64,000 nt of DNA from Anaerolineales bacterium (GTDB lineage: Bacteria; Chloroflexota; Anaerolineae; Anaerolineales; Villigracilaceae): assembly GCA_016934715.1 (NCBI GenBank), contig JAFGSI010000028.1, positions 186,001 to 250,000 of the forward strand. Direction: 5' to 3'. How positions within the stretch are numbered: the stretch's first letter is position 1; every line of letters starts with the position of its first letter. The notes under the pieces are model-generated. The model did no database searches. It had not been told where the DNA came from and saw only the letters and a list, made by a program, of their open reading frames with translations. The position numbers were made by a program, and so were the translations under genes. Below, piece after piece: positions 1 through 64,000 of the stretch.

Positions 1-193
1 TCTCGTGATTAACCCATTTTCGATGCGGCGGTGCGACGCCGGGATCTGTGCGGGGCTGTTGGGCAACCGGCAGTCTTGCCGCTGTGGAGGACGGTGGTCA
101 ACCATTGTTCTTCTCTCACCCGACGACCAACATTTCAGGTTCGCGGCAAGATTCCCTGGGCTTTGCCCGGGAGTCTTTCTGCGTGCAGGGTTG

Positions 194-940
194 TCACCCC
201 AATTCGTATTTTGTCCGCAGCCAGCGGGCCAGGCCATCCAGATCGGGGAACAACTTATATTCATCGATTCCGGCCTGTTCGAGGAAGAGCCCGGCATCGA
301 GGATCGCAGACTTGGGCAGATCAACTTTCTTTACATACCTTGGCGTGATCACTTCGAGCGGCCGGATATCGTTCCCGTGAATTGTGTAATAGCCCTGTTG
401 GGCCTGCATCCGTGCGTTTCTCCACGGGCAGGCCATTGCCAGCGGTAGTTCGAAAGGTCCGGTTTCTGTTCGGACGAAGTCCCGCACGAAATCGTATTCC
501 CCCTGGATGTCGAAATTGATGATCGCCTTCTCGCCGCTTGCGGCGTGCGTGAGTCGGAAGGGGTTCAGGACCCAGATGCACGGATTGGGTGCATCCCCCA
601 CGATCGCAAAGTAGATGGCCACGGCCAGGGATGTGGTCCAATCGAGCAGACGGGTCGGGATCCCATAGTGCCGCATTTCGGCAAGCAGTTCCCACGACGA
701 TTTCGATCGGTCGATCAGAAAACCACCGCGGGTGACGAAATCCTCATAGAGGTCGTTTTCATATGCTGGGCCATTCGAGTATCGGAGAAGCGATGGCAAC
801 AGTTGCCATTCTGAATTTGAATGGCCGCGGAAGAACGCCGATCCAGGCGTTTTCGAGCACCCCAGTCTGGTTTGGGCGTGCCTGACCTGGGCCAGGAACG
901 CCAACCACTCCTGGCTGTAGATTTGTGTTAGCTCTTCCAT
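194..940 (-). CDS. FRG-domain protein
   Basis: A 248-residue protein with an FRG domain, named for the Phe-Arg-Gly motif visible near residues 38-40 (FFRGHSNSEWQLLPSLLR). A second conserved block, MRHYGIPTRLLDWTTSLAVAIYFA, lies near residues 88-111. FRG domains occur in phage-related and stress or defence-associated proteins and their biochemical role is poorly defined. No signal peptide or membrane segment is visible, so it is probably cytosolic. The start is the ATG preceded by AGGA about 8 nt upstream. It is the last minus-strand gene at the left edge, 84 nt downstream of the coiled-coil/zinc-ribbon gene. No toxin, antitoxin or phage gene is visible beside it. Family assignment is fairly sure; function is unknown. 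Confidence 0.8.
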   Translation of the reverse strand: MEELTQIYSQEWLAFLAQVRHAQTRLGCSKTPGSAFFRGHSNSEWQLLPSLLRYSNGPAYENDLYEDFVTRGGFLIDRSKSSWELLAEMRHYGIPTRLLDWTTSLAVAIYFAIVGDAPNPCIWVLNPFRLTHAASGEKAIINFDIQGEYDFVRDFVRTETGPFELPLAMACPWRNARMQAQQGYYTIHGNDIRPLEVITPRYVKKVDLPKSAILDAGLFLEQAGIDEYKLFPDLDGLARWLRTKYELG

Positions 941-1024
941 GAATACGATCCTGCCATTCGTCCTGGACGAGGCGCATCCAGAAAATAAAGGCCGGGTTGT
1001 GTTGGTCGATGGCTCCGGGTGTAC

Positions 1025-2101
1025 CTACAAGCGGATCACGTTGCCGCAGAACTTGCACTTGACCACGTCCTGGCCGCGCAGGATCACCTGGTCGAGGGCC
1101 CCGCCGCAGGCCGGGCACTGGCTGGGTACCGACTTGACCTTGTCAACCTCGGCCTGATCGATGGCCACCGCCCGGGTCGGGTCGAATTCCTTGGCCTTGG
1201 CGCGCTGGATCAGGGCCTGCCACTCGTCGCACAGCGCCCAGATGTGCACGTTGACGATTTCTCGCCCAGTGCCCGGGGCAAAGCGGATCTCGAGATGATC
1301 CTCGTTCTTGAGCAGGCCCTTCTTGCTGGTCACGATCTTCTCCACCTGGGTTACCGGGGCCTCCCACTGTAATTCCTGGACGGTCTCTTTCTCTGTTGCG
1401 ATAAAGAGCATCTTCTTGGTTGCCACCTTTTCCTTGCGCTCGAAAAGCAGGCGCTGGTCGGTCAGGAACAGGATGCCCTCGGGGTCGGTTTTCTGTTCCT
1501 CGCCGGTCTTGCACCAGACTGCTTTGACGGCCGCGATTCCTCCCTCGGTGGGTAGAAGTTGGAAGGAGGCTTCCGACAGATTCTTGAGCATGCGCTCGAT
1601 TTCATCCAATCGGCGGCTGACCCGGTAGACCTGGTTGTTGAACTGGTCATACATGCCCGAAATGGTGCGCTGGGCAGCTTCAGCTTTGCTTTCCAGGGTT
1701 TCGACATTGGTTTTCAGGCTGACCAGCAGCGGTTTGGCCCGGGCCGGGTTGCTTTTCAGGCTGGCTATTTGTGACATCTGTACCTCCAGCGGGCGGATGG
1801 CGTTCTGCAGGCTGGTGGCCTGGGTGTTGATCTGCTGCTGGATCGAGGGGTAGAGTTTCTGCCATTGGCGGACGAAATCGGCCGCCTGGTCTTTGAGTTC
1901 TTTCTCGAAGACGTAACCACGCTCGCGCAGGCTGGCGATCCGCTGTGCCATGCCGTTGACCTTGGTCTGCAGGTCCTCGACAGAATCGCGGGCGTCGCTC
2001 ATACGGACGTCATTCTGGAGACTGGCGAGCTTGGATTGCAGCGAACTGATCTCGCTGGCAAGTTGTTCGACCGGGCCGGGTCGGGAGGTAGGATTGGTCA
2101 T
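1025..2101 (-). CDS. Coiled-coil protein with PH/GRAM-like domain and C-terminal zinc ribbon
   Basis: A 358-residue protein in three parts. Residues 1-190 are rich in Q, L, K and E in heptad-like spacing and predict long coiled coils. Residues 200-300 contain a beta-rich segment around GILFLTDQRLLFERKEKVATKK, which resembles the start of PH/GRAM-like domains (the TDQRLLF pattern). The C-terminus holds CPACGG and CKFCG, a four-cysteine zinc ribbon. No signal peptide or membrane segment is present, so it is likely cytosolic or membrane-peripheral. CAGGAG lies 5 nt before the ATG. The gene starts 21 nt after the small membrane protein gene, so the two probably form an operon. I know no named family for the full architecture and the function is unknown. 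Confidence 0.8.
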   Translation of the reverse strand: MTNPTSRPGPVEQLASEISSLQSKLASLQNDVRMSDARDSVEDLQTKVNGMAQRIASLRERGYVFEKELKDQAADFVRQWQKLYPSIQQQINTQATSLQNAIRPLEVQMSQIASLKSNPARAKPLLVSLKTNVETLESKAEAAQRTISGMYDQFNNQVYRVSRRLDEIERMLKNLSEASFQLLPTEGGIAAVKAVWCKTGEEQKTDPEGILFLTDQRLLFERKEKVATKKMLFIATEKETVQELQWEAPVTQVEKIVTSKKGLLKNEDHLEIRFAPGTGREIVNVHIWALCDEWQALIQRAKAKEFDPTRAVAIDQAEVDKVKSVPSQCPACGGALDQVILRGQDVVKCKFCGNVIRL

Positions 2102-2122
2102 GGTTGCTCCTGATAGATGCGA

Positions 2123-2473
2123 CTAGGGCGCGGGGGGAACGGCGGGCGGTTCCTGCGGCGATTGGAGGGCGCTGGCAGCCGGAGGCTTGTTGGCATAGGC
2201 GAAGACAAAAGAGCCGGCCATGCAGGCCAGGACGATCGCTCCCTCGAGGCAGACGGCATAATTTTGAATGCTGTAGGGCAGGATACCGGTCCCCAACAGC
2301 AGACCGAAGAGGAGCCCTGCTCCGAATGCAAGCGGCAGCGGCAGGACCAGGAATGCACCGGCGATACGCGCCTTGCTCCCGGTGAGCATTATATTCTTGC
2401 TGAGCTGGTACTTGCCTGTAACAAGCACATAGATGCCATAACCGAGCAATATGAATTCAACAGCCAGACACAT
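2123..2473 (-). CDS. Small multi-pass membrane protein
   Basis: A 116-residue hydrophobic protein with about three transmembrane segments (near residues 5-20, 35-60 and 72-92) and a Pro/Ala-rich C-terminal tail. The frame is open further upstream, but the ATG at 2473 is preceded by a perfect AGGAGG at suitable spacing, so I chose it. The middle segment (LTGSKARIAG followed by a hydrophobic stretch) resembles a pattern in the divergent small membrane protein at 2599-2802, suggesting the two may be distantly related. A good promoter lies just upstream (2504-2532). Function unknown. Confidence 0.75.
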   Translation of the reverse strand: MCLAVEFILLGYGIYVLVTGKYQLSKNIMLTGSKARIAGAFLVLPLPLAFGAGLLFGLLLGTGILPYSIQNYAVCLEGAIVLACMAGSFVFAYANKPPAASALQSPQEPPAVPPAP

Positions 2474-2503
2474 GGAGAATCCTCCTGAGCGGAATTTGGT
2501 CCT

Positions 2504-2532
2504 ATTATTGCACACTTGGCTTGAATTCGCAA
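2504..2532 (-). promoter_or_regulatory. Sigma70-type promoter for the 2123-2473 gene
   Basis: On the minus strand, TTGCGA at 2532-2527 is separated by 17 nt from AATAAT at 2509-2504, about 30 nt upstream of the AGGAGG-preceded ATG at 2473. Confidence 0.65.
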
Positions 2533-2550
2533 ATCTGTTTTTCAGGCAGT

Positions 2551-2558
2551 GGTAAAAT
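2551..2558 (+). promoter_or_regulatory. Extended -10 promoter for the 2599-2802 gene and rpiB
   Basis: TGG immediately precedes TAAAAT at 2553-2558 (extended -10 pattern). No good -35 is visible. The TTG start of the next gene lies 40 nt downstream. Confidence 0.5.
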
Positions 2559-2598
2559 CTGTAAGTTGCCAAATCTTGTGTATGGAGGAGATGGTTTT

Positions 2599-2802
2599 TT
2601 GAATACAATCACCACCGGTTTGCTCGTCTTCGTAACAGGGGGGGTTGCGGTCCTGGGGGCGGTTTTCAACTGGCGCCTGATCGTCGGAGAGGGGAAGCTG
2701 CTTACCCGCCTGCTCGGGGTGACCGCAACGCGCGTCCTGACAGCGGTGGCGGGCTTCCTCCTGATCGGTCTGGGGATCGGGCTGATCCTGGGTTGGGTAT
2801 AG
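2599..2802 (+). CDS. Small two-helix membrane protein (Imm17-like pattern)
   Basis: A 67-residue protein with two hydrophobic helices (about residues 5-24 and 45-65) separated by a short polar loop containing FNW. I chose the TTG at 2599 because GGAGGAG lies about 8 nt upstream; the ATG at 2521 lies upstream of the likely promoter. The layout (N-terminal helix, NW motif, then LLG...AR...G.LLIGLG) recalls the small immunity-protein family Imm17, but I cannot verify this and no toxin gene is adjacent. The stop lies 14 nt before rpiB, so the two are probably co-transcribed. Confidence 0.65.
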   Translation: MNTITTGLLVFVTGGVAVLGAVFNWRLIVGEGKLLTRLLGVTATRVLTAVAGFLLIGLGIGLILGWV

Positions 2803-2816
2803 GATCTGGAGGAAAC

Positions 2817-3275
2817 ATGAGAATTGCGCTGGCCTGTGACCATGCCGGCTTTCCCCTCAAGGGGACCATCCTTGAGCTCGTCCGCGGTTCCGGGCACGAA
2901 GTCCTCGACCTGGGGACCGATTCGACTGCGCCGGTTGATTATCCCGATTATTCCGAGAAGCTCGGCCGGGCGATCCAGAACGGCGAGTCCGAGCGCGGCA
3001 TCCTGGTGTGCGGCTCGGGGGTCGGGGCCTGCATTGCCGCCAACAAGCTGACCGGGATCTATGCCGGGATCTGTCACGATACCTATTCTGCCCACCAGGG
3101 TGTTGAGCACGATGCGATGAATGTCCTCTGCATTGGCGCGCGCATCATTGGCCCCGAGTTAGCCGGCGAGATCGTCGCTGCCTTTCTTGGGGCCCGCTTC
3201 ATCGGTCGCGAGCCGGGTCAGGAGCGCCATGCCAGGCGGGTAGCCAAGGTCCGCCAGATAGAGTTGAAGCGGTGA
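2817..3275 (+). CDS. rpiB: Ribose-5-phosphate isomerase B
   Basis: A 152-residue RpiB/LacAB-family protein that interconverts ribose 5-phosphate and ribulose 5-phosphate in the pentose phosphate pathway. The N-terminal MRIALACDHAGFPLK carries the CDHAG motif, and GILVCGSGVGACIAANK has the active-site cysteine and the phosphate-binding Gly-rich loop. HEAVDHDAMNVL-type residues are represented by GVEHDAMNVLCIGAR. Length is typical. TGGAGGA precedes the ATG at 2817. The gene overlaps the next start by 4 nt (GTGA) and lies upstream of the Tal-Pgi fusion, so three sugar-phosphate activities cluster here. Confidence 0.95.
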   Translation: MRIALACDHAGFPLKGTILELVRGSGHEVLDLGTDSTAPVDYPDYSEKLGRAIQNGESERGILVCGSGVGACIAANKLTGIYAGICHDTYSAHQGVEHDAMNVLCIGARIIGPELAGEIVAAFLGARFIGREPGQERHARRVAKVRQIELKR

Positions 3276-4840
3276 GTCTCCCCCCGGCTCGGATTCCTCC
3301 ATACAGCAAGGTGGCCCGCACCGCCGGGGCCCTGGTCATCTCGGCCAACTTCATCGGGGCCATGCTGACCTACGTCTATTTCGCCCTGATCGCTCCGCTG
3401 CCGGTCGGGGAGGCAGCTGTGAATTTCGAAAACCTGGCAGAGGTCATCCCGACCATCGTCGGGACGATTGTGCTGATCCTGATCGGCGGGCTGTCGGGAC
3501 GCCGCACCGAACGCTTTTTTCCAGGCTGGTACGAGCGCCTGCACCGGGGAACCCCGGCGGCTGAAGTCCCGCAGGCATGCCGGCGCGAGGTCCTGAACTA
3601 CCCGGCCAACAGCGCATGCATCTCCCTTGTGATGTGGTTTGTTGCCGGTCTGACCTTCGGCCTGTTCTTTTCCGGTTCCTGGCGTGCCTTTGGAGGAATC
3701 TTTCTGGTTGGCGGCATCTTCACCTCCGTGCTGGTGTTCTTCTCGATGGAGTTGCTCTGGCGGCGGGTGATTCCACTGTTCTTCCCGGCAGGGGATATCA
3801 GTGGTGTACCGGCCTTTCGCCTGCCAGTCCTGCGGCGCCTGCTGCTGACCTTCTTCCTGGTCAGCATCTATCCAGTCGGGGTCCTGGTGTTGATCTCGCT
3901 CGACCGGGCCCGGTTGCTGCTTTCGGCTGACAATCCGGAGACGGTCCTGCGCAACCTGTTCTATGCGGAGGTCTTCGTACTGATCATCAGTGCGGCAGCC
4001 AGCATCGGCCTGGCCCTGCTGGTGACGCGCCTGATCACCCGTCCCTTGGGGGAGCTGCAGGCGGCCATGACCCAGGTCGGCGAGAACGATTTTACTGTCC
4101 GGGTGGCACCGGTGGCCAACGACGAGTTGGGCTACGTCACCGAACGGTTTAACGTCATGGTCGACGGCCTGCAGCGCGGCGAATTGCTGCGCAACCTGCT
4201 TAACCTGTACGTCAGCCCCGAGGTGGCCCGCGAGGCCCTCGCGCGTGGTGCCGGTTTGGGCGGGCAGGTGGTTGAGTGCTCGGTGCTCTTCTCCGATATC
4301 CGCGGCTTTACCAGCCTGTCCGAGACGCTGGCGCCTGAGGCGCTGATGGACCTGCTCAACCGCTATATGAGCCGCATGGTGGCGGTGATCGTCGCCAACG
4401 GCGGGATGGTCAACAAATTCGGCGGCGACTCGCTGCTGGCAGTCTTCGGAACGCCGCTCAATCCGGCTGCCGATCACGCTGCCGCAACCGTCCGGACTGC
4501 CCTGGCGATGAAGGCCGCTCTGGCTGATTTCAATCGCGAACAGGTGCAAGCTGGCGGACCGCACATCCGGGCCGGGATCGGCATCGCCACCGGCCCGGTG
4601 GTGGCTGGAAACATTGGCGGGGAGGGCCGCATCGAATATACGGTCATCGGCGATACGGTCAACCTGGCCTCGCGCTTGCAGGACCTGACCAGGGAACTCG
4701 ACCGTGACATTCTGGCCAGTGCCGCCACCGTCCAGGCTGCCGCCGGCGACAGTTCCCTGGCAGCCGAACCGCTCAAGCCGATCCCGGTGCGCGGGAAGGC
4801 CGGGCAGGTCAAGATCTTTGCACTCATTTCAGAATTCTAG
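3272..4840 (+). CDS. Membrane adenylate/guanylate cyclase with HAMP domain
   Basis: A 522-residue class III nucleotide cyclase. The N-terminal half holds about six hydrophobic segments (within residues 20-260), followed by a HAMP linker (about 245-305, starting RLITRPLGELQAAM) and a C-terminal catalytic domain (about 320-520). The two metal-binding aspartates are present: D342 in FSDIRGFTS and D386 in KFGGDSLLAVFG. The block VIGDTVNLASRL is also typical. It should make cAMP (or cGMP) at the inner membrane face in response to an unknown signal. The GTG start overlaps the rpiB stop by 4 nt and the stop is 9 nt before tal-pgi, so it is within a sugar-phosphate operon. Substrate specificity is not settled by reading alone. 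Confidence 0.92.
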   Translation: MSLPPARIPPYSKVARTAGALVISANFIGAMLTYVYFALIAPLPVGEAAVNFENLAEVIPTIVGTIVLILIGGLSGRRTERFFPGWYERLHRGTPAAEVPQACRREVLNYPANSACISLVMWFVAGLTFGLFFSGSWRAFGGIFLVGGIFTSVLVFFSMELLWRRVIPLFFPAGDISGVPAFRLPVLRRLLLTFFLVSIYPVGVLVLISLDRARLLLSADNPETVLRNLFYAEVFVLIISAAASIGLALLVTRLITRPLGELQAAMTQVGENDFTVRVAPVANDELGYVTERFNVMVDGLQRGELLRNLLNLYVSPEVAREALARGAGLGGQVVECSVLFSDIRGFTSLSETLAPEALMDLLNRYMSRMVAVIVANGGMVNKFGGDSLLAVFGTPLNPAADHAAATVRTALAMKAALADFNREQVQAGGPHIRAGIGIATGPVVAGNIGGEGRIEYTVIGDTVNLASRLQDLTRELDRDILASAATVQAAAGDSSLAAEPLKPIPVRGKAGQVKIFALISEF

Positions 4841-4849
4841 GAGCATAGC

Positions 4850-7576
4850 ATGCCCAACCTCATTGCCCAGCTGACCGAACTCGGCCAGTCGCTTTGGTAC
4901 GACAACGTTCAGCGCCGTCTGCTGGAGAATGGAGAAATGGCGGCCATGATCGCCCGTGGCGACATCCGCGGCGTGACCTCCAATCCGACCATCTTCCATA
5001 ACGCGATTGCGAAAACTGCCGACTATGACCCGGCCCTGATCCCGATGGCCTGGGCCGGTTGGGATGCTGAGCAGATCTTCTGGCAGCTGGCGATCGAGGA
5101 CATCCGCCAGACCTGCGAACTGTTCCTGCCGCTCTATCAGGAGAGCGAAGGAGGTGACGGTTATGTCAGCCTGGAGGTCGACCCGGCTCTGGCGCACTCC
5201 ACCGAGGCCACGGTCGCCCAGGCCAGAACCCTTTGGGAATGGGTGGAGCATCCCAACCTGATGATCAAGGTTCCGGCGACGAAGGAGGGTCTGCCGGCCG
5301 TACGGCGGCTGATCGCCGACGGGATCAACGTCAACGTGACCCTGATCTTCTCGCTCCCGCGCTATCAGGAGGTCATGGATGCCTATCTCGCCGGCCTGGA
5401 GGAGCGGCTGCAGGCCGGGCTGCCGGTCCAAGACATTGCCTCGGTGGCCTCCTTTTTCGTCTCGCGCCTCGATACCAAGGTCGATGGCCTTTTGGAGTCC
5501 GTCGGCACTGTCGAAGGGCTGGCCCTGCGCGGCCGGGCAGCCATTGCAAATGCGCGCCTGGCCTACGACGCGTTCCGCCAAGTCTTTGGCGGCGAGCGCT
5601 TTGCCAGCTTCCAGTCCGCTGGCTGCCGCATGCAACGCCCGCTGTGGGCCTCGACCAGTACCAAGAACCCGGCCTACGCTGACACTTTTTATGTCGACGA
5701 ACTGATCGGCCCGGCGACCGTCAACACGGTCCCGCCGCAGACACTGGATGCCTTCCGAGACCATGGCAGGCCCAGGGTAACCATCCTGGACGAGGTCGCC
5801 GCTGCCCGTCAGCTCTTTTTTGACCTCGAGGCGGTTGGCGTTTCCATTGACAGGGTCACTGCTGAACTGGAGGCCGAGGGCGTCCGGTCCTTTGCCGAGG
5901 CCTTCGCGGCCATGCTGGCGACGATCGAGGAACGCCGCGCCGCGGCCGCCGCGGCCCTCGGTCCCCTGTCGGCTTCCGTTTCGCGGCGCCTGGCCTCTCT
6001 GGTCGCCGAGGACGCTCCCGCCCGTTTGCAGGCCGTCGACCCGACCCTGTGGACCTCCGACCCGGCCGGTCAGGACGAGATCCGCAAACGCCTGGGCTGG
6101 GTGACCCTGCCTGAAACCTCGCGCCTGCACGTCAAGGCGATCGCCGACTTTGCCGCCCGGGCCCGTGCCGACGACCTGACCCATACCTTGCTGCTCGGGA
6201 TGGGCGGTTCGTCCCTGGCGCCCGAGGTCATGGCCCGGGTGTTTGGACAGGCGGATACATTTGCGATCCTTGACTCGACCGATCCCGCCCAGGTCCTGGA
6301 GACCGAGAAGCGCTTTCCGCTTGAAAAGACCCTCTTGATCGTTGCCAGCAAGTCCGGCGGGACAGCGGAGGTCATGGCGGCTTTCGAGTACTTCTGGGAT
6401 AAGACCGGCGGGAACGGGAAGCACTTCGTGGCCATCACCGACCCGGGAACCTCGCTGGACGCCCTGGCCAACGCCCGCGGTTTCTTGGCGATCTTCCATG
6501 CTGATCCGACCGTCGGGGGACGCTTTTCGGCTCTGACTCACTTCGGCCTGGTTCCAGCGGCCTTGATGGGCATCGATCTGGAGCGGATGCTGGATCATTC
6601 TGCCGGGATGTCCGCCCAGTGTGGCCCGCAGGTCAGTGGGGCGCGCAACCCGGGTCTGGTCCTGGGGGCTGTCCTGGGCGAGGCGGCCCTCTTGGGGCGT
6701 GACAAGCTTACTCTGGTGGCCGATCCAGCGGTTGGTTCCTTTGGCTCTTGGCTGGAGCAGTTGATCGCCGAATCATCTGGGAAACAGGGCAGAGGGATCG
6801 TAGTGGTCGACGGCGAGCCGCTTGGGGAGCCCTGCACCTATGGCGACGACCGGTTGTTCGTCTATCTGCGGGCTGACGGTGCCCACGATCGGGCTGTCGC
6901 CGGGCTGCGCGCCATCGGCCAACCGGTACTGAGCTTCGCAATGCCTGATCCTTACAACCTGTTCGCCGAGATCTACCGCTGGGAGATGGCCACGGCCTAC
7001 GCCTGTGCCGTGCTGGGCGTCAATGCCTTCGACCAGCCCGATGTGCAGGACAACAAGGATCGCACCAGGGCCAAGTTGGATGCGTATAGCCACACAAAAA
7101 GAGTGGACGATGGGAATCCGGTCTGGGAGCAGGAGGGAGTGAAGATTTATGCGCCCGGCAAGGTCGAGGGGCAGGACCTGGATGCAGTCCTGACGGCTTT
7201 CCTGAAGGCGGCCCGCAAGGGCGATTACCTGGCCATCAATGCTTACCTGCCGCGTAACGAAGCGATGGGCGCGGCCCTGGCCGCACTGCGCCTGAAGGTC
7301 CGTGCGCTGACCGGCTGCGCCACAACGGTTGGTTTCGGGCCGCGCTTCCTGCACTCGACCGGCCAGCTCCACAAGGGAGGCCCTGAATCGGGCCTGTTCC
7401 TGCAGATCACAGCCGACCCCGCCGAGGATCTGGATATTCCCGGGCAGGGGATGTCTTTCGGCGTGCTCGAGCGCTGCCAGGCCCTGGGTGATTACGAGGC
7501 CCTGGCCGCCCGCGAGCGCCGCATCCTGCGGGTGCATCTGCCGGAGCCGACCGCAGTGAAGCGGTTAATCCGATAA
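4850..7576 (+). CDS. Bifunctional transaldolase / glucose-6-phosphate isomerase
   Basis: A 908-residue fusion. Residues 1 to about 370 are transaldolase: GVTSNPTIF near the N-terminus, the Schiff-base lysine K140 in LMIKVPATKEGL, and STSTKNPAYADT in the C-terminal part. Residues about 400-908 are phosphoglucose isomerase: LLGMGGSSLAPEV, IVASKSGGTAEVM and the phosphate/active-site region near AYSHTKR. It links the pentose phosphate pathway with upper glycolysis and is cytosolic. Such fusions are known in several bacterial lineages. It follows rpiB and the cyclase at 9 nt spacing and is followed by a hairpin at 7600-7627. Both halves look intact, so both activities are likely. Confidence 0.95.
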   Translation: MPNLIAQLTELGQSLWYDNVQRRLLENGEMAAMIARGDIRGVTSNPTIFHNAIAKTADYDPALIPMAWAGWDAEQIFWQLAIEDIRQTCELFLPLYQESEGGDGYVSLEVDPALAHSTEATVAQARTLWEWVEHPNLMIKVPATKEGLPAVRRLIADGINVNVTLIFSLPRYQEVMDAYLAGLEERLQAGLPVQDIASVASFFVSRLDTKVDGLLESVGTVEGLALRGRAAIANARLAYDAFRQVFGGERFASFQSAGCRMQRPLWASTSTKNPAYADTFYVDELIGPATVNTVPPQTLDAFRDHGRPRVTILDEVAAARQLFFDLEAVGVSIDRVTAELEAEGVRSFAEAFAAMLATIEERRAAAAAALGPLSASVSRRLASLVAEDAPARLQAVDPTLWTSDPAGQDEIRKRLGWVTLPETSRLHVKAIADFAARARADDLTHTLLLGMGGSSLAPEVMARVFGQADTFAILDSTDPAQVLETEKRFPLEKTLLIVASKSGGTAEVMAAFEYFWDKTGGNGKHFVAITDPGTSLDALANARGFLAIFHADPTVGGRFSALTHFGLVPAALMGIDLERMLDHSAGMSAQCGPQVSGARNPGLVLGAVLGEAALLGRDKLTLVADPAVGSFGSWLEQLIAESSGKQGRGIVVVDGEPLGEPCTYGDDRLFVYLRADGAHDRAVAGLRAIGQPVLSFAMPDPYNLFAEIYRWEMATAYACAVLGVNAFDQPDVQDNKDRTRAKLDAYSHTKRVDDGNPVWEQEGVKIYAPGKVEGQDLDAVLTAFLKAARKGDYLAINAYLPRNEAMGAALAALRLKVRALTGCATTVGFGPRFLHSTGQLHKGGPESGLFLQITADPAEDLDIPGQGMSFGVLERCQALGDYEALAARERRILRVHLPEPTAVKRLIR

Positions 7577-7599
7577 GCGCGGCAGTCCTAGAATTCAGA

Positions 7600-7635
7600 G
7601 CTCCCGGCATCAACATCCGCCGGGAGCCTGTTATT
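7600..7635. terminator. Terminator between convergent tal-pgi and alpha-galactosidase genes
   Basis: GCTCCCGGC (7600-7608) pairs with GCCGGGAGC (7619-7627) around a 10-nt loop, followed on the plus strand by CTGTTATTTTCT. The symmetric stem could serve both convergent genes, although the U-tract is modest. Confidence 0.6.
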
Positions 7636-7648
7636 TTCTCTCCGGTGC

Positions 7649-9244
7649 CTACAGTTCCTTGCTGATCTTTCTGCCCTGGCTGCGGACCCCGGACCGGAAC
7701 AGGGCCCACAAGACCGGCCGGCGGTTGGCGAGGAACCCGAGCAGGCCTCCGCGCAGCCGGTCGGTCAGCGTGATGTCCGGTAGAGGAATGGCTGGCGAGA
7801 AATCCACCGGGCGATCGTCTATGCGGAAGGCGTAGCGACCGTTCCGCTTGATCTTTGGATCGCTCTCCAGGAAGGCTTTCAGGGCAGCGGTCTCGTCATC
7901 GTTCAGCCAGGCCGGCAGGTCGGAGGAGGCCTTGAACCCACAAACCAGGGCCAGTTCCTGGAGCAGGCGTTTTTCGACAATCCCCAGAGCATTCATCTTG
8001 GTGCGGAAATAGACCACGTCAGGGTCGGTGTGCAGCAGCGGCTTGAGCCATAGGCGGTGCAGGCAGGTGCGGATGGCGTTCTGTACCCCGGGGGTGGTGA
8101 AGTTGGCCAGCTGGCGGCTGTCGCGCGGATTGTCCCATACCTCGGCCACGTCCGGGCCGATGCGCATTCCGTCGCACAAGCCGAGCGATGGCACCACCGG
8201 CGCCCCGCAGGCCAGGAAATAGGCCTCGCCCATGGCTTTCCGCATGCTTTCCAGGCCGTGACGGTAGGCGGCCTCGCGCGGCATTCCATTGTAGCGTATC
8301 CCGGGCAGGGCCCCGGCATACAGGAAATCCAATTTGAGGTAGTCATAGCCCCAGTTGCGGACTTTCTTCAGCAGATCTGCCAGCCACTTGAGTGCCTCGG
8401 GGTGGGTCGTATCCAGGGCATAGAGCGGCTCGGCCCAGTTGAAGCCGGCCGAGACCGGGCGGCCTTTGTCGTCGCTGAGCAGCCAGTTGCGATGCTCGCG
8501 GTAGAGGCGTGAGGAGGGGACGACCAGCAGGGGGGCCAGCCACAAGCCAGGGGTCCGACCTGTGGCGACGATCCGGGCGGCCAGGGTATCCATGCCGGAG
8601 GTGAATTTCCGGTTGGGTTCCCAGTCGCCGATCGCCTGTTGCCAGCCGTCATCGATCTGGAAGACGTCGAAAGGCAGATCGCCCAGGTCCTCGAGGACCC
8701 GCTCCAGGCGGTTCTCGCTGATATGGGTGTACAGGCTGTACCATGAGCACCACACCCGCTGCGGATCCTTGACCCGGCCGCGGCCGAAACGGCTGGCGAG
8801 GTGTCTGGCATAACGGGCGAAGACCTTTTCCTCCGGTCCGCAGAGCAAGAGCCATTCACCCTTCCCGGATTCGTAGCTGCCGCGCAGGGTCTTGCCGTCC
8901 AGGAAGACATGGGCATCCAGGTCGAGAGCGCCCAGGAGCAGGACGTCGTTGCTTTCAGGGATGTTGACCGCTGCTACCCAGGAGCCGTTAGGTCTTGTCT
9001 CGTGGACGTAGAGCGGGTCGGTCTGCATCGGGTGCAGGATCGACGGCTGCATCGTTGGCAGGGATGGGCTGGTATCCACCCAGGTGGTCAGGCTCCAGGA
9101 TTGCCAGCCGTGGGAATAATACTGACGCGGCGTGTACGGCAGGTTGACCATCACCTCCGAGCCGGTAAGCCGGAACCCGCCTCCGGCAGCCGGGCGCGAT
9201 TTTTCAACAGAGATCTTCACTTTTTCGATGAGTCTGGATTTCAT
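7649..9244 (-). CDS. Alpha-galactosidase, GH36/GH27-like
   Basis: A 531-residue glycoside hydrolase of clan GH-D. The nucleophile region YDYLKLDFLYAGA and the acid/base region CDGMRIGPDVAEVW are both visible, as are VWCSWYSLYTHISE and the FDVFQIDDGWQ motif. An N-terminal beta-sandwich precedes the TIM barrel, which spans about residues 160-470. There is no signal peptide, so the enzyme is probably cytosolic and acts on imported alpha-galactosides. GAGGAGGG precedes the ATG. It begins 12 nt after the stop of the GH5 lipoprotein gene, so the two form a carbohydrate-use operon on the minus strand. Confidence 0.9.
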   Translation of the reverse strand: MKSRLIEKVKISVEKSRPAAGGGFRLTGSEVMVNLPYTPRQYYSHGWQSWSLTTWVDTSPSLPTMQPSILHPMQTDPLYVHETRPNGSWVAAVNIPESNDVLLLGALDLDAHVFLDGKTLRGSYESGKGEWLLLCGPEEKVFARYARHLASRFGRGRVKDPQRVWCSWYSLYTHISENRLERVLEDLGDLPFDVFQIDDGWQQAIGDWEPNRKFTSGMDTLAARIVATGRTPGLWLAPLLVVPSSRLYREHRNWLLSDDKGRPVSAGFNWAEPLYALDTTHPEALKWLADLLKKVRNWGYDYLKLDFLYAGALPGIRYNGMPREAAYRHGLESMRKAMGEAYFLACGAPVVPSLGLCDGMRIGPDVAEVWDNPRDSRQLANFTTPGVQNAIRTCLHRLWLKPLLHTDPDVVYFRTKMNALGIVEKRLLQELALVCGFKASSDLPAWLNDDETAALKAFLESDPKIKRNGRYAFRIDDRPVDFSPAIPLPDITLTDRLRGGLLGFLANRRPVLWALFRSGVRSQGRKISKEL

Positions 9245-9256
9245 GCGACCCTCCTC

Positions 9257-10270
9257 TCAGGGGATCAGTGCGTGCAGAAGATCATCATTCCAGCGCTGCC
9301 GGACGGGGTCGTAGATCCCAAAGCCGGAGCAGAATTCCCAGTAGCCCCAGGTGAAGCCGCGTTCCCTGGCCAGGTGGGCGACAGTTGCCGTCCAGTGGAT
9401 GCGTGACTGCAGATCAGCGCGGAAGTAGGCGCCGAACTCGCCCAGGAAGACCGGACGATTGTGGTGCTCCGCCCAGGCCAGCACCCAATCAAAGTCAGCG
9501 GCGATGGCGGCGGCTTCGCGGTCCGTACCGTTCCAGGTGGAGCCCAGCCAGGCATCGGCACCCTCGACCCATTCGGCGCCCTGGTGGGTAAACTCGAAAG
9601 GATGATAGTAATGAAAGGTGACGATAATGTAGGGGTCATCGGGCAGGACCAGGCTGGAAAGCGATTCGAAGCCGTTCCAGTTCCCGGGCCCGAGGATGAC
9701 CGGACGGGTGGGATTGGTCCGGCGTACGACGGCCAGCGTCTCGGCCGCCAGGGCATTCCAGAGGGCACCCGCCAGAGCGTCGTGGGGCTCGTTGAGCAAT
9801 TCGAAGAAGACCAGTTCGTCGGGACGCTCTCGGAAGTGATTGGCGAGCTGGCCCCAGATGGCCAGGAAGCGTTCTTTCTCGGCGGAAGGATCGCTGAAGA
9901 TCTCTTCGTAGTGGTGCAGGTCGACGATGGCAGTCAGGCCGCGGGCAATGGCCTGTTCCACCGCCCAGTCGACGCGGCGCAGGAAATCAGGATCGATGGC
10001 GTAGGGCGGCGCGTGCCCGGCATGGGCCGAGAAGCGGGCCGGGATGCGCACGGCGCTGAAGCCCGCCTCGGCGATCAGGTCGAAGTAGGCTTCCTGCAGG
10101 ACCACGCCCCATTCCCCTTCGCTGGGGGCTTCGAGGGCATTGCCCAGGTTGATCGTACGCGCCAGGCGCTGGTTGAGGGTGAAGATATCCATATTGGTTG
10201 AAGTCGATGCGACGGGAAGGCACCCTTCCAGGAGGACCGCCAGCAGTCCGAGGGTCAGCCAACGTTTCAC
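9257..10270 (-). CDS. Secreted GH5-family cellulase-like lipoprotein
   Basis: A 337-residue lipoprotein glycoside hydrolase. The GTG at 10270 (GGAG upstream) gives a short signal peptide ending in LLEGC, a plausible lipobox. An upstream extension of the frame would run into the ileS leader and is rejected. GH5 hallmarks are NLGNALEAP near the N-terminus, the acid/base Glu in FFELLNEPHD and the nucleophile Glu in RPVFLGEFGAY; HYYHPFEFTHQGAEW matches the aromatic-rich GH5 loop. It probably cuts beta-linked glucan, mannan or a related polysaccharide outside the cell, upstream of the cytosolic alpha-galactosidase in the same operon. The exact substrate cannot be read from the sequence. Confidence 0.88.
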   Translation of the reverse strand: MKRWLTLGLLAVLLEGCLPVASTSTNMDIFTLNQRLARTINLGNALEAPSEGEWGVVLQEAYFDLIAEAGFSAVRIPARFSAHAGHAPPYAIDPDFLRRVDWAVEQAIARGLTAIVDLHHYEEIFSDPSAEKERFLAIWGQLANHFRERPDELVFFELLNEPHDALAGALWNALAAETLAVVRRTNPTRPVILGPGNWNGFESLSSLVLPDDPYIIVTFHYYHPFEFTHQGAEWVEGADAWLGSTWNGTDREAAAIAADFDWVLAWAEHHNRPVFLGEFGAYFRADLQSRIHWTATVAHLARERGFTWGYWEFCSGFGIYDPVRQRWNDDLLHALIP

Positions 10271-10321
10271 AAGAGTCTCCAGAAATTGGGCATCCCAATA
10301 ATTATACCCTCGTCCCGGGCC

Positions 10322-10350
10322 TTGAAGTTGTGCCCATTCTATGGCATAAT
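10322..10350 (+). promoter_or_regulatory. Promoter of the ileS T-box leader
   Basis: TTGAAG at 10322-10327 and CATAAT at 10345-10350 are 17 nt apart, placing the transcript start near 10357, directly before the conserved T-box leader. Confidence 0.75.
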
Positions 10351-10356
10351 TCAACC

Positions 10357-10637
10357 ATTCCAATTCAAAGGCGATGATGGGAACGAGTAGGCCTTGCGCC
10401 GCTGTCAGCGAGCCCGGGAGAGGTGAGAACCGGGCCAGCGAAAGGGGCCGAAAATCCTCCTGGAGCCGCGCGCTGAAAGCCACAGGCGAGTAAGTAAGCC
10501 GGAAGCCGACCGTTATACCGGCAGGGTATATGCCAACCTGGCCGTACCCGTGAGGGCCTGCCTTACCGGCAGGAAGCAGAGTGGTACCGCGTGAGCAGAC
10601 TGGCTCTCGTCTCTGGCCTGAGAGGCGAGGGTTTTTT
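10357..10637 (+). promoter_or_regulatory. Isoleucine T-box riboswitch (transcriptional)
   Basis: A T-box leader upstream of ileS. The start carries the Stem I-type motif GATGGGAACGAGTAGG; the canonical T-box AGAGTGGTACCGCG is at 10578-10591. A Rho-independent terminator follows: CTCTCGTCTCT (10604-10614) pairs with AGAGGCGAGGG (10621-10631), then six U residues at 10632-10637. The likely specifier is ATC (Ile) at 10454-10456 in a GAAAATCC context before CTGGAGC. By the known mechanism, uncharged tRNA-Ile stabilises the antiterminator and lets RNA polymerase read into ileS. The specifier placement is my inference; the T-box and terminator are direct reads. Confidence 0.93.
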
Positions 10638-10683
10638 CATGTCATTGCGAGACCAGGCTGTTAGACACCTGAATGGAGGTCGT

Positions 10684-13600
10684 ATGTCGTTCAAACCAGT
10701 ATCCCCCAGACTCGATGTGCCAGCGTTGGAAGAAGCCGTGCTCAAGTTCTGGAAGACCCACAAGGTCTTCGAAAAGACGATCGCGCAGCGCATAGGTGGG
10801 CCCGAGTACGTGTTCTTTGAGGGTCCGCCCACCGCCAATGGCATGCCAGGCGTCCACCATGTAATGGCGCGGGCCTACAAGGATATGTTCCCGCGCTACA
10901 AGATCATGCGCGGCTACCATGTTTCAAGGCGCGGCGGATGGGATACCCACGGCCTGCCGGTCGAGATCGAGGTCGAGAAGCAGCTTGGCTTCACCAACAA
11001 AGGCCAGATCGATGAATATGGCATCGAGAAGTTCAACGAGCTGTGTAAGAAGTCGGTCTTTACCTACATCCAGGACTGGGAACGGCTGACCGAACGGATC
11101 GCCTTCTGGGTCGACCTGGACGATGCCTACGTGACCTATACCAACGATTACATCGAGTCGGTCTGGTGGATCCTCAAGCAGCTTTGGGACAAGGACCTGC
11201 TCTACAAGGGCTACAAGGTCGTTCCGTACTGCCCGCGCTGCGGCACACCGCTCTCGGACCACGAGGTCGCCCTGGGTTATGCCGAGGCCGTCGATCCATC
11301 GGTCTTCGTCCGCCTGCCGCTGGTCGATACGCCCGGGACCTCGTTGCTGATCTGGACCACGACTCCCTGGACCCTGCCGGCCAATGTCGCCGTGGCGGCC
11401 CATCCCGACGTGGAATACGTCACTGTTGAGCGGCATCTGGAAGAAGGGGGCACGGAGAGGATGATCCTGGCCGCGGCACTGCTGGAGCAGGTCTTCCGCG
11501 GCGAAGAGGTCAAGGTGGTTGAGCGTTACAAGGGCAAGAGGCTCAAGGGCGTGAAGTATCAACCCCTGTTCACCTTCATGCCGCCCGAAAAGCCTGCCCA
11601 TTATGTGGTGCTGGGCGACTTCGTCACCACCGAGGATGGCACCGGGCTGGTCCACATCGCCCCGGCCTTCGGCGCCGAGGACATGCAGGTGGCCCAGGAG
11701 GTCGGCCTGCCGGTTGTTCTGACCATCGGCCCGGACGGCAGCTTCCTGCCCGAGGTTCGGCCGTGGAGCGGGGTCTTCGTCAAGGACGCCGACCCGTCCA
11801 TCACCGAGGACCTGCGCGCCCGCGGTCTGCTCTACCGCGCCGAGACCTATACCCACACCTATCCCTTTTGCTGGCGCTGTGATACGCCGATGCTCTATTA
11901 TGCTCGTGAGTCATGGTACATCCGTACCAGCCAGTTCAAGGATCGCCTGGTGGCGCTCAACCAGACGATCAACTGGGTCCCCGAGCACATCCGGGATGGC
12001 CGCTTCGGCAACTGGCTCGACAACAACATCGACTGGGCCTTGTCACGCGAGCGTTACTGGGGCACGCCGCTGCCGATCTGGGAGTGCGGCAAGTGCAAAC
12101 ACCGCGAATGTATTGGGGCAGTGGCCGAGATGTCCGAGAAGGCCGGGCGCGACCTGGCCGGGATCGACATGCACCGTCCCCACGTAGACAGGATCACCTG
12201 GGGCTGCCCCAAATGCGACGGGAGCATGCAGCGCGTTCCCGATCTGATCGACGTCTGGTTCGACTCGGGATCCATGCCGGTCGCCCAATGGCACTACCCC
12301 TTCGAGAACAAGGATCTCTTCGAGTCACAGTTCCCGGCCGATTACATCTGCGAGGCCGTCGATCAGACGCGTGGCTGGTTCTATACCCTGCACGCCATCT
12401 CCACCCTGCTGTTCGGTGAAATCTGCTTCCGGAATGTCATCTGTCTGGGTCTGATGGTCGATCGCAATGGGCAGAAGATGTCCAAGAGCCGCGGCAACGC
12501 CATTGACCCGTGGGAGATCATCAAGGCCGACGGGGCGGACGCCTTCCGCTGGTACATCTACACTTCCGGCCCGCCGAACTCCGAACGGCGCTTCTCCCCG
12601 GATCTGGTAACCCAGGTCGTGCGCGATTTCACCCTGACGCTCTGGAACGTGTACAGCTTTTTCGTCACGTATGCCAGCCTGGACGGGTGGACCCCGCCGG
12701 CGGTTGCTGGACGGCCGGTGGGCAGCGGCCCTTCGTCTGCTCTTGACCGCTGGCTGCTCTCGTCCTTGCACGCCCTGGTGCGCGATGTGACCCAGGCCTA
12801 CGAGAACTACGACGTCCCCGGGGCGACCCGTCCGATCGAAACATTCGTCCAGACGCTCTCGACCTGGTACCTGCGTCGTTCACGCCGCCGCTTCTGGAAA
12901 TCTGAATCCGACAGTGACAAGCAGGCCGCCTACGGTACGCTCTATACGGCCCTGGTGACACTGGCCAAGCTGCTCGCCCCGGCCATGCCCTTCCTGGCCG
13001 AGGATCTCTACCAGAATCTGGTCCGTTCGGTGGATGACAGCGCTCCCGAGTCCGTTCACCTGGTAGCCTGGCCTGAGTTCATGGCCGACAGTATCGACGA
13101 AGACCTGAACCGCGACATGGCCCTGGTCATGAAGGTCGTCTCGCTCGGGCACAATGCCCGCCAGAAGGCCAATCGCAAGGTCCGCCAGCCGCTGGCCGAG
13201 GCGGCCTTCTCGGTCGGAAGCGCCGACGAACGCACGGCCATCGCAGCTTACGCCGAGCTGATCGCAGACGAATTAAATGTCAAGCAGGTCCGCCTGCTGG
13301 ACACCAGCGGAGAGGCCGTTTCATTTGCTGTCAAGCCGCTGCCCAAGCAATTGGGCCAGAAATATGGGAACAAGTTCCCGGCCATCGCCAGGGCGATCAA
13401 TGCCATGGACCCCGATTCTGTCGCCAAGCTCCTGCTGGCTGGCGACCCGCTCCCGATCAGCGTCGATGGTCAGGAGTACGACATCCAACCCGAAGAGGTC
13501 GAGGTGCGGGCGATGGCCAAGGAAGGCTTCGCCGTGGCATACGAAGGAGCCCATGTGGCCGCCCTGGTTATCGACCTGACCCCCGAACTGGTCCAGGAGG

Positions 13601-13851
13601 GCCTGGCGCGTGAATTCGTCCGCCGGGTCCAGGATCTGCGCAAGACGGCCGAGTTGGACGTCGCTGACCGGATCCGGTTGTCCGTGGAAGCGACGCCCGG
13701 GCTGCAGGCGGCGATCGAAACCCATCGGGACTATATCACTGCCGAAACCCTGACCACCGCGTTGTCCTTTGCTGCCCCGCCCTCTGCGGCGGTGGTGACC
13801 GAGGATGCCTTTGATGATGAGAAGGTCAAAGTCGGGTTGGTCAAAGCCTGA
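10684..13851 (+). CDS. ileS: Isoleucyl-tRNA synthetase, type 2
   Basis: A 1055-residue class I aminoacyl-tRNA synthetase that charges tRNA-Ile. The HIGH-equivalent is PPTANGMPGVHHVM (about residues 46-60) and KMSKS is in GQKMSKSRGN near residue 598. The editing (CP1) domain lies between them, with TTTPWTLPANVA visible. Length and motifs such as GWDTHGLPVEIEVEK fit the eukaryote-like type 2 IleS, a class associated with reduced mupirocin sensitivity. I chose the ATG at 10684 (GGAGGT upstream) because the earlier in-frame ATG at 10639 sits next to the terminator U-run. Regulated by the upstream T-box. Confidence 0.96.
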   Translation: MSFKPVSPRLDVPALEEAVLKFWKTHKVFEKTIAQRIGGPEYVFFEGPPTANGMPGVHHVMARAYKDMFPRYKIMRGYHVSRRGGWDTHGLPVEIEVEKQLGFTNKGQIDEYGIEKFNELCKKSVFTYIQDWERLTERIAFWVDLDDAYVTYTNDYIESVWWILKQLWDKDLLYKGYKVVPYCPRCGTPLSDHEVALGYAEAVDPSVFVRLPLVDTPGTSLLIWTTTPWTLPANVAVAAHPDVEYVTVERHLEEGGTERMILAAALLEQVFRGEEVKVVERYKGKRLKGVKYQPLFTFMPPEKPAHYVVLGDFVTTEDGTGLVHIAPAFGAEDMQVAQEVGLPVVLTIGPDGSFLPEVRPWSGVFVKDADPSITEDLRARGLLYRAETYTHTYPFCWRCDTPMLYYARESWYIRTSQFKDRLVALNQTINWVPEHIRDGRFGNWLDNNIDWALSRERYWGTPLPIWECGKCKHRECIGAVAEMSEKAGRDLAGIDMHRPHVDRITWGCPKCDGSMQRVPDLIDVWFDSGSMPVAQWHYPFENKDLFESQFPADYICEAVDQTRGWFYTLHAISTLLFGEICFRNVICLGLMVDRNGQKMSKSRGNAIDPWEIIKADGADAFRWYIYTSGPPNSERRFSPDLVTQVVRDFTLTLWNVYSFFVTYASLDGWTPPAVAGRPVGSGPSSALDRWLLSSLHALVRDVTQAYENYDVPGATRPIETFVQTLSTWYLRRSRRRFWKSESDSDKQAAYGTLYTALVTLAKLLAPAMPFLAEDLYQNLVRSVDDSAPESVHLVAWPEFMADSIDEDLNRDMALVMKVVSLGHNARQKANRKVRQPLAEAAFSVGSADERTAIAAYAELIADELNVKQVRLLDTSGEAVSFAVKPLPKQLGQKYGNKFPAIARAINAMDPDSVAKLLLAGDPLPISVDGQEYDIQPEEVEVRAMAKEGFAVAYEGAHVAALVIDLTPELVQEGLAREFVRRVQDLRKTAELDVADRIRLSVEATPGLQAAIETHRDYITAETLTTALSFAAPPSAAVVTEDAFDDEKVKVGLVKA

Positions 13852-13853
13852 TG

Positions 13854-13894
13854 CCAAAAGGACTGGCGGAAAATTAACCAGTCCTTTTGGTTCA
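13854..13894 (+). terminator. ileS terminator
   Basis: CCAAAAGGACTGG (13854-13866) pairs perfectly with CCAGTCCTTTTGG (13878-13890), followed by TTCATT, immediately after the ileS stop. Confidence 0.8.
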
Positions 13895-13923
13895 TTGAAA
13901 TCTGGATTCAGGTGTGCTATAAA
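13895..13923 (+). promoter_or_regulatory. Promoter of the 13972 lipoprotein gene
   Basis: TTGAAA at 13895-13900 and TATAAA at 13918-13923 are 17 nt apart, with TG one base before the -10 (extended -10). It directly follows the ileS terminator. Confidence 0.75.
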
Positions 13924-13971
13924 AACGTATCGTGTTCTTGTACCCGTTCAAGTAAGAAGAGGAGGAAATTG

Positions 13972-14916
13972 ATGATGAACAAAAGAATGTTGCCCGCGCT
14001 GCTGGTGCTGGTGCTGGTGCTGGTTGCCTGCGTACCGGGTCAAACCCAGGAGACAGGCGCAGGACCTGGAGATGAGGGTCCGGCCCTGACCGATGCCCCA
14101 GCGGAGATCCAGACCGAACCGCCCGCCTCCGGGTCAGACCTGGAGCCTCTGCCGCCTGATCCGCAGCGCATCGAATTCCAGGCCGCCGATGGGGCCAGCC
14201 TGATTGGGTGGTATTATCCTGCGGTAGTCAACCCGGCTCCCGTGGTCGTGCTGATGCACTGGGGTGGGGGGACCAAGGAAGACTGGATCCTGGTTGGGAT
14301 GGTCGATTGGCTACAGAACCGCGGTGGTGCAGGGGGCGGCGCCTTTGCCCCCCTGTCGCAGGAGGAGATGCTCTTCGATACCCCCTATCCTTTCGAGCCG
14401 CTGCCTGATGAACTCTCCTTCGGCGTATTCATCTTTGACTTCCGCGATTTCGGCGAGAGCCAGGCCTTCCCGGAGATGAGCTTTTCTGATCTCGCGGCCG
14501 GTTGGGTGATGGACGCCGAGGCGGCCTACGCGACCGCCCGCAGCCTGCCAGGTGCCGACCCACAGCGCGTGATCGGGATCGGCGGCAGCATCGGTGCTGA
14601 TGGGGTTGTGGATGCCTGTGGCGAGGGCTGCCTGGGGGCGCTATCACTTTCCCCCGGGAATTACCTGAACATCCCCTATTCCGAAGCAGTTACTGTTGTG
14701 GTCGACGCCGGCAAGCAGGTCTGGTGTGTGGCCGCCCGGGATGATGCCCCGTCCTTGGCCGCTTGTGAGTCTGCAGAGGGGGATTCGTACGCCACGCAGA
14801 TCTACCCGAGCGGCGGTCATGCCATGACCTTGTTTCGCGCTTCCCTGGATCTGGATCCACCAATCGATCAGGTTATTCTTGATTTCCTGAAGTTGGCCTT
14901 CGATCTGACCCCCTGA
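13972..14916 (+). CDS. Lipoprotein alpha/beta-hydrolase-like protein
   Basis: A 314-residue secreted lipoprotein. The ATG at 13972 follows GAGGAGGAAATTG and starts a signal peptide with lipobox LVAC near residues 16-20, then a Pro/Glu/Asp-rich linker. The body has the alpha/beta-hydrolase pattern: VVVLMHWGGGTKEDW (oxyanion strand), RVIGIGGSIGADGVVDAC (nucleophile elbow, GGSIG), and a C-terminal His in SGGHAMTLF. It resembles dienelactone-hydrolase or peptidase-type folds. The substrate is unknown. It is flanked by the ileS terminator and a separate GNAT gene, so it is probably transcribed alone. Confidence 0.82.
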   Translation: MMNKRMLPALLVLVLVLVACVPGQTQETGAGPGDEGPALTDAPAEIQTEPPASGSDLEPLPPDPQRIEFQAADGASLIGWYYPAVVNPAPVVVLMHWGGGTKEDWILVGMVDWLQNRGGAGGGAFAPLSQEEMLFDTPYPFEPLPDELSFGVFIFDFRDFGESQAFPEMSFSDLAAGWVMDAEAAYATARSLPGADPQRVIGIGGSIGADGVVDACGEGCLGALSLSPGNYLNIPYSEAVTVVVDAGKQVWCVAARDDAPSLAACESAEGDSYATQIYPSGGHAMTLFRASLDLDPPIDQVILDFLKLAFDLTP

Positions 14917-15056
14917 ATGTGGCTTGGGCAACCCAGAGGGCGATATGGGTGTTATCCTTTTGGGTTGTTTGCCGGCCATTCGGAGCTGTGCTGGAGTTCT
15001 AACCCACTGGAAGGCGCACCTCCTGGCGAATTGAAACAAAGGGGTTCCAATGCCTG

Positions 15057-15635
15057 GTGATTCAATTGACGGATCTGAAATTCCATCCCCTGACTCCTGA
15101 ACGCTGGGACGATTTCGAGCAGTTGTTCGGTCCACGCGGCGCCTGTGGCGGCTGCTGGTGCATGTACTGGAAGCGGCCGCGCAAGGACTTCACCGCCGGG
15201 ACCAAGGGCGAGAACCGCCTGCTGCAGAAGGACTTTGTGGCCTCCGGCAGGATCCCGGGTCTGCTCGCGGTCAGGGAAGGGGTCCCCCTCGGCTGGATTG
15301 CGGTCGAGCCACGCGACCAGTACCCTGGTCTGGCTCGTTCGCGGATCCTCAAGCCGGTCGACGGGGCCCCGGTCTGGTCGGTGACCTGTTTCTTCGTCGC
15401 TCGCGAGCACCGTGGCCAGGGCTTGACGGTCGCACTGCTCCAGGCGGCGATCGACTATGTCCGGAGGCGGGGAGGAAAGATGGTTGAGGGCTATCCGGTC
15501 GAGCCGCGCGAGGGCAGGCTGGCCGCGCCGGTCTTCGTCTACACCGGGCTGGTTTCAGCCTTCCGCCAGGCCGGCTTCGAGGAGGTGGCCCGCAGGTCCG
15601 AGACGCGGCCGATCATGCGCTATCGCATCCCCTGA
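15057..15635 (+). CDS. GNAT-family N-acetyltransferase
   Basis: A 192-residue GNAT protein. The acetyl-CoA-binding pattern is in VTCFFVAREHRGQGLTVALLQAAIDYV (residues about 108-134; R-x-x-G-Q-G). An unusual N-terminal GACGGCWCMYW motif with several cysteines is typical of one GNAT subgroup of unknown substrate. Start is GTG at 15057; the Shine-Dalgarno is weak. A perfect 26-nt palindrome at 15648-15673 follows the stop. Acceptor substrate unknown. Confidence 0.82.
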   Translation: MIQLTDLKFHPLTPERWDDFEQLFGPRGACGGCWCMYWKRPRKDFTAGTKGENRLLQKDFVASGRIPGLLAVREGVPLGWIAVEPRDQYPGLARSRILKPVDGAPVWSVTCFFVAREHRGQGLTVALLQAAIDYVRRRGGKMVEGYPVEPREGRLAAPVFVYTGLVSAFRQAGFEEVARRSETRPIMRYRIP

Positions 15636-15647
15636 CGAAGATCGAAG

Positions 15648-15673
15648 GGCGGTCCAGGATATCCTGGACCGCC
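15648..15673. repeat. Perfect 26-nt palindrome after the GNAT gene
   Basis: GGCGGTCCAGGAT at 15648-15660 is followed directly by its reverse complement at 15661-15673. It may act as a transcription end signal for the GNAT gene, but no U-run follows, so a protein-binding site is also possible. Confidence 0.6.
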
Positions 15674-15712
15674 TCTGGTGATAGACAAATTATTGGCCAG
15701 CTCCACTCCAGG

Positions 15713-15749
15713 AGAAAAAATCTCCCGCAGGCTGAAGCCTGCGGGAGAT
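15713..15749 (-). terminator. Terminator of the degV gene at 15755
   Basis: ATCTCCCGCAGGC (15720-15732) pairs with GCCTGCGGGAGAT (15737-15749) around TGAA; on the minus strand it is followed by a run of six U residues (15720-15715 region). A strong Rho-independent terminator. Confidence 0.9.
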
Positions 15750-15754
15750 CCGGA

Positions 15755-16612
15755 TCACATCAGATCTTCCATCAGTTCCATTGGCGTGACCGCTGCTCCA
15801 ACGATCCCTGGTCCGGTGTGGACGCCCAGTACGGGCGAGATGCGCAGGACTTCCAGCTTCTTGATGTTCAGTCTCTCGCCGAGCGTGTCCGCCATGATCT
15901 TGGCACCCTCCTGGAAGCGGCCGTGCATGATGCTGACCCACAGGGCGGTATCCTTATACGTGTGCTGCAGGTGGTCGCCGATCATAGTGATCGCCTGTGG
16001 AATGGTGCGACTCTTGCCGACCGTGCTGTATTTTCCGTCAGCGTGGTCAACGTGAATGATCGGTTTGATCTTGAGCACCGAACCCAGCAGGGCCTGGACG
16101 CGCCCGATCCGACCGCCGCGCGCCAGGTATTCGAGTGTCTCGAGGGTGTAGATCACCTCGGTGTTCTGGCGGATCCTGGCCAGGCGCTCGAGGATCGCCT
16201 CCCGGGTCCAGCCCGCTTTAACGGCCAGAGCGGCGGCCAGCACCTGGAAGCGTTGTCCACCGGAGAGGGTCATCGAGTCGACCACGTCGACAACCTTATC
16301 CTTGATCAACTCGGCACCCACACGGGCCGAGTTGATCGTTCCGCTCAGGCCAGACGAGATGTGGATGGAGAGCACCTGTCCGACATCGGCCAATTGATGG
16401 TACAGATCGGTGAAGATGCCGCTCGACGGTTGGGCGGTGCTGGGAATTTCAGGGCGCATGTTTTCCAGCCGGTCGTAGAATTCGTCGGGTGTCAGATCGG
16501 CCGAATTGACCTCCCCTTCGGGAAACTGGATGTATAAAGGAGCCTCGATGATGCCAAGCTGGTCACGCTCTTCCGCAGGCAGGTCGGCTGCACAGTCGGT
16601 CACAATTTTCAT
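15755..16612 (-). CDS. DegV family fatty-acid-binding protein
   Basis: A 285-residue DegV protein. It opens MKIVTDCAADLPAEE, and carries IPSTAQPSSGIFTDLY (TSQP-like loop), LSIHISSGLSGT and VDSMTLSGG, then LARGGRIGRVQALLGSVLKIKPI, all standard DegV blocks. DegV/FakB proteins bind fatty acids and present them to a fatty-acid kinase in some Firmicutes. I chose the ATG at 16612 because the upstream ATG overlaps the -10 TATAAT. Two further DegV genes lie at 56626 and 57658, but this one is more divergent. No FakA is visible in the window. Confidence 0.88.
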   Translation of the reverse strand: MKIVTDCAADLPAEERDQLGIIEAPLYIQFPEGEVNSADLTPDEFYDRLENMRPEIPSTAQPSSGIFTDLYHQLADVGQVLSIHISSGLSGTINSARVGAELIKDKVVDVVDSMTLSGGQRFQVLAAALAVKAGWTREAILERLARIRQNTEVIYTLETLEYLARGGRIGRVQALLGSVLKIKPIIHVDHADGKYSTVGKSRTIPQAITMIGDHLQHTYKDTALWVSIMHGRFQEGAKIMADTLGERLNIKKLEVLRISPVLGVHTGPGIVGAAVTPMELMEDLM

Positions 16613-16643
16613 GATCTTCTCACTTTCGAATGGTTGTTTGGAC

Positions 16644-16649
16644 ATTATA
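16644..16649 (-). promoter_or_regulatory. -10 element for the 15755 degV gene
   Basis: TATAAT on the minus strand at 16649-16644. A first in-frame ATG overlaps it, which supports the second ATG (16612) as the true start. The -35 is weak. Confidence 0.5.
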
Positions 16650-16832
16650 CCGAGAGATTGTTCTTGCGTTCGTGTTTCTTATCATATTCTCATGATTGGG
16701 TATTTTTCTCTGTGCGCCACCTGCAGGCCGCAAATTCACCATCGCTGCTCCAGCTCCTGGGCTGAAGGGCCCCTGGGCGGGCGGGGAGGTGGGTGATGGG
16801 ACCCAATCTTCCTGCAGTACCCTGGAATGAGT

Positions 16833-16838
16833 TAAAAT
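16833..16838 (+). promoter_or_regulatory. -10 element just upstream of alr (leaderless transcript likely)
   Basis: TAAAAT at 16833-16838 is followed by 7 nt and then the alr ATG at 16846. Transcription would begin at or next to the start codon. A weak TTCCTG at 16809-16814 could be the -35. Confidence 0.5.
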
Positions 16839-16845
16839 AACCTCC

Positions 16846-18000
16846 ATGTTCATTCACCAGCCAGTCATCACGACGAATGGCGGCGTGCGCGCCACCTGGG
16901 CCGAGATCAACCTGACCCGCCTCCGCCACAACCTGGAGGCGATCCGGGCCCGGGTCGCGCCGGCGAAGGTGATGATCGTCGTTAAGGCCAATGCCTATGG
17001 ACACGGGTTGACGGAAGTGTCGAAATTTCTGGGACCGTATGCCGATTACATCGGCGTGGCTGTGCTCGAGGAGGGCATCCTGCTGCGCGAATTGGGCGTA
17101 ACCGCCCCGATCCTGGTCTTGGGCGGGATCTGGGGCGACCAGATCCCGCTCTACCTGGAGAACGACCTGACCCTGACGGCCTCCTCGGTTGAGCGCCTGG
17201 AGCAGATCGATGCCGCGGCGAAGCAGATGGGCGTGAAGGCCCGGGTGCACCTGAAGATTGACACCGGTATGGAGCGCATCGGTGTCCATTACTATAGCGC
17301 CGGTGCCCTGCAGGAAGCCGCCCTGCGTTGTTGCCGGAATGTGGAAGTGGAAGGCATTTATTCCCATTTCGCGAACGCCGATGCCCCCGACCTGGTTCAT
17401 GCCCGTTTGCAGTTGGAACGATTCGGCGAGGTCCTGCGCTTCTACGAGAAGCACAGCCTGCCGGTGCCGATGCGCCACATGGCCAATTCGGCCGCCATTC
17501 TGCAGTTGCCGGAGAGCCATTTCGATATGGTCCGCCCGGGGATCATGCTCTACGGGGTCTACCCATCCCGGGAGCTCGCGCCCACGGTCGCGGTCCGGCC
17601 GGCGCTGGCCTGGAAGTCGCGGGTGGTCTACTTCAAGGTCGTCCAACCGGGCCACCCGGTCAGCTACGGGTCGACCTGGCAGTCCGACCATCCGGTGCGG
17701 GTCGTCACCGTCCCGGTTGGGTACGGGGACGGCTATTTCCGCAGCATGTCCAACCGGGCCCAGGTGATCATCCAGGGCCGGAAATACTCCCAGGTGGGGC
17801 GCATCTGCATGGACCAGACGATGGTCAACATCGAATGGGATTCGGCCTATAACGGGGACGAGGTGACCTTGCTTGGTGAGGTGGGTGGTGAGACAATCAC
17901 TGTCGAGGACCTGGCTGAATGGGCCGGAACGATTGGGTATGAAATCCTGACCAATATCAATACGCGGGTTCCCCGCGTCTATCAAACGGAGGACGAATAA
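16846..18000 (+). CDS. alr: Alanine racemase
   Basis: A 384-residue PLP enzyme that makes D-alanine for peptidoglycan and possibly for envelope D-alanyl esters. The PLP lysine is K47 in VVKANAYGHG. HLKIDTGMERIG, RHMANSAAIL and RVVTVPVGYGDGYFR are typical; the catalytic Tyr loop follows in VGRICMDQTMVNI. Start ATG at 16846 has no Shine-Dalgarno and lies 7 nt after a -10 element, consistent with leaderless translation. lspA follows after 5 nt, then rluD, so alr-lspA-rluD is an operon. Confidence 0.95.
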   Translation: MFIHQPVITTNGGVRATWAEINLTRLRHNLEAIRARVAPAKVMIVVKANAYGHGLTEVSKFLGPYADYIGVAVLEEGILLRELGVTAPILVLGGIWGDQIPLYLENDLTLTASSVERLEQIDAAAKQMGVKARVHLKIDTGMERIGVHYYSAGALQEAALRCCRNVEVEGIYSHFANADAPDLVHARLQLERFGEVLRFYEKHSLPVPMRHMANSAAILQLPESHFDMVRPGIMLYGVYPSRELAPTVAVRPALAWKSRVVYFKVVQPGHPVSYGSTWQSDHPVRVVTVPVGYGDGYFRSMSNRAQVIIQGRKYSQVGRICMDQTMVNIEWDSAYNGDEVTLLGEVGGETITVEDLAEWAGTIGYEILTNINTRVPRVYQTEDE

Positions 18001-18005
18001 ACTTA

Positions 18006-18722
18006 ATGAATTCCCCTGAACCGACTACCCGGTCCGAACGGATTGCTTGGAAAAACCGTTTCGCAGGCCTGAAGGAGCGTCTGGCGAATACTCGCATCGA
18101 CTGGAAAGCCCGCTTGGCCGGCTTGAAGGAGGGTTTGGTCGGCATCCATATCGATTGGAATGCGCTGGGGCCTTTCCTGAAAGAGCACTGGCGCGATTAC
18201 CTGTTCCTGTTCCCGGTTGCCGGGGCGGTCGTCGCGCTGGACCAGTGGACCAAAGCCTGGGTGCGGGCCAACATCCCGCTGGGCAGCGACTGGCTGCCCG
18301 AGACACTCGACTGGCTGGCTGTCTATGCCCGCCTCCGGCACTGGACCAATACCGGGGCAGCCTTTGGTGTTTTCAAGGAAGGCGCTGTTCTTTTTATGAT
18401 CCTGGCGATCATCGTGGCCGGGTTGATCATTTTCTTCTTCCCCCTCGTTCCTCGCCGGGATTGGTACCTGCGCCTGGCGATGGCTCTCCAGATGGGCGGG
18501 GCACTGGGCAACCTGGTCGACCGCCTTCGCTTCGACGGCCACGTGACCGATTTTATCTCTATCGGTTCGTTTGCTGTGTTCAATGTAGCTGACGCCTCGG
18601 TAACCGTCGGCGTGGCGGTGCTCGTTCTGGGGGCGTTCATCCAGGAACGCCAGCTGGCGAAGCAGGAAAAGAGCAGGCAACAGCAGGCATCGGACCAGGA
18701 AGAAGGAACACGTGAGGGATAA
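18006..18722 (+). CDS. lspA: Signal peptidase II with N-terminal repeat extension
   Basis: A 238-residue prolipoprotein signal peptidase that removes lipoprotein signal peptides in the membrane. The two catalytic aspartates are in GHVTDFI and FNVADASV, and GALGNLVDRLRF is conserved; four hydrophobic segments lie in residues 64-220. Unlike the usual protein (about 160 residues), it has about 60 extra N-terminal residues made of two to three imperfect repeats (WKNRFAGLKERL, then IDWKARLAGLKEGL, then IDWNALGPFLKEH), and a charged Gln/Glu C-terminal tail. It sits between alr and rluD. The window has many lipobox proteins and lgt, consistent with use of this pathway. Confidence 0.93.
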   Translation: MNSPEPTTRSERIAWKNRFAGLKERLANTRIDWKARLAGLKEGLVGIHIDWNALGPFLKEHWRDYLFLFPVAGAVVALDQWTKAWVRANIPLGSDWLPETLDWLAVYARLRHWTNTGAAFGVFKEGAVLFMILAIIVAGLIIFFFPLVPRRDWYLRLAMALQMGGALGNLVDRLRFDGHVTDFISIGSFAVFNVADASVTVGVAVLVLGAFIQERQLAKQEKSRQQQASDQEEGTREG

Positions 18723-18727
18723 ACACA

Positions 18728-19654
18728 GTGGGTGACCGGATTGAGACCTTCGTTTTCCAAAATACACAGCCCGAGCGGCTGGATGTCTTTCTGACCTCCT
18801 GCCTGCCCGAGTTCTCGCGCTCGCGCCTGCAGGGGTTGATCAAGGACGGTTTCATCCGGATGGATGGCACCGTGGTGACCAAGGCGGGGCGGGACCTCGA
18901 GCCGGGAGCGCGTCTCGAGGTACGCATCCCGCCGCCAGTCCCGAGCGGTTTGGTTGCCGAGCAGATCCCCCTGGAGGTGATCTTTGAGAACCGGGATGTG
19001 CTGATTGTCAATAAGCCAGCCGGGATGGTGGTCCATCCCTCGCCCGGGCACGACCGCGGGACCCTGGTCCATGCCGCCCTGGGCTACGCCCCCGACATCG
19101 GCAGCATCGGCGGCGAAGTGCGTCCGGGGATCGTCCACCGGCTCGACAAGGAGACTTCCGGACTGATCGTGATCGCCAAGCACGAACAGGCCCACCGATT
19201 CCTGCAAGACCAGTTCCGCGACCGGACGGTGGAGAAGCTCTACTTGACCCTGGTCGATGGGGCGCCGCCGACCCCGACCGGGCGGGTCGAGGCCCCCATT
19301 GGGCGCAACACCTCCCACCGTAAGCTGATGGCTGTTGTCCCATTGGGGAAGGGTCGCGAGGCGATCAGCCAGTACCGCAGCGTGGAATCGTTTCCAGCGC
19401 ATACCCTGCTGGAGATCCATCCATTGACCGGGCGGACGCACCAGATCCGCGTCCACCTGGCCTTCCTGGAGTGCCCGGTGGTAGGAGACCGGGTCTACGG
19501 AAAACGGCGGCCGAGCGTGGAAATCGACCGCCATTTCCTGCATGCCTTCCGCTTGAAGATCACCCTGCCTGGTGAAAGCCAGGCCCGCACGTTCGAATCG
19601 CTGCTGCCCGACGAATTACGAAAGATCCTCGATCACCTGCGCCAAAAACACTAG
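18728..19654 (+). CDS. rluD: RluD-type 23S rRNA pseudouridine synthase
   Basis: A 308-residue RluA/RluD-family pseudouridine synthase. An S4 RNA-binding domain occupies residues about 12-75 (RLDVFLTSCLPEFSRSRLQGLIKDG), and the catalytic domain carries the essential Asp in GIVHRLDKETSGLIVIAK and the motif LTGRTHQIRVHLA. It is expected to modify large-subunit rRNA. GTG start at 18728, 5 nt after the lspA stop; lspA-rluD adjacency is common in bacteria. RluD versus a close paralogue cannot be decided from the sequence alone. Confidence 0.9.
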   Translation: MGDRIETFVFQNTQPERLDVFLTSCLPEFSRSRLQGLIKDGFIRMDGTVVTKAGRDLEPGARLEVRIPPPVPSGLVAEQIPLEVIFENRDVLIVNKPAGMVVHPSPGHDRGTLVHAALGYAPDIGSIGGEVRPGIVHRLDKETSGLIVIAKHEQAHRFLQDQFRDRTVEKLYLTLVDGAPPTPTGRVEAPIGRNTSHRKLMAVVPLGKGREAISQYRSVESFPAHTLLEIHPLTGRTHQIRVHLAFLECPVVGDRVYGKRRPSVEIDRHFLHAFRLKITLPGESQARTFESLLPDELRKILDHLRQKH

Positions 19655-19836
19655 CAGGCATCGCGCTGGGCTGCGCCGCAGCGATGCGGTGGCTGCTCGG
19701 GGTACGCACGGTTTGGGCTGTTTCTTTCTGAAATAGAGTAGTTTCCCCTCATTCCTCCCGCGAAGGGAAATTGTTAAATCCAGAGTGTTTTAGCATCCCC
19801 TGTCGTTGTAGAGAGCAGGCACCTGCGAGGTCAATC

Positions 19837-20874
19837 ATGGATATCATCGATCTGCGTTCGGATACCGTCACCCAACCTACACCAGAGATGCGTGAAGTGA
19901 TGGCCAGGGCTGAGGTTGGCGACGACGTCTACGGGGAGGACCCGACCGTCAATCGGCTACAGGAGCTGGCCGCCGGGATGACTGGCCAGGAGGCCGGTCT
20001 GTTCGTCGCCTCCGGGACGATGGGCAACCTGGCGGCCGTTCTGGCGCACTGCGGGCGCGGTGACGAGGTCATTGTTGGCAACAAAGCCCATACTTTCCTA
20101 TACGAGGCGGGTGGTGTATCAGCGCTGGGTGGCGTTCATTCCAGCCAGCTGCCCAACCAGCCGGATGGTTCGCTCAGGCTGGAGGACCTCGCTGCGGCGA
20201 TTCGCCCGGACGATGCCCACATGCCGATCACGCGTCTGATTTGCCTTGAGAACACCCATAATCGCTGCGGCGGCACCTGCCAGACAGTCGAATATACACT
20301 TCGGGTAGCCGCGTTCACGCATGCGCGCGGCCTGGCGGTTCATCTCGACGGGGCCCGGTTGTTCAATGCCGCAGTTGCCCTGGGAGTAGCGGCCAAAGAC
20401 CTGGCCGGCGCAGTCGACTCGGTCACGTTCTGTCTGAGCAAGGGGTTGTGTGCCCCGGTTGGGTCGTTGCTGTGCGGATCGAGAGCGTTCATTCACAAGG
20501 CCCATCGAGTCCGTAAACTGCTGGGAGGGGGAATGCGCCAGGCCGGGGTCCTGGCGGCGGCAGGGATCGTGGCCCTTGAGACGATGGTCGACCGGCTGGC
20601 CGACGACCACCTCCGGGCGCGCCAGCTGGCCGATGGACTGCGGCAGGTCGCCGGTCTGGACCTTGCGCCGGGTTCGCCGGCGACGAACATGGTCTTCCTT
20701 CGGCTGGCGGATGGGATCCCGCTTTCTGCCAGGGATGTCGCGACCCGGCTGAAGGAGAGCAGCATCCTGGTGGGGGTAACTGGTGAACGGCAATTCCGTC
20801 TGGTGACCCACTACTGGGTGAGCGATGAGGGGGTCGACCGGGCGGTTGAAGCCTTCCGGTCGGTGCTCAACTGA
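19837..20874 (+). CDS. ltaE: Low-specificity L-threonine aldolase
   Basis: A 345-residue PLP enzyme that cleaves L-threonine (and allo-threonine) to glycine and acetaldehyde. It opens [22 protein letters not shown], a family signature, with [15 protein letters not shown] following. The PLP lysine is K202 in [13 protein letters not shown]. The ATG at 19837 with GAGG about 8 nt upstream fits family starts; an upstream in-frame ATG at 19771 does not. The 182-nt gap before it holds an inverted repeat GCATCGC...GCGATGC after rluD. The gene ends 6 nt before the convergent diguanylate cyclase gene. Confidence 0.93.
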
Positions 20875-20880
20875 GCGATT

Positions 20881-22446
20881 TCAAGCGCTGGGGGATGGCA
20901 TGCGTTCCCAATGATCTCGACCAGGTTCAACCTGGTTGCGGCCACGTTCCTTGGCGACATACAGCCGCTGGTCGGCCAGATCCACCAGCCGGTAGATTTC
21001 GTCGGCTTCACTGGGAAAGATCGCCACGCCCTGGCTGACGGTCGGTGATGGGACCGGTTTTCCGTCCCGGCCGTCGACGACCAGGGCGTTGACTGTGGCG
21101 CGGATCCGTTCGGCGACTTGGGTCGCCTGCAGCCCGTCGGTGCCGGGAAGCAGGATGGCAAATTCCTCGCCGCCCCAGCGCCCGACCGAATCCGTGGCCT
21201 TGATATGGAGCCGGATGGCATCTGTCAGTGCGACCAGGACCCGATCTCCGACCAGGTGTCCCATCTGGTCGTTGTACAGCTTGAACTGGTCAATGTCCAT
21301 CATGATCAGCCCGAGAACGCCGTGCCGGTTGCGGATCGACTCTGCCTCCCGGCGCAGGATTTCGAGGAAGTGACCGTGATTGTAGGTTTTGGTCAGGCCG
21401 TCGAGGCGGGATTGGCGGACCACTTCAGTATGCTGGGCGGCATTGTCCAGAGCCAGGGAGGCCTGCTGGGCCAGGTTTTGCAGGAGCTCGAAATCAGCCT
21501 GCTCAAAGGCCTGCCGGCGATAGGACGCGACGGCAAGCACACCGATGAGGTTTTCGCCCCTGATCAGCGGAGCGCCCATCCAGGTGAGGTTGATTCTGGC
21601 CTTTCCGACGGTCGAATATTGAACAGCGCGGCTGGTTTGTTCTATGCGCAGATCGGGAATGAACAGGGGCTGCCGGGTGCTGGCCACCCGGCCGGCCAGC
21701 GATTCCTCGAGCGGAATGGTCAGGTTGTAGAAGTATTCACCGTCATCGTAAAGCAGACTGAGCTCAAGATGGTCATTCCTGGCGAAGGCGACGTAATAGG
21801 TGTCGGCGGTGAAGGCGCGCTGGATCGCGATATGCAGGAGGTTGATGACCTGGTCGGTTTCGATCGACGACCCAACCTGGCGGGCGAAATTGTTGAGGGT
21901 CTCCAGCCGGCGGATGTGCGCCTGGTTGGCGGCTTGCAGCCGCACCAGGGTCTCGGCGAGGATCGCGGCGGGCAGGAAGGGCGCCAGATCGAGCGTCCAC
22001 AGCAACAGGCTGTCCGGCCGGCTGCCGTGCAAGAAGTAGCTGACCGCGGCGATGAAGATCAACAAGTGCGCTGGCATGCGGCCGATCGTCATCGCGGTGA
22101 TGACTGCAGCCAGGATGATGAGAACGGATCCGATTGCTCGCAGGTCGTCCGACAGGAAAATCGTCAGCAGGCCGATCCCCAGGCTGTTGATCAGGGTCAT
22201 CACCCAGCGCAGACGGTGGGTCCGCCAGGGATAAGGCAGAACGACAGAGAAAATGAAAAGCGTGTAGAGAATGCCGGCGACGCTCATGAAGAGCAGGAAC
22301 AGACTTTCGGGAGTACGCTGGGCTGGGGCAACCCCGAAGAGGATCAGGCAAGCATAGATGATCAGGATCGAAAGGATCGCTGGAATGCTCAACCGGTGAT
22401 ATTGGTCAGGGTCGCCCCCGGGTTTCGAGGAATGGGGTTCTTGCAT
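20881..22446 (-). CDS. Membrane GAF-GGDEF diguanylate cyclase
   Basis: A 521-residue protein predicted to make cyclic di-GMP. Residues about 20-165 hold five to six hydrophobic segments, residues about 190-330 form a GAF domain, and the C-terminal GGDEF domain spans about 340-505. The active-site motif is GGEEF within WGGEEFAILLPGTDG (about residues 420-426), a functional variant; LMMDIDQFKLYND upstream carries the metal Asp. An I-site (RxxD) is not obvious. It begins 6 nt after the stop of the degenerate HD-GYP gene, so both are expressed together. Its input signal may come through the membrane or GAF region. Confidence 0.92.
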   Translation of the reverse strand: MQEPHSSKPGGDPDQYHRLSIPAILSILIIYACLILFGVAPAQRTPESLFLLFMSVAGILYTLFIFSVVLPYPWRTHRLRWVMTLINSLGIGLLTIFLSDDLRAIGSVLIILAAVITAMTIGRMPAHLLIFIAAVSYFLHGSRPDSLLLWTLDLAPFLPAAILAETLVRLQAANQAHIRRLETLNNFARQVGSSIETDQVINLLHIAIQRAFTADTYYVAFARNDHLELSLLYDDGEYFYNLTIPLEESLAGRVASTRQPLFIPDLRIEQTSRAVQYSTVGKARINLTWMGAPLIRGENLIGVLAVASYRRQAFEQADFELLQNLAQQASLALDNAAQHTEVVRQSRLDGLTKTYNHGHFLEILRREAESIRNRHGVLGLIMMDIDQFKLYNDQMGHLVGDRVLVALTDAIRLHIKATDSVGRWGGEEFAILLPGTDGLQATQVAERIRATVNALVVDGRDGKPVPSPTVSQGVAIFPSEADEIYRLVDLADQRLYVAKERGRNQVEPGRDHWERMPSPSA

Positions 22447-22452
22447 GGGCGC

Positions 22453-23472
22453 TTACAGGGCTTTCTTGCGACCGGATATTGCCACGCATTCAAGGGAGCT
22501 GACGATCTGAGGATCGAAGCGCACATCGGATTGCGAGTGCAAGTATTCCGGTGCTTCCTGGTCGGAGTTTCTTGTGCGATAGGGGCATTCACCGTTCGGG
22601 ACATCGAAGGCGTCGGCAACTGCAAAGATGCGTGCCAGCAGCGGGATCGCGTTGCCGGCCAGCCCGGGCAGATAGCCTCTGCTCTCCCCGTATTCCTGGC
22701 GATTCTGGATGACCGCAACCGTGTCGGAGAGAGAGGGGGCCCGTTCGATCACGGGCTGGGTTCCCAGGGTGGGCGAAAGGGACACAGCCGCCTGGAGGAA
22801 GTCGGTCAATCGCCGGTGGGTGGCTGCGCGGTCCCATGAAGAATCCCGGAGTTCGGCCGCGATCTCGACCATGGGCATGTCCAGGTCCGAGATCGGACCC
22901 TTGTCGAAATGCTTGACGACCTGGGCACCCTTGAAGGGCCTGTGCTGGATCAGCGGAAGGATCAGTTTGGAGAGGAGGCGCCGGTTGTTTGCATGCAGGC
23001 GATTCGGATCGAGAGTCGTATTGTTGCCGATCTGGGTGACGCGCAGCCGTCTGGCTCGTCCGAGCATGCCTCTTTCTGCTGGCCGGCGGGAGGAAGAGGG
23101 CCCCCGAAGGTCTGCATCTCCTGCGCTGGCCAGGGCAACCACCTCGTTGTATCCGGCCTCATAACGAAAAACGGTGACAAGGGGGGAATCGAGGGCCTGT
23201 CGAATCGCATTAGCCACCAGTTGGACTGCGATCGGCCGGTCGAGGACCGCCTTGAGATGCTGGACGGGATCGTTGAGAAAGCGGAATTGGGCTGAACGGT
23301 GTCGATCCGGACCGAGCAGTATGATCAATGTGTGGTATTGTTGTTCCAGGTCAGCGATGCGTTTCAGAATCCTGCGCCGCGTTCGGGAAAAAAGGCTCAG
23401 ACGCAGCGGCCGCTGCCGGGATCGCCCGGAGGAATGGTCGGCTGAATCAGATTTTGTACCCTGCCACGCCAT
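22453..23472 (-). CDS. Degenerate HD-GYP domain protein
   Basis: About 339 residues. The C-terminal part reads ESRGYLPGLAGNAIPLLARI then FAVADAFDV, followed by FDPQIVSSLE, which are late HD-GYP blocks. The catalytic parts are missing: where HD-GYP proteins have HP...HHE..DG.GYP, this has TLGTQPVIERAPSLSDTV then IQNRQEYGESRGYLP, so the HD pair and metal ligands are absent. The middle region (about 85-200) may be a degenerate GAF-like domain, and the N-terminus is Arg-rich. It is unlikely to hydrolyse c-di-GMP and may be a regulator or receptor. Operon partner of the adjacent GGDEF cyclase. The start is uncertain: ATG at 23472 or 23487, or TTG at 23511; none has a good Shine-Dalgarno. Confidence 0.72.
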   Translation of the reverse strand: MAWQGTKSDSADHSSGRSRQRPLRLSLFSRTRRRILKRIADLEQQYHTLIILLGPDRHRSAQFRFLNDPVQHLKAVLDRPIAVQLVANAIRQALDSPLVTVFRYEAGYNEVVALASAGDADLRGPSSSRRPAERGMLGRARRLRVTQIGNNTTLDPNRLHANNRRLLSKLILPLIQHRPFKGAQVVKHFDKGPISDLDMPMVEIAAELRDSSWDRAATHRRLTDFLQAAVSLSPTLGTQPVIERAPSLSDTVAVIQNRQEYGESRGYLPGLAGNAIPLLARIFAVADAFDVPNGECPYRTRNSDQEAPEYLHSQSDVRFDPQIVSSLECVAISGRKKAL

Positions 23473-23530
23473 GATTGATGCAAGCATAGCATAGGCAGGG
23501 AGAAATTTCAACCTTTGGGAGCAGTTGGGA

Positions 23531-23536
23531 TATAAT
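23531..23536 (+). promoter_or_regulatory. -10 element upstream of the purine nucleoside phosphorylase gene
   Basis: A perfect TATAAT at 23531-23536; a weak TTCAAC lies 18 nt upstream. An ATG at 23541 is too close to be used from this promoter, which favours the RBS-preceded ATG at 23577. Confidence 0.6.
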
Positions 23537-23576
23537 TCACATGTTGTACGGGAGAATTCGAATGGGAGATCGAGGT

Positions 23577-24407
23577 ATGCACACTACGCTGGAACAGATA
23601 GATCGGCTGGCAGAGAGGATCCGTTCCCGAACGGGATTGGAGCCGCATATCGGCATGATCCTTGGGACCGGTCTGGGCCTTCTTGCCGACGCCGTCGAAG
23701 ACGCGTCCATTCTTCCATATCAGGAATTGCCGGATTGGCCCACGTCAACGGTAGAGGGGCATTCCGGCCGGCTCGTGATCGGCCAATTGGAAGAACAGGC
23801 CATTTTGGTAATGCAAGGCCGGGTTCACTACTATGAGGGCTACAGCATGGCACAGGTTACCCTGCCGATCAGGGTCATGCAGCGCCTGGGTGTGGAGATC
23901 CTCATCGTAACCAACGCAGCCGGTGCCATCAACCCCGATTTCGTGCCGGGGGACGTGATGTTGATCGTCGACAACCTGAACCTGGTGGGCATGATGGGAC
24001 TCAATCCATTGATTGGGCCTAATCTGGATGAATTCGGCCCGCGTTTTCCCGACATGAGCCAGTCTTATGACCGCCAATTATCTGCCTCTGCCCGCAAGGT
24101 TGCTGAGGACAATGAAATTGACCTGAAAGAAGGTGTTTACGCGGGTCTGAGCGGCCCTTCCTTCGAATCGCCAGCAGACCTGCGTTTCTTGCGCCTGGCC
24201 GGAGCGGACGCAGTGGGGATGTCCACAGTGCCGGAAGTGATCGTCGCCCGCCATGGCGGTACCCGGGTGTTGGGTTTCTCGGGGATCAGCAACAAGGCAA
24301 ATCTGGACGGGAATACGCTGACAACTCACGAGGAAGTTCTCGAGGCTGGCCGAATCTTGACGCCGAAACTGGAAAGTGTGATTCGCGGCGTGATCGGCTT
24401 GCTTTAG
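23577..24407 (+). CDS. punA: Purine nucleoside phosphorylase
   Basis: A 276-residue trimeric-type (family 2) purine nucleoside phosphorylase that phosphorolyses inosine and guanosine in purine salvage. Motifs: GMILGTGLGLLADAV (phosphate loop), GHSGRLVIG, GRVHYYEGY, LIVTNAAGAINPDF and the base-binding region GVYAGLSGPSFESPADLRFLR, with FSGISNKAN late in the protein. The ATG at 23577 has GAGG upstream and lies about 35 nt after the -10. It begins a long tandem plus-strand series that runs to 35.7 kb. A second nucleoside phosphorylase (mtnP) is at 45085. Confidence 0.94.
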   Translation: MHTTLEQIDRLAERIRSRTGLEPHIGMILGTGLGLLADAVEDASILPYQELPDWPTSTVEGHSGRLVIGQLEEQAILVMQGRVHYYEGYSMAQVTLPIRVMQRLGVEILIVTNAAGAINPDFVPGDVMLIVDNLNLVGMMGLNPLIGPNLDEFGPRFPDMSQSYDRQLSASARKVAEDNEIDLKEGVYAGLSGPSFESPADLRFLRLAGADAVGMSTVPEVIVARHGGTRVLGFSGISNKANLDGNTLTTHEEVLEAGRILTPKLESVIRGVIGLL

Positions 24408-24416
24408 TGGAATCGA

Positions 24417-25091
24417 ATGGATTTACTCTTACGTTTCTTCGATAGTTACGCGCCTTTATTCTACATTGTTCTGGCGCTGGTCGCGATCATCACATTGCGG
24501 CGCCTCTTCCAGGTCTGGCAGGAAAGCCGGTCAGCCGTCTTTGGCCTGGAACGCGAGATCGCCCGTCGCCGGATCGCGCAGGCATTGACCGCGCTGGCGA
24601 TCGTTGCCCTGCTTGTTGTGGCGGAACTGATCATCGAGACGGTCCTGGCTCCCAATCTGCCGGCTTCCTCCCTCTTGCCGACGTCGACCGTGGATCCGCT
24701 GACGACCCCGACGAACACGATTCTACCCTTCCTGGCCACCGATACTGTCCAGCCCGATGCAACCCTGATCCCGGTTGTTAGTGGGTGTATTCCCGGCCAG
24801 ATCGCGATTACCTTCCCCGAGGCAGGGGGAGAGATTCGCGGCCAGATCGTGCTGACTGGCTCGGCCAGTGTGCCCAATTTTGGTTTCTACAAGTACGAGG
24901 TCGCGGCGATTGGTGCCGATCTCTGGACAACGATTTCGGCTGGTCGCCAGATCATCCAGGATGGAGATCTGGGACGCTGGGACACCAGCCAGTTAACCCC
25001 CGGCGATTATCTGTTACGCCTGGTTGTGACCGACAACCAGGGAAATGCCTTCCCGCCCTGCGTGGTTCCGGTGCGAGTGTTGGCTCCGTAG
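24417..25091 (+). CDS. Membrane-anchored protein with extracellular beta domain
   Basis: A 224-residue protein with two hydrophobic helices (about residues 10-28 and 55-75) separated by a basic loop, then a Ser/Thr/Pro-rich linker (TSTVDPLTTPTNT) and an extracellular domain from residue 120 on, with strands such as EIRGQIVLTGSASVPNFGFYKYEV and SQLTPGDYLLRLVVTDNQGN that suggest an immunoglobulin-like fold. This architecture is common in Anaerolineae envelope proteins. I cannot name the family. It lies 9 nt after the PNP gene and 9 nt before a GNAT gene, so it is co-transcribed. Confidence 0.7.
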   Translation: MDLLLRFFDSYAPLFYIVLALVAIITLRRLFQVWQESRSAVFGLEREIARRRIAQALTALAIVALLVVAELIIETVLAPNLPASSLLPTSTVDPLTTPTNTILPFLATDTVQPDATLIPVVSGCIPGQIAITFPEAGGEIRGQIVLTGSASVPNFGFYKYEVAAIGADLWTTISAGRQIIQDGDLGRWDTSQLTPGDYLLRLVVTDNQGNAFPPCVVPVRVLAP

Positions 25092-25100
25092 AGGTGAGAC

Positions 25101-25637
25101 ATGTCTCAGGTCGAGATCCGTTCGGCGGTTGCAAATGATTTAAATGTTCTGATGCAAATTGATCATGCTTGCCAGACGGACTATGTCTGGCAAATGGACA
25201 TTCAGTCTGGGAATGGGCAAGCCGGGGCTGTCTTCCGCGAGATCCGCCTGCCACGCTCGGTTTCGGTTGCTTATCCCCGTTCGGTGAGCAGTCTCGCGGA
25301 TGACTGGAGCCGTCGTAGTGGTATCCTGGTGGCGGTGGTGGAAGAGAACATAGCCGGCTATCTGCGCCTGACTGACCGTGTGATTCCGCAAACTGGCTGG
25401 ATCACAGACCTGGCTGTGGCGGTGCGCTATCGGCGCCAGGGAATCGCTTCTGCCCTGGTCCTGGCGGCGCAATCCTGGGCGGCAGGTCGCAAGAATCGCC
25501 ATATCATCATCGAGATGTCTTCCAAGAACAATCCGGCGATCCAGTTGGCCCAGAAACTAGGTTATGAATTCTGCGGGTATAATGATCGTTATTACGAATC
25601 GCGAGATATTGCGGTCTTCTTTGGCCGCCCATTATGA
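25101..25637 (+). CDS. GNAT-family acetyltransferase (RimI-like)
   Basis: A 178-residue GNAT protein. The acetyl-CoA signature is in DLAVAVRYRRQGIASALVLAAQSWA (R-R-Q-G-I-A; about residues 105-128), with IEMSSKNNPAIQLAQKLGYEFCGYNDRYY following, the late GNAT block. It may acetylate a protein N-terminus or small molecule; RimI identity is not proven. The ATG at 25101 follows GAGGTGAGAC. It sits in the tandem operon between two membrane protein genes. Confidence 0.82.
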   Translation: MSQVEIRSAVANDLNVLMQIDHACQTDYVWQMDIQSGNGQAGAVFREIRLPRSVSVAYPRSVSSLADDWSRRSGILVAVVEENIAGYLRLTDRVIPQTGWITDLAVAVRYRRQGIASALVLAAQSWAAGRKNRHIIIEMSSKNNPAIQLAQKLGYEFCGYNDRYYESRDIAVFFGRPL

Positions 25638-25661
25638 ACAAACGCTTCTTGAAGGGCCGGT

Positions 25662-27599
25662 ATGCTTAGTGGTTGGTTGTATGACGTTCTGGTGGGAATA
25701 ATCACGGTCAACCAGATTCTGACAGCCGGGATAGCCATTCTGGCTTTTTCGTTGTTCTTGTACGCCCTGTCGTTCAACCTGCGCGACCGCGTGGCGCGGT
25801 CATTTGCGATCATCTTGTTGTGCGTCGTGGTCGTCTTCACGGCTGAGGCGCTCGAAAGCTCGATCGATTCTCCCCCGTTCGTCGATCTATTCCTGCGCCT
25901 GGAGTGGATCGGGATCATTTTCCTGCCCCCTGCTTACCTGCATTTCTCGGATGCCGTACTGGTGACAACCGGCCGCCCGTCGCGCGGTCGGCGCCGGCTG
26001 GCGGTCCGCTTGATGTATATCCTGGCGGCTGTTTTTCTGCTGCTGCTGTCGTTCGGCATCTTGCTCGGGCCCATGCAAGTGGATGGCCAACCCGCCCCGC
26101 ATCTGGCGCGCACCACCTGGACCGAGGTCTTCACGGTGTGTTACGCCCTGACGATGATCTGGGCCTGGATCAATTTCGCGCGCGCTTACCAGCGAACCCT
26201 GACCCGCTCCGGGCGCCGGCGCATGATCTACCTGTTAGCCGGCGCAACGGCTCCAGCTCTCGGATCCTTCCCGTACCTGCTCTACGGATCGCCCCTCGCT
26301 GCCCAGCACCCGTTCCTGTTCTGGGGCATGGCAGTGTTCAGTAATTTCTTGGTGGGTGGGTTGATTGTCGTGATGGCTTATGCGGTGGCTTTTTTTGGAG
26401 TCTCCTGGCCTGACAGGGTGGTACGCAGCCGCCTGTTCAAGTGGATCATGCGCGGTCCGGTGACTGCCTCGGTAGCTCTGGGAATCATGACGGTTGTGCG
26501 CCGCGCGGGGGAATACTTTGGAACGATCTACTCTGGCGCCGTGCCAGTGGCCATGGTGGCGACCGTTCTGTTGATGGAACACACCATTACCCTCATCGCT
26601 CCGCTCTGGGACCGGTTGCTTTTCTTCGGACGGGATCGCACCGATCTCTCGCTCTTGCAGAATCTTGAAGATCGCCTGATCACCCAGGGCGACCTGCGCC
26701 AGTTCCTCGAAGCTGTCCTGGCTGCGGTGCGCGACCACCTGCAGTCGCCATCGGCGTTCATCGCGGCCCTGGACGATGGGCATCTATCGTTGATCGTTGC
26801 GACTGGGAGTTCGCCATTGCTGCGTGAGGATGCCGACCTCGCCGACGCCCTGCAAACGGTTGTGCTTAACGGGAACAATGGTAAGGATTATATCTGGGGG
26901 GAGCACTGGCTATTTCCGCTCCACCAGCCTCCCGAGACCGAAGAGGGCGAGCCGATCCTGATCGGCCTTTTGGGTGTTGCCCGGAGCCCGGAACAGAAAC
27001 TGGTGCCGGACCAGCGCCAGGCTCTGGTGATGTTGATCCGCCGGGCATCGCAGGCCCTTCGAGACCGGCGATTGCAACAGCGTGTCTTTCGTTCCCTGGA
27101 AGACCTGCGCCCTCAGGTCGACATGTTCCAGCGGCTGCGGGCCGTCGGGCGCTACGACAGCAAAACCAGCCTGCTGGAGGAAAATTTGCTGCCGGAGTCG
27201 GATATGGCGAATTGGGTCAAGGATGCCCTGACGCATTACTGGGGAGGGCCAAAGCTGACCAAGAACCCGCTGCTGCAGCTCAGGATTGTCCAGGATTCGT
27301 TTCGCCAGCATAATGACAATCCGGCCAATGCACTGCGTTCGATCCTGCGTAAGGCCCTGGACAGCGTCCGGCCGGAAGGGGAGCGGCGTTTCACCGCAGA
27401 ATGGATCCTGTACAATATTCTGGAGATGAAATTCATCGAGGGCCGCAAGGTGCGGGAGGTGGCGAATCGACTGGCGATGTCCGAGGCGGATCTCTATCGC
27501 AAACAAAGGGTGGCGATCGAAGAGGTGGCGCGTGTGATCTTAAAAATGGAAGAAGAGACGCAGGTGAATTTTGGTGGGAAGGAGGTTGGACAAGGATAA
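25662..27599 (+). CDS. 7TM-GAF-like-HTH regulator without a kinase domain
   Basis: A 645-residue protein. Residues 10-310 contain about eight hydrophobic segments resembling histidine-kinase N-terminal 7TM sensor regions. Residues about 335-470 look like a GAF domain. A charged helical region follows, and the C-terminus (FTAEWILYNILEMKFIEGRK then VREVANRLAMSEADLYRKQR) looks like a helix-turn-helix or DNA-binding helical domain. No histidine-kinase, GGDEF or phosphatase motif is present. It may be a membrane-bound transcription regulator. It lies 24 nt after the GNAT gene and 2 nt before the S1-domain gene. Confidence 0.72.
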   Translation: MLSGWLYDVLVGIITVNQILTAGIAILAFSLFLYALSFNLRDRVARSFAIILLCVVVVFTAEALESSIDSPPFVDLFLRLEWIGIIFLPPAYLHFSDAVLVTTGRPSRGRRRLAVRLMYILAAVFLLLLSFGILLGPMQVDGQPAPHLARTTWTEVFTVCYALTMIWAWINFARAYQRTLTRSGRRRMIYLLAGATAPALGSFPYLLYGSPLAAQHPFLFWGMAVFSNFLVGGLIVVMAYAVAFFGVSWPDRVVRSRLFKWIMRGPVTASVALGIMTVVRRAGEYFGTIYSGAVPVAMVATVLLMEHTITLIAPLWDRLLFFGRDRTDLSLLQNLEDRLITQGDLRQFLEAVLAAVRDHLQSPSAFIAALDDGHLSLIVATGSSPLLREDADLADALQTVVLNGNNGKDYIWGEHWLFPLHQPPETEEGEPILIGLLGVARSPEQKLVPDQRQALVMLIRRASQALRDRRLQQRVFRSLEDLRPQVDMFQRLRAVGRYDSKTSLLEENLLPESDMANWVKDALTHYWGGPKLTKNPLLQLRIVQDSFRQHNDNPANALRSILRKALDSVRPEGERRFTAEWILYNILEMKFIEGRKVREVANRLAMSEADLYRKQRVAIEEVARVILKMEEETQVNFGGKEVGQG

Positions 27600-27601
27600 C
27601 C

Positions 27602-28531
27602 ATGGAGCATCAAACTTCGGAAATGAATCTGCCTTCCATTGACGAGGGGTGGTGGGAGGCCGTGCTGGCAGAGGCGGAACAGGGCTGTGGATCCGTTCAT
27701 CTGCATCAGAAGGTCAAAATGGATGGGCCGGAGAAACCATCCCTGAATTGGGATCAGGCGATGATGATCTATCGCCAGGACCAGATCATCAAGGTGGTTG
27801 TCACCGGGTACAACCGCGGCGGGCTGCTCGTTGAAGGGGATGGGTTGAGCGGATTCATCCCTTGTTCGCATCTGGTGGAGATGCCGGCCCTGACGGAGCC
27901 ATCGCGTCGCGATGATTGCCTGTCCTCTTATGTGGGGCAGACTTTGCGAGTGAAGGTGATCGAATGCGTCCCCGACGAGAGCCGGATGGTCTTCTCCGAG
28001 CGGGCCGCCCGTTCGGAAGCCGGCAAGCGCATGGAATTGTTCAGCAACCTTCAACCAGGGCAACGAGTGTCTGGCGAGGTGACCAATATCACCGAGTTTG
28101 GTATTTTCGTCGACCTGGGCGGCGTAGAAGGCTTGATTCATATCTCGGAGCTTTCCTGGGGGCGTGTCAACCATCCGGGCGAGATTCTGCGTATCGGGGA
28201 ACGCGTGGAAGTATTGGTGATCGAAGTGTCTCCCGAACGCTGCCGAGTAGCTCTCAGCCTGAAACGGATGTTCCCCAATCCGTGGGAAAATGCGATCGGA
28301 CGTTTTCCGATCAACAGCACGGTCCCGGCGGTGGTGACCGCACTGGTCCCTTTCGGAGCATTTGCCCGTCTCGAAGAAGGATTGGAGGGGTTAATCCATA
28401 CATCGGAGATTCCCATGCCTGCCGGTGCAGGCGTGAACGACGTTCTCAGGCCGGGGCAAAAAATCCAGGTGCGGATCTTGCAGGTGGATGTTCCCCGCCA
28501 GCGCATCGGCCTGAGCATGCGGACAGATTGA
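27602..28531 (+). CDS. S1-domain RNA-binding protein
   Basis: A 309-residue protein with three S1 domains: about 60-130 (VTGYNRGGLLVEGDGLSGFI), 145-220 (GEVTNITEFGIFVDLGGVEG then LIHISELSWGRV) and 235-305 (AVVTALVPFGAFARLEEGLE). This is an RpsA-like array, shorter than E. coli S1, so it may be a small ribosomal protein S1 homologue or a separate translation/RNA factor. The ATG at 27602 has AAGGA upstream; the open frame extending to 27401 overlaps the previous gene out of frame and is rejected. Next gene is ftsK after 7 nt. Confidence 0.85.
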   Translation: MEHQTSEMNLPSIDEGWWEAVLAEAEQGCGSVHLHQKVKMDGPEKPSLNWDQAMMIYRQDQIIKVVVTGYNRGGLLVEGDGLSGFIPCSHLVEMPALTEPSRRDDCLSSYVGQTLRVKVIECVPDESRMVFSERAARSEAGKRMELFSNLQPGQRVSGEVTNITEFGIFVDLGGVEGLIHISELSWGRVNHPGEILRIGERVEVLVIEVSPERCRVALSLKRMFPNPWENAIGRFPINSTVPAVVTALVPFGAFARLEEGLEGLIHTSEIPMPAGAGVNDVLRPGQKIQVRILQVDVPRQRIGLSMRTD

Positions 28532-28538
28532 TCCAATC

Positions 28539-30800
28539 ATGACCTCGCGCCGAACACCACCCTCTTCTTCCCGAACCGATCGTGCTTCTCGCTCCCGGCG
28601 GGAGGCCAATGATGACGTCGAACCCGAGCGCAATCCGGCCGGTTGGATGGATCGCCTCGCTCACCTGCAGACTCATTTTGGCCGATTTCTTGGGGATGTG
28701 GTTGGGATCCTGTTCTTCGCAATTGCCCTGCTGACCCTGTTTGGCCTAGTCGGTCTGGCACAGGAGGGAGTTTTGCTGACCGAGTTTGTCGGCGTGCTGC
28801 GCGTCTGGTTTGGCTGGGGAAGTTACCTGATCGTGGTCCTTTTTGGGGTCGCAGGAGTCTTGATTTTCCGCCGCAGGCGGTCGAGGGGGGCGACGCGCTG
28901 GGGTCGGGTCATTGCCCTTGAACTGGCGGGCCTGTTGACCCTGGCCGTCCTCTCTGTGATCAGTGGCAACTCGCTGTTCTACGCCGAGTCCGAGAGTGGT
29001 GCCTGGGGCGGCCAGATCGGTTGGGGACTGGCCACCCTGGTGGTCAGATTCCTTGGCGAGTGGGCAGGTGGGGCAGTCATCTTCCTGATGTGGATCCTGG
29101 CCTGGATGACCGGATTCGGAGTCTGGTACCACCTGGAATTGTGGCTCTTCAAGCAGGCGGGAGAACCAGTGCCTGGCTCAGGGAGCGACCCTGTGGAAGA
29201 AGAGGAGACTCCATTTATCCCACCGTTGCCTGTCGAAAAGCCGGTTGCCGCGGAGGCCCGTGACAAGAAACAGGCACCGCTGCCGCCTGAGTTCCGCAAG
29301 TCTTTCAAGGTCTCCCAGCGCGAGGACGAATCTCCTGCCAAGCCGCAGGAGCGCGATAGCCGCCTGCCGCCGTTGAACGTTTTGATCACCGAGCAGAATG
29401 TCCGTCCGGATGAGCGGCATATCAATCAGACCGCTGGCCTGATCGAAAAGACCCTGTCCGAGTTCGGCATCCCGGCCAAAGTGGTCGGTTTCCGGATCGG
29501 CCCGAATGTGACCCAGTTCGCTGTCCAGCCTGGGTTCATCAAGAAGGCCGGTTCCAGCGAGGAAGAGCGGCAGTTGTTGAAGGTCCGCGTGGCACAGATC
29601 GCTTCGCTGCAGAAGGATTTGGCCTTGGCCCTCTCGGCGGAACGATTGCGCATCGAGGCGCCCGTTCCGGGGCGGGCATATGTGGGCATTGAAGTGCCCA
29701 ACACACGCCTATCGGTCGTGCGCCTGCGCCCGATCCTCGATACGGATGCCTTTTACAAGGTCGGTTCCCCGCTGACGATCGCCCTGGGGCGCGACGTCTC
29801 CGGCAACCCGCTGGTAGCTGACCTTGCGCACATGCCGCACTTGCTGATCGCCGGGACGACCGGTTCGGGCAAATCGGTGTGCATCTCGGCGCTGGCCACC
29901 TGCCTGGCGATGAATAATCCTCCCGAAGATCTACGGATGGTGATGATCGACTCGAAAATGGTCGAGCTGATCCGTTTCAACGGATTGGCACATCTTTTTG
30001 GTAAGGTCGAGACTGATATTCAGCGCATCCTGGGTGTCCTGCGCTGGGTGGTGGTAGAAATGGAGCATCGCTACCAACTGCTCGAGGCGGCCAAGGCCCG
30101 CGAGATCGACGCCTACAACCGCCGTTTGCAGCGCCGCAAGGATGTCCAACCCCTGCCGCGCATCGTGGTGTTGATCGACGAATTGGCCGATCTGATGATG
30201 TCGGCCCCTGACCAGACCGAACACAACCTGGTCCGGCTGGCCCAGATGGCGCGGGCAACTGGCATCCATCTGGTGGTGGCGACCCAGCGGCCGAGCACCG
30301 ATGTGGTTACCGGCCTGATCAAGGCCAACTTTCCGGCTCGCCTGTCGTTCTCGGTCGCCTCACAAGTGGACTCGCGGGTTATCCTCGATCTTCCCGGTGC
30401 GGACACACTCCTCGGGCGCGGGGATATGCTCTTCCTGAATCCGGAAATCGGTAGTCCGGTGCGCGCCCAGGGCGTGCTGGTCACGGACCAGGAGATCGAG
30501 CGCATCATTGCCTTCTGGCAGCAGAACAACCCGGCTGGCGAGAGCCGACCGCCCTGGGAATCGATGCTTTCGGAATCGCTGGAGGCAGAAGGCAGCGACG
30601 ATGTTCTTATCGAGAGGGCTGTCACCCTGTTGAAACGAGAGCAGCGTGCCAGCGCGTCGATGTTCCAGCGGCGCTTGCGGATCGGGTACCCGCGCGCGGC
30701 CCGGCTGCTGGACCAATTGGAGGAGATGGGGGTGGTTGGGCCGTCGCAGGGCGGCGGGCGCGAGCGTGATGTTCTCATCGGGCCGGATGAGGAAGAATGA
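28539..30800 (+). CDS. ftsK: FtsK/SpoIIIE DNA translocase
   Basis: A 753-residue DNA translocase that moves chromosomal DNA through the closing septum. It has four N-terminal hydrophobic segments (about residues 50-205), a Pro/Glu linker, the alpha/beta motor (Walker A AGTTGSGKS near residue 437; Walker B VVLIDELADLMM near residue 541) and a C-terminal gamma winged helix (about 690-745: RASASMFQRRLRIGYPRAAR) that reads orientation sequences. Length is typical of a short-linker FtsK/SpoIIIE. Its stop overlaps an ATG of the next reading frame (ATGA). Confidence 0.95.
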   Translation: MTSRRTPPSSSRTDRASRSRREANDDVEPERNPAGWMDRLAHLQTHFGRFLGDVVGILFFAIALLTLFGLVGLAQEGVLLTEFVGVLRVWFGWGSYLIVVLFGVAGVLIFRRRRSRGATRWGRVIALELAGLLTLAVLSVISGNSLFYAESESGAWGGQIGWGLATLVVRFLGEWAGGAVIFLMWILAWMTGFGVWYHLELWLFKQAGEPVPGSGSDPVEEEETPFIPPLPVEKPVAAEARDKKQAPLPPEFRKSFKVSQREDESPAKPQERDSRLPPLNVLITEQNVRPDERHINQTAGLIEKTLSEFGIPAKVVGFRIGPNVTQFAVQPGFIKKAGSSEEERQLLKVRVAQIASLQKDLALALSAERLRIEAPVPGRAYVGIEVPNTRLSVVRLRPILDTDAFYKVGSPLTIALGRDVSGNPLVADLAHMPHLLIAGTTGSGKSVCISALATCLAMNNPPEDLRMVMIDSKMVELIRFNGLAHLFGKVETDIQRILGVLRWVVVEMEHRYQLLEAAKAREIDAYNRRLQRRKDVQPLPRIVVLIDELADLMMSAPDQTEHNLVRLAQMARATGIHLVVATQRPSTDVVTGLIKANFPARLSFSVASQVDSRVILDLPGADTLLGRGDMLFLNPEIGSPVRAQGVLVTDQEIERIIAFWQQNNPAGESRPPWESMLSESLEAEGSDDVLIERAVTLLKREQRASASMFQRRLRIGYPRAARLLDQLEEMGVVGPSQGGGRERDVLIGPDEEE

Positions 30801-30814
30801 TGCTGCTCCTGTGG

Positions 30815-30820
30815 TATGAT
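30815..30820 (+). promoter_or_regulatory. Possible extended -10 for the phosphatidyltransferase gene
   Basis: TATGAT at 30815-30820 preceded by TGG just after the ftsK stop; no clear -35. Confidence 0.35.
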
Positions 30821-30856
30821 TGCCCCGTTTTATCCCTGCGACCAAGAGGAATAACA

Positions 30857-31477
30857 TTGGAACAAAGCCCTGAAAAGAAGTCAACCTTTGCCGATAAGAT
30901 GCGGATCTGGTTCCGTTGGTTGCTGGAGCCGATCGCCGCGTTTCTCGACCGCCTGGGCATCCGGCCCAACACTGTGACGATCGTCGGTTTGCTGGGGACG
31001 ATTGGCTGCGCCACCCTGATCGCCTTTGGTCACATGACCTGGGCCGGGATTCTGCTGCTGATCATGGGCCCCGTGGACGCTCTCGACGGCGCCCTGGCCC
31101 GCCTGCGCGGCGAGGCCAGCGAATGGGGCGCGTTTGTCGATTCGGTCACAGACCGTTACTCGGAACTGTTCATTTTTCTTGGGTTCGTGGTTTATTACCT
31201 GACCGGGACCAACTCGACCGGGATCCTGCTGGCTTACCTGGCCGCAGCCGGTTCGGTGCTGGTCTCGTACGTCAAGGCCCGCGCCGACGCCTCCCGTCTG
31301 GATGCCAATGTCGGTTTACTGACCCGCGTCGAGCGCTACATTGTCCTTATTCCGCTCCTGATCTTCAATCAACCCCTGGCAATTGTCCTGATCATTGCCA
31401 TCTTTGCCAATTTCACCGCTTTGCAGCGGATCCTGCGCGTGCGTCGGGACGCCCACCGCCGCCAATCCCAATCCTAG
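30857..31477 (+). CDS. CDP-alcohol phosphatidyltransferase
   Basis: A 206-residue membrane enzyme (226 if translation starts at the ATG overlapping the ftsK stop, 30797). The family signature D-x2-D-G-x2-A-R-x8-G-x3-D-x3-D is complete in DALDGALARLRGEASEWGAF then VDSVTD. Several hydrophobic segments follow. It transfers a phosphatidyl group from CDP-diacylglycerol to an alcohol such as glycerol 3-phosphate or inositol phosphate; the acceptor cannot be read. I prefer the TTG at 30857 because AGAGGAA lies 5 nt upstream and a possible -10 element falls between the two starts. lgt follows after 9 nt, so lipid-related genes cluster here. Confidence 0.88.
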   Translation: MEQSPEKKSTFADKMRIWFRWLLEPIAAFLDRLGIRPNTVTIVGLLGTIGCATLIAFGHMTWAGILLLIMGPVDALDGALARLRGEASEWGAFVDSVTDRYSELFIFLGFVVYYLTGTNSTGILLAYLAAAGSVLVSYVKARADASRLDANVGLLTRVERYIVLIPLLIFNQPLAIVLIIAIFANFTALQRILRVRRDAHRRQSQS

Positions 31478-31486
31478 GAGTTTGCT

Positions 31487-32554
31487 ATGTTTCCGGATCG
31501 TTCCTTCCCGAACGGGTTTGACCTGCCTTTGCCGATCGTTTTTGCCATCGCAATCCCGGCTCTCCTGATCACAGCCGCGCTGATGATCTATGATGAGGTT
31601 CAAAGCAAGCGAAAGCGCAGATTGCCCAACGTCTGGTACTGGGTGGTCCTGGCCGGGTGTATCGGCCTGGTCCTGTGGGCCGCATTCCTGCCCTACTACC
31701 TGGAGAAGACGTTCCGGGTCTATTTCTATGCCTTGATGATTATCCTGGGAGTGGTCGCCGCCGCGCTCCTGTCGCAATCCGAGGCCAAACGACGAGGTGT
31801 CAATGCGGATCTGGTCTGGGACGCTCTGCTGTGGCTGTTGGTGGCCGGTGTGATCGGTGCTCGCATCTGGCATGTCTTCACCCCCACTCCCAGCATCCTT
31901 GTCCTTCACCCGGTTACAGGCGAACTGGTCAATCCGTATTTTGTGCCCGGGAAGACCTTTGCGGAATATATCTGGGATATCATCAATCTTCGCAATGGCG
32001 GCCTGGGAATCCCGGGGGCCATCATCGGAGGTGCCATCGCCCTGTATTTCTACTGCCGGGCCAAAAAGATCTCCTTCCTGACCTGGATTGATATTGCCGC
32101 CCCGGGTGTGGCCCTGGCGCAGGCGATCGGCCGTCTGGGAAATTTCTTTAACCAGGAGGTCTATGGCCTGCCGACCGATCTGCCCTGGAGGATCTATATC
32201 GACCCGCTCCATCGTGCCGACGGCTATGAGAGCTACAGCCATTTCCACCCGCTTTTCCTGTACGAATTGCTCTGGAACCTCTTGAATATGTTCGTCTTGC
32301 TCTGGCTGGGGCGGCGCTTCAAGGACTGGCTGAAGCCAGGGGACATCCTGTATGGCTACATGCTTTTCTATGCGATCGGGCGTTTCTCGCTCGAATTCCT
32401 GCGACTGGACTCGGCCCTGGTCGGCGGGATCAACTTCAACCAATGGTTTATTGCTGGTGTCGGGGTGGTTGCCATTGCCCTCTTTATCTGGAATCACCGT
32501 CGGCCCGCGGCACTGGACGAGGGGCTGCTCGAAGAGACGACCCAGGAAGAATAG
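31487..32554 (+). CDS. lgt: Prolipoprotein diacylglyceryl transferase
   Basis: A 355-residue membrane enzyme that transfers diacylglycerol from phosphatidylglycerol to the lipobox cysteine, the first step of lipoprotein maturation. The signature GRLGNFFNQEVYG is visible near residue 215, along with HPLFLYELLWNL and the GARIWHV block. The N-terminus has about two extra hydrophobic helices compared with E. coli Lgt. RBS AGGAG precedes the ATG at 31487. The neighbour upstream is a phosphatidyltransferase and the window also holds lspA, alr and many lipobox proteins. Confidence 0.95.
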   Translation: MFPDRSFPNGFDLPLPIVFAIAIPALLITAALMIYDEVQSKRKRRLPNVWYWVVLAGCIGLVLWAAFLPYYLEKTFRVYFYALMIILGVVAAALLSQSEAKRRGVNADLVWDALLWLLVAGVIGARIWHVFTPTPSILVLHPVTGELVNPYFVPGKTFAEYIWDIINLRNGGLGIPGAIIGGAIALYFYCRAKKISFLTWIDIAAPGVALAQAIGRLGNFFNQEVYGLPTDLPWRIYIDPLHRADGYESYSHFHPLFLYELLWNLLNMFVLLWLGRRFKDWLKPGDILYGYMLFYAIGRFSLEFLRLDSALVGGINFNQWFIAGVGVVAIALFIWNHRRPAALDEGLLEETTQEE

Positions 32555-32579
32555 CGGCTGTTCCCATACAGGCTGAAGC

Positions 32580-33503
32580 ATGATCCAAACGGAAGACCTC
32601 AGCAAGCAGTTCGGCAATTTCTGGGCCGTGGACGGGGTCAATCTTGATGTTCAGCCCGGACAGGTTCTGGCTCTGCTGGGCCAGAATGGGGCCGGAAAGA
32701 CGACCTCTGTCCGGATGTTGACCTCGGTCCTCATCCCGACCCGTGGCCAGGCCCGGGTGGCCGGGTATGACGTGGTCAGCCAGGCCGATCACGTCCGTTC
32801 GTCGGTGGGGGTCCTGACCGAGCAGCACGGACTGTATCTGCGGATGACCGGCCGGGAATATCTCGACTACTTCGGCCGAATCTACCGCCTGGAGACCCAA
32901 ACATGCCACCAGCGTTGCCTGACCCTGTTGGACTACTTTGGCCTTGGCGAGGCGGCCGGGCAGCGCATCGGCCAGTATTCGAAGGGGATGCGCCAGAAAC
33001 TGGCCATTGCGCGGGCATTGATGCACACGCCACCGGTCCTGCTGCTTGACGAACCGACCTCGGCCATGGATCCGGAGAGCGCCCACCTGGTGCGGCAGTC
33101 CATCGCAGGCCTACGGGCTGAGAACCGAACCATCATCATTTGTACTCACAACCTGGTCGAGGCCGAAATGCTGGCCAACCGGATCGCAATCATCTACCGG
33201 GGCCGGATCATTGTCGAGGGGACGGTGGAGGCATTGAAGCAGCAGCTGCTCGGGCCGCCCGAGTACGAGGTCCAGACCAACAACGGTCGCGGCGGCGGAT
33301 CCCTGCACCTGCCAGATGGGGTCGAGTTGCTTGAAGAAAGCGAAGGCCGTCTGCGGTTCCGTGTCCGGGCTCCGAAAGCGGACAATCCGGTGTTGCTCAA
33401 GCATTTGCTGCAGGCAGGGATTGGCGTGGTCTCTTTGCAGGAAGTGCCGCGATCTCTAGAGCAGATATACCTGGCGGCGATGAAGCAGGTGCGCAATGGC
33501 TGA
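32580..33503 (+). CDS. ABC transporter ATP-binding protein
   Basis: A 307-residue ATPase of the ABC-2 exporter class. Walker A is GQNGAGKTTSVRML, signature QYSKGMRQKLAIARAL, Walker B LLLDEPTSAMDP, and the H-loop His lies in IICTHNLVEAEML. A C-terminal extension of about 90 residues follows the ATPase domain, as in drug- or lipid-export ATPases. It overlaps the permease gene start by 8 nt (33496-33503), so they form one transporter. Substrate unknown; it follows lgt in the operon. Confidence 0.93.
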   Translation: MIQTEDLSKQFGNFWAVDGVNLDVQPGQVLALLGQNGAGKTTSVRMLTSVLIPTRGQARVAGYDVVSQADHVRSSVGVLTEQHGLYLRMTGREYLDYFGRIYRLETQTCHQRCLTLLDYFGLGEAAGQRIGQYSKGMRQKLAIARALMHTPPVLLLDEPTSAMDPESAHLVRQSIAGLRAENRTIIICTHNLVEAEMLANRIAIIYRGRIIVEGTVEALKQQLLGPPEYEVQTNNGRGGGSLHLPDGVELLEESEGRLRFRVRAPKADNPVLLKHLLQAGIGVVSLQEVPRSLEQIYLAAMKQVRNG

Positions 33504-34926
33504 GCAAGGGCGCGCGCAACTTGGATTGGCCTGGCTGGTGGCCCAGCGTGAACTGCGCGACCAGTTCCGCGACTGGCGGATCATCGTCCCGATGATTTTG
33601 CTGACCATCTTTTTCCCGTTCCTGATGAACAGCGCAGCCAAGATGGCCCTCGATTTCACTTCCCAGTACGGTACACCGCTGGTCGCCGAGCGCCTGGTGC
33701 CGTTTTTCCTGATGATCGTCGGCTTCTTCCCGATCACTGTTTCGCTGGTGATCGCTCTGGAGGCCTTCGTTGGTGAAAAGGAACGCGGTACGATCGAACC
33801 GTTGCTCTCCAGTCCTCTCCGGGATTGGCAGATCTATCTGGGCAAGCTGGTCGCCGCCTCGACCGTGCCCCTGGTGACGGCCTACATGGGGATTGCAGTC
33901 TATATGCTCCTGCTGTATATCCGGCAGATCCCTTTCCCGGACCTCAATATCATCTTGCAGACGATTTCCCTGACCACGGTCCAGGCTGTCCTGATGGTCA
34001 GTGGGGCGATTGTGATCTCCACCCAATCCACCTCGGTGCGGGCGGCCAACCTGATGTCTTCGTTCGTGGTCATCCCGATGGCGCTCCTGATCCAGGGCGA
34101 AAGCATTATGTTGTTCTGGGGGAACAATCAGGTTCTCTGGCTGGCGGTCCTGGGTGTGGCCGTCCTGGCCTTCCTGCTGGTGCGGTTGGGGATCGCCCAC
34201 TTCCAGCGGGAAGCTCTTTTGGGACGCGAGATCGATGTGCTCAACCTGCGCTGGATGGCGCAGACCTTCTGGCATTCCTTCAAGGGGCCGGCTCAGAATA
34301 TCCTCGAATGGTACAGGCGTGAACTCGGCAGGACCCTGCGGCGGCAGCGTTTTTCGATCCTGGTGATCGTACTGCTCGGGATTCTGGCCCTGGCCGGAGG
34401 GTATCTCTGGTTGACGGGCACCTCGGCAGACATCTCCACGGCGATATCGAACGAGGAATTTTCACAGATCTTAAGCGGCGACCTTGAACCGACGCCCCGC
34501 GTGAGCCTTGGTTTTGGATCCATCTTCGGGAACAACATCCGGGCGGTTCTCTTCATCCTGTTGCTGGGCCTCTTCTCTTTCAGTGTGCTGGGCATCCTGG
34601 CGTACCTGGCCAACATGGGCCTGATCGGGATCGTACTGGCAGCAGCCAGATATGTTGGCTACGACCCGATCACGTTGGCGGTCTCTGGTATACTTCCGCA
34701 TGGCATGTTCGAGCTGCCTGCCCTGATCCTCGCCAGTGCCGCGGTGCTGCACATCGGGGTTGTCCTGGTAACACCGAACGCCGACCGTACTCTGGGTGAG
34801 GTAATCCTCGAGGCGCTCGCCGACTGGATCAAAATTACCCTGGGGCTGGTTGTCCCGTTGCTTGCCATTGCCGCTGCAATCGAATCGTACGTGACCCCTG
34901 CCCTGCTGCTGGCCGCCTTGAAGTGA
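33496..34926 (+). CDS. ABC-2 permease fused to a SpoIIM-like domain
   Basis: A 476-residue membrane protein. Residues about 25-265 look like an ABC-2 permease with N-terminal helix and multiple hydrophobic segments (the EKERGTIEPLLSSPL loop is typical of ABC-2 permeases). Residues about 290-476 resemble the SpoIIM/DUF95 family: LGFGSIFGNNIRAVLFILLL, then VSGILPHGMFELPALILASAAVLHIG. I have not seen this described for ABC-2 permeases, though SpoIIM-family proteins often sit next to DUF58 and MoxR genes. It partners the ATPase encoded just upstream. What it exports is unknown. Confidence 0.82.
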   Translation: MAEQGRAQLGLAWLVAQRELRDQFRDWRIIVPMILLTIFFPFLMNSAAKMALDFTSQYGTPLVAERLVPFFLMIVGFFPITVSLVIALEAFVGEKERGTIEPLLSSPLRDWQIYLGKLVAASTVPLVTAYMGIAVYMLLLYIRQIPFPDLNIILQTISLTTVQAVLMVSGAIVISTQSTSVRAANLMSSFVVIPMALLIQGESIMLFWGNNQVLWLAVLGVAVLAFLLVRLGIAHFQREALLGREIDVLNLRWMAQTFWHSFKGPAQNILEWYRRELGRTLRRQRFSILVIVLLGILALAGGYLWLTGTSADISTAISNEEFSQILSGDLEPTPRVSLGFGSIFGNNIRAVLFILLLGLFSFSVLGILAYLANMGLIGIVLAAARYVGYDPITLAVSGILPHGMFELPALILASAAVLHIGVVLVTPNADRTLGEVILEALADWIKITLGLVVPLLAIAAAIESYVTPALLLAALK

Positions 34927-34954
34927 GGCTGGCTTTGCTCTGAAGGGACCGAAG

Positions 34955-35713
34955 ATGCCGAAATTAATCATCCTGGGTTCGTCGAACGCCATTCCCGACC
35001 AGAAGCACGAAAACACCCACATGGTGGTGGTGGGCGAGCAGAATACCGTGCTGATCGATTGCGTCAGCAGCCCGATCCTGCGCCTGGAGCAGGCCGGGGT
35101 GGATTTCAACACCCTGACCGACCTGATCCTGACCCACTTCCATCCGGATCACGTTTCCGGGGTGCCGCAACTGCTGATGAATATGTGGCTGATGGGGCGC
35201 CGGCGGCCTCTCAACATCTACGGTCTGCACTACACCCTCGACCGGGTCGAGGACCTGATGGGGTTCTACTCCTGGTCGGAGTGGCCGAACTTTTTCCCGG
35301 TGGCGTTCTACCGCCTGCCATCTCAGGAAATGACCGTTGTGATGGAAAGCGAGGAGTTCTGCATCTTTGCCTCGCCGGTGCGGCATATGATCCCCAACAT
35401 TGGCCTGCGGATCGAATTCAAGAAGCAGAACAAGATATTGGCCTATTCCTGTGACACCGAGCCCTGTGCCCAGGTCATCCGCCTGGCCGAGGAAGCCGAC
35501 GTGCTGATCCACGAAGCCTCCGGAGGTTTCCATGGCCACTCGTCCGCGGCCCAGGCCGGGGAGATTGCCCGCCAGGCGGAGGTCGCGTCTTTATACCTGA
35601 TCCATTATCCGACAGGCAAGTATGCTAGCGGAGACCTGGCAGGCGAGGCTGCAGGCCGGTTCCAGGGGCCGGTCTCACTGGCGGAAGATTTCATGGTGCT
35701 TGAATTTAATTAA
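34955..35713 (+). CDS. Metallo-beta-lactamase-fold hydrolase, RNase Z-like
   Basis: A 252-residue MBL-fold protein. The metal-binding motif LTHFHPDHVSG (T/H-x-H-x-D-H) is near residue 60, the later His in ASPVRHMIPN and Asp in YSCDTEP, and a late His in LYLIHYP. This set matches the ribonuclease Z/ElaC and arylsulfatase-like MBL family. The start ATG at 34955 has AAGGGA upstream, 28 nt after the permease stop. It could process tRNA 3-prime ends or hydrolyse a small ester; the exosite of true RNase Z is not obvious. Confidence 0.8.
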   Translation: MPKLIILGSSNAIPDQKHENTHMVVVGEQNTVLIDCVSSPILRLEQAGVDFNTLTDLILTHFHPDHVSGVPQLLMNMWLMGRRRPLNIYGLHYTLDRVEDLMGFYSWSEWPNFFPVAFYRLPSQEMTVVMESEEFCIFASPVRHMIPNIGLRIEFKKQNKILAYSCDTEPCAQVIRLAEEADVLIHEASGGFHGHSSAAQAGEIARQAEVASLYLIHYPTGKYASGDLAGEAAGRFQGPVSLAEDFMVLEFN

Positions 35714-35744
35714 AATTCCCGGCAGTCGGCCGGGGGTGCGATGA

Positions 35745-36248
35745 TTACCATCCATTGATGAACTGTTCCCACTCATCGTTTTCATCCAGGTGCCGTCCGA
35801 AGATGTAGGCTGCACTGGACGGGGGTTCCTTGGGTGGGTGCAGGAGTCTCATGCGAACTTCTTCCAGTTTGCGTCCGCCTTTGCGATGATTGCAGGCCGA
35901 ACAGGCGGCCACCACATTGGTCCAGGTGTGTTCTCCCTCGAGACGCTTGGGCAGGACGTGGTCAAGGGTCAGGTCGGTTGTGCGGCGCCCGCAGTACTGG
36001 CAACGGTAGCCGTCTCTGCGGAAAACTTCCCGGCGGGTCATCTTGACCTGCAGTCGGGGCCGGCGGACCATGTATTCGAGCCGGATGACCGATGGACGCG
36101 GGATGGCCTGCGAAACGGTGCGGACGTAGCCGCGGCCATTCATCACCATGGCCGCCTTTCCGGAAAGGATCAGGCCGATGGCTCGCCGGGTGTTGCAAAT
36201 GTTGATCGGCTCGAAGTTGGCGTTGAGAACCAGTACCGGCGCCTGCAT
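35745..36248 (-). CDS. HNH endonuclease
   Basis: A 167-residue HNH nuclease. The nuclease core is FRRDGYRCQYCGRRTTDLTL followed by DHVLPKRLEGEHTWTNVVAA then CSACNHRKGGR, with four zinc cysteines (CQYC, CSAC) and the catalytic His in LDHVLP. The N-terminal region (MQAPVLVLNANFEPINICN) is conserved in a common bacterial HNH family. I chose ATG 36248 because TGGAGG lies 7 nt upstream. It is divergent from the epimerase gene with overlapping -10 elements and convergent with the MBL gene. No methyltransferase is adjacent, so a restriction role is unsupported. Confidence 0.88.
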   Translation of the reverse strand: MQAPVLVLNANFEPINICNTRRAIGLILSGKAAMVMNGRGYVRTVSQAIPRPSVIRLEYMVRRPRLQVKMTRREVFRRDGYRCQYCGRRTTDLTLDHVLPKRLEGEHTWTNVVAACSACNHRKGGRKLEEVRMRLLHPPKEPPSSAAYIFGRHLDENDEWEQFINGW

Positions 36249-36270
36249 GGTGGGCCTCCACAATGGCGTG

Positions 36271-36279
36271 TATTATACT
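36271..36279. promoter_or_regulatory. Overlapping divergent -10 elements
   Basis: The near-palindrome GTATTATAC gives TATAAT on the minus strand (36277-36272, 24 nt upstream of the HNH ATG) and TATTAT/TATACT on the plus strand (36271-36279, upstream of the epimerase ATG at 36314). Only one direction could be used at a time. Confidence 0.55.
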
Positions 36280-36313
36280 CCAGTCCGTAAAGGTGTGGCG
36301 AAAGGAGCAGACC

Positions 36314-37225
36314 ATGAACATATTGATGACCGGAGGAACGGGGCTGATCGGTTCCCATCTGGTGCAGTCGTTCGTCAGGGATGGACACCAGGTCTGGGTC
36401 CTGACCCGCAACCCGCATCGGGCCCGCCTGCCTGGAGAGGCCCGGGTGGTGGCCTGGGATGGGCGCTCGACCCGCGGCTGGGAAGACCTGGTCCACCAGA
36501 CGGATGTGGTCATCAACTTGGCCGGGGAGAGCCTGGCCCGCTGGCCGTGGACCAAGAAGCAGAAAGCACGCTTCTGGCTCAGCCGGGTTGAACCTGGATT
36601 GGTCCTGGCGGAAGCCATCCGGGCTGCATCGCCACGCCCGCGGGTCTTCGTCCAGGTATCAGGGATCAACCACTACGGCCTGGATGGCGAGATTGCTGAT
36701 GAGAACTCGCCACCCGGCAGCGATTACCTGGCTCAATTGACTGTTGCCTGGGAGGATGCCACCAGCCCGGTCGAGAACCTGCGTGTGCGGCGGGTGGTCG
36801 TGCGCCTGGCGATCGTGTTGGCCCGCAAGGGCGGCCTGCTCGGGTTGATGACCCTGCCGGTGCGCCTATTCGCGGGCGGACCGCTGGGCAGCGGCGTTCA
36901 GGCCGTGCCTTGGATTCATGTCGACGACGTGGTCGGTGCCATCCGCTTCCTGGTTGATGATCAATCCGCCAGCGGAGCTTACAACCTGATCGCCCCTGAG
37001 CGGACCTCCAACGCCGAGTTCTACCGCCTGCTGGCCAGGGTTCTGAAGCGACCTTACTGGCTGCGCACGCCGGCCTTTCTCCTGAAAGCTGTCCTGGGTG
37101 AATTGTCGGTCCTGGTGCTGGAGGGGCGTTACGTAGCCCCGGGACGTTTGTTGGAGACCGGTTATCGCTTCAAGTTCGAGATGGCCGAGGCAGCGTTGCG
37201 GGATGCGTTGAAGCGGAGGTCATGA
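36314..37225 (+). CDS. TIGR01777-type NAD-dependent epimerase
   Basis: A 303-residue SDR-fold protein. The N-terminal Rossmann motif is MTGGTGLIGSHLVQSF, then NLAGESLARWPWTKKQKARFW, a block typical of the sugar-nucleotide epimerase-like TIGR01777 family (for example YfcH), and a C-terminal DUF1731-like region (AFLLKAVLGELSVLVLEGRY) of that family. Function is not known; it may act on a nucleotide-linked compound. ATG 36314 follows AAAGGAG. It ends in a bidirectional terminator. The upstream extension of the frame would start inside the divergent promoter and is rejected. Confidence 0.88.
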   Translation: MNILMTGGTGLIGSHLVQSFVRDGHQVWVLTRNPHRARLPGEARVVAWDGRSTRGWEDLVHQTDVVINLAGESLARWPWTKKQKARFWLSRVEPGLVLAEAIRAASPRPRVFVQVSGINHYGLDGEIADENSPPGSDYLAQLTVAWEDATSPVENLRVRRVVVRLAIVLARKGGLLGLMTLPVRLFAGGPLGSGVQAVPWIHVDDVVGAIRFLVDDQSASGAYNLIAPERTSNAEFYRLLARVLKRPYWLRTPAFLLKAVLGELSVLVLEGRYVAPGRLLETGYRFKFEMAEAALRDALKRRS

Positions 37226-37240
37226 TTCGTTCTGTCTGGG

Positions 37241-37275
37241 AAACGGGCCCTGTTGATCAGCAGGGCCCGTTTACT
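37241..37275. terminator. Bidirectional terminator between epimerase and DUF4129 genes
   Basis: AAACGGGCCCTG (37241-37252) pairs with CAGGGCCCGTTT (37261-37272) around an 8-nt loop. The A-T stem edges provide U-runs in either direction. It overlaps the stop codon of the minus-strand gene. Confidence 0.85.
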
Positions 37276-38875
37276 CTTCTTCTTTTCCTGCGCGCCAACT
37301 GCGCAGGGCCCGCCGCAGACGTTCCCAGTAACCCTGCGACTGCCGGGCCTGGACGGCGCTGACCTCCTCTCGACTGTAGCGAGCCCGCAGGAAGGCCTCG
37401 GTCATGGCTTCAACCGTGTCTGTCTCCGCCTCGATGCCTGATTCCAGCGTTTGGGCGTATTCGCTGGGGGTTTGCCAGTCGTGGCGCGATAGACCGGTCT
37501 CGCCGCCACGGCGGACCAGCGCCAGGTAGAAGAACCGCACTTTCTGGCGCGGCGTCAGGCGGCGGAGATTGACATATCCCCATGTTCGCAGGTCACGACT
37601 TCCTTTTCGTCCGGCGCGCAGGCGGTTGACCCCCCTCCGGATGACGCCACCAACGCTCTGATGGACTTCCTGGAAGGCCTCCTTCAGCCAGTCCCATAGA
37701 GCGCCCAACCAGCGCAGAGGTCCGACGCGCTTCAGGGCCCGGGCCAGCTCGGGGTTGGCGGCCAGGTATTGGCGGAAGGCGAAGATCAATACTCCAAGGA
37801 AGATGGCCCAAAAGAAGAGCGATTTCACGAACTCGGGTGTGGTCACCTGCCGGGCAACCTGCGGCAGGACTTCAGACGCGGTCGGTGGAATGATCGAAAT
37901 GTCCGGCGCGGGTTCGCCCGGGTTGTCGAAAAGGGATGAGATCGCCCGATTGGCCAGGCTGAGCAGGTAGAGCAGGACGAGGTAAAACAACTGGACTAGC
38001 CCGAACAGGAGTCTCAGGAAGAGGCCCAGGGTATCAAGCAGCCCAAGCTCATAAGTGGTCGGCAGCCAGACTGCAGCTGCGATCAAGATCACCAGGAAAA
38101 CGATGCTTAAAATTGTCCAGCGCCCAGCGAGGTCCTTTTGCACCGCAACCCGATTGGTGCGCCAGAAGGTGATCAGGGCAGTGAAGTTGGTCAGGCCGAC
38201 CAGGATCAACCCGAGGATGAAATAAACCACGATCAATGTCGTGATCCATGATCCGGAGACGATCCTGCCAGGAGGCAGCAGAGCGGTCTGTAGCATGGCG
38301 CCTCCCAGGATCACCAGGAAGCCGCCGCTGACCAGCAGGTGCCGCAGCAGGGTCACCCGCAGGGGTTGGTTCTGCTCTGAGATGGCTTGCGAGACGGTGC
38401 TGGACGCTTCGGAGTAGGTCTTTTCCATGGTCAGCAGCGTGTTGGTGAACAGCAGGCAGGTCTGCCAGGTTGCATAGGCAACCAGAACGTTGACGACAAA
38501 GTCGCGGTTGAAGAGATGGATGGGAAAGTCTTGTCTCCATTGGCGGATATTGGTCCACAGTGCCTGCGGGCCGCCGTGCAGTTCGCTGAAGAGCTTGAGC
38601 AGCAATAGGAGGATGACCCATTCGCCAGCCCGATAGGCAAATGCCTGGATTCCCGGCAGGGCGCGTTCTTTGAGGAACCAGGCGGTCAGGGCCGCCTCGG
38701 TTGCCATCAGGACGCAAACCACTGCGATCCCCCCTGATGGCCAGCCGGGAAATCCCCAGGCGGCAAATTCGGCGACCGTAAAACCGAAACAGACCGCCAT
38801 CACCACCACGAGCAGGCGGGCGACGAGCAGCGGGCGGCCTTCATCCAGGGGGACGGCTTGCGGCGCATTCGTCAC
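37271..38875 (-). CDS. DUF4129 multi-pass membrane protein
   Basis: A 534-residue protein with about eight hydrophobic segments (residues 20-375) and a C-terminal cytosolic domain (about 440-520) matching DUF4129: LTPRQKVRFFYLALVRRGGE then TGLSRHDWQTPSEYAQTL. The GTG start directly follows the DUF58 stop (TAG then GTG), so they are translationally coupled. DUF4129 often occurs with a transglutaminase domain in MoxR-DUF58 operons; here no transglutaminase is visible, and only this domain remains. Function unknown, likely envelope-associated. Confidence 0.82.
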   Translation of the reverse strand: MTNAPQAVPLDEGRPLLVARLLVVVMAVCFGFTVAEFAAWGFPGWPSGGIAVVCVLMATEAALTAWFLKERALPGIQAFAYRAGEWVILLLLLKLFSELHGGPQALWTNIRQWRQDFPIHLFNRDFVVNVLVAYATWQTCLLFTNTLLTMEKTYSEASSTVSQAISEQNQPLRVTLLRHLLVSGGFLVILGGAMLQTALLPPGRIVSGSWITTLIVVYFILGLILVGLTNFTALITFWRTNRVAVQKDLAGRWTILSIVFLVILIAAAVWLPTTYELGLLDTLGLFLRLLFGLVQLFYLVLLYLLSLANRAISSLFDNPGEPAPDISIIPPTASEVLPQVARQVTTPEFVKSLFFWAIFLGVLIFAFRQYLAANPELARALKRVGPLRWLGALWDWLKEAFQEVHQSVGGVIRRGVNRLRAGRKGSRDLRTWGYVNLRRLTPRQKVRFFYLALVRRGGETGLSRHDWQTPSEYAQTLESGIEAETDTVEAMTEAFLRARYSREEVSAVQARQSQGYWERLRRALRSWRAGKEEE

Positions 38876-40066
38876 CTAGCGCCTCCACAGGTCCAGGGCT
38901 TTTTCGTCCTGGAAAGCATACATTGGAAGCCCAAACTGCTCGGCCTGCTGCAGGGCTTTTTTTATGTTCATTGCTCTCCCGGCCAGTACCACGACCACGT
39001 TTTGTCCCCGGCGCTGGACCTGGAACAACTCATCGAACAGGGCCTCGTCGACATGCCCGGTGACGATCACGAGGGTGGTTCCCCAGGGCAGGTTGGGACT
39101 CTGGCGGCCCAGCATCTCAACTAGCGTGGTTCGGTCGGAGGGCTGCAGGCGCGCCAGGGTCTCGAGGAGGTGTAACAGGTGGGCGCGGCCCTTGCGGGTT
39201 GGCACGGGCGGGACGAAGAGCTGACCGTCCAGGTGCGGGTCAATCCCGTTGGTCACCAGGCCGACCGACTGTTTTTGCAGTACAACCCAGTTGGCGATCG
39301 AAGCGGCGATGACGATCGCCAACTCGGTGGCGTCGATCCGATACATGGAAGCGTACTCGCGCTCGTTGAGATTCAAGAAGATGGCTGTCTCGAGGGCAAT
39401 CGATGGCTCGTACTGCTTGACCTGCATCCGTCCGGTGGCCGCGGTGGCCTTCCAGTCCACCCGGCGCAGCGAATCGCCGGCCACGTAATCGCGCTTGTTC
39501 AGGATCCGGGACGGGTCCTCGAAGATCGGCTGGTGATGGCGCAGGGTCCCGTGCGGGGAGCGGGATGGCAGGTGCAGGCTGGTCAGAGGAATGATTTTGG
39601 GGAAGACGGTCATGTGGTCGGGCGAATCGCCGCGTTCCTGCGGGCGGGCCAGGCCGATCACGTCGCCGAAGGTGCTGAACAGCGGGCCGATCGTGTAATA
39701 GCCCCGCTTGCGGCCGTGCAGGACATAACCGACCTCGGACCGGCCATGTGGTCCCAGGCTGATCACATGCTGCGATGGTCCCTCGGGGGCGATGTCGACC
39801 GGCAGGCTCTCATGCAGGTGCAACCAGGGGACCGGCAGCAGACCACTGTTCTCGATCTCGATCCGCACTGGGATGGTTTCGCCCCAGAAGGCGCGCCGCT
39901 CGAATCGGCGTGTGAAGCGGATGTGTTTGCCGGTTTGGCGGGCCCACAGCCATCCGAACAGGGCCGTCCCGAAGAAGAGATACAGGATCGTAAAGGCGAA
40001 GCCGCCGTCGACGATGGAGGCCACGGCCAGGAGCAACAGGAAGAAGACGGCTAGTTCGGTGAGCAC
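38876..40066 (-). CDS. DUF58 domain protein
   Basis: A 396-residue protein with two N-terminal transmembrane helices (about residues 5-38) and a DUF58 domain with a vWA-like fold. The signature YVAGDSLRRVDWKATAATGR is present near residue 200. It starts 6 nt after the MoxR stop and is followed without gap by the DUF4129 gene. MoxR-DUF58 pairs are widespread and are thought to assist folding or assembly of secreted or membrane complexes; the client here is unknown. Confidence 0.92.
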   Translation of the reverse strand: MLTELAVFFLLLLAVASIVDGGFAFTILYLFFGTALFGWLWARQTGKHIRFTRRFERRAFWGETIPVRIEIENSGLLPVPWLHLHESLPVDIAPEGPSQHVISLGPHGRSEVGYVLHGRKRGYYTIGPLFSTFGDVIGLARPQERGDSPDHMTVFPKIIPLTSLHLPSRSPHGTLRHHQPIFEDPSRILNKRDYVAGDSLRRVDWKATAATGRMQVKQYEPSIALETAIFLNLNEREYASMYRIDATELAIVIAASIANWVVLQKQSVGLVTNGIDPHLDGQLFVPPVPTRKGRAHLLHLLETLARLQPSDRTTLVEMLGRQSPNLPWGTTLVIVTGHVDEALFDELFQVQRRGQNVVVVLAGRAMNIKKALQQAEQFGLPMYAFQDEKALDLWRR

Positions 40067-40072
40067 GCTGGG

Positions 40073-41020
40073 TTATTGGACTGCGCCCAGGTCGAGCGGG
40101 ACGCTCTTCAGCAGATCGTCCAGGATCGCCGCGGCGCTGTGGCCGCGCAGTTCCGCTTCGGGCCGAACGATCAACCGGTGGGTCAGGGTCGAGGGGACCA
40201 GGTATTTGATGTCGTCGGGGATCACATGCTCGCGCCCGCGCAGAGCAGCCAGGGCCTGGGCGGTTTTGAACAAGGCCAGGCTGGCGCGTGGGCTACCACC
40301 CAAGGTTAGGTCCGGATGTTCGCGCGTTGCGCTGACCAGGCGGATGATGTAATCCTGCAGGGTGTCGTCCAGGTGGACTTCCCAGACCTGGCGCTGGAAC
40401 TCGAGCAGTGCGCTCCCGTCCACTACCTGGCCGAGGGCGTTGATGGGATGCTCGCGCTGCAGGTGGGTAAGGAGTAACTTTTCGTCAGAAAAGGCCGGGT
40501 AGCCGATCTCCAGGCGCATCAGGAAACGGTCGAGCTGGGCCTCGGGCAGCGGGAAGGTGCCTTCGTATTCGATCGGGTTCTGGGTGGCCAGCACCAGGAA
40601 TGGGCGTGGCAGGGGCCGGGTGACACCGTCCACGGTCACCTGGGCCTCCTGCATGGCTTCCAGCAGGGCGGCCTGGGTGCGCGGGGTAGCCCGGTTGATC
40701 TCATCGGCCAGCAGGATATTGACGAAGATCGGCCCGGGACGGAACTCGAACTGGCCATTCTTCTGGTTGTAGATCGAGACCCCGGTTATGTCGTTGGGCA
40801 GCAGGTCGGGCGTGCATTGCAGGCGCTTGAATTGCCCGCCCAGAGTGGTTGCCAGGGAGCGGGCCAGCATCGTCTTGCCAACCCCGGGCACATCTTCGAG
40901 CAGGACATGACCTTCGCACAGCAGGGCCACCAGGAGCAGTTCGATGGCGGTTTGTTTGCCGATGATGACTCTTTCGACGTTTTCGGTGACAAGGGCTGCG
41001 AATTCCTGAACCTTTTCCAT
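40073..41020 (-). CDS. MoxR-family AAA+ ATPase
   Basis: A 315-residue AAA+ ATPase. Walker A is GVGKTMLARSLA, Walker B ILLADEINRATPRTQAALLE, sensor 1 FLVLATQNPIEYEGTFPLPE, and the sensor 2 region contains SPRASLALFKTAQALAALRG. The ATG at 41020 has CGGAGG 6 nt upstream; the frame open to 41119 crosses the tyrS promoter and is not used. First gene of the MoxR-DUF58-DUF4129 operon. Probably a chaperone-like ATPase paired with the DUF58 protein. Confidence 0.94.
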   Translation of the reverse strand: MEKVQEFAALVTENVERVIIGKQTAIELLLVALLCEGHVLLEDVPGVGKTMLARSLATTLGGQFKRLQCTPDLLPNDITGVSIYNQKNGQFEFRPGPIFVNILLADEINRATPRTQAALLEAMQEAQVTVDGVTRPLPRPFLVLATQNPIEYEGTFPLPEAQLDRFLMRLEIGYPAFSDEKLLLTHLQREHPINALGQVVDGSALLEFQRQVWEVHLDDTLQDYIIRLVSATREHPDLTLGGSPRASLALFKTAQALAALRGREHVIPDDIKYLVPSTLTHRLIVRPEAELRGHSAAAILDDLLKSVPLDLGAVQ

Positions 41021-41104
41021 GGATAGCCTCCGAGTTTCGATAAGCATATCATAATTTTCCGAAAAAACGGATGATAATGGGGTGTTAAAATTGCTGAAAT
41101 GTTG

Positions 41105-41110
41105 TATAAT
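41105..41110 (+). promoter_or_regulatory. -10 element of the tyrS leader transcript
   Basis: A perfect TATAAT at 41105-41110, exactly 7 nt before the leader-peptide ATG at 41118. The mRNA would begin at or next to that ATG, making it leaderless. No strong -35 is seen. Confidence 0.6.
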
Positions 41111-41117
41111 TGCGGTC

Positions 41118-41162
41118 ATGCTGGATCTGATCGCTTGCGGGTATTATTATTCCTGTCCCTAG
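41118..41162 (+). CDS. Tyrosine-rich attenuation leader peptide of tyrS
   Basis: A 14-codon open frame, MLDLIACGYYYSCP then TAG, with three consecutive TAT tyrosine codons at 41142-41150. It lies 7 nt downstream of a TATAAT box and just upstream of two mutually exclusive hairpins that precede tyrS. Clustered codons for the cognate amino acid are the mark of trp/his-type attenuation leaders. I infer that ribosomes stall at these codons when charged tRNA-Tyr is scarce. It was read from the sequence directly; a search of related genomes would show whether YYY is conserved. Confidence 0.8.
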   Translation: MLDLIACGYYYSCP

Positions 41163-41165
41163 CCA

Positions 41166-41211
41166 CCGCTGCGGACGAGTACCACGCGCCTGCCGCAGCG
41201 GGCGCGTTTTT
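41166..41211 (+). promoter_or_regulatory. tyrS attenuator: two alternative hairpins and terminator
   Basis: Segment A CCGCTGCGG (41166-41174) pairs perfectly with A-prime CCGCAGCGG (41193-41201). Segment B CGCGCC (41185-41190) pairs with B-prime GGCGCG (41201-41206), followed by TTTTTATTT (41207-41215 region), a Rho-independent terminator. B lies in the loop of A:A-prime, and A-prime lies in the loop of B:B-prime, so only one can form. A ribosome that finishes the leader peptide at 41160-41162 would cover A and allow termination; one stalled at the Tyr codons leaves A free to form the antiterminator. Confidence 0.82.
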
Positions 41212-41288
41212 ATTTGTGGATCTTTGGAATCGCAGGGCTTGCCCTGCATCCCCACCGGCACATCGGTGGAATCCGGATGGAGGCCTCC

Positions 41289-42500
41289 ATGAACATCGAT
41301 GAACAAGTCGCCCTCTTGATGCAGGGCACCGAATACGGCGACGAGGAATTGAAGCAGGCCATGGCCGATGAATTGCGCCAGCGCCTGATCGAAGCCGAGA
41401 AGGAGGGCCGCCAGCTGAAGGTCTACTGCGGCTTTGACCCGCGCACCTCAGACCTGCATCTGGGGCATACCGTTCCGATGCGCAAACTGGGCCAGTTTCA
41501 AGAACTTGGTCACGAGGTGACCTTTTTGGTCGGTTCGTTCACCTCGCTGATCGGGGACCCGTCAGACCAGGACATCTTGCGCCCTCGCCTGACCCAGGAA
41601 CAGGTCGAACAAAATGCCCAAACCTATGCCGAGCAGGCCTACCGGATCCTCGATCGCACGAAGACCAGGATCCGCTTCAATTCCGAATGGTTGTCAGAAT
41701 TGACCTTTGAGGAATTGATCGGTCTGGCGTCCAATTTCACCATCCAGCAATTCGTCACTCGCGAAAACTTTCGTAAACGCTGGGACAATGGCGACCCGCT
41801 TTACCTGCACGAGACCTTCTACTCGATCATGCAGGGCTTCGATGCCCATGCCTTGAAGGCAGATGTCCAGGTGGGGGGCACTGACCAGCTGTTCAATATC
41901 GTCACCGCGGCTCGCAAGATCATGTCCTCCCTGGGTGACAAACCTAACATAGCCATCATTCTGGGCATCCTGCCCGGGACGGATGGTGAGATCAAGATGA
42001 GCAAGTCGCTGGGTAATCACATCCCGCTGCTCTCAACCCCTGAGGACATGTACGGGAAGATCATGTCGGTGCCCGATAAGGCGATGGGCCGATTCATGCG
42101 CATGGTCACGCGCTGGCCCCCCGCACAGGTGGCCAAGATGGAGGCCGACCTTGAGGCTGGGGCTCTCCACCCTCGGGATGCCAAAATGGCCATCGCTCGC
42201 GAGATCGTCTCCGTCTTCCACGGTCCCGAAGTAGCCCTGGCTGCCGAGGAGGCTTTCAAGAAGGTCTTCCAGCAGAAGGATGTGCCCGACGACATGCCCG
42301 AGTATCTTCTTCGGCCTGGCCAGAATGTGCTGGACGTGCTTGCCGCGGCCGGGCTGGTGACCAGCAAGTCCGAGGCTCGGCGGATGATCGAGCAGAACGG
42401 CGTCCGACTGGACGGGAAGGTGCTCTCCGATGCCGGGGCGAATTTTCCGCATACGGGTGTGCTGCAAGTGGGCAAACGGCGCTTCGTGAGAGTCAAATAG
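41289..42500 (+). CDS. tyrS: Tyrosyl-tRNA synthetase
   Basis: A 403-residue class I synthetase that charges tRNA-Tyr. HIGH-equivalent is DLHLGHT (near residue 55), the tyrosine-binding and connecting blocks include FDAHALKADVQVGGTDQLFN, KMSKS is in GEIKMSKSLGNH, and the C-terminal S4 domain holds SKSEARRMIEQNGVRLDGKV. It resembles the TyrZ subgroup rather than E. coli TyrS. The ATG at 41289 has GGAGG 7 nt upstream; the frame upstream to 41214 is inside the attenuator. Expression is probably set by tyrosine-dependent attenuation. A terminator follows. Confidence 0.95.
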   Translation: MNIDEQVALLMQGTEYGDEELKQAMADELRQRLIEAEKEGRQLKVYCGFDPRTSDLHLGHTVPMRKLGQFQELGHEVTFLVGSFTSLIGDPSDQDILRPRLTQEQVEQNAQTYAEQAYRILDRTKTRIRFNSEWLSELTFEELIGLASNFTIQQFVTRENFRKRWDNGDPLYLHETFYSIMQGFDAHALKADVQVGGTDQLFNIVTAARKIMSSLGDKPNIAIILGILPGTDGEIKMSKSLGNHIPLLSTPEDMYGKIMSVPDKAMGRFMRMVTRWPPAQVAKMEADLEAGALHPRDAKMAIAREIVSVFHGPEVALAAEEAFKKVFQQKDVPDDMPEYLLRPGQNVLDVLAAAGLVTSKSEARRMIEQNGVRLDGKVLSDAGANFPHTGVLQVGKRRFVRVK

Positions 42501-42566
42501 AACAACCACCTGCCAGGTCCGATCCTCCGCTCAAGAGAGAGCTGCGGAACGCGATCCTGTTAATCC

Positions 42567-42596
42567 GCGGTGCACTTTCTAGGTGCGCCGCTTTTT
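42567..42596 (+). terminator. tyrS terminator
   Basis: GCGG-T-GCAC (42567-42575) pairs with GTGC-G-CCGC (42583-42591) with one internal mismatch, followed by TTTTT at 42592-42596, right before the convergent SEDS-PBP gene. Confidence 0.82.
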
Positions 42597-45038
42597 CTAT
42601 CGGGGTTGCAGGGTCGCCTCGAGCAGTGCCTGGGCCAGGTGGGTCGCCAGTCCTGGATTAGGTTCTTCGAGCAACACCACCACTGCCAGCGGGGTGCCCT
42701 GCCAGGCGGAAAATGTCCCCGCCAGAGACCAGGTGACCTTTTCGCCGTCCAGGGGAGCCATGGCAGTCCACTGCCAGAACGGTTCGCCGCCAACCAGGAA
42801 TTGCTGGGCAGTGGCTTCGCTGTTCTCGGCCTGGAGTGCCTGGACCGGTTCGCTGAGCGCTGGCAGGATGACCCAGCCTTGCTGGGGTGTCCTGACGGCC
42901 ATTGCCAGGCGTGGCGCTGGGCGGATGCCGTCGCTGCTCAAGGCCGCTGCAGCCAGGGCCATCTGCAGCGGACTGAGGCGCAGGTCTTCGCCAGGCAGAC
43001 TGGGGGCAGTCACCTGCAGGCGCAGGACGGGCGAATCGTAGAATCCCAGGGTGGAGTAAAGTGTGATTTCATCCACCTCGGAGAGCGGCAGGTTGGCTCC
43101 GGTGGCATGCTGGAAGGGCAGCAGGGCGGCCCCAACCGGGTATTGCCCCTGGACGGCACGGTTCACCAGTGGGGCACTGTTGTCCTGATGGAGGGCCATG
43201 GCCTGGTCGTCGAGCAGGGCTGGATCATAGGTCGGATGGGAGGCCATGACCAGGATCTCGCCGGTTTGGGCGTTGAGCATCACGATCGCGCCGCGGTGGT
43301 TGCCCAGCATGGTGTCAGCTCGCTCTTGCAGGACCAGATCGATGCTCAGGCGGACGTCGAGACCGGGCGGAGGCTGGCCGTAGAGCAGGTGGTCCCACCA
43401 GATGCGGCTGGCCGGATTTCCCTGGACGCCGCGCAGGTAGCGGTCAAGGCTGGCTTCCAGCCCAGCTTGGCCGTATACGGGATGCGTGTAACCAGATATC
43501 GGGCTGAGGTCGGGATAGAGATAGGCACGCTGGTAGTCGCCCGGCCTGCCGATGGTCAGCGTGATTGGCGATCCGCTCCGATCCAGCAGGGCGCCGCGGT
43601 AGACGTAAATGTCGCTGATCGACCGCCGGGCGTTGTCGGTGCGGGTCAGCAGGTCGGGACCGCGCACGACTGCCCAGTACCCATTGATCAGCCCGGCGGA
43701 CAGCAGCCCCAGGCCGAGCAGTCCGGCAATCAGCAGGTAAGGTTGGAGCCGGGGCAGGGGGGCGGGTTCATCCTCAGGCTGGCTCGAGATCAACAGCAAG
43801 AGCAACAGGGCCAGGAAGGAGGTCAGCATTGACGAGCCGCCGTACGAGACGAAGGGCAGGGTCACTCCGGTCAGGGGCAGCAGGCGCAGATTGCCGCCGA
43901 TGATCAGAATCGCCTGGACGCCGAGGTAGGATGTCAACCCGACGGCCAATAAACGGCGAAAACGGTCGGAGGCCCGCAGGGCGATGCACATGCCGCGGCA
44001 AAGCAGGAACCCCAGGGCGGTTAGCAGGCCCAGGGTCCCGACGAGGCCGGTCTCCTCTGCGATCGCGGCGAAGGCGAAGTCTGAGATGGATACTGGCACC
44101 AGGCCAGGGCTGCCCAGACCGGGTCCGCGCCCGCCGATCCCGCCGTTGGCGATCGCCAGCAGAGACTGCACGATCTGGTAGGAACGTCCGGTTGGATCGA
44201 GCCAGGGATTGATCCAGGCGTCAACCCGCAGGCGGACGACATCGAATAGGAAGTAACCTGCCAGGCCGGTGACGAGCACGCCGGCCAGGCTAATCCCGAG
44301 CAGGCGTTTCCGTCCCGATGCGACATACAGGATGACGGTATAAAGGAAAAGGAAGATCGAAGCGGTACCCAGATCGCGCTGGACCAGCAGCAGGAGCAGG
44401 GCAAGCCCGGTGACGAAGGCGGTCGGGGCCAGGATCGGCAATAGACGCCTGCTGAGCGGCATGCGTCCCGCCATGTATGCGGCCAGGTAGGCGACCAGGA
44501 GGAGTTTGAGCGGTTCGGATGGCTGGAAGTAGAGTCCGCAGCAGCCCAGCCACAGGCGCGGTCCGTTGCCGAGCGGGTTGGTACCGAAGACCAGGGTCAG
44601 GGCGGTCAGCAGCAGCCCGCCGGTCAGCAGGATATATTTATAGCGTCGCAGAAAGCGCAGTTCGGAGGGGAGCCATAGACCAAGGATCAGGATCCCGCCA
44701 CTGACCGTCAGCCAGAGCGCCTGGCGGACACCGAACCAGATCTCCAGGCGCCAGATCGTCATCAACCCCCAGCCGGTCAGCAAGGCGGCCAGCGGCAAAA
44801 GGTAGGGATCGGCGTCAGGAAGCCGCCGGCGGATGAAAATGTGGGTGGCACCGAAGACCAGCAGCCACAGGCCGAAGCCGGCCCATTGCGAGAGGCGATA
44901 GTCGGTGTCCCAGGAGCGTTCACGCGCGGCTGGTGAGAGGGTCAAGGCCAAGGCGAGCAGGAACACGAACGAGGCCGCAATGAGGAGCAGGCGGCGTTCG
45001 ATCTCTTGTGCAGCAGGGGGATTCCTGAAGCGCTTCAT
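42597..45038 (-). CDS. SEDS (RodA/FtsW) protein fused to an inactive PBP transpeptidase-like domain
   Basis: An 813-residue fusion. Residues 1-450 form a SEDS glycosyltransferase with about ten hydrophobic helices; the extracellular loop INPWLDPTGRSYQIVQSLLA keeps the key Asp, and ISDFAFAAIAEETGLVG and FQPSEPLKLLLVAYL are typical. Residues about 460-813 match a class B PBP (pedestal SDIYVYRGALLDRSGSPI, then VYGQAGLEASLDRYLRG, then a transpeptidase-like core). The active site is lost: where PBPs have PGSxxKP it reads VGAALLPF, so Ser becomes Ala637 and Lys becomes Leu640, and the KTG position reads AGTF. It should polymerise glycan but not cross-link. Order with fhaA and fhaB matches actinobacterial rodA-pbpA loci. 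Confidence 0.88.
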   Translation of the reverse strand: MKRFRNPPAAQEIERRLLLIAASFVFLLALALTLSPAARERSWDTDYRLSQWAGFGLWLLVFGATHIFIRRRLPDADPYLLPLAALLTGWGLMTIWRLEIWFGVRQALWLTVSGGILILGLWLPSELRFLRRYKYILLTGGLLLTALTLVFGTNPLGNGPRLWLGCCGLYFQPSEPLKLLLVAYLAAYMAGRMPLSRRLLPILAPTAFVTGLALLLLLVQRDLGTASIFLFLYTVILYVASGRKRLLGISLAGVLVTGLAGYFLFDVVRLRVDAWINPWLDPTGRSYQIVQSLLAIANGGIGGRGPGLGSPGLVPVSISDFAFAAIAEETGLVGTLGLLTALGFLLCRGMCIALRASDRFRRLLAVGLTSYLGVQAILIIGGNLRLLPLTGVTLPFVSYGGSSMLTSFLALLLLLLISSQPEDEPAPLPRLQPYLLIAGLLGLGLLSAGLINGYWAVVRGPDLLTRTDNARRSISDIYVYRGALLDRSGSPITLTIGRPGDYQRAYLYPDLSPISGYTHPVYGQAGLEASLDRYLRGVQGNPASRIWWDHLLYGQPPPGLDVRLSIDLVLQERADTMLGNHRGAIVMLNAQTGEILVMASHPTYDPALLDDQAMALHQDNSAPLVNRAVQGQYPVGAALLPFQHATGANLPLSEVDEITLYSTLGFYDSPVLRLQVTAPSLPGEDLRLSPLQMALAAAALSSDGIRPAPRLAMAVRTPQQGWVILPALSEPVQALQAENSEATAQQFLVGGEPFWQWTAMAPLDGEKVTWSLAGTFSAWQGTPLAVVVLLEEPNPGLATHLAQALLEATLQPR

Positions 45039-45046
45039 TCGATATC

Positions 45047-45078
45047 CCGTTCCAGACAGCGAGAGATGCCTGGAACGG
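45047..45078 (-). repeat. Hairpin between mtnP and the SEDS-PBP start
   Basis: CCGTTCCAG (45047-45055) and CTGGAACGG (45070-45078) form a 9-bp stem with a 14-nt loop in the 46-nt intergenic gap, 8 nt before the ATG at 45038. No U-run follows, so it is more likely a translation or processing element than a terminator. Confidence 0.5.
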
Positions 45079-45084
45079 AGCAGG

Positions 45085-45951
45085 TTATCTCAGATATTTC
45101 TTGACCAGCAGGGCAAGCTTCTGGCGGGTGGCGGTGGGGACAGCGGTCGGGTCGGTGATGAGGGCATTGGCCAGGGCGCTGCCACAGGAACAGGTCCTCT
45201 CGGCAGGAAGCAGACCGATCAGGTTGAGGATCGCCTGGCGGGCGATTTCGGCATTCTTGTTCAGAGTCTGGATGACGATCTCGACCGTTACCGGCGCCTC
45301 GCTGGAGTGCCAGACGTCGTAGTCGGTGACATGGGCCATGGTGACGAAGCACATCTCGGCCTCCCGAGCGAGGAAGGCTTCCGGAGAGGTGGTCATGCCG
45401 ATGATGTCCATTCCCCAGGAGCGGTAGATGTTGGATTCGGCTCTGGTTGAGAAGCGCGGACCCTCGATCGTGATGATCGTTCCGTCGTCGTGGACGGTGG
45501 CACCGGTGGCCCGGGTTGCCTTGAGCAACTGGTTGGAAAGGTCCGGGCAGAATGGGTTGGCCACATCGATGTGGGCGACCAACCCTTCGCCAAAAAAGGT
45601 CCGCTTGCGATCGCGGGTGTTATCGTAGATCTGGTGGGGGATGACGATGTGACCGGGAGCATAGTCCTCGCGCAGCGAGCCGCAGGCGCTGATGCTGACC
45701 AGGCGCTCGACGCCCAATGATTTGAGGGCATAGATATTTGCCCGGGCATTGATTTCGCCAGGCATGAGGTGGTGTCCCTGGCCGTGACGGGCCAGGAAGG
45801 CGACCCGCTGGCCCTCCAGGGTGCCGATCATCACCGGTCCACTCGGCTGGCCGAAGGGGGTGGTGATGATTTTTTCTTGCGTGTCGGTCAGGCCGGGCAT
45901 GCTGTACAGGCCCGAGCCGCCGATAATTCCCAGTCTGGCCGCAGCGGTCAT
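45085..45951 (-). CDS. mtnP: S-methyl-5-thioadenosine phosphorylase
   Basis: A 288-residue nucleoside phosphorylase that recycles methylthioadenosine from polyamine and other SAM-using pathways. Motifs: RLGIIGGSGLY, FLARHGQGHHLMPGEINARA (H/N-rich), ISACGSLREDYAPG, and ITIEGPRFSTRAESNIYRSW then DIIGMT, typical of MTAP. A C-terminal CSCGSALANAL segment is common in the family. The ATG at 45951 overlaps the FHA stop by 4 nt (ATGA), so it is coupled to it; the frame open to 46038 is not used. Its place between the FHA and SEDS genes, where actinobacteria have pstP, is unexpected. Confidence 0.92.
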   Translation of the reverse strand: MTAAARLGIIGGSGLYSMPGLTDTQEKIITTPFGQPSGPVMIGTLEGQRVAFLARHGQGHHLMPGEINARANIYALKSLGVERLVSISACGSLREDYAPGHIVIPHQIYDNTRDRKRTFFGEGLVAHIDVANPFCPDLSNQLLKATRATGATVHDDGTIITIEGPRFSTRAESNIYRSWGMDIIGMTTSPEAFLAREAEMCFVTMAHVTDYDVWHSSEAPVTVEIVIQTLNKNAEIARQAILNLIGLLPAERTCSCGSALANALITDPTAVPTATRQKLALLVKKYLR

Positions 45952-46427
45952 TTCTTTTTCTCCAGTTTGGGCATCTTTTGTGTCGGCGGGAGGAGAACAT
46001 CGCCCGCCAGCATGACTGTCAGAGTGGCCTTGCCGCAAGCGATTTCATCGTGCGAGATGACCACCGTCGGCGTGGTCATCCTTTCGCTGTTGAGATCGGT
46101 CCCATTCGTCGACCCCAGATCCTCGAGCCACCACTGGCCGTGATGATAGTTCAGGCGTGCATGGCGGGCCGAAACTGTGTCGTCCTTGATCGGGCATTCG
46201 CAGGTCGGGTCGCGCCCGATGGTGATCTCGGCCTGGGTGAAGTGACGTATCTGGGGCGGCATGGCCTCCCGCTGGATCAGCAGGCTGAGTGGTGGAACCT
46301 TGCGCAGGGAGAGTAAAGTGCCCTGTTGATGGATGTCCTGCCAGAGCATGAAGAAGGCCCAGCCGAGGAAGACGTACAGGCTGACGGTGAGCAGGACGCG
46401 CAGGACCAGGAAGGCCGGACCGCTCAT
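45948..46427 (-). CDS. fhaB: Membrane-anchored FHA protein (FhaB-like)
   Basis: A 159-residue protein with one N-terminal transmembrane helix (about residues 8-30) and an FHA phosphothreonine-binding domain (about 65-145): EITIGRDPTCECPIKDDTVS then ARHARLNY and WWLEDLGSTNGT. This is the FhaB/FipA arrangement of actinobacteria, which couples Ser/Thr kinase signalling to cell wall growth. It overlaps fhaA by 4 nt and mtnP by 4 nt. No kinase gene lies in the window; the symbol reflects this resemblance and is tentative. Confidence 0.85.
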   Translation of the reverse strand: MSGPAFLVLRVLLTVSLYVFLGWAFFMLWQDIHQQGTLLSLRKVPPLSLLIQREAMPPQIRHFTQAEITIGRDPTCECPIKDDTVSARHARLNYHHGQWWLEDLGSTNGTDLNSERMTTPTVVISHDEIACGKATLTVMLAGDVLLPPTQKMPKLEKKK

Positions 46428-47251
46428 TTGAGATCGTCTTCGTCAGGGATCTTCAAGACGGCAGTCGGCCGATCGGCAGAAATACTGGAGCCGGGTTCGG
46501 TGATGTCGCCGTTGCGGGTGCGCGCAGAAGTTGGCAGATCCTGGCCAAAGATGATGGTCACGCCGGCCAGCGAGATCACATCACCGGGATAGAGGATCGA
46601 CTGGTTGGCCGGTTGTCCGTTGACGAAGGTGCCCCCGGTCGAGTTCAAATCGAAGAGGACGAATCTCTCCTTGATGGCACGCAGCTGGGCATGGTTGCGA
46701 GAGACGCGCGGGTCGTCAATGACGACCTGGTTGTCGAGCCGCCGGCCAATATTGATCACCGAGCGATTGAGCGGAATGATCTTCGTGCCGTGCAGGATCA
46801 GAAAGGCGTTGGATGGAATGGATTCTGCCGGGCCTTCGTCATTGGTAACAGTCGACATCCCGGCGGTCGGGCCTACGTTTTCGGCGCTAAAGGAGGCCAA
46901 GATGCGAATATCGCCCTTCGGCATTGTCAGGTCGGCGGCCGTGCTCAGGGTTGGATTGGTGGAAAATACTAGGCCAATCTCCTCGCCGACTGTCTGGAGC
47001 GCATCGCCGAGTTCTTCGAGCAGGCGGGCGTCGCCGCGCCAGGCGGTCAAGGTGGTTGGGTGCGCTACCAGGACGTAGACATTGGGCGCCCGCGTGATGG
47101 CGCCACCGTCGCCCGGCTTCAGGTTGGCCTGCATGGCGGAGGCCAGTTTCTGGGCGATCTGGTCCTCGGTCTTGCGACCGGGCAGATACTTCATCAACTG
47201 GTCTTCGACGAGGGCTTGCAGGCGGGATTCGAGCTCATCTAATTTTGCCAT
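46424..47251 (-). CDS. fhaA: FhaA-like protein: DUF3662 plus FHA domain
   Basis: A 275-residue cytosolic protein. The N-terminal half (MAKLDELESRLQALVEDQLM...) matches the DUF3662 domain seen in FhaA, and the C-terminal half (about 155-235) is an FHA domain with NIGRRLDNQVVIDDPRVSRN then HAQLRAIKERFVLFDLNSTG. In mycobacteria, FhaA binds the phosphorylated pseudokinase domain of MviN and affects wall synthesis. First gene of the operon to the SEDS-PBP fusion, with a good promoter at 47285-47313. The name is by architecture, not by search. Confidence 0.87.
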   Translation of the reverse strand: MAKLDELESRLQALVEDQLMKYLPGRKTEDQIAQKLASAMQANLKPGDGGAITRAPNVYVLVAHPTTLTAWRGDARLLEELGDALQTVGEEIGLVFSTNPTLSTAADLTMPKGDIRILASFSAENVGPTAGMSTVTNDEGPAESIPSNAFLILHGTKIIPLNRSVINIGRRLDNQVVIDDPRVSRNHAQLRAIKERFVLFDLNSTGGTFVNGQPANQSILYPGDVISLAGVTIIFGQDLPTSARTRNGDITEPGSSISADRPTAVLKIPDEDDLK

Positions 47252-47284
47252 GATCTCTTTTTACGAGCGAATCTGCTCGTGGTT

Positions 47285-47313
47285 ATTATAGAGGCGAGGG
47301 GGGTTTTGCGCAA
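47285..47313 (-). promoter_or_regulatory. Promoter of the fhaA-fhaB-mtnP-SEDS/PBP operon
   Basis: On the minus strand TTGCGC (47313-47308), 17 nt, TATAAT (47290-47285). A small hairpin ACGAGC/GCTCGT at 47263-47280 sits in the leader just before the fhaA ATG. Confidence 0.75.
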
Positions 47314-47359
47314 GACCGAGTGCGGCATTCGGGATTTCGTATAGCCCAATTGTCTTCAT

Positions 47360-47389
47360 TTAAAAAGAAGGGCGACCCGCAGGTCGCCC
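47360..47389 (-). terminator. Terminator of the zinc-ribbon gene
   Basis: GGGCGACC (47370-47377) pairs with GGTCGCCC (47382-47389) around CGCA; on the minus strand it is followed by TTCTTTTTAAA (47369-47359). Confidence 0.82.
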
Positions 47390-47397
47390 AATCCGGC

Positions 47398-47982
47398 TCA
47401 CAGGCGCTTTCCGCAGTTCGGACAGATGCTTTCCCCATGTTTGATTACGAAACCGCAGTTCCCACAGGTTTTCGGCTGGACCTTACCCAGCGGTGCCCCG
47501 CAAGCCACGCAGCTCGATTGGCCGACCTCGTTGGCCGTAGCACAATATTCGCAGATCATGCGGCGCAGACGCTCGGAGAGTTGGTGGCTGGCACCCGCAG
47601 CCCGAATGGTATGGGCGATGATCTCCCAGACCTTGTCTCGTAGTTGCAGGTTGGTGATGTCCTGGGCAAGGTCGTCCAGGCGGCCGATCAGATTGAAAGG
47701 ATTGAGCAGGGTGGAGAGGGCGGTTGCGCCCAGGCTGGCTGCTACGCCCAGCCACTCCTGCTCCCCGACCTGTACCATGACACCGTCCTTGACCCGCTGG
47801 ATGTTGATCGCCAGGGCGGTCTTGCCACCCGAGCGGGCCATCTGCGAAGAGGCGATCTGAACGGTCAGGTTGTCGGATTCGCCGAGCAGTTGGGTGCGCA
47901 GGTTGCCTTGGTTGAAGGCGGCCATGAGCGCCTGGGCAAGATCAGAGGGGGCCAGATTGCCGTGATAGATGCGTCGTTCCAT
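47398..47982 (-). CDS. Zinc-ribbon protein with lipid- or DNA-binding-like N-terminal domain
   Basis: A 194-residue protein. The N-terminal 90 residues (ERRIYHGNLAPSDLAQALMA) look like an unnamed alpha/beta domain; the middle is helical; the C-terminus carries three to four zinc-ribbon Cys pairs: CEYC, CVAC, CGNC, CPNC. It looks like the double zinc-ribbon proteins that anchor or dimerise in many Chloroflexota. Function unknown. It is divergent from the SH3 gene and has its own overlapping divergent -10. Confidence 0.72.
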   Translation of the reverse strand: MERRIYHGNLAPSDLAQALMAAFNQGNLRTQLLGESDNLTVQIASSQMARSGGKTALAINIQRVKDGVMVQVGEQEWLGVAASLGATALSTLLNPFNLIGRLDDLAQDITNLQLRDKVWEIIAHTIRAAGASHQLSERLRRMICEYCATANEVGQSSCVACGAPLGKVQPKTCGNCGFVIKHGESICPNCGKRL

Positions 47983-47991
47983 AGTGGTTTT

Positions 47992-48003
47992 CGATTATAA
48001 TCG
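47992..48003. promoter_or_regulatory. Palindromic divergent -10 element
   Basis: CGATTATAATCG at 47992-48003 is a perfect 12-nt palindrome and gives TATAAT on both strands, between the divergent zinc-ribbon (ATG 47982) and SH3-domain (ATG 48076) genes. A second weaker -10-like TTATAC lies near 48053. Confidence 0.5.
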
Positions 48004-48075
48004 CTTTGCGTTTGTTTGCCGACACCAATCTATTTTCTACTGAGTGTACGGATTATACCCCGGGAAAGTTTCACT

Positions 48076-48687
48076 ATGCGTTTCTGGCTAAAAATTTCAT
48101 TCTGGTTCATCTTTCTGCTGGGTCTCCTGGCATTGTTCGCCACGGGACCGGCCCGGACCCCGGTGCTGGCGCAACAGTCGACCGGTTCCGTTCCGACCGT
48201 TACCGGCACCGCCACCGGTCCCATCGTCACGATCACGTACCCGGAGCAGGTCAACGTCCGGGCGGGGCCCAGTTCGGTCTACTACCCGGCAATTGGCGTG
48301 ATGCTGCCCGGGCAGACAGCCCCGGCCCTCGGGAGGACGTCTGGCGGCGAGTGGATCCAGATCTACTATCCCGGCGTGCCAGGCGACGTGGGGTGGATCT
48401 ACGCCCCGCTGGTCTCGCTGACCCCCGGTTTCCTGCCGATCGTCGAGCCGCCGCCCACGGCGACGCCTCGCACCACCCCGACCATCGATCCAACCCTCCA
48501 GGCAGCGTTCCAGGTCCCGATGACGCCCACCCGCCTGCCAACCTTCACACCCGCGCCGCCGCTGTCCGTTCCGACCTTCGAACGGCTTTCCGGCACCCGA
48601 ACCGGGGTCCCGATGGGGCTGGTCCTCTTCGGTCTGGCCCTGGTCGGAATGTTTGGCGCCCTGGTCTCCTTCCTGCGCGGGCGGTAA
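48076..48687 (+). CDS. Secreted SH3-domain protein with C-terminal membrane anchor
   Basis: A 203-residue protein with a signal anchor (about residues 5-25, FWLKISFWFIFLLGLLALFA), a bacterial SH3-like domain (about 50-110; QVNVRAGPSSVYYPAIGVML then GEWIQIYYPGVPGDVGWIYA), a Pro/Thr linker and a C-terminal hydrophobic helix (about 180-198). Bacterial SH3 domains often bind wall peptides. Start ATG 48076; Shine-Dalgarno is weak. Ends with a bidirectional terminator. Function unknown. Confidence 0.8.
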   Translation: MRFWLKISFWFIFLLGLLALFATGPARTPVLAQQSTGSVPTVTGTATGPIVTITYPEQVNVRAGPSSVYYPAIGVMLPGQTAPALGRTSGGEWIQIYYPGVPGDVGWIYAPLVSLTPGFLPIVEPPPTATPRTTPTIDPTLQAAFQVPMTPTRLPTFTPAPPLSVPTFERLSGTRTGVPMGLVLFGLALVGMFGALVSFLRGR

Positions 48688-48703
48688 ATATCTCCCGAAC
48701 AAC

Positions 48704-48733
48704 AACGAGGCTGGATGCGCATCCAGCCTCGTT
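48704..48733. terminator. Bidirectional terminator between SH3 and HesB-type genes
   Basis: AACGAGGCTGGATGC (48704-48718) is immediately followed by its perfect reverse complement (48719-48733). Plus side continues GGTATTTCTC. Serves convergent genes. Confidence 0.8.
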
Positions 48734-48753
48734 GGTATTTCTCTCGGTTCGTC

Positions 48754-49107
48754 TCAGCAGCCGCAGGACCCGCTCTCGCAGGAGCAGGATGGCAGGGCGT
48801 TGGGGTTGTCGACCGTGAACCCCTTGCCGCGTTCGTCATCGATGAAGTCGACGGTCGCGCCGCGCATGTACTCGAGGGACTGGTTATCCACCACCAGCTT
48901 GACACCTTCGGATTCGATGACCAGATCGGTCTCGGCGGGATTGTTGTCGAGGGCCATGCCGTACTGCAATCCTGAGCAGCTGCGCCCGGCGACATAGACG
49001 CGCAGCCCGTAACTGTCATCCAGGCTGCGTTCGGCCAGCAGGTCACGGACGGTGGCGGCGGCCGAGGGGGTCAGAAGGATCAGGTCGGTTTGAACTTCAG
49101 TGGTCAT
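48754..49107 (-). CDS. HesB/IscA-type iron-sulfur assembly protein (ErpA-like)
   Basis: A 117-residue A-type carrier. The three conserved cysteines appear in GRSCSGLQYGMA and in the C-terminal CSCESGSCGC, which has extra cysteines. YGLRVYVAGRSCSG is family-like. It delivers or assembles Fe-S clusters on client enzymes. ErpA versus IscA cannot be decided. Strong promoter at 49143-49171 and AGGAG upstream of the ATG at 49107. No other isc or suf gene lies nearby. Confidence 0.9.
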   Translation of the reverse strand: MTTEVQTDLILLTPSAAATVRDLLAERSLDDSYGLRVYVAGRSCSGLQYGMALDNNPAETDLVIESEGVKLVVDNQSLEYMRGATVDFIDDERGKGFTVDNPNALPSCSCESGSCGC

Positions 49108-49142
49108 TGGGACTCCTGTGGGAGGTTAGTTAAACTTGACCT

Positions 49143-49171
49143 ATCGTATCAGAATTACGCTGATTTGTCAA
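49143..49171 (-). promoter_or_regulatory. Promoter of the HesB/ErpA-type gene
   Basis: On the minus strand TTGACA (49171-49166), 17 nt, TACGAT (49148-49143), about 36 nt upstream of the ATG. Confidence 0.8.
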
Positions 49172-49403
49172 ACGCCCCTCCCTGCACCCCTCGGGGTGAT
49201 GTAAAAGTCAAATTTGCAGGGTGCAATGTTCGGAAATTCACCGTGGAGATCACCAGACTCGCAGAGCATCTGTGGTTTTCTCCGCGGTCTACGAGGACTC
49301 CACGGCAGATCCCGTCCCCCAAAACAGCGCAGCGACGACTTTGCAAGTACCCTGCCCGCACCCCTTACCCAGCCGCCCCGGCTGCTTGCTCAAGGGTCCG
49401 TGC
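49172..49403. other. Intergenic stretch with no recognised gene
   Basis: Between the two divergent promoters (minus 49143-49171, plus 49404-49432). It holds C-rich and G-rich runs and a loose inverted repeat CCCTGCA/TGCAGGG, but no credible ORF, tRNA or riboswitch. The flanking promoters explain much of the divergent gap. Confidence 0.5.
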
Positions 49404-49432
49404 TTGCCAATTCCTCTTTGCTCATATATAAT
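49404..49432 (+). promoter_or_regulatory. Promoter of the MBOAT acylation operon
   Basis: TTGCCA (49404-49409), 17 nt, TATAAT (49427-49432), then the lipoprotein ATG at 49469 with AGGAGAG upstream. Confidence 0.78.
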
Positions 49433-49468
49433 CTCGCAGTTGATTTCACCTGATTTCAGGAGAGTGAT

Positions 49469-49861
49469 ATGTGTCGTAAATTTGCTTTCTCCATGCTGGT
49501 CCTGGGCAGTATGATGGTGGTCCTGGCTGCATGTACCTCTGGTGGCTCCCCTCCTGCCGAGGCTGTTGAGCGTTATCTGGTCGCCCTGGTGGATAAGGAC
49601 GAAGCCACCCTGTCTTCGCTCTCGTGCGCTGATTGGGAGATGACTGCCATCATGGAACTGGATTCCTTCCAGGCGGTGGATACCCGCCTGGAAGGATTGA
49701 CCTGCAGCCTGGCGGGCACGGAGGGGGAGATGTCCCTGGTGACATGCGAGGGCCGGATCATCGCAACATACAACAATGAAGACCAGGAATTCGACCTCTC
49801 GCTGCGTACCTACCAGGTCGTTGAACAGAGCGGTGAATACCTGGTGTGCGGTTTTCGATGA
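49469..49861 (+). CDS. Small secreted lipoprotein, first gene of acylation operon
   Basis: A 130-residue lipoprotein. Signal peptide and lipobox MVVLAAC place the lipidated cysteine near residue 22. The mature part is acidic with four to five Cys, EAVERYLVALVDKDEATLSS then LSCADW and LTCSLAG. It resembles the small Anaerolineae envelope lipoproteins of unknown function. Its stop overlaps the start of the 39-residue MBOAT microprotein (ATGA), so it is coupled to the acylation system. A role such as binding or positioning of the acceptor is plausible but unproven. Confidence 0.72.
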   Translation: MCRKFAFSMLVLGSMMVVLAACTSGGSPPAEAVERYLVALVDKDEATLSSLSCADWEMTAIMELDSFQAVDTRLEGLTCSLAGTEGEMSLVTCEGRIIATYNNEDQEFDLSLRTYQVVEQSGEYLVCGFR

Positions 49862-49977
49862 AATTCAGGCCTTTTCACCGCGAAGATCTATGGGCGGTGG
49901 TCTTCTGCCTGATCCTGGTCGTCCTGGTCATCTTGAGCGCTGACAGCACACCGAACTGGATCTACCAGGGCTTCTAA
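49858..49977 (+). CDS. DltX-like MBOAT microprotein (39 aa)
   Basis: A 39-residue protein: a short basic N-terminus (MKFRPFHRED), one transmembrane helix (about residues 11-28, WAVVFCLILVVLVILSA) and a C-terminal tail ending N-W-I-Y36-Q-G-F39. It starts within the lipoprotein stop (ATGA overlap) and its TAA overlaps the MBOAT ATG (TAATG). DltX, the small protein of dlt operons, ends in the same Tyr-x-x-Phe at the very C-terminus; published work implicates that Tyr as an acyl relay in the MBOAT reaction. Y36 would be the equivalent. I infer function from the motif, size, topology and position; no search was possible. Confidence 0.78.
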   Translation: MKFRPFHREDLWAVVFCLILVVLVILSADSTPNWIYQGF

Positions 49978-51398
49978 TGACCCTGATCCACATCCTGGTC
50001 TTCGTCGGGATTGCTGCCTTTCTCGGTCTGGTGACCAGCGACCGTTGGCGGGTGCCGTTTCTGCTGGCTGTCAGTGCGCTGGCGGTCTATGTCTTGCAGC
50101 CGACTCTGCCGATCCGCTTCCTGGACTTCTGGCTACCGACCGCGACCCTGACCCTGGCGATCCTGGGCTGGGTCGTCACGTCCCCGCCCGGGCAGCGCTC
50201 CTGGCGGGAAAACGGACCGGCCGCGGCGATCCTGGGCGGCACTGTGCTGGCTCTTGGCCTGACCCGTTATTTGGGACTGTCTCTGCCACTGACCGCATCC
50301 CGGCCGCCGCAACTGGTCTCGGTCCTGGCCCTGCTGGCGAGCCTGTCCGGCGCACTGCTCCTGTTGGGGCGCACTTCGCGGTCGGGCAAGGGGCTGCTCG
50401 TTGCGGCGAGCTTTTTTGTCCTGGCGCTCTTCGTGGTTTTAAAGGTTCCTGCCCTGGCTGCCTGGGCCAGTGCAGGACTGCGCAGCCTGACCCGCCAGTC
50501 GACCGAACTCGCTTCGGCGCTCGACCTGCGCTGGCTGGGGTTCTCCTATATTGCCTTTCGACTTCTGCACACTTTCCGTGACCGCCAGTCCGGGCGCCTG
50601 CCGGCGGTCTCGCTGGGCGAGTACGTCGTCTATGTTGTCTTCTTCCCGGCATTGACCGCCGGTCCGATTGACCGCATCGAACGTTTTATCTCCGACCTGC
50701 GCCGCCCCTTGGCCCTGACCACCGACGATCGGGCCGAATCGGGAAAAAGACTGCTGGTCGGGTTGTTCAAGAAATTCGCGGTCGCCGATACACTGGCGCT
50801 GATCGCCCTGAACAATGTGAATGCCCTGCAGGTCCGTTCTGCTGGCTGGACCTGGATCCTGCTCTATGCCTATGCCTTCCAGATCTTCTACGACTTCAGC
50901 GGTTACACCGATATCGCCATAGGTATCGCCGGCCTGCTCGGGATCAGGCTGCCGGAGAACTTCAAGGCCCCCTACATGCGACCCAACCTGACCCAGTTCT
51001 GGAACAACTGGCACATGACCCTGACCCAGTGGTTTCGGGCTTACTTCTTCAATCCGGTCACGCGCGCGCTGCGCACCGGCCAGCACCCATTGCCCATCCC
51101 GGTGATCATCCTCTTCACACAGTTGATGACGATGGTGTTGATCGGCTTGTGGCACGGTGTGACCTGGAACTTCGTCCTGTGGGGGATATGGCACGGCCTG
51201 GGTCTCTTTGTTCACAATCGTTGGTCTGACCGGACGAAGGTCCGTTTTGCCGCCCTGCGACCGGGTTGGCAGCGCTGCCTCAACGTTGGCGGGACATTGC
51301 TCACCTTCCACTATGTCGCCCTGGGTTGGGTCTTCTTTGCCCTGTCAGATCCTGGGGCCTCTTGGCAGGTATTCCTGAAGTTGGTAGGGGTATCCTGA
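49977..51398 (+). CDS. MBOAT O-acyltransferase (DltB/PatA-like)
   Basis: A 473-residue MBOAT protein with about ten transmembrane helices. The catalytic His is H393 in GLWHGVTWNFVLWG, and H346 lies in FWNNWHMTLTQWFR, the second conserved block. PIDRIERF and YDFSGYTDIAIG are typical of the DltB/AlgI/PatA family. It would pass an acyl group from a cytosolic carrier to an extracellular acceptor, with the microprotein and SGNH proteins as partners. Stop overlaps the next start by 1 nt (TGATG). The transferred acyl group and acceptor are not evident. Confidence 0.93.
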   Translation: MTLIHILVFVGIAAFLGLVTSDRWRVPFLLAVSALAVYVLQPTLPIRFLDFWLPTATLTLAILGWVVTSPPGQRSWRENGPAAAILGGTVLALGLTRYLGLSLPLTASRPPQLVSVLALLASLSGALLLLGRTSRSGKGLLVAASFFVLALFVVLKVPALAAWASAGLRSLTRQSTELASALDLRWLGFSYIAFRLLHTFRDRQSGRLPAVSLGEYVVYVVFFPALTAGPIDRIERFISDLRRPLALTTDDRAESGKRLLVGLFKKFAVADTLALIALNNVNALQVRSAGWTWILLYAYAFQIFYDFSGYTDIAIGIAGLLGIRLPENFKAPYMRPNLTQFWNNWHMTLTQWFRAYFFNPVTRALRTGQHPLPIPVIILFTQLMTMVLIGLWHGVTWNFVLWGIWHGLGLFVHNRWSDRTKVRFAALRPGWQRCLNVGGTLLTFHYVALGWVFFALSDPGASWQVFLKLVGVS

Positions 51399-52519
51399 TG
51401 AAAACCGCGTCCCCTGTGCGCCCGCTGGCCGTCCTGGCCAAGGGCATGCTCTTTTTCCTGCTCGTGAATTTCTTCCTGGCTGTCGTCCCACACGACGGTC
51501 TGGGGCGGATTTCGCTCTACAACCGGGTCTTCCCTGGGCGGGAACGCCTCCCTTTTGGCGAAAACCCGGCCGCCTCCTACAACCTCAGCCTCTTTAACCT
51601 GGATGCCATGTTGGCGTCCCATGTCATCGCCGGCCCCCCGGGTTCTGGCGAAGAATTCCGCGTGATCTTGATCGGCGATTCGTCGGTTTGGGGGACCCTG
51701 CTGCAGCCCGAGGAAACCCTCGCCGGTCGGTTGAACGCCATCGGGCTGGCGGTCTGCGGGCAGCCGGCGAGGGTCTACAACCTGGGCTACCCGACCATTT
51801 CGCTGACCAAGGATCTGCTGGTGCTGGATGCGGCCTTAGCCCATGAGCCGGACCTGGTGATCTGGCTGGTCACCCTGGAGGCTTTCCCGGCCGACAAGCA
51901 GTTATCTTCACCGATCGTGGCCAATAACGCTGCCCGGTTGGATGACCTGGCCGCCCGTCTGGATCTGGACTTCGATTCCGCCGACCCGGCCCTCGTCCGC
52001 CCCGACCTGTGGGACCGGACTTTGATCGGTCAGCGGCGCAGCCTGGCGGACCTGTTTCGCCTGCAGATGTACGGTGCGATGTGGGCTGCCACGGGGATCG
52101 ACCAGATCTATCCGTCCGATTATCCCGCTCCGCAGATCGATTTCGATCCGGATGTTTCCTTCCATGGGATGCAGCCGCCAGATCTGGCTGAATCTGCCCT
52201 GGCGTTCGACACGCTGGAGGCCGGGCTGCGACTGGCCGGTGAGACGCCCGTCCTGCTGATCAACGAGCCAATGCTGGTCAGCAGCGGCGAGAACAGCGAC
52301 CTGCGCTATAATTTCTTCTACCCGCGCTGGGCTTATGATGCCTATCGCCAGATCATGTCCGCGCGGGCCGAGCGCAACGGTTGGGCCTATCTCGATCTGT
52401 GGGATCTGATCCTCGACCCAGCCTACTACACCAACAGCGCCATCCACCTGACACCGGACGGTGAGGCTATTCTGGCGAACCATCTGGCAGAGGTGATCAG
52501 GCAGCAAGGATGTCCATGA
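51398..52519 (+). CDS. SGNH-type hydrolase/transferase (DltD/AlgX-like)
   Basis: A 373-residue protein with an N-terminal membrane anchor (about residues 14-32) and an SGNH domain. Block I is ILIGDSSVWG with nucleophile S95; NLGYPTISLTKD contains the G of block II; the C-terminal block V reads SAIHLTPDGEAI with H350. A periplasmic or extracellular orientation is expected. In dlt and alginate acetylation systems such a protein takes the acyl group from the MBOAT side to the final acceptor. It is immediately followed by a second SGNH protein (ATGA overlap), with a Cys in place of Ser. Confidence 0.85.
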   Translation: MKTASPVRPLAVLAKGMLFFLLVNFFLAVVPHDGLGRISLYNRVFPGRERLPFGENPAASYNLSLFNLDAMLASHVIAGPPGSGEEFRVILIGDSSVWGTLLQPEETLAGRLNAIGLAVCGQPARVYNLGYPTISLTKDLLVLDAALAHEPDLVIWLVTLEAFPADKQLSSPIVANNAARLDDLAARLDLDFDSADPALVRPDLWDRTLIGQRRSLADLFRLQMYGAMWAATGIDQIYPSDYPAPQIDFDPDVSFHGMQPPDLAESALAFDTLEAGLRLAGETPVLLINEPMLVSSGENSDLRYNFFYPRWAYDAYRQIMSARAERNGWAYLDLWDLILDPAYYTNSAIHLTPDGEAILANHLAEVIRQQGCP

Positions 52520-53475
52520 CGAGACGAACTCTCTTTATTTTCCTCTCATCATTTGCATTTACGTTTGCAGCCTGCGCTGGGGGAAAACCGCCTGTCCTTT
52601 TGGTCACCTCAACCGATGTCCCGGCAACGGCGCTGGCGACTGCCGTGTTGGACCTGACTGCCACTCCTGCCGCGGGCGTCCCTCCGACCTTGACCGAAGG
52701 CTCCAGTCCGGCGACGCCGACGGCCACCCTGGCTCTCGATGCCTGGATGGGCATGCCGGTCGTTCCGGAGAATGTAAGCGCCCGGGTGCAGGAAATATAC
52801 CTGCGGGGGCAGGGGCTTGGCAATAACCCGGCCGCTTTCTCGAAGATCGGAGACTGCGATGCGACCACAACCTGGTTCCTGGGCGAGTTTGAGGGCGAGA
52901 ATTATTCTCTCGGTGAGTACCAGTACCTGCAAGGGGTGATCGCTTATTTCCGGGGTTCGTATTCCCGCGAGAGCATCGCTGTCCAGCGCGGCTTCACAGC
53001 CGCATCTGTGCTGACCCCTTTGTGGGCCGACCCTGAACAATGCCAGACCGGCGAGACCCCGTTGGGGTGCGAAGTGCGCCTGCATCGTCCGGCGTACGCC
53101 CTCATCCTGCTGGGAACCAATGATGTCAACCGTCCGGAGGTCTTCGAGCGAAATATGCGCCAGGTGCTTGATACGCTGATCGACGAAGGCGTTGTGCCGA
53201 TCCTGGCGACCAAGGCCGACAACCTCGAAGGCGACCATTCAATTAATGTTACAATTGCACGCTTGGCATACGAGTACCAACTCCCGTTGTGGAATTTCTG
53301 GCTGGCTGTTCAGCCGCTGCCGAACCACGGCCTGCAGGACGACGGAGCCCATCTGACCTTTGCTGGAAATCATTTTGAGGATCCGGTGCGCATGCGGGCG
53401 GCATGGCCCTGGCGCAACCTGACTGCCCTGCAGGTGCTCGACAAGATCTGGCGGGAGACTCAGCCCACCCCATAA
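52516..53475 (+). CDS. SGNH-like lipoprotein with GDC in place of GDS
   Basis: A 319-residue lipoprotein. Lipobox FAAC near residue 20 and a long Thr/Ala/Pro linker. The SGNH-like domain has KIGDCDATTTW, where C114 takes the place of the usual GDS serine; ILLGTNDVNR (block III) and DDGAHLTFAGNHF (block V Asp-x-x-His) remain. So it has the triad His and Asp but a Cys nucleophile position, an unusual SGNH variant that may be a thiol acyl-enzyme or a binding protein. It overlaps the upstream gene stop (ATGA) and lies 17 nt before the acyl carrier protein gene. The first ATG at 52510 is too close to the RBS, so I start at 52516. Confidence 0.8.
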   Translation: MTRRTLFIFLSSFAFTFAACAGGKPPVLLVTSTDVPATALATAVLDLTATPAAGVPPTLTEGSSPATPTATLALDAWMGMPVVPENVSARVQEIYLRGQGLGNNPAAFSKIGDCDATTTWFLGEFEGENYSLGEYQYLQGVIAYFRGSYSRESIAVQRGFTAASVLTPLWADPEQCQTGETPLGCEVRLHRPAYALILLGTNDVNRPEVFERNMRQVLDTLIDEGVVPILATKADNLEGDHSINVTIARLAYEYQLPLWNFWLAVQPLPNHGLQDDGAHLTFAGNHFEDPVRMRAAWPWRNLTALQVLDKIWRETQPTP

Positions 53476-53492
53476 CCTCGTAGGAGAGCCTT

Positions 53493-53738
53493 ATGTCTGA
53501 TGAGATCATCGTCCCTCTGGGTAAATATATTGCTGCCGAAATCCTGAAGCAAAGCGACCGTGTTTTAAATGTCGATGAACCTCTGATCTCGAGCGGTCTG
53601 ATCGACTCGTTCCACTTAATGGACCTGGCCCTGTTCGTCGAGGACACCTTCGGCGTCCCCATCGACGATGCCGAACTGAATGCTCAGACCTTCGATTCTC
53701 TGGCCCAGCTGGCAACCCTCATCGAGTCCCGCAGATAA
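53493..53738 (+). CDS. Acyl carrier protein (DltC-like role)
   Basis: An 81-residue acidic four-helix carrier. The phosphopantetheine attachment serine is S39 in GLIDSFHLMDLA (the D-S-x motif). It follows GTAGGAGAG and overlaps no neighbour; the ligase gene starts 1 nt after the stop. In the operon it should receive the acyl group from the adjoining AMP-forming ligase and pass it to the MBOAT, like DltC. It differs from the housekeeping AcpP. Confidence 0.92.
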   Translation: MSDEIIVPLGKYIAAEILKQSDRVLNVDEPLISSGLIDSFHLMDLALFVEDTFGVPIDDAELNAQTFDSLAQLATLIESRR

Positions 53739-53739
53739 G

Positions 53740-55434
53740 ATGCCAACCTTTTCCGAACTGCTCTGGGATCATTTCAAACAAACCCCCGATAAAGACGCTG
53801 TCGTTCTGCTTCATTCCGGGCTGCCCGATCAGCCGGTGACCTATCGACAACTCATCCACGGCGCGGCGGGTTATGTGGACACCTATATTGCCAACGGCGT
53901 CCTGCCCGGGGACGTGATGATCCTGATCCTGCAGCACGGGCATGATCTGCTGTATGCCTATTTCGGGGCGATTCTGCACGGAGCCATTCCGTCGATCATG
54001 CCCTTCCTGACCGAGAAGCTGCTGCCTGAGCGCTACCGGGCCGACCTGGCCGCGCTGGTCGCGGTCACCCGGCCAACAGCCATTGTCACCTACCCGGACT
54101 TCGAGCCAGAGGTCCGGGCGGCGCTCAAACCAGGTGAAGACTCGGTCAGGGCGGTCATCGTCTCCGACCGGGCCCAGGGCCCACGCGAGCCGGATTTCGG
54201 TTCTTTTGGCGGCCTGCACCGCCTGCCGGACGACATAGTCCTGCTCCAGCATTCCTCCGGGACTACCGGTCTGCAGAAGGGAGTTGCCCTCTCGCACCAG
54301 GCGGTGATCAACCAGCTGGAGAGTTACGGCCGTACCATCCATCTGAGCGACGGGGACGTATTCGTCTCCTGGCTGCCGCTTTATCACGACATGGGTTTAA
54401 TCGCCTGCTGGCTGATGCCGATCCTGCTCGGTAATCTGCTGGTATTGATGTCGCCCTTCGACTGGATTCGGGCCCCGTACCGGCTGATGCAGGCCGTCTC
54501 GCAGTACCGCGGCACCCTTTCCTGGCTGCCCAACTTCGCCTATAACTTCTGCGCCCAGAAGATCCGCGACCGCCACCTGGAGGGTGTAGACCTCTCGTCG
54601 TGGCGGGCGATCTCGAACTGTTCCGAGCCGATGCGCTGGGACTCGCACCGGATCTTCTATGAGCGCTTTAAGGATTACGGCTTGAGGTACGCTGCCCTGA
54701 CGACCTGTTATGCGATGGCCGAGAACGTCTTCGCCGTTACCCAGGGTGGGATCGACACCCCCGTGACCTACGAGGATGTTGACCGCGACAGCCTGCAAAT
54801 CGACAGGATTGCCCGGCCGGCCATGGAAGGCAGGGCCGTGGTGCGCATGCTCGGGGCCGGCAAGGCGATCGAGAATACCACGGTGCGGATCGTTGATGGG
54901 CGGGGCGCCTCGCTTCCGGATCGGAATGTCGGCGAAGTGGCTCTGCAGAGCAACTGCATGCTGACGGGTTACTACCATCGACCCGACGAGACCGAGAAGG
55001 CCTTCACCGACGGCTGGTACCTGACTGGCGATTTCGGTTACCTGGTCGACGGCGAACTTCATATTACCGGCCGCAAAAAAGACCTGATCATCGTCGGCGG
55101 GAAAAACATCTATCCCCAGGATATCGAACTGCTGGCCTACGAGGTCCCGGGTGTTCATGCCGGCCGAGCCTCCGCTTTCGGGGTCTTCAACGACGAAACC
55201 GGCACCGAAGATGTGGTCCTGGTTGCCGAGGTCGAGGCGGACGACCCGGCCGACAGGAACAAGATCGCCGATGCTGTCCGTGTCACGGTGACACGCGGCT
55301 CAGCGGTGGCGCTACGTTACGTCCACCTCGTTGGACCGCACTGGCTGGTGAAGACCTCCAGCGGCAAAACGGCCCGCTCCGCGAATCGGGAAAAATTCTT
55401 GAAGGAAATGCAGGAAAAGGGGCAATTATTCTGA
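53740..55434 (+). CDS. Acyl-AMP ligase (FAAL-like)
   Basis: A 564-residue adenylate-forming enzyme. The P-loop is LLQHSSGTTGLQKGVALSH; the motif SWLPLYHDMGLIA (A4-like) and the block LTTCYAMAENVFAVT resemble fatty-acyl-AMP ligases more than the D-alanine ligase DltA. Late motifs WYLTGDFGYLVDGELHITGRKKD and the catalytic Lys in KTSSGKTARS are present. It would load an acyl group (fatty or hydroxy acid, or amino acid) onto the upstream carrier protein. Start 53740 has no good RBS but is tightly coupled to the ACP stop. Confidence 0.9.
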   Translation: MPTFSELLWDHFKQTPDKDAVVLLHSGLPDQPVTYRQLIHGAAGYVDTYIANGVLPGDVMILILQHGHDLLYAYFGAILHGAIPSIMPFLTEKLLPERYRADLAALVAVTRPTAIVTYPDFEPEVRAALKPGEDSVRAVIVSDRAQGPREPDFGSFGGLHRLPDDIVLLQHSSGTTGLQKGVALSHQAVINQLESYGRTIHLSDGDVFVSWLPLYHDMGLIACWLMPILLGNLLVLMSPFDWIRAPYRLMQAVSQYRGTLSWLPNFAYNFCAQKIRDRHLEGVDLSSWRAISNCSEPMRWDSHRIFYERFKDYGLRYAALTTCYAMAENVFAVTQGGIDTPVTYEDVDRDSLQIDRIARPAMEGRAVVRMLGAGKAIENTTVRIVDGRGASLPDRNVGEVALQSNCMLTGYYHRPDETEKAFTDGWYLTGDFGYLVDGELHITGRKKDLIIVGGKNIYPQDIELLAYEVPGVHAGRASAFGVFNDETGTEDVVLVAEVEADDPADRNKIADAVRVTVTRGSAVALRYVHLVGPHWLVKTSSGKTARSANREKFLKEMQEKGQLF

Positions 55435-55482
55435 TCCCCGGGCAGGCCTTTTCCTGCCGCCCTGCTGTCTTCCTTCTTCAAT

Positions 55483-55511
55483 GAAAACTGCCCTCGTATT
55501 CGGAGGGCAGT
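55483..55511 (-). terminator. Terminator of the S1-domain gene at 55532
   Basis: ACTGCCCTC (55487-55495) pairs with GAGGGCAGT (55503-55511), followed on the minus strand by TTTTCATT. The plus-strand GGCAGG...CCTGCC near 55441-55457 may end the acylation operon. Confidence 0.75.
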
Positions 55512-55531
55512 CATGGATCGGTGGGGGTGGA

Positions 55532-56305
55532 TCAATCGTCGGTGATCCGATTCTTGAGCGTACGATCGAAGATCTCTTCGCGCTCTTCTGACACCGCGAC
55601 CTTGGTCTTTTTGGCCTTTATCAGAGCGCCGTTCTTCTTGTCGGATTTGGCCAGGGCTTCACGCCAGGCAATCTCGAAGGCGGTCAGCTCGGGTTCCTTG
55701 GGGCCTTCGTCCTCAATGATATGCTGGTCCGTTTTATTGCCTTTGCGACCTTTGCCGCGCCGGCCCTCGCCACGATTGACTTCAGCCAGGCTCTCTTCCG
55801 GCTTGGGCTGGGCGGCCTTGATGCTCAGGCGGATCTGCTTTTTGCGGCGGTTGACTTCCAGGATCATGGCTTCGACTTCGTCGCCCTCCTTGAGGACCTC
55901 GGACGGGCTCTTGACGTAACCATGGGCGATCTCGCTGACGTGGACCAGACCAGGGCGCTCGGCACCAATGTCCACGAAGGCGCCGTAGGACTCGAGACGA
56001 GCGACCTTGCCCTTCACGACCATTTCGGGTTTGAGCTCGTTCCATTCCATGCCCATCGGTTCGATCATCGTCAGTTCGACACGATCATCGCGCACCCGCC
56101 GTACCCACACATTGACATCCTGACCGGGCTGGACGACATCCTCGACGCGGTTGACCGGGTCTTTCTGCAGCTGTGAGATGTGGATCACGCCGGGGACGGC
56201 TTGTCCGATATCTACGATGGCCCCCGCGATGGTGGTTTTAATGACTTTTCCTGTCAGGCGATCCTTGGGTTGCAGCGCGCCCTCAGGCGCGGTCAAATTG
56301 TCCAT
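55532..56305 (-). CDS. Double S1-domain RNA-binding protein
   Basis: A 257-residue protein with two S1 domains: about 13-80 (LTGKVIKTTIAGAIVDIGQA) and 95-165 (KGKVARLESYGAFVDIGAER then PGLVHVSEIAHG), then a highly charged Lys/Glu/Arg-rich tail. It could be a second S1 or a translation/stress-related RNA-binding factor; another S1 protein is at 27602. Promoter at 56345-56373 is strong. Confidence 0.82.
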   Translation of the reverse strand: MDNLTAPEGALQPKDRLTGKVIKTTIAGAIVDIGQAVPGVIHISQLQKDPVNRVEDVVQPGQDVNVWVRRVRDDRVELTMIEPMGMEWNELKPEMVVKGKVARLESYGAFVDIGAERPGLVHVSEIAHGYVKSPSEVLKEGDEVEAMILEVNRRKKQIRLSIKAAQPKPEESLAEVNRGEGRRGKGRKGNKTDQHIIEDEGPKEPELTAFEIAWREALAKSDKKNGALIKAKKTKVAVSEEREEIFDRTLKNRITDD

Positions 56306-56344
56306 AATGCTTACTCCAGTGTTCTAGACTATAGCCGAAGGCGG

Positions 56345-56373
56345 ATTATACCTCACATGACAGGAAACTGCAA
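56345..56373 (-). promoter_or_regulatory. Promoter of the 55532 S1 gene
   Basis: On the minus strand TTGCAG (56373-56368), 17 nt, TATAAT (56350-56345). Confidence 0.8.
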
Positions 56374-56585
56374 TTCGGATTTGTGAACTCCTTCCCGATT
56401 TTTCCTGATGAATGTCCTCCTTCATCCTGCAAAAGGAAGGACCAAGGCGGATAGCCCCTCCGGACAGATTGGATGTCCTGCGGGGCGGTTGCCGTGAAAT
56501 GGGGATTTCTGCTTCCCTGCTTGGCCTTGTTCGTCAGCGACCGAACGGGTTATTCTTGCGCGGATGGTTGTCTCCCGAATCAAGA
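56374..56585. other. Intergenic region with no recognised gene
   Basis: Between the S1 gene promoter and the degV terminator at 56586-56609. Nothing in this 212-nt stretch supports a gene: the small open frame near 56412 lacks a Shine-Dalgarno and known motif. Confidence 0.5.
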
Positions 56586-56609
56586 AGCTCCAACCTTCTG
56601 GTTGGAGCT
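56586..56609. terminator. Terminator hairpin downstream of degV at 56626
   Basis: AGCTCCAACC (56586-56595) pairs with GGTTGGAGCT (56600-56609) around TTCT. Short T-runs lie on both sides. Confidence 0.75.
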
Positions 56610-56625
56610 ATTTTGGTGCGTGTGA

Positions 56626-57480
56626 TCACATCCCGGCCATGTAGGCCAGACCGACCGTTCCGGGACCGGTGTGGGTGCCGATGACCGGGCTGACGCTGGA
56701 GAAGACCGTTTCGACCGGGTTCAACTGCGCGGTTGCCTTCGCAAGCAATGCTCTGGCCTCGTCTTCCGCGTTGGCGTGAAGCGTGGCCAGCCGGACCGGG
56801 GTCCGGCCCCCGGTCTGCTCGACGACGATCTCGAGGACGCGATCCAGGACCTTGCTCTTGGTGCGGACCTTGTCGACCGATTCGACCTTGCCCTCCTGCA
56901 GGGAGAGGACCGGCTTGATGTTGAGGGCCGACCCCAGCAGAGCCTGAGCTCCACCGATGCGCCCGCCGCGATGCAGGAATTCAAGCGTGTCAACAGCGAA
57001 GTAGACCCCGATGTGGTCTCGTGCAGCTTCGGCCAGCTTGACGCATGCGGCCAGGTTCTCACCGGCTTCGGCGGCCCGGGCAACGGTCAGGGCCTGGAAG
57101 CCCATTGCCATGGCTGTATTGAGCGAGTCGACGATAGCGACCTTGTCGGCGCCCTTCATCATCATGTCCCGGCCCTGCATGGCCGATTGAACCGTGCCGG
57201 ACAATTTCGATGAGATGAAGATCCCCAATACATCAAAGCCTTTTTCAACCAGTCCCTCGAATGCGGTTTGCATCGCCGGGATGGTGGCCTGCGAGGTGGT
57301 CGGCATGACCTTGGCACTGGACAAGCGGGTGTAGAAATCACTGGGCTGGATGGTGACACCGTCTTCGAAGGCTTCATTGCCCCATAGTAAGATCAATGGC
57401 ACGATGGTGAGATTGTGTTTCTTGACCAGATCATCGGGAATGTAAGCAGTACTATCGGTAACAATTGCAACTTTCGACAT
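56626..57480 (-). CDS. DegV family protein
   Basis: A 284-residue DegV/FakB-type lipid-binding protein. It has KVAIVTDSTAYIPDDLVKKH, MPTTSQATIPAMQ (TSQ loop), GIFISSKLSGTVQSAM, VDTLEFLHRGGRIGGAQALL and SPVIGTHTGPGTVGLAY, standard blocks. It is most similar in wording to the next gene (57658) and is probably a tandem duplicate. Strong TGGAGGAAAC RBS before the ATG. Fatty acid binding is known for the family. Confidence 0.92.
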   Translation of the reverse strand: MSKVAIVTDSTAYIPDDLVKKHNLTIVPLILLWGNEAFEDGVTIQPSDFYTRLSSAKVMPTTSQATIPAMQTAFEGLVEKGFDVLGIFISSKLSGTVQSAMQGRDMMMKGADKVAIVDSLNTAMAMGFQALTVARAAEAGENLAACVKLAEAARDHIGVYFAVDTLEFLHRGGRIGGAQALLGSALNIKPVLSLQEGKVESVDKVRTKSKVLDRVLEIVVEQTGGRTPVRLATLHANAEDEARALLAKATAQLNPVETVFSSVSPVIGTHTGPGTVGLAYMAGM

Positions 57481-57589
57481 GTTTCCTCCAGGCGAACGGT
57501 TGGGTTGATTCAGAGACTATAACCCCAAGTTGTCGGGATAGGTTGCGGTGGATCATCCCCGTGAAGGTTCGGTCCTGGCGAAATCGTGG

Positions 57590-57621
57590 CCGCGACCGGG
57601 CTTGTCGGGTAAGGCAAGGCG
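57590..57621 (-). repeat. Inverted repeat between tandem degV genes
   Basis: CCGCGACCGG (57590-57599) and CCGGTCGCGG (57612-57621), 10-bp stem, 12-nt loop, in the gap between the two minus-strand degV genes. No U-run; it may separate the two genes or stabilise RNA. Confidence 0.5.
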
Positions 57622-57657
57622 CCGGTCGCGGCAGGAACTTGGCTGGGCTGGCCCGGA

Positions 57658-58515
57658 TTATTCGATCCCGGCCATGTAGTTGAGCGCCACGCATCCCGGA
57701 CCGGCGTGGGTGCCGATGACCGGGCTGAGGGGGACACACAGCGCCTCGACCGGCTGGAAGCGTTCGCGGGCCGATTCGAGCACTTCCTGGGCCTCGGCCT
57801 CCGCGTTGGCGTGAGCCGTGGCGATCCGGACCGGGGTCCGGCCGGCGATGCGCTCGGCGCTCAAGTCGAGGACGCGAGCCAGGGACTTGCTCCGGGTGCG
57901 CACCTTTTCGACCGGCTCGATCCGGCCGTCGACCATCTCCAGAACCGGCTTGATGTTGAGGGCGGTCCCGAGCAGGGCCTGGGCCCCGCCAATCCGTCCG
58001 CCCCGGTGCAAGAACTCGAGCGTATCGACCACAAAGAGCACGCCGCTGTTGTCGCGGGCGTGCTCGGCCAGTTTACGAACTTCCACCAGGCTCTCGCCGG
58101 CCTGCGCTGCGCGTGCCGCCGTCAGCACCGGCCAGCCCATTGCCATGGTGGTGGTCAGCGAATCGACGATGGCAATCTTTTCAGCCGCCTCAAGCATTTC
58201 TTCGCGGGCCTGCAACGCCGACAGGTACGAACCGGAGAGCTTGGAGGAGAGGAATATTGCCAGCACCTCGTAGCCCTGATCAATCAGGGTTTTGAACGCA
58301 TCCTGGATCTGGAGGACGGTCAACTGGGAGGTGGTCGGCATGGCCTTGGCGCTTGAAAGGCGGATGTAGAAATCCTGCGGTGTGATGTCCACGCCGTCGC
58401 GCAGGATCTCCTCTCCCCAGACGACGGCCAGCGGGATGACGGTGATGTTGCATTTCTTGATGAGACCATCGGGTAGATAGGCGGTGCTGTCGGTAACAAT
58501 CGCTACTTTGGACAT
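57658..58515 (-). CDS. DegV family protein (paralogue)
   Basis: A 285-residue DegV protein highly similar to the one at 56626: KVAIVTDSTAYLPDGLIKKC, AMPTTSQLTVLQ, FLSSKLSGSYLSAL, VDTLEFLHRGGRIGGAQALL, SPVIGTHAGPGCVALNY. ATG 58515 follows CAGGAGGAATT. The frame open upstream to 58707 crosses the divergent promoter pair and is rejected. Two close copies and one distant copy in a 64-kb window suggest recent expansion; ligand preferences may differ. Confidence 0.92.
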   Translation of the reverse strand: MSKVAIVTDSTAYLPDGLIKKCNITVIPLAVVWGEEILRDGVDITPQDFYIRLSSAKAMPTTSQLTVLQIQDAFKTLIDQGYEVLAIFLSSKLSGSYLSALQAREEMLEAAEKIAIVDSLTTTMAMGWPVLTAARAAQAGESLVEVRKLAEHARDNSGVLFVVDTLEFLHRGGRIGGAQALLGTALNIKPVLEMVDGRIEPVEKVRTRSKSLARVLDLSAERIAGRTPVRIATAHANAEAEAQEVLESARERFQPVEALCVPLSPVIGTHAGPGCVALNYMAGIE

Positions 58516-58542
58516 AATTCCTCCTGACTTTAGGGTGGTTTG

Positions 58543-58571
58543 ATTGTACTCAGAATGCCGCCAGAGGACAA
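58543..58571 (-). promoter_or_regulatory. Promoter of the tandem degV genes
   Basis: On the minus strand TTGTCC (58571-58566), 17 nt, TACAAT (58548-58543), about 28 nt from the degV ATG at 58515. Confidence 0.75.
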
Positions 58572-58590
58572 TACAGATTTGCCAATTTCC

Positions 58591-58619
58591 TTGACCTGTC
58601 ACCCGATATGGGCTAAAAT
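58591..58619 (+). promoter_or_regulatory. Promoter of the ffh-rpsP-khpA-rimM operon
   Basis: TTGACC (58591-58596), 17 nt, TAAAAT (58614-58619), divergent from the degV promoter. Confidence 0.78.
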
Positions 58620-58662
58620 TTGTCCGCCTTCGGGCAATTTCTTTATATATGTAGAAACGAAC

Positions 58663-59985
58663 GTGTTCGAGACACTCACCGGACGCCTGAACCAGCTCTT
58701 CGACCAATTACGCAAGCGTGGCAAGCTCAGTGAAGCCGACGTGGATGCCGCCATGCGCGAGGTCCGCCTGGCACTGCTCGAGGCCGATGTGCACTACAGC
58801 GTGGTCAAGGACTTCGTTGCCCGGGTGCGCGCCCGGGCCGTCGGGGCGGAGGTCTCGAAGGCCCTCAATCCGGGTCAGCAGGTCATTAAGATCGTCAACG
58901 ACGAACTGGTTGCCACCCTTGGGGATCCGGCACCGCTCAACTTGAGCGGCGTCAAGCCTTATCTGGTCTTGCTGGTCGGTTTGCAGGGTTCGGGTAAGAC
59001 GACTGCCGCCGGGAAACTGGCCCGCCAGCTACGCTCGCGCGGCGAACGGGTCCTCCTGGTGGCCGGCGACCCGTACCGGCCCGCGGCGGTGGAGCAGTTG
59101 CGGATCCTGGGCGGGCAACTCGATGCACCGGTCTTCTACGAGGCCGAGGTCGCGCCCCCCGAACTCGTCAAGCGGGCCTACGAAAAGGCTCAGAACGGCG
59201 GCTACAGCGTGGTCATCGTCGACACGGCCGGTCGTTCGCAGCTGGATGAGACTCTGATGGGTGAACTGCAGGCCATCGTGCGAAATGTCCCCCCGGTCGA
59301 GACGCTGCTGGTCGTCGACGCGATGATCGGTCAGGAAGCATTGCATGTCGCCGAAGGCTTCCGCGATGCGGTCCCGCTGACCGGACTGATCATGACCAAG
59401 ATGGATGGGGATGCACGCGGCGGGGCGGCGATCTCGATCCGCACAGTCACGGGTGTGCCGATCAAATTCCTGGGAACTGGCGAAAAATTGGATGCCCTGG
59501 AGGTGTATAATCCGGAGCGTCTGGCTTCCCGCATCCTGGGGATGGGCGACATGCTCGGGCTGATCGAAAAGGCCGAAGCGGTTTTCGACGAGCAGCAGGT
59601 TCGCAAGCAGACCGAACGTCTCTCGAAGGGCGAATTCAGCCTGGAAGACATGGCCGAGATGATGCGTTCGTCAAAGAAGATGGGTCCGATAAGCCAGATG
59701 ATGGACATGCTCCCCGGTGGTATGGGTCAGGCGGCCCGCAGTGTTCCGCCGGAGGAGATTGATCGCCAGTTCAAACGCACCGAGGCGATCATCAATTCGA
59801 TGACCCTCCAGGAACGGCGCACTCCGGACATTCTGAACGCCCGCCGCCGGCGGCGCATTGCCGCCGGGTCTGGCACCCAGGTTCAGGACGTCAACCGCTT
59901 GATAAAGCAATACCGCGAGATCCAGAAGGTAATGAAGATGCTGCAGAAAACAGGCGGGCGCGGTCTGTCCCGCATGTTCGGATGA
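58663..59985 (+). CDS. ffh: Signal recognition particle GTPase Ffh (SRP54)
   Basis: A 440-residue SRP GTPase that binds signal sequences at ribosomes and delivers nascent chains to FtsY. It has the N domain, G domain (GLQGSGKTTAAGKLA near residue 108, DTAGRSQLDE, MTKMDGDARGGAA) and M domain (about residues 300-435; Met-rich and the RNA-binding RRRRIAAGSGTQVQDVN). GTG start at 58663 is preceded by little Shine-Dalgarno; the frame open to 58540 lies inside the promoter region. It heads a translation gene cluster. Confidence 0.95.
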   Translation: MFETLTGRLNQLFDQLRKRGKLSEADVDAAMREVRLALLEADVHYSVVKDFVARVRARAVGAEVSKALNPGQQVIKIVNDELVATLGDPAPLNLSGVKPYLVLLVGLQGSGKTTAAGKLARQLRSRGERVLLVAGDPYRPAAVEQLRILGGQLDAPVFYEAEVAPPELVKRAYEKAQNGGYSVVIVDTAGRSQLDETLMGELQAIVRNVPPVETLLVVDAMIGQEALHVAEGFRDAVPLTGLIMTKMDGDARGGAAISIRTVTGVPIKFLGTGEKLDALEVYNPERLASRILGMGDMLGLIEKAEAVFDEQQVRKQTERLSKGEFSLEDMAEMMRSSKKMGPISQMMDMLPGGMGQAARSVPPEEIDRQFKRTEAIINSMTLQERRTPDILNARRRRRIAAGSGTQVQDVNRLIKQYREIQKVMKMLQKTGGRGLSRMFG

Positions 59986-59997
59986 TGATGGTTCCCG

Positions 59998-60040
59998 CGG
60001 CCACGCTGCGCACTCCTTTCTGCCCCTCACAGCGTGGCCG
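59998..60040 (+). repeat. Leader hairpin before rpsP with anti-Shine-Dalgarno loop
   Basis: CGGCCACGCTG (59998-60008) pairs with CAGCGTGGCCG (60030-60040), 11 bp. Its 21-nt pyrimidine-rich loop contains CTCCTT (60013-60018), the exact complement of the rpsP Shine-Dalgarno AAGGAG (60073-60078). Seen in the sequence; a regulatory role is only a guess. Confidence 0.45.
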
Positions 60041-60088
60041 GCCGATACCGAAAAATAGAAAACAAAATTCGTAAGGAGAAACGTTTCG

Positions 60089-60430
60089 ATGGTTCGTATT
60101 CGACTTCGTCGTATTGGCCTGAAAGGCCAACCTTCCTATCGCCTTGTCGTTGCCGACAAGGAGAGTCCGCGTGATGGCCGCTTCCTTGAAGTTGTAGGCC
60201 ATTACAATCCTCGCACCGAACCAGCCACGATCGAGATCCAGGAAGACCGTATCTACGAGTGGCTGACCAAGGGCGCCCAGCCGAGCGATTCGGTGGCCCA
60301 GATCTTCCGGACTGCCGGCGTGCTCGAGCGCTACGAGCGCTTCAAGAAGGGCGAGGCGGTAGAAACCCTGCTGGCTGAGGTCGAGAAGGCCAAGGCTGCC
60401 AATCCGGTCAGCGCCAAGACGACCAAATAA
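60089..60430 (+). CDS. rpsP: 30S ribosomal protein S16
   Basis: A 113-residue S16: MVRIRLRRIGLKGQPSYRLV then VADKESPRDGRFLE and VGHYNPRTEP are signature blocks, with an extra C-terminal helical tail. It binds 16S rRNA in the small subunit. AAGGAG lies 10 nt upstream of the ATG. It follows ffh and precedes khpA, a common arrangement. Confidence 0.97.
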   Translation: MVRIRLRRIGLKGQPSYRLVVADKESPRDGRFLEVVGHYNPRTEPATIEIQEDRIYEWLTKGAQPSDSVAQIFRTAGVLERYERFKKGEAVETLLAEVEKAKAANPVSAKTTK

Positions 60431-60489
60431 GCAAGAGACGATCCTGCCCCCTTGAAAGGGCCGGGCCTGTCGCGTCAGAATGAGATGCC

Positions 60490-60723
60490 ATGAAAGAGCT
60501 CATCGAGTATATTGCCAGGTCGCTGGTCGACCATCCTGAGGATGTCAGTGTTCAGGAATTTCGCCGGGGTGACCGCGTGACCCTCGAATTGCAGGTGGCC
60601 AAGGACGACATGGGCCGCGTCATCGGCAAGGGTGGGCGGGTTGCCAATGCGATCCGTTCGCTGTTGCGGGTTGCCGCCGAGCGCCAGGGCCTGCGCGCCA
60701 CCCTGGACGTTGTTGAGCCATAG
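60490..60723 (+). CDS. khpA: KH-domain RNA-binding protein
   Basis: A 77-residue type II KH protein with the GxxG loop in MGRVIGKGGRVANAIRSL. KhpA-type proteins bind RNA and affect translation and cell division in Firmicutes. It sits between rpsP and rimM, its usual position. Confidence 0.9.
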   Translation: MKELIEYIARSLVDHPEDVSVQEFRRGDRVTLELQVAKDDMGRVIGKGGRVANAIRSLLRVAAERQGLRATLDVVEP

Positions 60724-60731
60724 CCCGGGTC

Positions 60732-61283
60732 ATGCCTGAGGATGTTGAGCGCCAGGCAGGCTCGCCTACTGCTGGCGAGCCTGCCTTCTTGATTGTCGGA
60801 AAGGTGCGTCGACCGCACGGAGTCCGAGGGGATGTGCTTGTCGAGATCTGCACGGATTTCCCCGAACGGCTGGCACCGGGAACGCTGGTTTACCTCGGCA
60901 AAGACCGCCTGCCGCTGACCATTGAAAACCAGCGGCCGCACAAGGATGGCCTGTTGATCCTGTTCGCCGGGTTGACGACACCCGAGCAGGCCGGCCTGTA
61001 CCGCAACCAGAATCTCTACGTGCCAGCTGAAGATCGTCCGGCGTTGCCTGAGGGCGAATATTATCATCACCAGCTGATCGGATTGCGGGTTTTGGATGAA
61101 TCCGGGCAGGCACTCGGCGTACTGCACGAAATCCTGGAAACCGGAGCAAATGATGTGTACGTCCTCGCTGCAGAGGCAGGGAAGGAGATCCTGCTTCCGG
61201 CTATCGCCGAGACCATCCTGGATGTGGACCTGGATGCCGGCGTGATGAAAGTGCATCTCTTGCCTGGCCTGCTCGATACTTAA
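60732..61283 (+). CDS. rimM: 16S rRNA processing protein RimM
   Basis: A 183-residue RimM with an N-terminal RimM domain (FLIVGKVRRPHGVRGDVLVE) and a PRC-barrel domain (EYYHHQLIGLRVLDESGQAL then GVLHEILETGANDVYVL). It assists 30S 3-prime domain maturation with S19. In most bacteria trmD follows; here a 308-nt gap and manC follow, so trmD is elsewhere or absent. Confidence 0.94.
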   Translation: MPEDVERQAGSPTAGEPAFLIVGKVRRPHGVRGDVLVEICTDFPERLAPGTLVYLGKDRLPLTIENQRPHKDGLLILFAGLTTPEQAGLYRNQNLYVPAEDRPALPEGEYYHHQLIGLRVLDESGQALGVLHEILETGANDVYVLAAEAGKEILLPAIAETILDVDLDAGVMKVHLLPGLLDT

Positions 61284-61591
61284 AAAAATGGACAAGGGCC
61301 TCAAGGCTGGATTTCCTCCGGTCAAAGGCCTTGGAGCAGTTTGCCTGAAAGCCCGTGCGATCATTGGAAGGCCCTGGCGCTGGCCTGGCAGACTCCCCCT
61401 GGTGCCCTGCAGTAGAGGAATTCGATCCGACGCTGACCTGGATACAGGGGAAGATGACCGGGCGAGGGCGTTGGCTGGCACCTGACGGGGCAGCGCCAAG
61501 GGCCGCCAGGGGGATGGGAATAATTTCCCTGCTGCTCGGGAAGAGCAGGCCGATTGTCAGGCCTGACAATACTGTGCGCTATCGAGACGAG
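61284..61591. other. Intergenic region holding an 18-nt perfect palindrome
   Basis: 308 nt without a credible gene between rimM and manC. A GC-poor stretch near 61284-61330 has a weak CAAGGC/GCCTTG stem. The perfect palindrome ATTGTCAGGCCTGACAAT (61553-61570) 22 nt before the manC ATG could be an operator; no clear promoter is seen. The upstream frame open into manC is not likely translated. Confidence 0.5.
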
Positions 61592-62677
61592 ATGGATCAT
61601 ACGTATGCGATTATCATGGCTGGCGGAAGCGGAACCCGCCTCTGGCCGGTCTCCCGGAGGAAGCATCCCAAGCACGTCCTTCCGTTGCTGGGAGAGCGAA
61701 CCCTGTTCCAGAACACCGTCGATCGGCTCCTGCCCCTGGTCCCGGTCGAGCGCATTCTGGTCGTTACTGCTGCTGATCAATTCGACGATTTGCGCCGTCA
61801 GGCTCCCCGGATCCCGGCCGACAACTTCCTGATCGAACCCCAGCCGCGTGGCACCGCTTCGGTGGTCGGCTTCGCAGCCCTTGTTCTGGCCAAGCGTGAC
61901 CCGCAAGCTGTGATGATGGTCCTGCCTTCGGACCATTACATCCGCAACCGCGACCTGTTCGCCCTGGTGATGCGTGTGGCAGTCGAAGTGGCCAAAAAGG
62001 ATTACCTGGTCACCCTGGGGATCACTCCCACCTTCCCGTCGACCGGTTACGGGTACATCCAGCGTGGAGCATCGCTCCCGGAAAAGTTTGCCTATCCCGT
62101 CTATCAGGTCCTGCGTTTCAAGGAGAAGCCCGACGAGGAGACGGCCCTGGAACTTCTGGCTCAGGGCGATCACTCCTGGAATTCAGGCATGTTCATCTGG
62201 CGAGCCAGCCGCATTCTGGATGAATTCGATCGCCAGATGCCGAATCTCAAGGCCGCTCTGGACAGGATCGGGACGGCCTGGGGGAAGCCCGACCAGGAGG
62301 CGGTCCTTGCGGCGGAGTGGCCGCAATTGCACTCCGAGACGATCGACTATGGTGTGATGGAGAATGCTGCGCGGGTCGCTGTCCTGCCCGCCGGTGGCCT
62401 GGACTGGAGTGACGTTGGCATGTGGGACTCGCTTTTCGATGTCCTCCTGCCAGACAAGAACGGCAATGTGGCGGTCAATTCTGATACCCTGATGTTCGAT
62501 ACGCACAAATCCCTGGTTTACTCGACCGAAAACAAACTGGTCGTCACCATCGGCGTGGACGATGTGATGATCGTTGATGCCGGCGACGCCCTGCTGGTCT
62601 GTCATCGCGACCAGGCCCAGCAGGTACGCCAGGTGATCGACAGCCTGAAGAATTCCGGCCGCGAGAATTACCTCTAG
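61592..62677 (+). CDS. manC: Mannose-1-phosphate guanylyltransferase
   Basis: A 361-residue sugar nucleotidyltransferase making GDP-mannose from mannose 1-phosphate and GTP. MDHTYAIIMAGGSGTRLWPV then SRRKHPKHVLPLLG is the signature GGSGTRLWPLSR and the basic block; FKEKPDEETA and GNWSDVGMWDSL-like motifs (DWSDVGMWDSLFD) follow. GDP-mannose would feed glycan or glycolipid synthesis. The ATG at 61592 fits the family start. topA follows after 10 nt, with its Shine-Dalgarno overlapping the manC stop. Confidence 0.93.
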   Translation: MDHTYAIIMAGGSGTRLWPVSRRKHPKHVLPLLGERTLFQNTVDRLLPLVPVERILVVTAADQFDDLRRQAPRIPADNFLIEPQPRGTASVVGFAALVLAKRDPQAVMMVLPSDHYIRNRDLFALVMRVAVEVAKKDYLVTLGITPTFPSTGYGYIQRGASLPEKFAYPVYQVLRFKEKPDEETALELLAQGDHSWNSGMFIWRASRILDEFDRQMPNLKAALDRIGTAWGKPDQEAVLAAEWPQLHSETIDYGVMENAARVAVLPAGGLDWSDVGMWDSLFDVLLPDKNGNVAVNSDTLMFDTHKSLVYSTENKLVVTIGVDDVMIVDAGDALLVCHRDQAQQVRQVIDSLKNSGRENYL

Positions 62678-62687
62678 GAGGTGTTAG

Positions 62688-64000
62688 ATGGAAGCCTATT
62701 GCATGAAATGCAAGACCAAACGTGAGATTGTGGGTCCAGAGGCGGGTTTCAATGCTGCCCGGGCTCCTGTCACGCGCGGTACCTGCGGCGAGTGCGGCAC
62801 GACCCTGTATCGGATCGGCCGCACCCCGGCCCACGAAGGGATGACGCCGCCCGAAAAATACGCGGATCGCTCTGGCAAACTGGTGATCGTCGAGTCGCCG
62901 GCCAAGGCCAGGACGGTGGGGCGATTCCTGGGCAAGGGCTATACCGTGCGTGCCTCGGTCGGCCACATCCGGGACCTGCTGCGGTCCCAGCTCTCGGTGG
63001 ACGTGGACAACGACTTCAAACCCAAGTACCGTGTCCCCAATGAGAAAAAGGAAGTCGTCAAGGAGCTCAAGCAACTGGCCAGGGAACATGCCGAGATCTA
63101 CCTGGCCACGGATCCCGACCGCGAAGGCGAAGCCATCTCCTGGCACCTGATGGAAGCTGCCTCGATCGACCCCAGGCTCGCCCGACGGGTGGTCTTCCAT
63201 GAGATCACTGCCGGGGCCATCGATGAGGCGTTTTCCAATCCGCGCCCGATCGACATGGACCTGGTTGATGCCCAGCAGGCCCGCCGTATCCTCGACCGGT
63301 TGGTTGGATATGGCATTAGCCCAATCCTTTGGGAAAAGGTCCGCAGCCGCCTGTCTGCCGGGCGGGTCCAATCGGTCGCACTGCGGTTGATCGTCGAAAG
63401 GGAGGCGGAGATTGATGCCTTTGTGCCGGTCGAATACTGGTCGATCGCGGCAGAACTGCATCCGGATGGACAGAAGAAGAGGGTCACTTTCGTAGCCAAG
63501 CTGGTTAAGGTGGATCAGGAGGAGCCGCAACTGTCCCATGAGCAGGTCGTCAAACCGATCCTGGTGGACATGGAAACTGCCTCCTACCTGGTCTCGAAGA
63601 TCAAGCGCAGTACTCGGCGGCGCAAGCCCTCGGCTCCGTTCACGACCTCCACGCTCCAACAGGAAGCCTCGCGCAAGCTCGGCTTCACTGCCAAACGTAC
63701 GATGGGCCTGGCCCAGGGACTCTACGAGGGCCAGGATGTTGGAGAAGGCGGCACGACCGGTTTGATCACCTACATGCGCACCGATTCGACCCATATCGCC
63801 GAGGTTGCCCGCGATGAAACGCGCCGCTACATCGGTGAGCGGTATGGCCAGGATTTCCTGCCCGAAAAACCGATCGAGTACAAGACCAAGGCCAAGGGCG
63901 CCCAGGAAGCCCATGAAGCGATCCGCCCGACCTCGGTCCTGCGGGACCCCGAGAAGATCAAGCCCTTCCTCGAGCCGGCCATGTTCAAGCTTTACCAGCT
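62688..64000 (+). CDS. topA: DNA topoisomerase I, partial, with N-terminal zinc ribbon
   Basis: The first 437 codons of a type IA topoisomerase that relaxes negative supercoils; it continues past the window end. After ATG 62688 (AGGAGGTG upstream) comes a zinc ribbon (CMKC at residues 5-8 and CGEC about residues 31-34; DUF5679-like), then the TOPRIM domain (KLVIVESPAKARTVGRFLG, LATDPDREGEAIS) and RILDRLVGYGISPILW. The active-site Tyr region YMRTDSTHIAEVA is included. Canonical TopA has Cys4 zinc ribbons only at the C-terminus, so this N-terminal one is an addition. Confidence 0.94.
   Translation, partial: MEAYCMKCKTKREIVGPEAGFNAARAPVTRGTCGECGTTLYRIGRTPAHEGMTPPEKYADRSGKLVIVESPAKARTVGRFLGKGYTVRASVGHIRDLLRSQLSVDVDNDFKPKYRVPNEKKEVVKELKQLAREHAEIYLATDPDREGEAISWHLMEAASIDPRLARRVVFHEITAGAIDEAFSNPRPIDMDLVDAQQARRILDRLVGYGISPILWEKVRSRLSAGRVQSVALRLIVEREAEIDAFVPVEYWSIAAELHPDGQKKRVTFVAKLVKVDQEEPQLSHEQVVKPILVDMETASYLVSKIKRSTRRRKPSAPFTTSTLQQEASRKLGFTAKRTMGLAQGLYEGQDVGEGGTTGLITYMRTDSTHIAEVARDETRRYIGERYGQDFLPEKPIEYKTKAKGAQEAHEAIRPTSVLRDPEKIKPFLEPAMFKLYQ

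Follow-up and report, generated by a model that had tools for sequence, protein, structure and literature searches.

The tyrosyl-tRNA synthetase gene (tyrS) in the window, that is, the whole stretch of 64,000 nucleotides that was analysed, is very probably controlled by a ribosome-mediated transcription attenuator, which would couple tyrS expression to charged tRNA-Tyr. As read from the sequence, the switch has the defining features of a leader-peptide attenuator, with the exception of the trp layout of the shared strand, and a response to tyrosine shortage is predicted. Attenuation of tyrS by a Tyr-Tyr-Tyr leader had been proposed in a preliminary description of this DNA, and the proposal is supported by conservation in the family, by covariation and by folding with the ribosome masked. 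Four features are added here: a probably leaderless leader ORF, an antiterminator 3' arm (A') that is formed by the terminator loop plus the inner 3' side of the stem, a Pro codon before the stop in most leaders, and a second form in which the Tyr codons end a full-length gene.

The tyrS leader in the window and in the family

The features of the leader were listed in Table 1. The short ORF at 41118-41162, the hairpin coordinates, the U-run and the following tyrS, all of which had been given in the preliminary description, were confirmed by direct reading of the window sequence. Arms A and A' are each 9 nt long with perfect complementarity. The terminator stem (41184-41193:41198-41207) has 10 pairs, and the hairpin described earlier (41185-41190:41201-41206) is part of this stem.

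Table 1 Features of tyrS and its leader in the window
Feature	Position	Strand	Remarks
-10 box TATAAT	41105..41110	+	Leader promoter; predicted transcript start at most about 1 nt from the leader ATG
Leader ORF MLDLIACGYYYSCP-stop, 14 codons, probably leaderless	41118..41162	+	ATG at 41118, stop TAG at 41160-41162
Three Tyr codons, TAT TAT TAT, putative sensing codons	41142..41150	+	Read from the sequence
Pro codon and stop, CCC TAG	41157..41162	+	May hold the terminating ribosome on arm A
Antiterminator 5' arm A, CCGCTGCGG	41166..41174	+	Covariation with A'; masked by the stop-codon ribosome in the folding model
Terminator 5' arm	41184..41193	+	Sequence folding, family alignment
Antiterminator 3' arm A', CCGCAGCGG	41193..41201	+	Within the terminator loop and inner 3' side
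Terminator 3' arm	41198..41207	+	Sequence folding, family alignment
Terminator U-run, TTTTTATTT	41207..41215	+	Read from the sequence
tyrS Shine-Dalgarno, GGAGG	41279..41283	+	Read from the sequence
tyrS, tyrosyl-tRNA synthetase, 403 aa	41289..42500	+	ATG at 41289; Pfam tRNA-synt_1b

Relatives were compared for the same arrangement. tyrS was located in 135 of the 150 family genomes, and the upstream DNA was gathered and scanned. Among the 120 family genomes with readable tyrS upstream DNA (one row from outside the family was left out, and G112 was counted as a leader), a short ORF rich in Tyr and preceded by a -10-like box was identified in 96, the gene-tail form described below in 18, and neither form in 6. 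The pattern TATAAT-N5-10-ATG-N12-42-TAYTAYTAY gave a single match in the 4.09 Mb genome of the window, which was the tyrS leader itself. It was matched in 75 of the 150 family genomes, and in 65 of these 75 the match lay within 500 nt upstream of tyrS; by these sequence matches, the occurrence of the leader at tyrS is far beyond chance.

A total of 91 leaders were collected, including one (L042) that was afterwards discarded as false. Their ORFs have 12-17 codons with usually 2-4 Tyr, Tyr makes up 22.5% of the non-start residues, and the last Tyr is 3 codons before the stop in 65 of the 91. Both Tyr codons were used (TAT 192 times, TAC 83 times), so it is the amino acid that is conserved and not a DNA motif. 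The N-terminal halves of the peptides vary freely, and the C-terminal pattern Y-Y-Y-[STA]-[HR]-P-stop recurs in many leaders.

Outside the family, with sparse sampling of the other families of the order, no match of the Tyr-run pattern was tied to tyrS, and the leader appears confined to this family. The pattern MRTP.G.EC.YYY behind TATAAT, found in other families of the class (L344, L342, L346 and L353), was rejected as a tyrS leader and looks like a separate conserved protein. Ten tyrS loci without both forms (L041-L044, L046, L048, L049, L055, L059 and L108) were searched for a leader peptide and for a T-box at tyrS, and none was found.

The leader ORF is probably leaderless, as deduced from the position of its promoter. 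TATAAT was present before 93 of the 95 leaders that were classified automatically, one leader (L025) has CATAAT as its -10 box, and the -35 element is weak, a point against the switch model. Of 91 leaders, 67 have a spacer of 6 nt between the -10 box and the start codon, and the rest have 7-10 nt, with 7 nt in the window. If the -10 box is taken to end near -7, such spacers would put the 5' end of the transcript on the start codon or directly beside it. In the genome of the window, TATAAT-N5-9-ATG was matched 136 times against 11 times for the reversed control, and nearly all of the 30 loci that were read head long ORFs; this enrichment suggests that leaderless mRNAs are probably common in the lineage.

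Terminator, antiterminator and ribosome position

A terminator followed by a U-run was present in the 89 analysed leaders, with its helix 99% paired and its outer stem, ACGCGCC...GGCGCGT, nearly invariant in the family. Covariation was assessed in a MAFFT alignment of 63 distinct leaders, from which L156, with a different terminator, was left out. The two arms of the antiterminator change together, as in the A/A' pairs CGCTGCGG/CCGCAGCG, CTGTGGAG/CTCCACAG, GCGATGGTG/CACCATCGC and GCGAGGG/CCCTCGC. Pairing in the A:A' helix of the 63 leaders reached 92.4%, compared with 79.0 ± 1.1% after shuffling. Doubly changed cells numbered 77 (19.8 in shuffles), and the covariation score was 0.488 (0.274 ± 0.016 in shuffles); shared ancestry is retained in all of these shuffles. 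Double changes were observed in 5 of the 8 A:A' pairs, and controls with a slid register were 21-70% paired. In an alignment-free test in which 43 distinct loops were swapped, the mean pairing energy was -18.5 kcal/mol for own partners and -15.2 ± 0.45 kcal/mol for swapped ones, and none of 1000 swaps, which also retain shared ancestry, was as low as the own value. As grounds for refutation, the preliminary description had named relatives whose tyrS leaders lack a conserved ORF or Tyr codons, and covariation at odds with either hairpin. The proposal passed this test: 96 leaders and 18 gene tails among the 120 genomes provide the ORF and the Tyr codons, and both hairpins proved conserved, with strong covariation in the antiterminator.

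The strands follow in the order A, terminator 5' arm, A', terminator 3' arm, and A' corresponds to the loop of the terminator plus the inner 3' side of its stem. In trp-type attenuators the strand shared by both hairpins is the terminator 5' arm; this layout, a usual but not obligatory feature, was not found here.

It is very unlikely that the terminator merely ends transcription coming from upstream, with the tyrS promoter behind it and the short ORF incidental. In the window, the gene on the other side of the leader encodes a MoxR-type AAA ATPase and is divergent, so the terminator belongs to the tyrS 5' leader, and no plus-strand promoter-like site was found at 40500-41800. The terminator does follow an upstream gene in the genomes with the gene-tail form, and the intergenic space reaches about 200 nt in some relatives; in 24 of 87 leaders, however, it ends at most 40 nt before tyrS, which leaves little room for a second promoter. 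Conservation of the Tyr codons and of A:A' also argues against an incidental ORF.

The effect of ribosome position was modelled with the stop codon in the A site and the leading edge of the ribosome about 13 nt ahead. In this model a ribosome at the stop covers arm A, and a ribosome on the Tyr codons leaves A uncovered. For the window, the fold with A free and RNA up to 41201 gave A:A' at -19.5 kcal/mol, and the fold with A masked and RNA up to 41207 gave the terminator at -19.2 kcal/mol. Across the family, masking of A led to the terminator in 89 of 89 leaders, and with A free the A:A' pairing preceded the terminator 3' arm in 86 of 89, in agreement with the earlier claim that a stop-codon ribosome hides A and so permits termination. 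At full length and with the ribosome on the Tyr codons, 73 of 84 leaders nevertheless had the terminator as their minimum-energy fold, with a mean margin of 5.8 kcal/mol; readthrough must thus hinge on the order of co-transcriptional folding.

The end of the ORF could also pair with arm A. The pairing energy was -12.0 kcal/mol for own partners against -10.5 ± 0.2 kcal/mol for swapped ones, which retain relatedness, and the pairing was seen in the window fold too. A third, protective hairpin between the ORF end and A, absent from the simple model, is therefore possible in the modelled folds. Thus the two mutually exclusive hairpins of the preliminary description stand, and its claim of a two-state design without a third hairpin is weakened.

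Pro precedes the stop in 57 of 89 leaders, with all four CCN codons in use, against 11% of long ORFs at the same loci. A C-terminal Pro slows peptide release, according to a passage of PMC7246954 (citing Hayes 2002 and Pierson 2016). A ribosome that lingers at the Pro-stop may in this way keep arm A covered.

The anatomy of the switch, its conservation, the covariation and the conserved spacing are observations; from them we infer where transcription starts, that the ORF is translated, where ribosomes stall, in which order the RNA folds, and how termination and physiology respond, as follows. Transcription would start at or beside the leader ATG, and a ribosome would load on the leaderless transcript. 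When Tyr-tRNA is ample, the ribosome would reach the stop codon, where the C-terminal Pro may delay its release. Its footprint would then lie on arm A, the terminator would form, and transcription would end before tyrS. When Tyr-tRNA is scarce, the ribosome would stall 12-18 nt before the stop, at the Tyr codons, leaving A free to pair with A' once the latter is transcribed and before the terminator 3' arm exists. Since A' makes up the terminator loop and inner stem, A:A' would block the terminator and RNA polymerase would enter tyrS. In other genera, the same switch would be read by ribosomes finishing a full-length upstream gene with a terminal Tyr run.

The gene-tail form of the switch

Several of the tyrS genes that lack the short ORF lie behind a conserved gene for a protein of about 168 residues (L304-L333), which has no Pfam match and is often encoded directly upstream of tyrS in several genera. 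Its endings include YYARA, YYYSRS and YAYYSRA. The tail has two or three Tyr codons, three further codons and the stop; arm A comes next, and then a terminator whose loop contains A'. All 17 tails that bear an attenuator contain YY or YYY and share the Tyr-to-stop spacing of the leaders. In g3 genomes the sequence of the switch is quite different (GTTTTACGAC ... ACGCATCAC[GTCGTAAAAC]GTGGTGCGT). When partners were swapped among 16 tail cases, the own value was -12.8 kcal/mol against -9.7 ± 0.64 kcal/mol, and 0 of 2000 swaps, in which shared ancestry is retained, were as low.

There were 13 homologs without an attenuator: they lie elsewhere in the genome, have the promoter and leader of tyrS between themselves and tyrS, or simply lack the attenuator. 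In 12 of these 13 no YY was present, and the Y-S-R-type ending had just its one conserved Tyr. The exception is L321 (G023) with the tail SYYYSHV, where no attenuator was found between the tail and tyrS, possibly owing to a recent loss. As YY or YYY occurs only with the attenuator in nearly all homologs, the extra Tyr codons track the switch and not the protein.

Mapped on the tyrS tree, the three states require 13 changes. The tail state by itself requires 5, and well-supported branches force at least 4 of these; this is a quick tree, with one or two rows imperfectly labelled by the automatic procedure, and the changes are undirected. We consider it likely that one switch, in which the antiterminator captures the terminator loop, has two readers in related genera, a dedicated leaderless Tyr peptide and the C-terminal tail of a full-length gene that has extra Tyr codons solely where it directly precedes the tyrS attenuator, and that these were interchanged several times. 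If so, the tail of a protein-coding gene would also sense an amino acid on behalf of the gene that follows. Escherichia coli rph-pyrE is similar to the gene-tail form in that its intercistronic attenuator is governed by ribosomes translating the end of a full-length gene upstream, but it responds to pyrimidine nucleotides through the rate of transcription and not through a run of amino-acid codons.

The tails also bear on whether a nascent YYY...P peptide could act as an arrest peptide, stalling the ribosome through the exit tunnel or a ligand and not through uncharged tRNA-Tyr. Such arrest would suit the recurrent C-terminal pattern of the leaders and the slow release at a C-terminal Pro (documented in a passage of PMC7246954), but the peptide has just 12-17 residues with a freely variable N-terminal half, and gene tails with unrelated preceding residues keep identical spacing. 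In addition, a stall at the stop codon would cover A and lead to termination, so the Pro-stop suits the OFF state, and the regulated gene is a Tyr enzyme. An arrest peptide thus has a very low probability, and sensing of charged tRNA-Tyr by the translating ribosome is preferred.

Other leaders and relation to known systems

The T-box is the usual regulator of tyrS in Firmicutes. T-boxes were revealed in all 61 family genomes searched, with 8 in the genome of the window. The preliminary description had set the tyrS leader apart from T-box control, and this contrast holds: a search of 40900-41400 with the T-box model RF00230 gave no match at E up to 1. Control of tyrS at translation, by a tyrosine riboswitch or by a T-box, with the Tyr codons incidental, is extremely improbable, since T-boxes are indeed frequent in the family, one of them before ileS in the window, but no credible Rfam match was found at the tyrS leader even at the relaxed threshold, the structure is a terminator with a U-run away from the tyrS ribosome-binding site, and the stretch of about 45 nt between the stop codon and the end of the terminator is too short for an aptamer or a T-box. 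The attenuator and the T-box are alike in purpose, both giving more aminoacyl-tRNA synthetase when the cognate tRNA is uncharged, and they differ in that the T-box binds tRNA directly and was not detected at the tyrS of the window though present elsewhere in the same genome.

The T-box of the window was found at 10365-10617 of the plus strand, directly before the ileS ORF (10591-13851). Its score of 89.9 bits (E 7e-20) is just below the gathering score of 93, and it was missed by the default Rfam scan.

Leaders for other amino acids were also observed. Upstream of hisG (L359-L387, with L372 in the genome of the window), all 29 loci examined in the family have a short ORF with at least HH and usually HHH or longer, such as MQRICHLHHHHSTSPCQTGEQVRSA in the genome of the window (G000) and MKLTLALHHHHLLFPLPDQSAG, and many end in PLPDRSAG-like residues. 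These ORFs look like a his-operon attenuator with the putative start codon near a -10-like box. Other candidates were rejected. Leaderless Trp-run leaders in 61 genomes were mostly out of frame, and MNKLKWW, in two genomes of the genus of the window, is the start of a long ORF and not a leader. No convincing Phe-run leader was present in the match list. Of the candidates with a His run, L286 was rejected as a long ORF and L287 because no his gene was found, and L291 was retained.

The known examples of leader-peptide attenuation come chiefly from Proteobacteria and Actinobacteria, and the amino acids concerned are for the most part Trp, His, Phe, Leu, Ile/Val, Thr and Cys (in part PMC1262725). 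The tyrS switch resembles the trp/his/pheST type (Enterobacteria; attenuators of Streptomyces trpS and leuS, PMC1262725) in its ORF with cognate codons, its terminator and exclusive antiterminator, the logic of ribosome position, and an amino-acid gene as the target. It differs in the Tyr codons, the tyrS target, the apparently leaderless ORF, the position of A', which takes up the loop of the terminator and its inner 3' side and not its 5' arm, a 1:2 hairpin that is uncertain, and sensing codons that form the tail of a full-length gene in some genera. For the tyrosine operons of Actinobacteria, RNA control was stated to be absent (PMC1262725).

Two further systems are related by their start. 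One is the leaderless polycysteine short ORFs of mycobacteria (Canestrari et al. 2020), which a passage of PMC9094748 presents as a leaderless, amino-acid-responsive attenuator with cognate codons; by comparison, the tyrS leader belongs to another phylum, amino acid and target, and its terminator and antiterminator are explicit and covarying. Another is the uORF attenuator of Corynebacterium ilvBNC, for which a leader peptide without a ribosome binding site was reported according to a citing passage of PMC10272879, and which differs in its branched-chain codons, biosynthetic operon and structure. No Tyr leader for tyrS was found in the literature search, an absence that is no proof of novelty.

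For the family, these results mean that a lineage using T-boxes still keeps a ribosome-read tyrS switch in about 95% of the sampled genomes. The capture of the terminator loop and the bias to a Pro-stop suggest design rules for such switches, and the interchange between peptide and gene tail offers a testable route to the origin of leader peptides.
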